Source: a virus
DNA: 25,530 nucleotides
Direction: 5' to 3' (one strand)
Virus record (IMG/VR): IMGVR_UViG_3300020153_000009
Span: 1 to 25,530 of that record
Shown here: positions 1-25,530 of the stretch, piece by piece
Layout: each line of letters starts with the position of its first letter
Position numbering within the stretch: the stretch's first letter is position 1
Translations under genes and position numbers: made by a program
Notes under the pieces: model-generated
Database searches by the model: none
What the model was told of the DNA's origin: nothing
Seen by the model: the letters and a program-made list of their open reading frames with translations, nothing else

Positions 1-189
1 CACAAACGCGCGCGTCTTGCGCATCTCCTCGTTCACCTCTGGCGGGGTTACCGGCACGCCTGCGGCGTGGAGCATCATTGCCAGGCAGCAGATCACGCAG
101 CCGTGCGAGCCGATAGTAAGCGAAGAATAACCCAGCTTGACATTACGCCAGCGCGGATCGAGTTGGCTATACAGTGGTACCTCGCTCAT
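1..189 (-). CDS. C39-like peptidase (lysin), N-terminal part, runs off left edge
   Basis: These are the first 63 codons of a minus-strand gene, starting at ATG 189-187 and open to base 1. The product opens MSEVPLYSQLDPRWRNVKLG and carries the GSHGC segment with the presumed catalytic cysteine (Cys31) of the papain-like C39 family, which phages use as cell-wall-degrading lysins. It is nearly identical to residues 1-63 of the complete lysin at 24975-25463; only residues 2 (S/I), 4 (V/I) and 16 (N/D) differ. The catalytic His and Asp regions would lie outside the window. It may be a second tandem lysin gene, a strain variant, or an assembly effect. No convincing ribosome binding site precedes the ATG. 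Confidence 0.7.
   Translation of the reverse strand, partial: MSEVPLYSQLDPRWRNVKLGYSSLTIGSHGCVICCLAMMLHAAGVPVTPPEVNEEMRKTRAFV
1..189. repeat. Left copy of a 189-bp near-identical direct repeat
   Basis: Bases 1-143 are identical to 25275-25417. Between 144 and 189 there are five mismatches (144, 145, 163, 180, 185). The match stops just beyond the shared start codon at 189. It begins exactly at base 1, which suggests the sequence was broken at a repeat boundary rather than cut at random. Both copies encode the N-terminus of a C39-like lysin on the minus strand. Confidence 0.95.
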
Positions 190-257
190 AGCTGTCTATG
201 TTTGGTTTAAGAAGGTTAATCACCTACCCCTACCCATTATCCCGTGGTGGTGGGCAG

Positions 258-280
258 GCGCGGAGCTAATCGCTCCGCGC
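258..280 (-). terminator. GC-rich hairpin downstream of the RHH gene
   Basis: Arms 258-266 and 272-280 pair perfectly over nine bases (GCGCGGAGC / GCTCCGCGC) around a five-base loop. It lies ten bases beyond the stop of the ribbon-helix-helix gene on the minus strand. No T-run follows on either strand, so it may be a 3' stability hairpin or a weak terminator rather than a classical intrinsic terminator. Confidence 0.45.
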
Positions 281-290
281 ATTACCTTGA

Positions 291-497
291 TCACGCGGGA
301 TTTATGCTCGTGCATGTATTGTCTTCCTGCTCATGCGCTATGTCATGTGCCATCTCGCGCACCATCTCGCGCACAAGCTGTGAGATGGTGCATCCGCGCG
401 CCTGCGCTATATGACGAAGCGTCTCAATGGTCGGCGCATCAAGATAGAAGCCGTAGCATTTGGCCTGCTTAAGTCGCGGTGGTCTTCCCCTCATCAT
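291..497 (-). CDS. Ribbon-helix-helix (CopG/Arc-like) transcriptional regulator
   Basis: A 68-residue protein beginning MMRGRPPRLK. A short strand-like segment (KCYGFYLDAP, about residues 12-21) is followed by a helix (TIETLRHIAQARG) and a second helix after a turn (TISQLVREMVREM). This is the arrangement of ribbon-helix-helix repressors, which bind DNA as dimers through the paired strands. The frame is open back to 581, but an upstream start would run through the divergent promoter region, so I chose ATG 497. No ribosome binding site precedes it; the predicted promoter would start the transcript almost at the ATG, so it may be leaderless. It probably controls its own gene and the divergent early operon. 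The regulator call is fairly secure, its targets are inferred. Confidence 0.7.
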   Translation of the reverse strand: MMRGRPPRLKQAKCYGFYLDAPTIETLRHIAQARGCTISQLVREMVREMAHDIAHEQEDNTCTSINPA

Positions 498-504
498 GTC
501 TATA

Positions 505-533
505 TCTATATAGGCATACGCTAGCCAGATCAA
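505..533 (-). promoter_or_regulatory. Sigma-70-like promoter for the RHH regulator
   Basis: On the minus strand TTGATC (533-528) is followed by a 17-base spacer and TATAGA (510-505). The expected start point, about seven bases further on, falls at or next to the ATG at 497. The -10 region lies in the A/T-rich string TATATCTATATAGG, part of which (TATATCTA, 501-508) recurs at 588-595 in the divergent promoter, so it could also be a repressor site. Confidence 0.5.
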
Positions 534-574
534 GGGATAAACCTTAGAGTTTGATAAGAGTTTCCGGAACCCCC

Positions 575-603
575 TTGACAATCCCTATATATCTAAATAG
601 AAT
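575..603 (+). promoter_or_regulatory. Sigma-70-like promoter of the left early operon
   Basis: A perfect -35 box TTGACA (575-580), a 17-base spacer and TAGAAT (598-603, five of six matches to TATAAT) precede the first early gene, with its ribbosome binding site AAGGAGG at 621-627. Transcription should begin near 610. The spacer contains CTATATATCTA, overlapping an 8-base string also found in the divergent regulator promoter; a repressor bound there would block polymerase. Confidence 0.75.
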
Positions 604-633
604 AAGAGTGTAATTGAGCAAAGGAGGAAAGAA

Positions 634-1155
634 ATGACTACCCAAAAGAAGGTCTTCGAGAATCTGGTATCCATCCTTAAATCTTATTCCACCCTATACG
701 TTATTAGGGATCTGGAGAAGGCGATTAAGTATCTGCTGAATAACCGCGTTCGCTATGCCAAGTGCAAGGATGTAGATGACATCCTTGCTAATCTAGATAA
801 GATATCACGCTCTGTAATCGAGCGTGTCCTCGGTAAGGTGTACGCGTTAGCCGAGGGGGAATATAGCCCAGGTGCTCAACGTGCTCTACTGTCTGTTATC
901 ACGAATCGCGATCGTGATTATGCTTTCCAGTTTGCGATTAAGTGTGCTCAAGCATATGCTGGAGCACATCCTCAGCCCCATGAGCTAAAGATGGCAATCG
1001 ATGAAGATGGTCTGTGGTTTGAAGGCCTAGCCTGGGATTACTGGGGAGAACACTTAGATGAAGCGATGAAGGTAGCGCGCCGAGGATTCTGGCAGATGAT
1101 TCTTTATGAACTCGGCCTTGGGCCCAAACCTAAACTCCCAGAACCTATTATCTAG
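634..1155 (+). CDS. Hypothetical early protein, 173 aa
   Basis: I do not recognise this protein. It is the first gene of the rightward early operon, 24 bases after the predicted transcription start, with a strong ribosome binding site (AAGGAGG, 621-627) seven bases ahead of the ATG. It is soluble, with no signal peptide or membrane segment, and looks mostly helical, including a region of repeated aromatic and acidic residues (WFEGLAWDYWGEHLDEAMK, about 128-146) and a proline-rich tail (PKPKLPEPII). Its place in an operon with a recombination protein suggests an early function such as host takeover or DNA metabolism, but that is inference from position only. Base composition is AT-richer than in the late genes. 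Confidence 0.7.
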   Translation: MTTQKKVFENLVSILKSYSTLYVIRDLEKAIKYLLNNRVRYAKCKDVDDILANLDKISRSVIERVLGKVYALAEGEYSPGAQRALLSVITNRDRDYAFQFAIKCAQAYAGAHPQPHELKMAIDEDGLWFEGLAWDYWGEHLDEAMKVARRGFWQMILYELGLGPKPKLPEPII

Positions 1156-1204
1156 TCGCCCGCTAATTACCTGTTCTCACCTAGCACATTCAGGAGGAAC
1201 TATC

Positions 1205-1459
1205 ATGACTGTAGAACTAACCCCAGAGATTCGAGAGAACATACTGAACGAATTCCCCCCCCACCTGCGCGATAAGGTGGAGTTCTCAACGGTGTCTACG
1301 AGCTTCATCTGTGATCGCTGGTTTAGTGAATGTACAGCGTTGGTCAGGTCACAAGGTGTGAAGTGCGATTTGCACTTCGATCCGGTTACTGGCGAGCGCA
1401 AACTTTGGAAGCTTTGGAACGGCAAGGTTTGGATTTTGTCACTGACTCCGCCTTTCTAG
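1205..1459 (+). CDS. Hypothetical early protein, 84 aa
   Basis: No family recognised. The frame is open back to 1106, but that start overlaps the previous gene and lacks a ribosome binding site, whereas ATG 1205 has AGGAGG (1192-1197) seven bases upstream, giving MTVELTPEIRENILNEFPPH. The C-terminal half has a tryptophan- and lysine-rich stretch (GERKLWKLWNGKVWIL, about 62-77) and two cysteines in the middle. It is small and soluble. It is followed within five bases by a perfect hairpin. Confidence 0.65.
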   Translation: MTVELTPEIRENILNEFPPHLRDKVEFSTVSTSFICDRWFSECTALVRSQGVKCDLHFDPVTGERKLWKLWNGKVWILSLTPPF

Positions 1460-1463
1460 TTAC

Positions 1464-1495
1464 CTGCCACTGCTGCTAAATAGCAGCAGTGGCAG
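1464..1495 (+). other. Perfect 15-bp intergenic hairpin
   Basis: Bases 1464-1478 pair with 1481-1495 (CTGCCACTGCTGCTA / TAGCAGCAGTGGCAG), leaving at least two unpaired bases at the tip; physically the loop will be larger. It lies between two early genes on the same strand. No T-run follows, so it is more likely an mRNA processing or stability element, or an attenuator, than a full terminator. Its outer bases (CTGCC...GGCAG) match those of the hairpin at 2127-2155. Confidence 0.7.
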
Positions 1496-1522
1496 AGCTG
1501 TATATCAGGAGATGGAATAGAC

Positions 1523-2116
1523 ATGATCCGCGTTCCAGTACATACATTAATCCGCTCTCAGGGCGATAAAGTCGCCCTGATGGGCATGATCGGTGACGCT
1601 GCCGCTCGCTATACCTGGCGCGTTTCAGGCGCACCAGAGGGGTACTACTCAGTAGCGTCTCATCGGTTGGCGGGCCTATGCTCCCCGCTGGAGATGCTCT
1701 CTGCGGCAAGGGAGCATGGTTATCCCCATGATTATCCCCACATTACGGATGTAATGACGCAATATCCGGTCACTTGGCTTGCCGAGACGAAGGTCGCGAA
1801 CCTACACTATATAGCGACCATAATGCCTCACACGGATGGCCGAACGCTTGTGACTGTCAGGAAAGAGTTTCCTGGTAGGCTTGACATCGGCCTTTCGGTC
1901 AATGCTCGTCTAATTGAGGAAGGATACGTTGCCGTTCATCTATACACGCTTAGGGAAGTACTTTCCTCGCTACCTTCTGGCAATACTCGTGTAGGGCTAA
2001 TTGCACGTGACGAGTATAGAAAGGCATTATGTATAGAGGTGGTAGATAGTATTCCAAGCGCCGTATATTACATCCCCCAGCCCGGCTATGGTTTAGAGGT
2101 GTTTATTCGTCGATAG
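1523..2116 (+). CDS. Hypothetical early protein, 197 aa; possible DnaN-like C-terminus
   Basis: Start ATG 1523 follows AGGAGA (1507-1512). No family is certain. The last third (VHLYTLREVLSSLP, then a beta-rich run VGLIARDEYRKALCIEV and VYYIPQP) recalls the last domain of bacterial sliding clamps: a helix, a strand describing the solvent face, then a short strand ending near 'mP'. The same pattern appears in the protein at 22114-22749, and the two align over about 35 residues near their C-termini. At 197 residues it would hold fewer domains than the roughly 370-residue clamp. This is a weak resemblance by eye; an unrelated beta-rich phage protein is equally possible. Hairpins lie on both sides of the gene. 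Confidence 0.65.
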   Translation: MIRVPVHTLIRSQGDKVALMGMIGDAAARYTWRVSGAPEGYYSVASHRLAGLCSPLEMLSAAREHGYPHDYPHITDVMTQYPVTWLAETKVANLHYIATIMPHTDGRTLVTVRKEFPGRLDIGLSVNARLIEEGYVAVHLYTLREVLSSLPSGNTRVGLIARDEYRKALCIEVVDSIPSAVYYIPQPGYGLEVFIRR

Positions 2117-2126
2117 TCCATCCTTT

Positions 2127-2199
2127 CTGCCTACGAGCTTCGTACTCGTAGGCAGTGGGGAGCGGGCTATCGTTCCCCCACCCTGCATGCCCCGGCAGG
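2127..2199 (+). other. Three successive hairpins in the leader of the next gene
   Basis: An 11-bp stem (2127-2137 with 2145-2155, CTGCCTACGAG / CTCGTAGGCAG, seven-base loop) is followed by a G/C stem (2155-2160 with 2176-2181) and a five-base stem (2182-2186 with 2195-2199). They fill most of the 118 bases between stop 2116 and ATG 2235. No T-run follows any of them. The first shares its CTGCC/GGCAG ends with the hairpin at 1464-1495. Control of mRNA stability or of downstream expression is plausible but not shown. Confidence 0.5.
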
Positions 2200-2234
2200 C
2201 ACGGGAAATCTCAGGGGGCAAGGAGAAAGAACCG

Positions 2235-2651
2235 ATGACTGCTACTCTAGACGATCTGATTGAATCCGGTGTTAAGTTGTACAAAGCTCGTCGTGAAGCT
2301 GAAGCACGAGCGCGCGCTCAAGAGCAAGAGCGCTTAATACGCGAACGCCAGGTAGCTGAACAGGCCGTTCTTAGCCTGCTCCCTGAATCTCTTCGGGAGC
2401 TTGCTGAAGTGGACCTGGATAAGCGTGCCGGAGTGTGGTGTGGCCACGTGAACATATCCCTTCCGCAAGGCGGGAAATGCTCAATGTACGTTGAGAAGTC
2501 TGGTGACACGTGGACAATCAAATCTTCGGACGATTACTACTACATATCCGGGACGCCCACGTACGAAGCGTACAACCCATCGGGGTATTACTGCCGCTTC
2601 TTCAACTTAGAGGAAGCAGTAGCATACGCCGCAGGAGCGATCCATGAATGA
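2235..2651 (+). CDS. Hypothetical early protein, paralogue A (138 aa)
   Basis: ATG 2235 is chosen over an in-frame ATG at 2187 because AAGGAG (2220-2225) sits in front of it and because its start MTATLDDLIESGV matches the start of a paralogue at 3290. The N-terminal 50 residues form a charged helix, probably coiled coil (ARREAEARARAQEQERL). The C-terminal half is beta-rich with NISLPQGGK and ends in FFNLEEAVAYAAG. The same three blocks occur in the same order in the gene at 3290-3703, so the two are ancient duplicates on either side of the RecT-like gene. Its end overlaps the next start by eight bases, implying coupled translation. A role with the annealing protein is inferred from context. 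Confidence 0.7.
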   Translation: MTATLDDLIESGVKLYKARREAEARARAQEQERLIRERQVAEQAVLSLLPESLRELAEVDLDKRAGVWCGHVNISLPQGGKCSMYVEKSGDTWTIKSSDDYYYISGTPTYEAYNPSGYYCRFFNLEEAVAYAAGAIHE

Positions 2652-3297
2652 ATTAACCCCTTCCCTCCCCCCCAGCGTGTCGCCGGCGACGCTGGAGCGC
2701 GTTCTTCTAGCTGGTGATCTCAGCGCGCTGACCGAGGCGCAGCGCGTTGAGTACTATCGAGCCGTTTGTGCCTCACTCGGTTTGAACCCGCTCACTCAGC
2801 CGTTTCAATATCTGCGGCTGAACGGGCGACTGGTGCTCTACGCTACCCGCGCCGCAACCGACCAACTACGTTCTCTGCACGGCATCAGCATCGTTGAGGT
2901 GCGCATTGAGCGCACCGATGACCTCATCACGGTCACTGTGCGCGGACGGGCGCGGGATGGCCGAGAGGACTGCGAGATAGGCGTGGTGAATGTGCGTGGG
3001 CTACAAGGTGACGCCCTAGCCAACGCCGAGATGAAGGCGTTGACAAAAGCCAAGCGTCGCCTGACGCTTTCTTTGGCCGGTCTTGGCTGGCTGGATGAAA
3101 GCGAGATCGAGACGATCCCAGGTGCTCAGGCCGTCTCATCGCCAGACGAGGAGCTGGTTGCGGCCCGTGAAGCCCTGCGCGTCTTCGCGCAGTCGCTCGC
3201 TGACGATGATCCGCGCAAGGTAGAGGCGCGCCGGCTGTGGCGTGAGGGTACGGCAAACGAGATCGAGACTTGGTTGAAGGAGATGAGCAATGAGTAA
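2644..3297 (+). CDS. RecT/Red-beta-like single-strand annealing protein
   Basis: A 217-residue protein with features of phage annealing proteins: YYRAVCASLGLNPLTQPFQY (about 38-57), then GRLVLYATRAATDQLRSLHG, a beta-rich central part (EVRIERTDDLITVTVRG) and the conserved MKALTKAKRRLTLSLAGLG followed by DE (about 130-152). In this superfamily the equivalent core binds and anneals single-stranded DNA during recombination and replication. No exonuclease partner gene is visible nearby. It starts at ATG 2644 with AGGAG (2633-2637), overlaps the previous stop by eight bases, and its own stop overlaps the next start. The residues after about 165 look like a helical tail. Family assignment is by motif, not by search. 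Confidence 0.65.
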   Translation: MNELTPSLPPSVSPATLERVLLAGDLSALTEAQRVEYYRAVCASLGLNPLTQPFQYLRLNGRLVLYATRAATDQLRSLHGISIVEVRIERTDDLITVTVRGRARDGREDCEIGVVNVRGLQGDALANAEMKALTKAKRRLTLSLAGLGWLDESEIETIPGAQAVSSPDEELVAAREALRVFAQSLADDDPRKVEARRLWREGTANEIETWLKEMSNE

Positions 3298-3703
3298 GGA
3301 GTATCAGTCCCTAGACGAACTGATTGCCGCCGGCGTTGAAGCTGAAGAGACGCGCATTGCGTATAAGATGCGCGAGCGAGCCGTAAAGAGCGCAAAAGAA
3401 GGGATGCTGGACGATGTGAAGGAGCACCTGCCAAAGGTGCTCCACCCATTCTGCTCCATATACGACTGTTCGCCTTCTACCCGCCGCGCAAGAGTCCAGA
3501 TCAACCTACCAGAAGGTCAGGTTACCTTTATGGCAGACTGGAATTCGGGGGAGTACAAGGTTGATGGTTACTATGAAGCCATCACCTATATACCCTCGCG
3601 TGGCGTGGCAATGGCTCGGTTCTTTGATGTAGAAAGTGCGGTAGCCTTCGCAATGCGAAGGATGCCATATCAGCGCTGTGAGGTTGGTCATGAAGCTTCG
3701 TGA
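3290..3703 (+). CDS. Hypothetical early protein, paralogue B (137 aa)
   Basis: Starts at ATG 3290 inside the end of the RecT-like gene, with AAGGAG (3277-3282) well placed. It resembles the protein at 2235-2651: SLDELIAAGV at the start, a charged N-terminal helix, VQINLPEG in the middle and FFDVESAVAFAM near the end. Both are beta-rich in the second half. No enzyme motif is visible. Two related proteins bracketing an annealing protein suggest accessory factors, perhaps DNA- or protein-binding partners, but this is inference. The stop overlaps the next gene by 14 bases. Confidence 0.7.
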   Translation: MSKEYQSLDELIAAGVEAEETRIAYKMRERAVKSAKEGMLDDVKEHLPKVLHPFCSIYDCSPSTRRARVQINLPEGQVTFMADWNSGEYKVDGYYEAITYIPSRGVAMARFFDVESAVAFAMRRMPYQRCEVGHEAS

Positions 3704-3989
3704 TGTAGCCCGTGCCATCCGGCGTGCGAATATCGCATCCCTGCCTTTGCGGGATGCATGCCGCGCTCTGGCTGACCTTCCGGCGGCTAAGCAATACGAC
3801 GTGTCTCCTGCCCTGCTCTGGCGTGCGGCACATAATGCGCTGCCGCCAGAGCAGGCCGACAAGTTGCTGGAGCAGGCCGGGATTCGTGAGCGTTTCCGCC
3901 TTGCGGACCTAGCCTATCTAGCTCAACATGACCCTGTTCTTCGCCAGATGGTTGCAGCGATCATCGGGCTGATGGGAGAAAGCGGATAA
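3690..3989 (+). CDS. Hypothetical helical protein, 99 aa, last gene of early operon
   Basis: No family recognised. I prefer ATG 3690 (MKLRDVARAIRRANIASLPL) to the in-frame GTG at 3678; GAGG lies six bases in front of the ATG. The protein is small, basic at the N-terminus and predicted almost all helical, with no cysteines, signal peptide or membrane segment. It overlaps the preceding gene by 14 bases, which fits translational coupling. About 60 bases later the operon meets a bidirectional hairpin terminator. Confidence 0.65.
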   Translation: MKLRDVARAIRRANIASLPLRDACRALADLPAAKQYDVSPALLWRAAHNALPPEQADKLLEQAGIRERFRLADLAYLAQHDPVLRQMVAAIIGLMGESG

Positions 3990-4050
3990 AACTTGCTATG
4001 GAGTATTCGTGACCCCTGACAAACGTTTTGTCTTTTGAAGCTTAGTCGAG

Positions 4051-4080
4051 TTAACCCCCGGCTAACCAGCCGGGGTTTAA
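4051..4080. terminator. Bidirectional hairpin terminator between convergent operons
   Basis: Bases 4056-4063 (CCCCGGCT) pair with 4068-4075 (AGCCGGGG) around a four-base loop, with outer TTAA/TTAA pairing (4051-4054, 4077-4080) after one mismatch. It separates the rightward early operon (last stop 3989) from the leftward late operon (last stop 4135). TTTAACTTT follows on the plus strand. A weaker 6-bp hairpin (4018-4023 with 4027-4032) followed by TTTT lies just upstream and may act with it. Confidence 0.7.
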
Positions 4081-4134
4081 CTTTGCTTGCGCCCAATTTG
4101 GGGTATCAGGTGTCGTGGTCAATGGAGCGGATGC

Positions 4135-4590
4135 TTATCTTCGCCCCATAAACGTTAGGCGGAGATCGATATAAAAGACGGTGAAGATACCTGGACCCCC
4201 AGTGTTGATCAGCCTCACCTGGTAATCACACGGCGCGGGGACTGGTACGTATCGTACCCCCCCTGTGGCAAAGATAAACGTAGGGTGCGAGTAGTAGGGC
4301 TGCATCACCATATCCCACTCGTGTATCGGCGAGTTGCTGCGCATGGAGACGCCGAGGTCGCCCAGGTTTGATGCGCTCCCCTGCACCCTGACAAGGAAAC
4401 CAAACACGCCGGGCTGCTTGATGCGTAGTGATTGCGTAGATGACACGTACTCAAACACGTTTCCGGCAATCTCCAGTGGCGTTGAGATAGGGAATGAGAA
4501 GCTAACGTTAGCATTGATCTGCTGATTACCCGCCCAAGTGGTACGGACATAAGCAGGTGCGTAAGAATCAGCTCGAATATCTTCGCTCAT
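4135..4590 (-). CDS. Putative tail tip / receptor-binding protein, 151 aa
   Basis: Last gene of the late operon. The frame is open to 4848, but that part lies over the upstream gene; ATG 4590-4588 overlaps the stop of that gene as ATGA and gives MSEDIRADSYAPAYVRTTW. The protein is beta-rich throughout (INANVSFSFPISTP, GVFGFLVRVQGSA, FTVFYIDLRLTFMG) with no catalytic motif, and the spacing of strands recalls a jelly-roll such as C1q/TNF-like heads used in phage receptor binding. Position after the distal tail and tip genes supports an adhesion or tip role. The fold is inferred by eye; a plain structural tip subunit is also possible. Confidence 0.6.
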   Translation of the reverse strand: MSEDIRADSYAPAYVRTTWAGNQQINANVSFSFPISTPLEIAGNVFEYVSSTQSLRIKQPGVFGFLVRVQGSASNLGDLGVSMRSNSPIHEWDMVMQPYYSHPTFIFATGGVRYVPVPAPCDYQVRLINTGGPGIFTVFYIDLRLTFMGRR

Positions 4591-5621
4591 ATTTGCACTA
4601 CCCCGTAACTTACATCTGCAATACGCCCGCTCTGTACGCGGTAGCTCTCGGCGACGACCCATGCCGTGCCCGCGTAGATTTGCGGCTCGCCACCGACGAT
4701 ATATACCTGATCGCCCAGCCTGGGGCGCGTGTCTGAATATGATTGCCCACCGCCGGCGTAAACCGGTCGCCAGCGCATAAGCGCAGTAATCATTGCCGCA
4801 GACGTGCCGGATGCGCGCCCGTCTGTACGCCCCTCCCAGTAGCTCCACGCACTAAATCTTGCGCGTGCAAGCGATGCTCTGGTCATATCCCTGTCCACGC
4901 CGTGACCGTAGCCGAGCGCAATGCCTGCTGGCGGATTACTACGGTCGGCGATGTAGGCGTCGTGGGCGAGCGTGTGCCTAATCCTCCGTATGCCATGGCG
5001 CGGCATGGCATGCGAGAAGCAGAGACCGGCGACTGGAGTGCCGCGAACCGCACACTCATACCACCAGATGAGCGGATACCCCTGTGCGTGCGCAAGTCTC
5101 GTAATCTCCTGTGCAGCTTCGAGCCGTGATGCCCATGCGAATGCGCAACTCACATTTATGCTTGGCGCGGTCGCATCAGGGACAATAAGATTGTATTCGA
5201 GGAAACCTGAGATAAACGCGTGCGTGCCGCGATACTCAGTATGTCGCAGCGACTGAATCACGCCTGCTGCCGCGTCCCCGTTCCACTGCGCATCGCTCGT
5301 TCCCGCGTATCGGTCTGGGTAGTAGTCGCGTGCATAACGCAGCACCGACTCGCCGCGCATTATCCAGTATGTGTTGCGTCGCTCGATGGCGATAATGATG
5401 AAGTGCTCGCAGCGGTCATATAGCGCGACCGTGAGGATATCCATGTATGGCGAATAGCGCCAGTCTTCGTTGAGGATGCTTATCTCGAGCTCGCACGATG
5501 CCACGTCCATCGCGCGCCGCTCGAACGAGCCTTCCAATACCTCTATCGGCATAGCGACGCGAGCGTCACCGGTGTAGAGCGTGCCAATTACCTCATCTCC
5601 AATTACATCATCTCCAATCAT
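4587..5621 (-). CDS. Tail tip / baseplate-like protein, 344 aa
   Basis: Lies between the distal tail protein gene and the terminal beta-rich gene, with short overlaps at both ends, so it belongs to the tail tip. The sequence is rich in aromatic residues and strands (EVLEGSFERRAMDVASCELE near the start, GQSYSDTRPRLGDQVYIVGG near 300-319), resembling hub proteins of siphovirus tips that join the tail tube to the adhesin. The 'RPRLGDQVYIVG...ESYRVQSG' pattern near the end resembles an OB-like domain of such hubs. The start holds a small direct repeat (MIGDDVIGDEVIG). No lytic enzyme motif is visible. Role from context and composition, not from a recognised family. Confidence 0.6.
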   Translation of the reverse strand: MIGDDVIGDEVIGTLYTGDARVAMPIEVLEGSFERRAMDVASCELEISILNEDWRYSPYMDILTVALYDRCEHFIIIAIERRNTYWIMRGESVLRYARDYYPDRYAGTSDAQWNGDAAAGVIQSLRHTEYRGTHAFISGFLEYNLIVPDATAPSINVSCAFAWASRLEAAQEITRLAHAQGYPLIWWYECAVRGTPVAGLCFSHAMPRHGIRRIRHTLAHDAYIADRSNPPAGIALGYGHGVDRDMTRASLARARFSAWSYWEGRTDGRASGTSAAMITALMRWRPVYAGGGQSYSDTRPRLGDQVYIVGGEPQIYAGTAWVVAESYRVQSGRIADVSYGVVQI

Positions 5622-7368
5622 GCTTATAACGTATTAAACTTACATTTGTGTTAATTTGCTTATTTACCGTAAACCAATATCTCTCTACGTTTCCACCGAC
5701 TGAGCCGCGAAACAGCTTGTCATATCGTGTTCCAGGCAGCAAGATACGTACTGGGCTGGCCTCATACCGAGCCTCGTAAGTTGGAAATGGCGTCCAGCTG
5801 GGATCGAATATCTCGGCGAATAGCTCGTAATCACACCGCGAGTACATCCCCCAGCAGCGCTCGTCGTTAAATAAGTTGAACCGCGGCACGATCTCTGCCG
5901 TCGTGCCGGTGTTGGCGATTGTGCTCACGTTCAGCGCGAGCGGCGGGATCACGGTAGCTGGATTGCTGAATCCGATGCAAACCTGTGCGGCTACCCTGTG
6001 AACCGCGAGCATGTTCTGGGATGCCACAAACAGCGGCATGGCTACGCCGTCCTTGACACGATATATCTTTCGTGGTTCAGTAGTTGAAAAGGTGTAGCGC
6101 TCAACCGCCACTCCGTCATTAACTCCGCCAATACTTGCTGTCGGATAGCTCACCGGTACAACGCTTGCTAGGTCTCGTAGTGTGCAAAGCGCGCCAAACG
6201 TACGCCCGGCGTGAATTGCTGAAGTCGCGGCGATGAGCACCTCATCTATCGTCGAGCTTTGATCAATCTCAATCGGCGCCCACGACGACGCGCCGGACGC
6301 CACATAGTAGTACGGCACTTGTGCGCTGGCTACGCTAATCCAGCTTTGTGAAGGCGATGGAGCGCGATGCGCGATGCCTACGAATACTCCATCTCTCCAC
6401 AATACATCATTCACACGCCCGCCGCCTGGAAAGATATCGTTGGTTGAAAAAAGCAGAGGGGCAGCAGGAGATCCGCCGTTTACGTCGGTGGCAACAACGC
6501 CCGCCAGTCCGGTCAATGTTCCGTACTGCGAGAACTCCCCGACTGAGATATAACTCGTGCCGAATCTGCGTACGCGAACCGGAGTGCCGTTAAACGTACC
6601 GAGCACAGTCGGGTAGGATGCCGGATAGGTAAAACGCAGGAGCTGGTTGATCCCCTGCGCCACGCACATGATGTTGCCGTTATGATCGACACATCCTCGG
6701 AGCGTCGTTGTCCCCGCCGGCGCTTGCCCAATTCCTGCTACTCCCCCACCCGCGCGCGGCGCGCGAAACACCTTGGTTGATCCGAATAGAATCCACTCGT
6801 CGCTCTGTTGTCGGTAATCAATTTGGCGTATAGGTTCATCTATGCCGACGATCGGCGCGAAGGTCATGGTACTCAGGTCAACCACGACGGCGCGCACGTT
6901 TGTGATAGGTGGGTTGGTGATGTTAAACGTTATTCCGGTCTCCTCGCGCCAATAGAGCCTAGTTGCAGCAAATCGGATTGTGACCTGTGCGCGGAATTGC
7001 TCATCAACGCTCGTTTGTACGTCAAATTGCTCGCAGATTACATTGATGCTATTCCATGGCACTGAGGCATCACGTCGCATGTGTAGCTCGAGCGATCCAT
7101 TGCGCCAGCGAAGATACGACTCAAGCTCCGCAATGGCGTTATGGAGCTGCGAATAGTTCTTCCCCTGTACGTCAAGCGTGATAACGATTCGGCGTGGTTG
7201 CTCGATCTTGCCAAGACCGAAAGCGATTCCCCCAACACCAACGCGAGAGAGAGTTTCAACGGCATTCAGCGCGTCGCCCTGATAGCCGGTCATCACCCAC
7301 GACCAGAATGCATTTTGGTAATAGTCGAGCCGTAACTCCACACCTTGCCTAAACAACCTTGCTTCCAT
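5608..7368 (-). CDS. Distal tail (Dit-like) protein with large beta insertion, 586 aa
   Basis: First gene after the tape measure, the usual place of the distal tail protein. The N-terminal about 160 residues have Dit-like features: MEARLFRQGVELRLDYYQN, then RRIVITLDVQGKNYSQLHN and a strand QFRAQVTIRFAATRLYWREE. Residues from about 185 to 510 are a long beta-rich insertion with repeated units ending in short hydrophobic strands (GCVDHNGNIMCVAQG, VNDVLWRDGVFVGIAH, FGALCTLRDL), like blades of a propeller. The last 70 residues return to a tail-type domain (SPVRILLPGTRYDKLF). Dit rings connect tube and tip; insertions in them often bind sugars on the host. The propeller reading is an inference. 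Confidence 0.65.
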   Translation of the reverse strand: MEARLFRQGVELRLDYYQNAFWSWVMTGYQGDALNAVETLSRVGVGGIAFGLGKIEQPRRIVITLDVQGKNYSQLHNAIAELESYLRWRNGSLELHMRRDASVPWNSINVICEQFDVQTSVDEQFRAQVTIRFAATRLYWREETGITFNITNPPITNVRAVVVDLSTMTFAPIVGIDEPIRQIDYRQQSDEWILFGSTKVFRAPRAGGGVAGIGQAPAGTTTLRGCVDHNGNIMCVAQGINQLLRFTYPASYPTVLGTFNGTPVRVRRFGTSYISVGEFSQYGTLTGLAGVVATDVNGGSPAAPLLFSTNDIFPGGGRVNDVLWRDGVFVGIAHRAPSPSQSWISVASAQVPYYYVASGASSWAPIEIDQSSTIDEVLIAATSAIHAGRTFGALCTLRDLASVVPVSYPTASIGGVNDGVAVERYTFSTTEPRKIYRVKDGVAMPLFVASQNMLAVHRVAAQVCIGFSNPATVIPPLALNVSTIANTGTTAEIVPRFNLFNDERCWGMYSRCDYELFAEIFDPSWTPFPTYEARYEASPVRILLPGTRYDKLFRGSVGGNVERYWFTVNKQINTNVSLIRYKHDWR

Positions 7369-7369
7369 C

Positions 7370-9649
7370 TTATCTCCACCCCAGTCTACGCATCAGCTCA
7401 AAGTCGTTCATCACGCCCTGCGAGGATGCGGCCTGTACGTTGAGGTTGTAGTTATTCGTGATGTTGGTCTGGTTAGATTGCTGCTGCCCACCGCCGAAGG
7501 GTAGTTGTGGCAGACGAATATTCCCAAGCGCCTGCGAGATACCCTGAGCCACCGATGCGCCGAGGTTGCGGATGTTCATCAGCGCGTCGTTGATGCGCGA
7601 GATCGTTCCCAGCACTTGCTGCCCCACGTCGCCGAATAGCGCCGCCACCGTTTGAATCGCGCCGCCGAAACCTGCACGAATACCTGCGGTGAGTGACTCA
7701 AACGCGCCGCGCGCGTGGTTTACGAACCCGTCAATGTCCCCGCGCAGAAGCGCAGCGATGGCGCGCATCACCTGCGCGAGCGTCTCCAGCGCGTGCTTGA
7801 GCACGCTCACAAACGTTCTGATCGCGCTAATCAGCGCGTTTCCGATAACTGTCACAATCGGCCTGAGTGCTTCCAGGACATCTGCGATGATAGGGATAAG
7901 CGCACTCAGAAACTCTTTTGCTGCGCTCCCTACATCTTGAACTACTGGCGCAAGCTCCTGAAATGCTGCCTGTAGGTGCATCCCAACGCTCTGGCCAATG
8001 ATGAAGATCTGTGCACCCAGCGACTCAAGTGCTGTTTGAAGCTCGGATGTCCCTATCTGAAACGAGCTGAACAGCGCGCCGAGGTCAATCGTGCTGGCCA
8101 CATCACGCAGTAAGGTCAGTCCTTCGGTCAGCGCGCCGCCAATAAGTGCGCCGAGACGCTCGACAAACGCGATGACCTCCGGTTTGGTCAGCGCATCAGC
8201 TAGCGCAAAGCCTGCCTCGGCCAGCGCAGGCAAAAGCCCTTCACCAAACGAGATGCTCAATGTCTCGACGGCATTGCTCAATGCTTCCTGTGCGCCGGTC
8301 AGCCCGCGCGTCCTTGCAGCCGCAAGGTCTTGCGCTGCGTTCGCGCGCGTGACGGCCTGATACATCTGGTCATAGCTATCTATGCCAGCGGCTAAAATGA
8401 TGTTGGCCGCACGAATAGCATCCGAGCCAAAGATGTTAACCAGAGCCTGATTGCGCAGCTCTTCTGTAACCTTAAATACGTGACTAGCGGTCTTACCTTC
8501 TAGCGCTGCGAACGTCTCTACCTTCTCGTTGGCTTCTGCCAACCTACTAGCCGTCCTTGATATAGCAGCTTCCAAGTCGGCGATGGCATTGCGCTTACGG
8601 ATAACCTGAGCACTCCCCTCGCCATACTTCTCGATAGCCTTTGCTAACTCAAGCTGAAGAGCACTTAGCCTTCTCTGCTGCGATTCAAGCCTGTCACTGA
8701 GCGGGCCAACCGAAGCAGCAGCTTTGGCGGCTTCTTTAGCCATCTTCTTATTCGTCAAGCTGAACGTCATGGCCGCCGCAGCACCTTCGGCCAGCTTCTC
8801 GCTGAACTGAGCAATGATGTCTCTGAGTGGCAGCATGCGCCCTTGTGAGTCGTAAATCGAGATGTTGTATAGCTGCATCGCCTCGGCGGCGTCTTTAGTT
8901 GGTGCGATCAGGCGCATGAGCATTACTTTTAGGGACGTGCCCGCATCACTACCTTGGATACCGGCATTCGCCATCATTGAAAGCATGGCGATGGTCTCTT
9001 CGATACTTACGCCGGTCATTGCGGCCACCGCGCTGGCCATCTTCAGCGCATCGGCCATGTCGGTCACGTCGGCGGCGCTGGCGTTCGCAGCGGCGGCCAG
9101 CAGGTCGGCGACGCGCACTGCCTGATCTCCGGTCAGCTTGAACGCATTCAGCGCGCCTGCGATAATCTCGGCAGCCCTTGCTGCTTCTAGCTGCCCGGCA
9201 GCCGCAAGCTGGAGCGTGCCCTTAGCCGCCGCCATCGCCTGCTCAACCGAAAGCCCGGCCTTGGCCAGCTCGGTCATCGCCTTGGCCGCGTCCAGCGCGG
9301 ACGCAGCTGGGATGCTGACGTCGGCTCCTAGCTCCTTTGCGAGCTGGGAGACCTTCGCCATCTGCTCGCCGGTCGCTCCGGTTACGGCCTGAAGGAAGTT
9401 AAGCTCGGATTGCAGCTCGGCAGCTTTGCCAACAGCGCTGCCGATCCCTTGCGTGATGGCACTTAGGCCGGCTTGGATTGCACCGGCGGCGAGGAATCCG
9501 GCGGCGCTGGCAAATGCGGTCTTCAGCGCATCGCCTAATCCGCCCGCCCTCTTCTCCAGAGCACCCAGATCGCTTTTGACGCTCTGGACTGCGCGCGTTA
9601 GATTACGCGCGTCGCCCGTGATCTCGATGCGAATCTCACCGTCGGCCAT
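7370..9649 (-). CDS. Tail tape measure protein, 759 aa
   Basis: The longest gene, downstream of the tail chaperones and upstream of the distal tail gene, as expected for a tape measure. Residues about 75-290 match the TP901-type core: ELNFLQAVTGATGEQM, SALDAAKAMTELAKAGLS, and ANAGIQGSDAGTSLKVMLMR, continuing as EELRNQALVNIFGSDAIRAA after an insertion at about 290-390 that looks like a coiled coil (SDRLESQQRRLSALQLELAK). The C-terminal half is hydrophobic and helical with alanine-rich stretches, then a glutamine/asparagine-rich tail (GGGQQQSNQTNITNNYNLN). By the usual scale of about 1.5 angstrom per residue the tail would be near 110 nm. It starts 14 bases inside the end of the frameshifted chaperone frame. 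Confidence 0.9.
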   Translation of the reverse strand: MADGEIRIEITGDARNLTRAVQSVKSDLGALEKRAGGLGDALKTAFASAAGFLAAGAIQAGLSAITQGIGSAVGKAAELQSELNFLQAVTGATGEQMAKVSQLAKELGADVSIPAASALDAAKAMTELAKAGLSVEQAMAAAKGTLQLAAAGQLEAARAAEIIAGALNAFKLTGDQAVRVADLLAAAANASAADVTDMADALKMASAVAAMTGVSIEETIAMLSMMANAGIQGSDAGTSLKVMLMRLIAPTKDAAEAMQLYNISIYDSQGRMLPLRDIIAQFSEKLAEGAAAAMTFSLTNKKMAKEAAKAAASVGPLSDRLESQQRRLSALQLELAKAIEKYGEGSAQVIRKRNAIADLEAAISRTASRLAEANEKVETFAALEGKTASHVFKVTEELRNQALVNIFGSDAIRAANIILAAGIDSYDQMYQAVTRANAAQDLAAARTRGLTGAQEALSNAVETLSISFGEGLLPALAEAGFALADALTKPEVIAFVERLGALIGGALTEGLTLLRDVASTIDLGALFSSFQIGTSELQTALESLGAQIFIIGQSVGMHLQAAFQELAPVVQDVGSAAKEFLSALIPIIADVLEALRPIVTVIGNALISAIRTFVSVLKHALETLAQVMRAIAALLRGDIDGFVNHARGAFESLTAGIRAGFGGAIQTVAALFGDVGQQVLGTISRINDALMNIRNLGASVAQGISQALGNIRLPQLPFGGGQQQSNQTNITNNYNLNVQAASSQGVMNDFELMRRLGWR

Positions 9650-10018
9650 ATTGCCTCTGCGCCTTGCGCATCAGGCGCTCCTTCTCGCGCTCGTAATCAG
9701 CGGCTGCCTCAACCCAGTAAATCGAAGCTTCGCGCTCAATCACCCACGGCGGCACACCCCATAGCTCCGCCAGCCGGAGCATCGAGAAGGCTATACGCCG
9801 TTCGTCTCCGGTAAAGGGCTCGGCTCTCCGATGATGTGCCGCACCACCTGCTCAAGCTCAGCGATAGCGAGGCTCTCTACGTCCACGCCGTAAGCTTCGA
9901 GCAGTCGCCCCAGCGCGTCAAAATCTCCGCTCCCCAGCGCCTGCTGGAGTCGGCGAAGCTCTGCAAAGCTACCTGGTGCGTTACGGTCAATGCGCTTGAT
10001 TTGAGAGAAGTCAATCAT
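9636..10018 (-). CDS. Tail assembly chaperone, frameshifted long form (gpGT-like), 127 aa
   Basis: Ribosomes starting at ATG 10018 and shifting by -1 at 9818-9812 continue in a second frame to TGA 9638-9636. The second-frame part reads TGDERRIAFSMLRLAELWGV and PPWVIEREASIYWVEAA, then a charged helix, a typical 'T' domain with a tryptophan-proline motif; there is a possible ATG at 9782 in that frame but no ribosome binding site ahead of it. In siphoviruses the G and GT forms, made in fixed ratio, load the tape measure and tail tube subunits. The shift site, gene order (tail tube, chaperones, tape measure) and in-frame continuation agree. Confidence 0.8.
9791..10018 (-). CDS. Tail assembly chaperone, short form (gpG-like), 75 aa
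   Basis: Begins MIDFSQIKRIDRNAPGSFAE; its ATG overlaps the stop of the tail tube gene as ATGA. It is a small helical acidic protein (EAYGVDVESLAIAELEQVV) ending PSPLPETNGV. The Pro-Leu pair at residues 68-69 is encoded by CCT TTA, the core of the CCCTTTA shift heptamer, so this is the product when no shift occurs. Chaperones of this class bind the tape measure and tail tube monomers and are absent from the finished virion. No enzymatic motif is expected. Confidence 0.75.
   Translation of the reverse strand: MIDFSQIKRIDRNAPGSFAELRRLQQALGSGDFDALGRLLEAYGVDVESLAIAELEQVVRHIIGEPSPLPETNGV
9812..9818 (-). promoter_or_regulatory. -1 ribosomal frameshift heptamer CCCTTTA
   Basis: On the minus strand the bases C CCT TTA fit X XXY YYZ with the zero-frame codon boundaries exactly as required (codons CCT 9817-9815 and TTA 9814-9812). 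Slippage re-pairs the tRNAs with CCC and TTT and continues as ACC GGA GAC. The zero-frame stop TAG follows 19 bases after the heptamer, and the -1 frame is open for 58 codons. It sits between tail tube and tape measure genes, where chaperone frameshifts are found in most siphoviruses. Confidence 0.85.
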
Positions 10019-10971
10019 GGCAGCGTCGCTACTCCGCTAATGCTCCTGATCTGCAGCCAGTTATTTAGCGGTCCACCAACCAGCGCACGCCACGTCAGAT
10101 CAACCGTCATGTTCCCGTCGCGGTCGCCAAACAGCTCCGGTGGCTCGGTCAGCATACCCACGAAGTCAATGCGCAGCTCCTTCGAGTTTGCCACGCCGAC
10201 GAACTCCATGCGGATATTGCGCGCTACATTGTCGTTGATCAGCGCATCTACCCACGCCTTGGCCGTCGCGTTGAACTCGGCAGTCATGCTCAACTCGACC
10301 TCCCAGCGTCCCTCACCCCAGCCGAGCGGGTTTGCGCCCTCGAACATCTTCAGGTGACGGTTGGTGTTGATATTCAATTCGGCGCTAATGACCGTGCCGG
10401 GGATGCCGCTTGTGCCATGGGCTGTGCCGATATTGTCCACGAAGAACGAAGCATGACGAGAGAGAATGGGTAGCACCGTTCGCGTGGGTAGGTTGGCGGT
10501 CATTGCCTGCGCCTGTACATTACGCCCGATGATGCTCCAAGACTCAGTTACCCCTTCGTTTGCTTCGTAGCTCAGAGTCCATTCCCTGATAATGCCACCA
10601 ACCACACGATACTCCGCGCCATCCGTGCCGTACTCGATGGTATAGATTTGCGGCGCAGCAAACGAGGTGTTCGGCGCATTAAAGACACGCGCGGGCGGAT
10701 TACCGCTTGGGGCGACCGGCCCAAACAACCCAAACAGGCCGTACAAAATATCCTCGTAAGTTGCTTGCAGCTCAAGCTCCCCCTCGACGTGCCGTTGACT
10801 GACGATCACCAGATCACTGATATTACGCCCCAGCTCCTCAACTACCGTGTCGCTGTGCTGAATCGAGATGCTACCGTCGGTCACGCCGCGTAGCAGTGAG
10901 GTTGCAGCTACCGGCGTGTTGAACACCGTCTGCTTACCAAGTTGTACTCTACGCAGATGCGTCGCTGGCAT
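10015..10971 (-). CDS. Major tail tube protein, 318 aa
   Basis: Located between the head-tail connector genes and the chaperones. The protein opens MPATHLRRVQLGKQTVFNTP, the kind of 'xGKxTxxgTP' start seen in siphovirus tube proteins, and is beta-rich with repeated small glycines (LRGVTDGSISIQHSD, AEYRVVGGIIREWTLSYE, ELRIDFVGMLTEPP). The final third resembles a two-sheet tube domain with long beta hairpins. No membrane segment or signal. At 318 residues it is somewhat longer than many tube proteins, perhaps because of an added surface domain. The call rests on gene order and the N-terminal pattern. Confidence 0.75.
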   Translation of the reverse strand: MPATHLRRVQLGKQTVFNTPVAATSLLRGVTDGSISIQHSDTVVEELGRNISDLVIVSQRHVEGELELQATYEDILYGLFGLFGPVAPSGNPPARVFNAPNTSFAAPQIYTIEYGTDGAEYRVVGGIIREWTLSYEANEGVTESWSIIGRNVQAQAMTANLPTRTVLPILSRHASFFVDNIGTAHGTSGIPGTVISAELNINTNRHLKMFEGANPLGWGEGRWEVELSMTAEFNATAKAWVDALINDNVARNIRMEFVGVANSKELRIDFVGMLTEPPELFGDRDGNMTVDLTWRALVGGPLNNWLQIRSISGVATLP

Positions 10972-11149
10972 CTTCTGTCACCTCCTCTTCTACTTCCTCG
11001 TACAGCTCTTGTATGGCTTGCTCCGGATAACCATGAGCAAATATGGCTGCGCGGAGCTCGTATTCGTTCACGATGCCGCCTGGCAGCCCAGACCAGTACT
11101 GCGCGCGCCACTTATCAGGGCGCGGACGATATAGCTTCACCTTCGTCAT
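10949..11149 (-). CDS. Hypothetical small protein, 66 aa
   Basis: No family recognised. It starts MTKVKLYRPRPDKWRAQYWS and ends in a strongly acidic tail (EEVEEEVTEDASDASA). Its ATG overlaps the stop of the preceding gene by four bases and its end overlaps the tail tube gene by 23, showing it is translated as part of the late operon. Many siphoviruses place a small connector or adaptor at this point, so a minor head-tail interface role is possible. Function not assigned. Confidence 0.6.
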   Translation of the reverse strand: MTKVKLYRPRPDKWRAQYWSGLPGGIVNEYELRAAIFAHGYPEQAIQELYEEVEEEVTEDASDASA

Positions 11150-11556
11150 ATCTTCTCTATCACCCTCACCGAGATTGAGATGCTCAAGTAGTCCGTCCCT
11201 GCGAGCGAGTAGATGCTTGCCTCTGCTGCGTCTACCTCCGCCACGTGGTCAATCTGACCGTTGAGCGTGATGTCGGCCATGATCGCGTCCATCACGTCGT
11301 CGGTCAAGTCGTAAAGCGCGTCCTGCTGTGCCGTGGTCACCCCCTGCGCCACCGGCGAATGCACAATCCGCACGTTGACCAGCGTCTCAATGCGCTGGAG
11401 CGCGTGCGCGTGCTGGCGGCGCGTCTCGCTGGTCGGTGTGATGATGGCACATGGAAGTTGAGTCGTGTTCAGCGCGCCGGGAACGGCCTTCAGCGCCGAA
11501 GTAATCCCCGTCACCGTGGCTACAACTGCGTGAACCGCATTGACCGCGCTTACCAT
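11146..11556 (-). CDS. Putative tail terminator / tail completion protein, 136 aa
   Basis: Comes directly after the head-tail connector and two genes before the tail tube, the position of the tail terminator. It is alpha-beta in composition, with a helical start (MVSAVNAVHAVVATVTGITS), a strand pair TQLPCAIITP and ETLVNVRIVHSP, a helix QDALYDLTDDVMDAIMADI and a last strand YLSISISVRVIEKI. This matches the tail terminator fold seen in several siphoviruses, where the ring stops tube growth. It overlaps the preceding gene by seven bases. Assignment is by order and fold pattern. Confidence 0.6.
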   Translation of the reverse strand: MVSAVNAVHAVVATVTGITSALKAVPGALNTTQLPCAIITPTSETRRQHAHALQRIETLVNVRIVHSPVAQGVTTAQQDALYDLTDDVMDAIMADITLNGQIDHVAEVDAAEASIYSLAGTDYLSISISVRVIEKI

Positions 11557-12104
11557 GCGATCATCCTCCGCACCAAATATGGCTCAAGCTGTTGAAGGAT
11601 GTCGCGGGGAACGCTCGACTGAACGGACGCCTGGTTCAAACCCGCCTCGCCGATCAGATCAAACGTCTGGGCGTCCTTTTGGCGATATAGCCACCCCGCC
11701 AGGCGAACGCATGCCTGCTCGATGTCCTTCGGCGGCGTGGTGCTGTAACCCCATGTGCCAGTCACATCCACGCTGTAATCCATGCTCCAGCCTGGCGCGT
11801 CGTGACGCAAGCGGAGTAATCGCGCTGGCGCGGCTAGCGGCTGGAAATGCGCAGGCAGCAGCGTGTCGCCCTTGTCCGTGACCACCTGAGTAAGCGAAAG
11901 CAGGTCGTCCGGCAGGAAGAACACACCCAGCGCGTATTGCTCCCGCCGGACGACCTTCGTCGCGTTCACGGCCTCAAACGAACGCTCGCAGTGCCGAGCG
12001 ATCATCTCGGTCGCGGCGTCAAGCAGGCGCGTGAGCAGCGCATCCTCGCTCGTGCCGGTGATGCCGAGATATTCCTTGACCTGCGCGAGCGTTGCGTAGG
12101 CCAT
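11550..12104 (-). CDS. Head-tail connector (gp6/YqbG-like), 184 aa
   Basis: The N-terminus MAYATLAQVKEYLGITGTSE followed by DALLTRLLDAATEMIARHCER is the hallmark of head-tail connector proteins of the gp6 type: a helical hairpin opening with 'yat...vk.yLgi...dd.lL..li..A...ie'. The middle has a beta section (ATKVVRREQYALGVFFLPDD) and the end is helical (KDIEQACVRLAGWLYRQKD). Such proteins form a ring beneath the portal and seal the head after packaging. Gene order (capsid, decoration, connector) agrees. It starts one base inside the preceding stop. Confidence 0.75.
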   Translation of the reverse strand: MAYATLAQVKEYLGITGTSEDALLTRLLDAATEMIARHCERSFEAVNATKVVRREQYALGVFFLPDDLLSLTQVVTDKGDTLLPAHFQPLAAPARLLRLRHDAPGWSMDYSVDVTGTWGYSTTPPKDIEQACVRLAGWLYRQKDAQTFDLIGEAGLNQASVQSSVPRDILQQLEPYLVRRMIAW

Positions 12105-12490
12105 CAGTTAACCACCGTCGTTGTGCTCAGCGCAGGTTGCGGCAGGCCGCGCGCATCCACACCGATAAACACCACTGCCACCGTCGCGCTGCCGTTCACC
12201 ACCGCGCGGATATAGCGATGGCCAGCCGGCAGCTCCTCGGCGTGAATGTTGATCACGCCCTCGCTGTTTGCCGCAATGCTGTTGATGGTCTTGTCGGGTA
12301 GATCGGTGAACGTGGTGTTGTCGGCAGACGACTGTAGCTTAAACGACGGCGCATTAGTCACGCTGCCCACAACGCAGATGGCGGCCACGCCGCGCAGCTG
12401 CGCCATGTCCACGCTCGGCGTGTTGGTCGCGCTGGTGATCGCCTGCGCGGGCAGGCGTCCGGCCAGATTGATGATATCGGTCGGCTTCAT
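12104..12490 (-). CDS. Putative capsid decoration / stabilisation protein, 128 aa
   Basis: Directly downstream of the capsid gene. It is beta-rich: MAQLRGVAAICVVGSVTNAP, SFKLQSSADNTTFTDLPD and RYIRAVVNGSATVAVVFIG. The pattern 'fkLQsS.DnttFtdl...yiRavv..' is common in small phage proteins coded after the capsid gene, often head decoration subunits. No cysteine, signal or enzyme motif. It overlaps the next gene by a single base. The exact role, decoration or minor head protein, is inferred. Confidence 0.6.
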   Translation of the reverse strand: MKPTDIINLAGRLPAQAITSATNTPSVDMAQLRGVAAICVVGSVTNAPSFKLQSSADNTTFTDLPDKTINSIAANSEGVINIHAEELPAGHRYIRAVVNGSATVAVVFIGVDARGLPQPALSTTTVVN

Positions 12491-12499
12491 GTCAACCTC

Positions 12500-14422
12500 C
12501 TACTGTAGCCTTACGAACGGGCTAACCTCTACGTTCGTGTTGATGTACTTCGCCTTGTCCAGCACCCGCGGCGTGCCGTCGGCATGTACGGTCACGCGAT
12601 AGGCCGTTTGGTCGTACTCGAAGTACGCTTCGGCGCTGGCCGCAATCTCAATGTCACGCACGAGCTGAACCGCATACATGCCCCAATCCACCAGCAGCAC
12701 GTCCCCCGCCGTGCCAAGCGGATTCACCTTCTCGGTCAAGATGACCGGCACACCCATCAGCGTTCCGGCAACGCCAACTTGCCAGTTCGGCTGCCATACC
12801 GGTGTGTTGCCGATGGCAAACGCGGCAAGCTGCGGCAAAACCGTCGGGTGCACCAGCCACACCGCACGCGCCAGCGAGCCGGGCATCAGCCGCTCCATCA
12901 TCTTGGCAGCGTCAACGGGCTTGAACTGGTTGGCTGTATCGCGTGCCACGCTGACCAGCGCAGGTGCGTTGAGTACACCCAGCGGCTCGCCCGCACCACT
13001 GCCGCGGATAAAGGCGTGATCAAGATAGTCGGCAGCAGCGCGAGAGAGGATGTCACGCAGTTGAGCATCGAATGTCGTGCTGGCCAGCATGCGATTACTG
13101 ACGCGCACCAGCCCGGCCATCGTCAGAGCACGCAAGGTGTACTGCTTAAACGCCGGCTCGGTCTCGGCGATCTGCGCGTTCTCGGCAACCCACGTGAACT
13201 TGACGCCGCCGTACCAGGCAAAAGTCCCAGTCGCGCCTTTGCTCAGGTCAATCACCGGCTGCCGAATCGTGCCGGGCGCGTCGGTGACGAACGCGCGTGG
13301 CAGAACGATACTCTGCTCGTTGATGGCGGTCAGCAGGTCGGGCAGGACCGTCTCAGGCACAAGGTAGCCGCCCGACGGGCCACTGCTTGTACCCAGCGCC
13401 TTGATTGCTTCTAGGTCCTTGCGAGCGATGGCGCTCAGAAAATCTCGCAAGGTAGTCTTCGTCTCGGTCGTCACGTACATACTTACCCTCGCCTTCTGCT
13501 CGCTTTCATCGCCCGCTCCCTGCTGCGCGGTAACGACCATCGCAGTTGAAGCCTCTGGGTTCACCAGCGAGCGTATAGACTCAACTAATTCTACGCCAAG
13601 CGTCCTTGGCTCTGCCGGTGTCGGCGTAAGGGAGACCTCGACAATCGGCCAGCGCTCAATCTCCCCTGTGCTCTTGCGAGCCACAAGGTGACCAGGCGCA
13701 CCGGTGCTCATACCGAGCGCCCCCTGCTCGGCAAGCTGCCGAACAAGCTCAAGATAGCGGCTGTGCCGGTCAAGCTCGGCCTTCACCAGCAGGCCGATGT
13801 CGTCGGCCTGCATCTCCTTCACGCGCCCTAATATCTTGAGACCAACATCCGGATGAACGCCGTGCTCGTACAGCACTGGTGGCGTCTCCAGCCCAAGCCA
13901 GCCGGCGCCAAAATCCGTGCTGCGCGTGAAGTACTCGCCGTGTAGGTCACGCCCGCCAAACACAACGGCGTAGCCCTCGGCGTAGATCGCGCCGTCGGCC
14001 TCGTACACCTTGACGGCATAGGAGCGCGTGTTCTCATTCTCTTGGTCTTGCTCTTGCTCCTCTTCCAGCCGCGCTCTGATGCGCTCGATGGCACGCCGTG
14101 CCTGCTCTAGCAGCTCGTCTGGCGCGTCGATCCCCCCGCGCGCGCCGTTGACGGCGGCAAGCGCAAAGCGTAGGCCAGATGTCACTAGCCTAGGCTCGCC
14201 ATCTACGATGTCACCGCATGGCGCAACCAGATCATCTTGCGTTGCCGACTCATCGCGTCTAAACAGGAACAGGCGAGCAGCTCGGTCAAGCGCTTCATTG
14301 CGCACATCCTCTTCGGCTTCGGTCTCGTAGCCGGCCCAGCGTAGGATGCGTTCACGCGCAGCGTCGCCGTCCCAATCATCACGCTCGATGACCGGCAAAT
14401 CGGTGTCAAGTGTGAATCTCAT
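12500..14422 (-). CDS. Prohead protease fused to HK97-type major capsid protein, 640 aa
   Basis: One frame covers three parts. Residues 1-130 are a charged N-terminal region (WDGDAARERILRWAGYE) ending in an acidic stretch. Residues about 135-275 are an HK97-family (U35) protease: EGYAVVFGGRDLHGEYFTR, the His of YEHG (187), the Ser of GMSTGA (239) and EVSLTPTPAEP with Glu262. From about 320 the major capsid protein follows, with GGYLVPETVL (351-360), PAFKQYTLRALTMAGLVRVS and the C-terminal HK97 core. A delta-like linker (about 280-350) joins them. The protease would free the capsid domain during maturation. It follows the portal region and precedes the decoration gene. Fusion of protease and capsid in one gene is unusual but known. 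Confidence 0.85.
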   Translation of the reverse strand: MRFTLDTDLPVIERDDWDGDAARERILRWAGYETEAEEDVRNEALDRAARLFLFRRDESATQDDLVAPCGDIVDGEPRLVTSGLRFALAAVNGARGGIDAPDELLEQARRAIERIRARLEEEQEQDQENENTRSYAVKVYEADGAIYAEGYAVVFGGRDLHGEYFTRSTDFGAGWLGLETPPVLYEHGVHPDVGLKILGRVKEMQADDIGLLVKAELDRHSRYLELVRQLAEQGALGMSTGAPGHLVARKSTGEIERWPIVEVSLTPTPAEPRTLGVELVESIRSLVNPEASTAMVVTAQQGAGDESEQKARVSMYVTTETKTTLRDFLSAIARKDLEAIKALGTSSGPSGGYLVPETVLPDLLTAINEQSIVLPRAFVTDAPGTIRQPVIDLSKGATGTFAWYGGVKFTWVAENAQIAETEPAFKQYTLRALTMAGLVRVSNRMLASTTFDAQLRDILSRAAADYLDHAFIRGSGAGEPLGVLNAPALVSVARDTANQFKPVDAAKMMERLMPGSLARAVWLVHPTVLPQLAAFAIGNTPVWQPNWQVGVAGTLMGVPVILTEKVNPLGTAGDVLLVDWGMYAVQLVRDIEIAASAEAYFEYDQTAYRVTVHADGTPRVLDKAKYINTNVEVSPFVRLQ

Positions 14423-14441
14423 CTGTTCACCCCCAGATCGA

Positions 14442-14864
14442 TCATCTTATTGCCCTCTCGATGAGCTTTGTCACTTCTCGAATTATCGCCCTGTCTTTTA
14501 CCAGCTTCTGCGCTTCCTCGTCGGCACGTCGCCAGCCTCGATCCTTATGAAACGGCTGCTGTGCGCGCCCGACGACGAACGCGGCATAGCGCGCAGTATT
14601 GCGCACCACAACCATGCGCGGGCTGACCGGCGTCACGCGCCATTGCTTTGCCAGCCACCCCTTGCGGTTATAAGGCAGCTTGATGTTTGCAAGCACATAA
14701 CGCCGCTGGCGCTCGCTCTTCCAGCGAATCTTCATCCCGCGTTTGCGCGGTGGATACACGTTCACGCGATCTCGCAGCGCGTAGCCCAGCCGTAGCAACG
14801 CCGGCGTCAGGTCAACGCGCCCGACAAATACACGCGGCAATCTCATCTTGACGATCACGCTCAT
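14442..14864 (-). CDS. Minor morphogenesis / tail completion-like protein, 140 aa
   Basis: Lies between portal and capsid genes; ATG 14864 overlaps the portal stop as ATGA. It is basic (RGMKIRWKSERQRRYVLANI) with the segment VVRNTARYAAFVVGRAQQPF then HKDRGW (about 85-110), a pattern seen in small head or tail completion proteins of the gp10/gpS kind, where 'NtarYA.fVvG..Q..fH...GW' forms the core. No enzyme motif. In this window it sits unusually early, before the capsid. A nucleic-acid-binding role for the basic stretch is possible. Assignment is moderate. Confidence 0.55.
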   Translation of the reverse strand: MSVIVKMRLPRVFVGRVDLTPALLRLGYALRDRVNVYPPRKRGMKIRWKSERQRRYVLANIKLPYNRKGWLAKQWRVTPVSPRMVVVRNTARYAAFVVGRAQQPFHKDRGWRRADEEAQKLVKDRAIIREVTKLIERAIR

Positions 14865-16672
14865 CGCCGTCTCCTCTTCGGCTGCTCAAGTGTCGTCCAG
14901 CACCGACAGTTGACGTGAGCCGGAGGGAGCGAATCCCATCCATCGCCCTGCTCACGGCCATGGCGCGGGGCGCAGATGGGGCAAACTCGCTCGTCCACCG
15001 CCGTTTGCCAAACGTGCACCAGCTCCACGCCTGACTCTGCAATGATCTGGCGCGCAATGTCCGTCCCCTGAGAATACGCTCGCGTCAACTCAGTCGTGGC
15101 AATCGCCTCGGCGCGAGAACTCCCGAATATGCGCGCAATGCGGTCAACCAACTGCTCGCGCGGCCAAGACTCGGCGCGAGCGCGGGCGAAGATGTTCTGA
15201 AGCTGGCGTGCCGTGGTGTCGTTAATGCCACGCACCAGCTCATACGAGTAATCGCGTGCCCAGCGCGCGGCAAAGTCATATTCTCGCTCCACGTCTGCGA
15301 ACGCCACCGAATCAAGCATCGCGGCGGTCGCCTGATCAATCGCCACGCCAAGCAGCACCTCTTCCAGCAAACGGCGCGCCTGCTCGGTGAACCGCTCGCT
15401 GTCGTAACGCAGCTCGTCTAGGTTAATCGAGCCTTCCAATACTTCGAGCATCTCGGCAGCTAAGCGCTCCCGCTCGCGTTCAAGCGGCGGTTCCTCGCGC
15501 CTTGCTTTAGCAGAGATGAAGCGACCAAAATTAAACGGATCAAGCCCTAAATCCGCCCGCGCCTTAATCGCCTTTACCCACGAATCCGGCAGGTCACGGG
15601 GGGCGAAGTCGGCAAGCGACTTACCACGCGACTCGCTCTTGCGTCGCCACTGGTCAAGCTCGCGCAAAGCCGACCGCAGCGCCTCGGTCATCGGCTGCGT
15701 TTCAGGCTCAAACCCCATCATCTGACGCGCTTCATCGCGCGTCACCAGCCCGGCCTGATACAGCTCGATTACGCTCTTGCGCTGTGCGCCCACATCCTCG
15801 GCCAGCGCTTCTATGTCATCGTAGTTGATTGTCAGGCCGAGCGCCTCGGCAATCAGCTCGGCATCTGGCAGCACGGTGTCGCGCCAGAACGAGATGCGAT
15901 GCTCCGCAGCCGTCGCGTAGTTGGCCGCGTCGGTGAGCATTGTGACCGGCACGCCGAACGCAGCGGAGATGCGCCGAAGCGCAATGTCATCTACCTGCGT
16001 CATCGCCAGCTTGTCGAGCGCCGGCATGCTCAGCTCGCGCACTTCCATCTTGCGCCGGAGCACCAACGCACGCCATGCGTTTCTTACTCCAGCCGTCAGC
16101 TTCTGCCACGCCGTGCGCATTGCCTCGGCGTCGGCATCGGTGATGGACGACTCACCGGGCGAGATGACCAGCGGCGGCAGTGCGCCTTGCTCGAAGAACG
16201 CCCGCGTAAATTGCTCGGCAGCCAGCGCAGTGGCCGCGCTGTCGGATGCAATCTGGAGCGGCGAAAGGCCAGGGCCGACATCACTGTTCGGAGACCAAGT
16301 GTGAGCGTAGATGATCTGATCTGGCGTATATCGGCGCGTGAACTGGTTCTGTTGCCAGATATGCGCCGTGATGCCGCGCTGCGGGTCAGCTTCAACGCGC
16401 ATTGCCGCAGGATTGAGCACGCGCATCGTCGCCTTCTCGATCCAAAACGCGCCGTGCGTGCACAGTGAGGTTTCGCATAGATATAGTGTGCGCGACGGGA
16501 TGGGCGCAGGCTGGCCATCTCGCAGGAAGGTAAGTGAAGCGACCGCGTTTGCACGTAGCGTAATGCAACGAAGGACATAAGCATGTAAACGTGACGAGGA
16601 GCGGAGTACAAGCGCGTAACCCTGCTCGTCCAGCGCCTTGATTGTCCCCGTTGCCGTCTTGATCGTCACCAT
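14861..16672 (-). CDS. Portal protein fused to Mu F-like minor head protein, 603 aa
   Basis: Residues 1 to about 330 are an HK97-type portal: HAYVLRCITLRANAVASLTF at the start, PDQIIYAHTWSPNSDVGPGL, SPLQIASDSAATALAAEQFT, ISAAFGVPVTMLTDAANYAT. From about 440 a Mu F/SPP1 gp7-type head morphogenesis domain follows, with TTELTRAYSQGTDIARQII and a cysteine cluster at the end (C564, C567, H586, C589, C591; VCPICAPRHG and HVNCRCWTTL) likely to hold zinc. In most phages these are separate genes. The portal is the DNA gate in the capsid vertex; the F-like protein helps head assembly. It overlaps terminase by seven bases and the next gene by four. Confidence 0.85.
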   Translation of the reverse strand: MVTIKTATGTIKALDEQGYALVLRSSSRLHAYVLRCITLRANAVASLTFLRDGQPAPIPSRTLYLCETSLCTHGAFWIEKATMRVLNPAAMRVEADPQRGITAHIWQQNQFTRRYTPDQIIYAHTWSPNSDVGPGLSPLQIASDSAATALAAEQFTRAFFEQGALPPLVISPGESSITDADAEAMRTAWQKLTAGVRNAWRALVLRRKMEVRELSMPALDKLAMTQVDDIALRRISAAFGVPVTMLTDAANYATAAEHRISFWRDTVLPDAELIAEALGLTINYDDIEALAEDVGAQRKSVIELYQAGLVTRDEARQMMGFEPETQPMTEALRSALRELDQWRRKSESRGKSLADFAPRDLPDSWVKAIKARADLGLDPFNFGRFISAKARREEPPLERERERLAAEMLEVLEGSINLDELRYDSERFTEQARRLLEEVLLGVAIDQATAAMLDSVAFADVEREYDFAARWARDYSYELVRGINDTTARQLQNIFARARAESWPREQLVDRIARIFGSSRAEAIATTELTRAYSQGTDIARQIIAESGVELVHVWQTAVDERVCPICAPRHGREQGDGWDSLPPAHVNCRCWTTLEQPKRRRR

Positions 16673-17847
16673 ATTACATCAGCAATTGCGCCGCGTGCAC
16701 CTGCGCGGGAGTAAACCCACGCAATAGCCATCACACAGTCATCGTGCATCCCAGCAGGCGCGCTGTATTCGTACGTGCCGTCGGCGCGCCGCTTCTGGCT
16801 GTACTGCTCCAGCTCGGTCAGCACATAGTCATCGTCCGGCAGGGCAATCTCACCGCGCTCGATTGCCCACGCCAGCTTCTCGATGATGTGGCGCTTGGTA
16901 CTGGCAGTGGTGACCGCGCTGGTGACCGGCAAGCCTTGCGACGCAAGGTAGTCCACGACCGGCGCGCCCGCCGCGTTCTGCTCGACAATCACGTCCTGTG
17001 CATCTACATCGCGTGCAATCTGCGCGATGCGCTGGACGGTGCGCGTGTAGTCAGCATGCCGCCAGTGCTCTACACGCAGGATCGCCGACTGCGAGATGTC
17101 CATCACAGCAACGGCAGTGTAGTCCTCATCGCGCCCGATGTCCACGCCGAGTGCAAACGGGCCGTGCGGCTCGACGGCCTTCACGCAGGCGCGAACGCCC
17201 CTGAACACCCCTCCGGCCTCGTCCACGAACTCGGCCAACCACTCTTGGCGGTAGGTTCGGTCGCTCACCAGCTCGCGTGCTTTCTGCGCTGCCTCGCGGA
17301 TGGATGGCAGCGGATTGTCCGTGCTCGGCGCGCGCCACGCTGCACCTTCAGTTTTGGCGCGTTCAAATTCGCGCCAAAACCAGTTGCGGCCACGCGGCGT
17401 AGAGATGAGCATCGCGCGTCCCCGACGGTCAGCAAGCGTCGGCATCAGCACGTCATACCAGACGCGCTCGTCCACCATCGCCGCCTCGTCCACGATGACC
17501 AAGTCGAATGCCTCGCCGCGGATAGAGTCGGGCGAGTCGGCGGAATAGATCGCAAGCGAACCGCCGGACGGGAATTCGAGCATCCGCTCGGCTCGCCGAA
17601 TAGTGAGCCGGTCGGCAACCGGCGCGGTCATGCGCTCCGCCATTCGCCACAGTGGGCGAGAATTGCGGTAGGTCGGTGCGATCCATGCGACGGCCCCGCC
17701 GTGTGCGGCGCACGACAGCGCGAGGCTGCCGGCCATGACGGTCTTGCCCCAGCGCCTGCCTGCGCAGACCACCTTAGTCCACGCCGGATGCAGGGCTATC
17801 TGCGTCTGGTCGCGCCGCAATCGCGGTAGCAGCAGAATAGTAGTCAT
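16666..17847 (-). CDS. Terminase large subunit, 393 aa
   Basis: The packaging motor. The N-terminus has an ATPase domain: Q-motif region (RRDQTQIALHPAW, about 11-23), Walker A GRRWGKT (30-36), Walker B FDLVIVDEAA with Asp120-Glu121, and the coupling motif ISTPRG (148-153). The nuclease domain has the acidic residues expected of an RNase H-like fold: VDIGRDEDYTA (Asp236), VIVEQN (Glu289) and MHDDCVM (Asp369-370). At 393 residues it is at the short end for large terminases. It overlaps the small subunit gene by 74 bases, yet the Q-motif lies in the overlap, so the early start is probably real. It acts with the portal encoded next. Confidence 0.95.
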   Translation of the reverse strand: MTTILLLPRLRRDQTQIALHPAWTKVVCAGRRWGKTVMAGSLALSCAAHGGAVAWIAPTYRNSRPLWRMAERMTAPVADRLTIRRAERMLEFPSGGSLAIYSADSPDSIRGEAFDLVIVDEAAMVDERVWYDVLMPTLADRRGRAMLISTPRGRNWFWREFERAKTEGAAWRAPSTDNPLPSIREAAQKARELVSDRTYRQEWLAEFVDEAGGVFRGVRACVKAVEPHGPFALGVDIGRDEDYTAVAVMDISQSAILRVEHWRHADYTRTVQRIAQIARDVDAQDVIVEQNAAGAPVVDYLASQGLPVTSAVTTASTKRHIIEKLAWAIERGEIALPDDDYVLTELEQYSQKRRADGTYEYSAPAGMHDDCVMAIAWVYSRAGARGAIADVIW

Positions 17848-18142
17848 AAGCCTGCACCTTCAGCGGCGCACCGTCGCGCCCGCTTACCTCGAGCTTGTCA
17901 GGAACTTTGCCGTAAGCGACTTCCAACACCCACTGCGCGAACTTCGGATTCTGCATGGCGCTGCGCAGGATAAGCTCGACATTTGTCGCTATGTGACCGT
18001 TAATGATAATAGGCGAGCCGTCCTTTCCCTTTGCAGGCTCTTGAAGAATAGAAAGTACGAGCCTGCGCAACTGGTCAAAGCTGCGCGGTCGCCCCTTACG
18101 ATTAATTCGCGGATCACCCTTAACGAATGGCTTGCCTACCAT
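17774..18142 (-). CDS. Putative terminase small subunit, 122 aa
   Basis: Begins MVGKPFVKGDPRINRKGRPR, the 'fkkGdpriN.kGRPkg' basic start of a family found just upstream of many phage large terminases (DUF5681-like). A helical part follows (SFDQLRRLVLSIL, ATNVELILRSAMQNPKFAQ). The small subunit recognises packaging sites on the phage DNA. Its ATG overlaps the stop of the glycosyltransferase gene as TAATG. The last 25 residues are coded in the overlap with the large subunit and are low in complexity. Assignment rests on start pattern and position. Confidence 0.65.
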   Translation of the reverse strand: MVGKPFVKGDPRINRKGRPRSFDQLRRLVLSILQEPAKGKDGSPIIINGHIATNVELILRSAMQNPKFAQWVLEVAYGKVPDKLEVSGRDGAPLKVQAYDYYSAATAIAARPDADSPASGVD

Positions 18143-18948
18143 TAGTCATAAAATTTAATACGCGGTAGAGATATATCCCTTTTAAGAATAGGCTTATTCT
18201 TAGCGAATCGTGTGTAGTCTACCTTATGCTGATAGCGCCCCCACTTATATGTTACATCTACCACGTCCGGATGCTGTTGCATCAGCGATAAAGCCATTCG
18301 TAATCTACTATCCTTGGCTTTGTATATTGTATCAGTATTACCACCCCTCATCTTCATCGTCGCTATCTTCTCAGCGGGATAAACGTTGAATAATGCAGTA
18401 CAATAGCCAGCTTTAAGAACCCTCAAACTAAGATCAGTATCCTCGTTATACACGCCACGCCATCGGAATGGCAAGGAATTATCAATCAGAATACAGGAAT
18501 AGATGCGAGTATTTAACGTGATAGGATACCTGGAGTGAGTCTTTGGTACAAACATCTTATATTGCATCCCCGCGAGTGCGATATTCTCATGAGCATCTAC
18601 CCATTCCTCGATTGCTCTAAAGGTGATGTCATCAGTCGTTTTATATAAGCGATTCCGGTAAAACACATAGAAATCTCTGATATTATCATCTAGAATCCAA
18701 TGACGTTTTGCGCCTGTACTGATCGAGTGCTCCCAAATCCAATTACGCGCCGGAATCGATCCTTGGCCAAGATTCGAGAACGGAAGAATCAATATTTTAT
18801 CCTTGTCAATTACCGAAGCATACTGGTCATATTCCTGTGGCTCGATAACAATATGAAACGGTATATCTCGCTTGATTAAAGCCTTCGCGGTTAAGCGAGA
18901 TTCCCACCTTCCTTTAGAGACTATGTAGATAGGATATCTAGGAGTCAT
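18142..18948 (-). CDS. TET-associated-type glycosyltransferase (TAGT-like), 268 aa
   Basis: The protein reads MTPRYPIYIVSKGRWESRLT, then FHIVIEPQEYDQYASVIDKD, SIPARNWIWEHSISTGAKRH, WILDDNIRDFYVF (Asp87-Asp88) and GVYNEDTDLSLRVLKAG (Glu169-Asp170). This is the pattern of GT-A-fold glycosyltransferases described next to TET/JBP oxygenases in phages, which are thought to add sugars to 5-hydroxymethyl bases in DNA. A DDN motif and an ED pair fit metal and acceptor handling. I chose ATG 18948 over the in-frame GTG 18981; it overlaps the ParB-like gene by 11 bases. The gene is visibly AT-richer than its neighbours (frequent ATA, TTA, AGA codons), suggesting separate acquisition. No TET oxygenase is in the window. 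Confidence 0.65.
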   Translation of the reverse strand: MTPRYPIYIVSKGRWESRLTAKALIKRDIPFHIVIEPQEYDQYASVIDKDKILILPFSNLGQGSIPARNWIWEHSISTGAKRHWILDDNIRDFYVFYRNRLYKTTDDITFRAIEEWVDAHENIALAGMQYKMFVPKTHSRYPITLNTRIYSCILIDNSLPFRWRGVYNEDTDLSLRVLKAGYCTALFNVYPAEKIATMKMRGGNTDTIYKAKDSRLRMALSLMQQHPDVVDVTYKWGRYQHKVDYTRFAKNKPILKRDISLPRIKFYD

Positions 18949-19582
18949 CGCTACTACACAGGCCAGGAGATTGTCTTTCACGAGGTGGAAACCAGATAAA
19001 TCTAGTGCGATCCGTAATAACTTGACCGATTAACTTCGCGAAAGCTTGAACATCATCTTCAGTAGCAAAATTAACCTTTATCGTCCTATAAATAAGATTC
19101 TCAGATTCAGGATCGATTACTCCGTATATTGCGTGTTCATATTTATCGCCTTCTGGACCTAAGATAGACCACAGATTAGCAACATCGAGACGCCAGCTAG
19201 CTAAAGTGTCACGATCCAACCCCCAGTCAATCAACTGTTTATCGCCCCATTTATTTAACACATCCCAATCCCACTGCCCAACAGCACCAGCGTGCAGAAG
19301 AACGATCAAGCGCTTACGCTCATCATCTGTAAGTGAACGCGAGGCACGCCGAACCTCTACCTCGTAGTCCTCTCCATACAGCGCCTTCAGCGCACTGAGG
19401 CGCTGATGGCCGTCGTAAACCTCATTATCCGGCCCGACAACGATGAGATGAACCTGACCGTAATCACGCCAGGAGTCAAGCAGGCGCTGCGCAGCGCGCT
19501 TGGTCATCTGGCGTGGGTTATGCTCCCACGGCTTAAGGTCGCGCAAACGCACGCGGTCGTTGTGCCAAGTCAGATCACCCAT
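18938..19582 (-). CDS. ParB/Srx-like DNA-binding or nuclease-domain protein, 214 aa
   Basis: The first 75 residues form a ParB N-terminal-type domain: RVRLRDLKPWEHNPRQMTKR, then LLDSWRDYGQVHLIVVG and EVYDGHQRLSALKALYG, with the DGHQR motif at 57-61. Such domains use CTP or ATP and, in phages, occur with DNA-modifying enzymes. The remaining 140 residues (LDRDTLASWRLDVANLWS, NLIYRTIKVNFATEDDVQAF) have no family I know. It overlaps the glycosyltransferase gene, and the two may act together in recognising or modifying phage DNA, which is inference. Its second half is AT-richer than its first. Confidence 0.7.
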   Translation of the reverse strand: MGDLTWHNDRVRLRDLKPWEHNPRQMTKRAAQRLLDSWRDYGQVHLIVVGPDNEVYDGHQRLSALKALYGEDYEVEVRRASRSLTDDERKRLIVLLHAGAVGQWDWDVLNKWGDKQLIDWGLDRDTLASWRLDVANLWSILGPEGDKYEHAIYGVIDPESENLIYRTIKVNFATEDDVQAFAKLIGQVITDRTRFIWFPPRERQSPGLCSSDDS

Positions 19583-19592
19583 GACAGCTTGT

Positions 19593-19685
19593 CTACGTGA
19601 AGATTGCGATGATTATCGGGCGCGGCCATTCGGCTATCTGCTCCTGTGGCATACGCTCTAATTCTTCGAGCGGGACCTCTTGCAT
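19593..19685 (-). CDS. Possible mini-gene, 30 aa
   Basis: Reads MQEVPLEELERMPQEQIAEW followed by PRPIIIAIFT. It fits snugly: its ATG (19685) is 11 bases after the stop of the membrane protein gene and its stop (19593) is ten bases before the ParB-like start, as in an operon of tightly packed genes. The acidic head and hydrophobic tail resemble small lysis or regulatory peptides. No strong ribosome binding site (GAG at 8-10 bases upstream) and no family known. It could equally be an untranslated spacer. Confidence 0.35.
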   Translation of the reverse strand: MQEVPLEELERMPQEQIAEWPRPIIIAIFT

Positions 19686-19696
19686 GATCTCAGCAG

Positions 19697-19882
19697 TTAC
19701 TTGCGAATCTCCTTTATGAGCGCCTCAAGTCGCTGCGTAAGCGCCTCGTAGCGCTCGAGCTCCTCGCGCAGCGAACGCACTTCCCTCCGCAGCTCCTGTA
19801 TCTGCGCCGATTGATGCGCAGTGAGCGCGGCAAGCAAGATAGCAACCGCGCCGAACAGAGCCGTAAAGGCGTCCATGCGCAT
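19697..19882 (-). CDS. Small membrane protein with coiled coil, 61 aa
   Basis: Residues 5-22 are one hydrophobic segment (AFTALFGAVAILLAAL) and the rest is a charged coiled coil (IQELRREVRSLREELERYEA). It lies seven bases downstream of the holin-like gene, so it probably belongs to the lysis group. A type II membrane protein with a coiled-coil outer part is the usual form of i-spanins and of some holin accessory proteins. No partner o-spanin was seen. Function is inferred from topology and position. Confidence 0.6.
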   Translation of the reverse strand: MRMDAFTALFGAVAILLAALTAHQSAQIQELRREVRSLREELERYEALTQRLEALIKEIRK

Positions 19883-19889
19883 CTGATAA

Positions 19890-20243
19890 TTACAGCCGCT
19901 TCGCCACGCGCCGGGCTAGCTCGTCAGGTATCGGCACGCCAAGCTCGTTCAGAGACGCGACGATGCGCCCGATTAAGGATGCTTCGATGATGAGCCACAC
20001 GGCAGGCGCGATTGCGCCGAGGCCGAGCTCGTCTCCGGCAATGCGCGCCGAGACATAGACGACGATATACGGCAGCAGGTGTTTGTAGAGGAACGAAGCC
20101 AGCTCCGGTAAGCGGAACTCGTCATTGCGGATGCTCGCAGCGACCGCCAGCGCGGTGTTGAGCAGAATGCTGGCAGCGATGATCTTAACTTCGGTGAGCG
20201 ACGCGATCCAAGCGATAAACTCCCTGACGGCTTCTAGTGACAT
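19890..20243 (-). CDS. Putative holin, 117 aa
   Basis: The frame is open to 20357, but ATG 20243 has AGGAGG seven bases in front and avoids overlap with the phosphoesterase gene; it gives MSLEAVREFIAWIASLTEVK. Three hydrophobic stretches (about 19-38, 56-68, 76-96) could be membrane segments, followed by a charged tail (DELARRVAKRL). Holins of this size open the inner membrane at the set time of lysis. A small coiled-coil membrane gene follows. The lysin itself is at the other end of the window. I rate the holin call as likely but unproven. Confidence 0.65.
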   Translation of the reverse strand: MSLEAVREFIAWIASLTEVKIIAASILLNTALAVAASIRNDEFRLPELASFLYKHLLPYIVVYVSARIAGDELGLGAIAPAVWLIIEASLIGRIVASLNELGVPIPDELARRVAKRL

Positions 20244-20301
20244 ACGAAACCTCCTGCTGGCGATTATACGCCCCGCTCGATAGCCAGCAGCCGGATAGTA
20301 A

Positions 20302-21159
20302 TCACGGCACAAGGTCAAGGTGAGCTGAGATTCTGTGCGCGTGACGGTTGAACTCAATCACCAACCACACGCAGCCAAACACCCGAGGCGGCTTCCCAGA
20401 CTGGGCATCCCAGCCGCGACGGGAGAACGAGTCCAGATAAGAAGCGCAGCGAATATGCCACGTAGCTTCTCGCGCCACCACGTTCCTTGTACTCAACCGC
20501 TCCCTAGCAATCGGCAGCACGTAAGGATCATGCGTGTGGCCCTGAACCACCACGTCGGCTAAAACGTAGCTCTGAATGCGCCGTGTGTCCAGCGTGCCAA
20601 ACGACATCATCCCCCCTTTGCCGGATCCGTGCGAATAGTAGAGCGTTAACAGGTTGTGCTCTCTGGTCACCCCCTTAGCAAATACCCTAACCCATCCAGC
20701 GTAAGGCATCGCCTGCGTTTGGCCGCCCGACGCGCGCATCCCAGCAGCAAAACGCTCGGTCAAGTCGGTGGCGTAATTCTTCAGCACGGCCTGCTCATGA
20801 TTCCCCTGAGCCACCATCGCCCACCGCTTCGCATAAGGCGAATAACGCTTGACCGCGTTGTCCACCAGCGAATCAAAGTAGTCGGTTCGTCGGTACTGAT
20901 CGGCCAGCAGAGAATAATCGGCCCGCGGGTCTCGCGGGCCTTGCATTGCATCGAATAGGTCACCAAAATCTAAGATGAGCGCATCGCGCTCCTCAGCAAG
21001 CGCAAGCTGCTGCCGTTCAAGCTGCTCGCGCTGGGCAGGATGATCGTAGTGGCGATCAGAGGAGAGCATTAGGGTTATAGGTGAGGTCGGGGAATCAAGC
21101 TCGATTACGAGTACGTCGTGCGCAGGCTTGCTCGCTCTCCACTGCACGAGCGTGATCAT
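20302..21159 (-). CDS. Calcineurin-like metallophosphoesterase, 285 aa
   Basis: The metal-binding motifs are all visible in order: SSDRHYDH (Asp35, His37), DFGDLFD (Gly66-Asp67), VAQGNHEQ (Asn120-His121), YYSHGSG (His177) and VQGHTHDPYV (His208, His210). These residues hold two metal ions in a nuclease- or phosphatase-type active site. Phage members are thought to process DNA or nucleotides. The N-terminus MITLVQWRASKPAHDVLVIE leads directly into the fold; there is no signal peptide. The stop lies 58 bases upstream of the holin start, and its 5' end is 24 bases from the endonuclease stop. Substrate unknown. Confidence 0.8.
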   Translation of the reverse strand: MITLVQWRASKPAHDVLVIELDSPTSPITLMLSSDRHYDHPAQREQLERQQLALAEERDALILDFGDLFDAMQGPRDPRADYSLLADQYRRTDYFDSLVDNAVKRYSPYAKRWAMVAQGNHEQAVLKNYATDLTERFAAGMRASGGQTQAMPYAGWVRVFAKGVTREHNLLTLYYSHGSGKGGMMSFGTLDTRRIQSYVLADVVVQGHTHDPYVLPIARERLSTRNVVAREATWHIRCASYLDSFSRRGWDAQSGKPPRVFGCVWLVIEFNRHAHRISAHLDLVP

Positions 21160-21183
21160 ACAACGCCAGTATGAATTAAGAGG

Positions 21184-21480
21184 TTAATTTGCCTTCTCAC
21201 GCTTAAGTAAAGCGCAAAGGTCATCTTTCAGTCGCTCAAGCGTTTGAGGGGTATATCGCAGTACACGCCAACCCATTACGACCGCCGCATTGTACTTCTC
21301 CAAATCGGCCAGATATCCCGCTCCGCGTACATGACGACCGCGCGACCACACGCCACCCTCAACCTCGACGGCAATCATTAACTTGGGCCACGCGAAGTCA
21401 AAGCGCCAGCGACGCGGCGGCGCAAAACGGTATTCAGCGACCGGCGGCGGTAGGCCGAGTGACTGGCAGGTTACGAGAAT
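21184..21480 (-). CDS. Vsr/DUF559-like PD-(D/E)XK endonuclease; start codon unclear
   Basis: The C-terminal 64 residues from ATG 21378 (MIAVEVEGGVWSRGRHVRGA, then YLADLEKYNAAVVMGWRVLR) are only part of the fold. The same frame continues upstream as VAEYRFAPPRRWRFDFAWPK, holding the Glu of EYRF and the Asp of FDFAWP, which with EVE form the expected active site of this small phage nuclease family. Yet no ATG, GTG or TTG occurs upstream in the frame before a stop; only ATT (21480) or ATC (21504) codons could start it. I used ATT 21480, giving 98 residues, near the family length. Either a rare start, a frameshift from the previous gene or a sequencing error may explain it. Nuclease call fairly secure. 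Confidence 0.6.
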   Translation of the reverse strand: MLVTCQSLGLPPPVAEYRFAPPRRWRFDFAWPKLMIAVEVEGGVWSRGRHVRGAGYLADLEKYNAAVVMGWRVLRYTPQTLERLKDDLCALLKREKAN

Positions 21481-21524
21481 TACATTTAGATAGGGGGTAC
21501 TGATATCGGCAGTATAACAGCGCG

Positions 21525-21755
21525 TTAGTCTATGCGCTGCTGCTTAGTACATGCCGGACATCGTGCCGGCACGCGCGCCCACTGTGGCAGGTACGATGGC
21601 CACGGATCGGGGAGAAGTGTCCAGCCTTTAAGCGTCTTGGCGTTTGGTGATCGTGCAACGGTCATCTGGTCACAAGTCGCGCAGGTCACAACGAGCAGTG
21701 GGCGACCTGACAATGTTGGTATAGCCTCGCGGGTATATGGGATTTTGGCTTGCAT
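21525..21755 (-). CDS. Small zinc-knuckle protein, 76 aa, first gene of late operon
   Basis: Two CxxC pairs (TCATC at 25-28, RCPAC at 66-69) separated by about 40 residues could bind one zinc ion, so the protein may be a zinc ribbon. Its start is MQAKIPYTREAIPTLSGRPL and the middle is proline- and tryptophan-rich (LLPDPWPSYLPQW). It opens the leftward operon facing the iteron origin. No ribosome binding site precedes ATG 21755, and a TATACT box sits 7-12 bases upstream, so its mRNA may be leaderless. A transcription- or DNA-linked role is possible; no family recognised. Confidence 0.6.
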   Translation of the reverse strand: MQAKIPYTREAIPTLSGRPLLVVTCATCDQMTVARSPNAKTLKGWTLLPDPWPSYLPQWARVPARCPACTKQQRID

Positions 21756-21761
21756 GTGGAA

Positions 21762-21767
21762 AGTATA
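21762..21767 (-). promoter_or_regulatory. Possible -10 box of the late operon
   Basis: TATACT on the minus strand (five of six matches to TATAAT) lies seven bases before the ATG of the first late gene. No good -35 box is found at 17 bases; expression may need an activator. Transcription would begin at or very near the start codon, so a leaderless message is possible. This is weak evidence and other promoters, including in the iteron region, could serve the operon. Confidence 0.25.
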
Positions 21768-21791
21768 TCCAGGTGAAGCTTAACATAACTA

Positions 21792-22021
21792 GTAGAGGGT
21801 AGTAGAGGGTGTAGAGGGTTTAGAGGGTGGTCCTATATTTATTTTTTTTTGCTCAAGGGGGAGTACTTATATAGAAAGAGTTTTGGATAAACCCTCTACA
21901 CCCTCTACACCCTCTACTAAACGGCTCGTGTAAGGTGCAAATATAATAGAAGGCGCTATCAGAGATTTACCCGTAAATCCATGTAGAGGGTTGGCCAGCA
22001 ACCCTCTACACAACCCTCTAC
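21792..22021. repeat. Iteron array: probable phage replication origin
   Basis: The 358 bases between divergent operons hold ten copies of GTAGAGGGT or its complement. Forward copies: 21792-21800, 21802-21810, 21811-21819, 21820-21828 (first base T) and 21983-21991. Reverse copies: 21891-21899, 21900-21908, 21909-21917, 22001-22009 and 22013-22021. An uninterrupted A/T run (21834-21850, including nine T) lies between the first two clusters, and a perfect 16-base palindrome (21964-21979) lies between the others. Iterons, an easily melted A/T tract and adjacent primase and helicase genes are the usual parts of a replication origin. The forward and reverse clusters could also fold into a long stem. 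The initiator is not identified. Confidence 0.75.
21964..21979. repeat. Perfect 16-base palindrome inside the iteron region
   Basis: GATTTAC (21964-21970) pairs with GTAAATC (21973-21979) around two bases. It lies between the second and third iteron clusters and matches neither iteron. It may be a binding site for a dimeric protein or a small hairpin within the origin. No coding frame covers it. Confidence 0.55.
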
Positions 22022-22063
22022 TAAGGCAAGCCATTGATTTAATATCTCTCTAAGGTTGCCCTC

Positions 22064-22092
22064 TTTACAGGTGCTCGATTCCTATCTATATA
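22064..22092 (+). promoter_or_regulatory. Sigma-70-like promoter of the replication operon
   Basis: TTTACA (22064-22069), a 17-base spacer and TATATA (22087-22092) precede the gene at 22114; the ribosome binding site AAGGAG is at 22101-22106. The -10 region overlaps CTATATAT (22086-22093), which also occurs in the spacer of the left early promoter (585-592), so both rightward operons may share a regulator. The promoter abuts the iteron array, so an initiator bound to the iterons could control it. Confidence 0.55.
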
Positions 22093-22113
22093 TATGCTTA
22101 AAGGAGAGAACCC

Positions 22114-22749
22114 ATGACCAAAATCCCCTATCATCAACTTGCAGCCGCCTATTACTGGGCGGAATTAGGTGGCCATTCCTACAAGCCTCTTGTGCATGTC
22201 TCGAACGGTCGGCTTACCCTTGCTAGTACGAACAGCCATGGCGCATCGTGGGTATCTTGGCCTGCTGACGTAGAGCAAGAGAATACCTGCTCTGTACCTA
22301 CTGTTAAGCTGCGCCAGGTGCGCACTGTGCGCGGCCTGCTGTGGCTTCTGAAGCGCTTGGGTGACAACGCAAGTTTCAACTTCCAGTACATTGAATCCCT
22401 TGCCGAGCTACCCAGCCGCGCCGAAGCCGTGATGACGCGCGCGGAGGTAGAGCAGGTAGTCGCCCATCTTGATTACTTGCTGTGGGGAGATGGATATGTA
22501 AGTGTAGACGTTTTGGACGGTCGTCTCTACATCGGTCGTCGGTCGTTTGCTGCCACCGTCTCGTACTGGCGCGAGCAGGAGCCGCTCGATCTCAATCTAA
22601 GTTTTATCCGCGAGATATTTGCGCACGTGTTCTCGCCCACTATTACCTTGTCCATTAAGCGCAGTGGGAAGATGCGTCTACTTCACGTTAGTGGCGAGAG
22701 CGGTAACGTGCGCGAGAATCACATTCTGGTAGGTCTGCGATGGAATTGA
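22114..22749 (+). CDS. Hypothetical replication protein, 211 aa; possible mini sliding clamp
   Basis: First gene of the replication operon, start ATG 22114 with AAGGAG. No sure family. Near residues 28-50, VSNGRLTLASTNSHGASWVS resembles the 'dg.L.l.atD.e' strand pair that opens clamp domains, and the end (LNLSFIREIFAHVFSPTITL, then GKMRLLHVSG and HILVGLRW) resembles the last domain of DnaN, which ends in a short strand and 'vlMPvR'. The protein is much shorter than a full clamp (211 against about 370). It overlaps the primase gene by ten bases, which fits a replication role. Beta-rich DNA-binding proteins of other folds remain possible; confidence in the clamp idea is low to moderate. Confidence 0.7.
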   Translation: MTKIPYHQLAAAYYWAELGGHSYKPLVHVSNGRLTLASTNSHGASWVSWPADVEQENTCSVPTVKLRQVRTVRGLLWLLKRLGDNASFNFQYIESLAELPSRAEAVMTRAEVEQVVAHLDYLLWGDGYVSVDVLDGRLYIGRRSFAATVSYWREQEPLDLNLSFIREIFAHVFSPTITLSIKRSGKMRLLHVSGESGNVRENHILVGLRWN

Positions 22750-23600
22750 GTTTCCTTGACCATCTTCATCGCGGCGGTGAGTGGTGGTATCTGTGGCGCA
22801 AGAGTGATAAGCGCTCGCGCTATCTGCGCCCAGGCGAGCCGCTGCCGCGGATTCAGTCCCCCGACGTGTACTTCTCCGTGCACCCTGTGCACGTTCGCCG
22901 CCCCGAGCACGAGCGCGGGCGCATCGAGGACGTGGCGGCGGTCAACTGCCTATTTGCCGAATACGACATCAAAGATCACGGCAGCGAGGCAGGAATAGAG
23001 ACCGTGCTACAGAACCGCGCCACGCTTTGGCCGACGGTGATCGTTCACTCCGGTGGTGGTTGGCATTGCTACTGGCTGCTGGACCAGCCGTACGTCATCA
23101 CTGACGATGCCTCTCGGCGTTACATCGCCAACCTGCAGGCGCGCTGGGTACGAGCTTTCAATGCTGACCAGGGCGCGAAGGACTTGGCGCGTACGCTCCG
23201 GCTGCCTGGCACGCTCAACGCGAAATATGGCCCGCCGCGCCCGGTGCGTGTCATCGAGGACTGGCGCGACAACGCCATCTACCGGCTTGACGAGCTTGAG
23301 TGGCAGTTGCGCCACCTGGAGACGACGATTGCGCCACCCCCTGCGCCACCGCCGAAGTTTGATCCGCCTTCAGACTTGCCGACGAGCAACCGTATTCACG
23401 CGCTGCTTAACTGGCAGCTTAGGCAGCCAGAAGGCACGCGCAACATTGCGCTGTACTGGGTTGCGCGCCGGATGCGCGAGATGGGATTAAGCGAGGCGCA
23501 GGCGTTCAACCTTGCCGGCACGGTAGCCGAGGCGAAGGGTTTACCACGCCGCGAAGTAGAGAGTACGATTAGGTCGGCTTATCGAGGAGAACAGCCATGA
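22740..23600 (+). CDS. Archaeo-eukaryotic-type (RepB-like) primase, 286 aa
   Basis: The catalytic motifs are seen in order: VNCLFAEYDIKDH (Glu74, Asp76, metal site), IVHSGGGWHCYWLLDQ (Ser104, His109) and KDLARTLRLPGTLNAK (Asp148, Arg154), the last being the typical nucleotide-binding stretch of phage and plasmid primases. Residues about 198-212 are a proline linker (APPPAPPPKFDPP), then a helical C-terminal domain (RNIALYWVARRMREMGLSEA) of the PriCT type found with such primases. It makes primers for phage replication and pairs with the helicase whose start overlaps its stop by four bases. Start ATG 22740 overlaps the previous gene by ten bases. No zinc motif is seen. Confidence 0.8.
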   Translation: MELSFLDHLHRGGEWWYLWRKSDKRSRYLRPGEPLPRIQSPDVYFSVHPVHVRRPEHERGRIEDVAAVNCLFAEYDIKDHGSEAGIETVLQNRATLWPTVIVHSGGGWHCYWLLDQPYVITDDASRRYIANLQARWVRAFNADQGAKDLARTLRLPGTLNAKYGPPRPVRVIEDWRDNAIYRLDELEWQLRHLETTIAPPPAPPPKFDPPSDLPTSNRIHALLNWQLRQPEGTRNIALYWVARRMREMGLSEAQAFNLAGTVAEAKGLPRREVESTIRSAYRGEQP

Positions 23601-24883
23601 GTGAGAACGATACTCCAGAGGAACGCATTCGCAAAGCCATTGCGGAGTTGAAGTCACAATCCCCCCGATCATCTCGCCCGACCGACGACGAGTTGGCCAT
23701 GCGCTGGCTGAATACCCATCCTCATACCGTATTTAGCCTGGAGCAGTGGATGCGATATGAGGCTGGTTGGTGGAAGTCTATTCAGCCTGGGCCGGAGATT
23801 CTGGAAGTTCTAGAGAAAGCAAAACCTGAAGGTGTTCGCCCGACGGCGCATGTCCTCTCCAGTGTTGAGCGATTAGCACGAGAGAAGGCGCGCGTCTCAA
23901 ACGAGCAATGGGACTTCAATCCAGATGTGCTCGTGCTTGCCAACGGCACGCTCGACCTGCGCACCTACACGCTGCGCGAGCATCGGCCCGATGACTACGC
24001 CACCGCCGCGCTGGATTACGCCTACGATCCTGACGCTCGTGCGCCGTTCTTCCTGGCCACGATTCTCGATACCATACCAGAGGCTGCCGACCTAATACAG
24101 GAGTTTGCCGGCTACGCCCTCACCACCGACACATCGCTAGAGGCTGCGCTCTGGTTGTATGGGCCGCCTGGCAGCGGGAAGTCAACCATCATCGAAGGGA
24201 TTCGAGCGATGCTTGGGTCGCGGGTTGGGTTGCTTGGCCTGCATGATCTGACGACGAACCGTTATGCGCTTGGCCAGCTCCCCGGCAAGACGCTTCTCAT
24301 CAGCACGGAGCAACCTGCCGACTACGTCGCCTGCACGCACCAGCTCAATGCCTTGATCTCAGGCGAGCCGGTGCGTGTGGAGCGCAAATACCGTGACGAG
24401 TTCTACTATAGACCTAAAGCGAAGTTGCTGTGGGCGATGAATAGCCTTCCCCGGATCGATCCGGGCGATGGGCTGTTCAGGCGTCTGCTTGTCGTGGAGT
24501 TTCAGCGACCTGTTGAGAACCCAGATCCGGAGCTGAAGGCGCGCATAGCCAACGAGCGCGCCGGCATCCTTAACTGGGCGCTAGAAGGGCTACGCCGACT
24601 GCGTGCGCGGGGACGGTTCGATCCGCCGAAGCAGGTGATTGCGACGGTAGAAGCTTACGCCGAGCAATCCGACATTCCGGCCCAGTTCCTGCGCGAGCGA
24701 TGTGAGCTGGACGGCCAGACGTGGACACGGGCGATGGAGCTGTACAGAGCCTATCGGAGCTGGTGCGAAGACACCGGCCACAGGCCGATGAGCAGTACGG
24801 CGATTGCGCGGGAGTGGAAGCGGCTTGGCATCGAGCGGCGCGAGGTGAGCGGCTCGCGGGAGTACTTGGTTCGGCTGAGGTAA
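23597..24883 (+). CDS. D5/P4-type SF3 replicative helicase, 428 aa
   Basis: The D5_N domain is marked by WDFNPDVLVLANGTLDLRTY (about 105-124). The SF3 ATPase core follows: Walker A GPPGSGKST (189-197), Walker B-type KTLLISTEQP (231-240), motif C KAKLLWAMNSLPRI (275-288) and arginines FRRLLVVEF (294-302). The C-terminal domain (about 370-428, with WKRLGIERREVSGSREY) is a winged-helix type that loads on DNA. The N-terminal 100 residues hold a helix-rich region (SPRSSRPTDDELAMRW) of unclear function. It unwinds DNA from the origin and works with the primase just upstream. A strong intrinsic terminator follows the stop. Confidence 0.9.
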   Translation: MSENDTPEERIRKAIAELKSQSPRSSRPTDDELAMRWLNTHPHTVFSLEQWMRYEAGWWKSIQPGPEILEVLEKAKPEGVRPTAHVLSSVERLAREKARVSNEQWDFNPDVLVLANGTLDLRTYTLREHRPDDYATAALDYAYDPDARAPFFLATILDTIPEAADLIQEFAGYALTTDTSLEAALWLYGPPGSGKSTIIEGIRAMLGSRVGLLGLHDLTTNRYALGQLPGKTLLISTEQPADYVACTHQLNALISGEPVRVERKYRDEFYYRPKAKLLWAMNSLPRIDPGDGLFRRLLVVEFQRPVENPDPELKARIANERAGILNWALEGLRRLRARGRFDPPKQVIATVEAYAEQSDIPAQFLRERCELDGQTWTRAMELYRAYRSWCEDTGHRPMSSTAIAREWKRLGIERREVSGSREYLVRLR

Positions 24884-24947
24884 TGCAAAGCGCGACGATG
24901 TGCGATAATTGAGCCGGGTCTGGTTCTCTCTTCACTTTCTTCGCTCG

Positions 24948-24980
24948 AGGGCGGGTTGACGTCCCGCCCTGTTTTTATTT
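24948..24980 (+). terminator. Intrinsic terminator of the replication operon
   Basis: AGGGCGGG (24948-24955) pairs with CCCGCCCT (24963-24970) around a seven-base loop, followed by GTTTTTATTTT. This is a classical rho-independent terminator for the rightward operon. The T-run overlaps the stop codon of the convergent lysin gene (24975-24977). On the minus strand the stem is followed by a mixed sequence, so it may not stop lysin transcription. Confidence 0.9.
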
Positions 24981-25463
24981 TGTGCGCTCGAAGGTCACCG
25001 AGCGCGTGATTCGTGCGCGTGGATAGAACGTGCGTAGGTTATCGGCTCGCTGTCGTTCTGGCGGCTGCAAAGGATCGTGCACCAGCAGGTAACCGCGCCA
25101 GTCAATGCCGAGTACCCAATGCGGACCGGTGGGCAGCAGCAGCTCCACGAGTACAGGTAAGTCGGTCACTTCTACCTTACGCACACGCGGGCTCGAATAC
25201 CACTGCTGCTTTGGACAGCAGATGGCGGGAAACGCGATGGTGATGCGTGACCAGATGGCGCGCCCGCTGCCGGGCACAAACGCGCGCGTCTTGCGCATCT
25301 CCTCGTTCACCTCTGGCGGGGTTACCGGCACGCCTGCGGCGTGGAGCATCATTGCCAGGCAGCAGATCACGCAGCCGTGCGAGCCGATAGTAAGCGAAGA
25401 ATAACCCAGCTTGACATCGCGCCAGCGCGGATCGAGCTGGCTATACAGTGGTATCTCGATCAT
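24975..25463 (-). CDS. C39-like peptidase lysin (endolysin), 162 aa
   Basis: Opens MIEIPLYSQLDPRWRDVKLG then YSSLTIGSHGCVICCLAMML with Cys31 as presumed nucleophile, GPHWVLGID with His115, and LLVHDPLQ with Asp130. This is the C39-like papain-fold family seen in many phage lysins, which cut peptide bridges of peptidoglycan. No signal peptide, so it would need the holin to reach the wall. It faces the replication operon and is far from the holin gene at 19890-20243. The first 63 residues are nearly the same as the partial gene at 1-189. No strong ribosome binding site. Substrate bond unknown. Confidence 0.75.
   Translation of the reverse strand: MIEIPLYSQLDPRWRDVKLGYSSLTIGSHGCVICCLAMMLHAAGVPVTPPEVNEEMRKTRAFVPGSGRAIWSRITIAFPAICCPKQQWYSSPRVRKVEVTDLPVLVELLLPTGPHWVLGIDWRGYLLVHDPLQPPERQRADNLRTFYPRARITRSVTFERTK
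25275..25463. repeat. Right copy of the 189-bp near-identical direct repeat
   Basis: Matches 1-189 with five mismatches (at 25418, 25419, 25437, 25454, 25459). It covers the 5' part of the lysin gene. The sequence upstream of the shared start differs from that at the left end, and the sequence downstream here continues through the rest of the lysin, while the left copy is cut at the window edge. Confidence 0.95.
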
Positions 25464-25530
25464 CTTCGTTTAGTTTATAAACCACCTGTCCCCATGCTGG
25501 CATGAAGCGTTCTGCGATTCCACTGGCTAC
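25441..25530 (-). CDS. Possible C-terminal end of another minus-strand gene, runs off right edge
   Basis: From base 25530 the minus strand is open for 29 codons to TAG 25443-25441: VASGIAERFMPAWGQVVYKL then NEDDRDTTV. The last 23 bases overlap the start of the lysin. If the window is circular, this frame continues in phase from the partial lysin at 1-189. I cannot tell a real gene end from a chance open frame of this length, and no family is recognisable from 29 residues. Confidence 0.3.
   Translation of the reverse strand, partial: VASGIAERFMPAWGQVVYKLNEDDRDTTV

Follow-up and report, generated by a model that had tools for sequence, protein, structure and literature searches.

Which molecule is modified by the glycosyltransferase encoded directly upstream of the terminase genes of this virus, and what does the ParB-like protein encoded beside it contribute? 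The stretch of DNA analysed here (the window) is a virus record of 25,530 bases, which, since it is only 25.5 kb long and classed linear, may be incomplete. On its minus strand, a ParB-type gene (19582-18938) is followed by a gene for a TET-associated-type glycosyltransferase (TAGT, 18948-18142), a putative small terminase subunit gene (TerS, 18142-17774), the large terminase subunit gene (TerL, 17847-16666) and a portal gene (16672-14861). The neighbours overlap throughout, so that the run from the ParB-type gene to the portal gene reads as one translationally coupled unit. The original prediction had placed two overlapping genes at 18142-18948 and 18938-19582, and we find them exactly there, with an overlap of 11 nt.

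The two genes and their products

The TAGT gene (18142-18948, minus strand, ATG at 18948) encodes a GT-A-type enzyme of 268 residues. Its assignment, made earlier from the SKGR, EPQEY, LDDN and NEDTD motifs, is borne out by profile search and does not lead to an unrelated family: the match to PF20691 has an E value of 2.7e-41 and scores 142.2 bits, compared with a curated Pfam cut-off of 27.5, and that to phrog_842 ('beta-glucosyl-HMC-alpha-glucosyltransferase') has an E value of 2e-41. All four motifs are present with DDN and NEDTD intact, and the DDN, a DxD-like metal-binding motif, is kept in 117/117 TAGT relatives. GT-A structures match a model of a fused relative at Z 13-14, the nearest folds being GalNAc-transferases, hyaluronan and cellulose synthases and collagen galactosyltransferases; a sequence search of solved structures gave nothing significant for either the TAGT or its ParB-type neighbour. 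Searching IMG/VR with the window TAGT yielded 56 relatives, and only two close relatives were found in bacterial genomes, by a search with one protein, which is sensitive enough for close kin only.

The ParB-type gene (18938-19582, minus strand) encodes 214 residues, the first 140 of which (19163-19582) form a ParB/Srx-fold domain with the DGHQR box II noted earlier. Pfam's own ParB model did not match this protein. The ParB identity is nevertheless upheld by the PHROG profiles, namely phrog_620 ('ParB-like partition protein', E 2e-11) and, as the best match, phrog_498 (ParB-methyltransferases, E 2e-15), and also by a structure model (pLDDT 85) that Foldseek aligned with the ParB-N structure 5k5d (E 4.5e-7, probability 1.0). 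In the Pfam scan, the canonical central HTH and C-terminal dimerisation domains of ParB were absent and no methyltransferase domain was found on the chain; its C-terminus is instead occupied by the domain described below.

The pair lies directly upstream of the terminase genes, as predicted. TerL (16666-17847, minus strand) is identified by phrog_2 (E 2.8e-40) and PF03237 (E 2.3e-10), while the putative TerS (17774-18142, minus strand), for which the PHROG scan returned no profile match, is named from its position and its conservation in relatives. The TAGT stop codon and the TerS start codon share one base (TAATG at 18142). Elsewhere in the window (20302-21159), a calcineurin-like phosphoesterase gene, conserved in close relatives (58-60% identical), stands beside a holin-like gene.

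The tail domain and its linkage to TAGT

The last ~65 residues of the ParB-type protein constitute a separate domain, here called the tail, which the original prediction overlooked. It covers residues ~146-214 (18941-19147, minus strand; tail profile E 1e-22), and it came to light through the many TAGT relatives in which the upstream gene matched just the last ~40 residues of the window ParB protein. Its consensus reads W..MPEF.Q....I.VHF...EDV.AFA.LI.Q.IT.KT.SIWYP. No Pfam model covers it, and the sole PHROG for it, phrog_22103, matches a second small tail gene behind the TAGT of phage Aeh1.

The tail is almost never found without a TAGT, and the partnership is near-obligate. A search with the tail profile showed a tail adjoining or fused to the TAGT in 53 of the 56 TAGT relatives; two of the exceptions (L029 and L055) end at a contig edge, and only L057 is without a tail. 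Starting instead from the tail alone, with an alignment of a closer subset of tails, we recovered 418 relatives in IMG/VR, of which the best 80 were kept. In 79 of these best 80 a TAGT adjoins the tail, which it almost always follows immediately; the contig of the 80th stops 17 nt after the tail. In a few loci (L011, L033 and L047) the tail lies downstream of the TAGT. Plasmids were also searched, and neither the TAGT nor the tail matched there.

The tail occurs as a free-standing protein (mostly 72-140 residues), at the end of diverse ParB proteins, or at the start of the TAGT itself. Natural tail-TAGT fusions are found in L016 (two) and L054, and in the cultured phages Aeh1, 65, PTm1, Kuja (two copies), POP12 and Vibrio 1.124.O and 1.076.O the tail makes up the N-terminal ~100 residues of the TAGT. 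ParB as the conserved TAGT partner was considered and rejected, most tails being free-standing. Thus, in the ParB-TAGT pairing proposed originally, the ParB identity and the adjacency hold and a compact unit is a supported idea, but the conserved partner is the tail, which is usually not borne by ParB (it is in just 18 of 115 tallied rows).

Several loci carry additional features. L016 (6422-8819) has three consecutive tails, the first free-standing and the next two in tandem tail-TAGT fusions, and in Aeh1 (L058, 5894-6094) and POP12 (L064, 5858-6037) a second small tail protein, of 66 and 59 residues respectively, comes after the fused tail-TAGT. Next to the tail-TAGT of L005 (4287-7766) lies a DNA polymerase III alpha gene (PHP, NTPase, finger) with a uracil-DNA-glycosylase-superfamily domain.

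The junction between the two genes is itself conserved. In the window, the 11-nt overlap ATGACTCCTAG (18938-18948, minus strand) contains the end of the tail (-DDS-stop) and the start of the TAGT (MTPR). The frequent form is an exact 11-nt overlap of the pattern ATGAATCCTA[AG], in which the tail ends in -DES-stop and the TAGT begins with MNPK or MNPR; this exact overlap is present at 85/118 related junctions and at 12/25 after dereplication at 70%. ParB-fused tails (the window, L002, L003, L006/L007 and L010) share it with free tails. Tail and TAGT distances co-vary modestly, with an r of 0.44, the highest of 1000 shuffles having reached 0.45, and we do not count this as evidence.

For the natural fusion of L016, in which the tail accounts for 83 of 355 residues, AlphaFold2 gave a pLDDT of 90.7 and a pTM of 0.89, so that the position of the tail against the catalytic domain is predicted with confidence. 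These scores exceed what would be expected for a floating tail, and the model supports docking of the tail on the TAGT. In our reading, the predicted tail consists mainly of extended chain and has two short helices, much like a segment that would wrap its partner. The best match to this fusion among the predicted viral proteins of BFVD is a 40% identical protein, whose model aligns with all of the fusion at a TM score of 0.82.

In the literature searched, outside of which stands Iyer et al. 2013, reportedly the founding comparative paper on TAGTs, we found no mention of the tail as a TAGT partner, and the tail-TAGT pair is to that extent a new two-component TAGT with a near-obligate partner. 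Neither the tail domain nor a link with ParB is mentioned in the relevant passages of two papers on such enzymes (PMC13216743, PMC8056088). The latter (PMC8056088) lists a glucosyltransferase of Aeh1 with 'unknown base'; this protein is a natural tail-TAGT fusion of the window clade. A Klebsiella phage PKO111 protein named beta-glucosyl-HMC-alpha-glucosyltransferase also matches the fused tail-TAGT model (E 3e-10).

The ParB domain and the site before TerS

The box II (P-motif) arginine is present in the window ParB domain, but tail-fused ParB domains diverge strongly in this box (GGNQR, AGHGR, GGHMR, AGNKT, DGHQR) and some of them (L008, L028 and L051) lack the arginine. When the tail architecture (ParB-fused, free or TAGT-fused) was mapped on a quick tree of 117 TAGTs, at least 11 changes were required; ParB fusion accounts for at least 7 changes, 3 of them forced by well-supported branches.

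The close relatives of the window phage, with TerL 80-88% identical, show what can occupy the site before TerS. It is empty in five of them (L071, L074, L075, L077 and L080), and six others (L067, L069, L070, L072, L073 and L076) have there a ParB, 73-76% identical, with another C-terminal part. Overall, the ParB N-domain is 73-80% identical in the close relatives with other C-terminal parts, and in L067 (1028-2200) a confirmed fusion of ParB to DUF4417 takes the place of the window's ParB-tail. A ParB-tail without TAGT, with TerS right behind, is found in L081 (1870-2472), L082 (5027-5674) and L083 (1702-2349), either as a remnant of TAGT loss or as a tail acting alone, while both the window and L002 have the ParB-tail and the TAGT at the TerS site, and in L029 and L079 the end of a TAGT is seen beside TerS. 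Since the same site can be empty or hold ParB-DUF4417, ParB-tail or ParB-tail plus TAGT, the ParB domain appears to be a platform on which the C-terminal module is exchanged. In L149 the ParB (75% identical) is fused with a DNA methylase, and no TerS was seen behind it. In L151 (100-4239), a radical SAM protein and, after it, terminase genes come behind a relative of the window ParB (54%).

Comparable architectures have been reported among phage proteins of the ParB-CTPase fold, namely ParB-N6_N4 methyltransferase and ParB-DUF4417 fusions (PMC12704722), and ParB domains also accompany the DNA modifier CmoX (PMC12783734). The N-terminal domain of the former is the same as that in the window; the C-terminal part differs, being here a tail that goes with a separate TAGT. 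Glycosyltransferases are not mentioned in the text of that survey (PMC12704722).

Base composition adds to this picture. The tail and the TAGT (18142-19147) have a GC content of 40-41%, compared with 55% for the ParB N-domain and 58% for the rest of the window, which suggests that both arrived together as a probable acquired cassette. Such a low-GC insert in a 58% genome, missing as a whole from five close relatives and reduced to the ParB-tail in three, could be a recently acquired moron without a lasting role, the cassette spreading between phages and the ParB gene serving only as a landing site. We consider this improbable, because the catalytic motifs are intact, ParB fusion is recurrent, and the near-obligate linkage and the junction have been conserved across large divergence.

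Linkage to packaging genes depends on the form of the tail. In 12 of the 14 ParB-type loci, the start of a TerL lies no more than about 1.3 kb downstream of the TAGT (L017 and L028 score just under the Pfam cut-off), whereas the terminase is not among the commonest neighbour families of free-tail loci. Therefore, the link with terminase goes with ParB: the label 'packaging-linked' given to the pair originally fits the ParB-borne version and fails for the enzyme in general, and the notion that the pair is always packaging-linked was rejected, free-standing tails being usually away from terminase.

Acceptor and donor of the sugar

The profile scans detected no oxygenase and no hydroxymethylase among the genes of the window, in a record that may be partial, in agreement with the original prediction. 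The 47 tail-TAGT records (31-334 kb long, some possibly fragments) give a similar result: TET was found in none, although the positive control, phage P12024L, was detected with an E value of 2.8e-29; thymidylate-synthase-fold (hydroxymethylase-fold) enzymes were found in 5 and C5-methylases in 2. A survey of ParB plus TAGT in phages without TET had been proposed; TET is indeed absent from these relatives, but the near-constant companion of the TAGT is the tail, not ParB.

These numbers bear on the classical pathway, in which an enzyme outside the record or in the host would provide a hydroxymethylated base and the TAGT would cap it. A window record of 25.5 kb, linear and perhaps partial, and the thymidylate-synthase-fold enzyme in 5 relatives would be compatible with such a route; however, the other 42 have no such enzyme, and in Nonlabens phage P12024L, where the TAGT is linked to TET, it has no tail, making this pathway quite unlikely for the tail-TAGT. 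P12024L gp27 belongs to the same family, PF20691 (E 7e-30 against the window-clade TAGT profile), but its neighbours are TET and a methyltransferase; in the window clade, the tail is present and TET is absent.

Since no enzyme for the usual hydroxyl acceptor is conserved, the acceptor may not be DNA. The tail-TAGT might glycosylate a protein instead, such as the tail/ParB protein itself, terminase or a virion protein. Its closest solved folds include polypeptide GalNAc-transferases and collagen galactosyltransferases, its genes lie among packaging genes in the window phage, and the extra tail copies beside some TAGTs (L016, L058 and L064) could be substrates. GT-A folds, however, are common to glycosyltransferases with many acceptors, and free-standing tails are usually away from terminase. 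Furthermore, a connection with DNA modification is frequent among the ParB domains of phages (PMC12704722, PMC12783734), and the experimentally studied TAGT acts on DNA: in passages of PMC13216743, T6 Ggt, the beta-glucosyl-HMC-alpha-glucosyltransferase, is placed in PF20691 and glucosylates phage DNA on already glucosylated hydroxymethylcytosine. A protein acceptor thus seems unlikely, and DNA is our best inference. T6 Ggt is nevertheless very distant, without a tail and undetected by the window-clade TAGT profile, and it lies beside a dCMP hydroxymethylase, for which the scans saw no counterpart in the possibly partial window. According to the same passages, TAGT homologues are solitary in 288/753 phage genomes, many genomes encoding a TAGT but lacking the glucosyltransferases or the base-modifying enzymes after which it is known to act (PMC13216743).

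As to the donor, genes for NDP-sugar SDRs (epimerase/dehydratase) or UDP-glucose dehydrogenase-like proteins adjoin the TAGT on the same strand in L011, L018, L033, L043, L044, L047 and L057, which makes a nucleotide-sugar, and in some cases a special one, the probable donor. The run in L044 (2565-6398) consists of the tail-TAGT, an SDR, a second, divergent TAGT and a UDP-glucose dehydrogenase-like gene, which suggests a pair of transferases that brings its own sugar supply.

Taken together, the explanation that fits best, to which we would give about an even chance, is that the pair forms a two-component, TET-independent glycosyltransferase, with the tail as an obligate subunit carried on ParB, that most likely adds a sugar to phage DNA before or during packaging. 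The tail would pack onto the catalytic domain of the TAGT and, at the ParB C-terminus in the window phage, would tether the enzyme to ParB much as methyltransferases are fused to it. The complex would then transfer a sugar from a nucleotide-sugar to the DNA, either to an unmodified base or to a base made by an unrecognised enzyme, and ParB, as we infer, would bring the enzyme to DNA or gate it with nucleotide. Against this explanation count the three relatives that have a ParB-tail without TAGT, the majority of tails that have no ParB, and the ParB domains that lack the box II arginine. A more specific version is doubtful: the TET-free two-subunit enzyme would glycosylate an unmodified DNA base directly, the tail would complete its acceptor site, and the exchangeable ParB would act as a nucleotide switch that places or times the reaction at packaging.

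The tail, which is easy to recognise, provides a sequence marker for one large TAGT clade, with its 418 tail relatives in IMG/VR, and the finding that a single ParB domain can be followed by a methyltransferase, DUF4417 or the tail bears on the role of ParB in phage modification proteins. The partnership also suggests that expressing a TAGT alone may miss its activity. Since tail-TAGT phages such as the Aeromonas phages Aeh1 and 65 are in culture, the product can be sought now.
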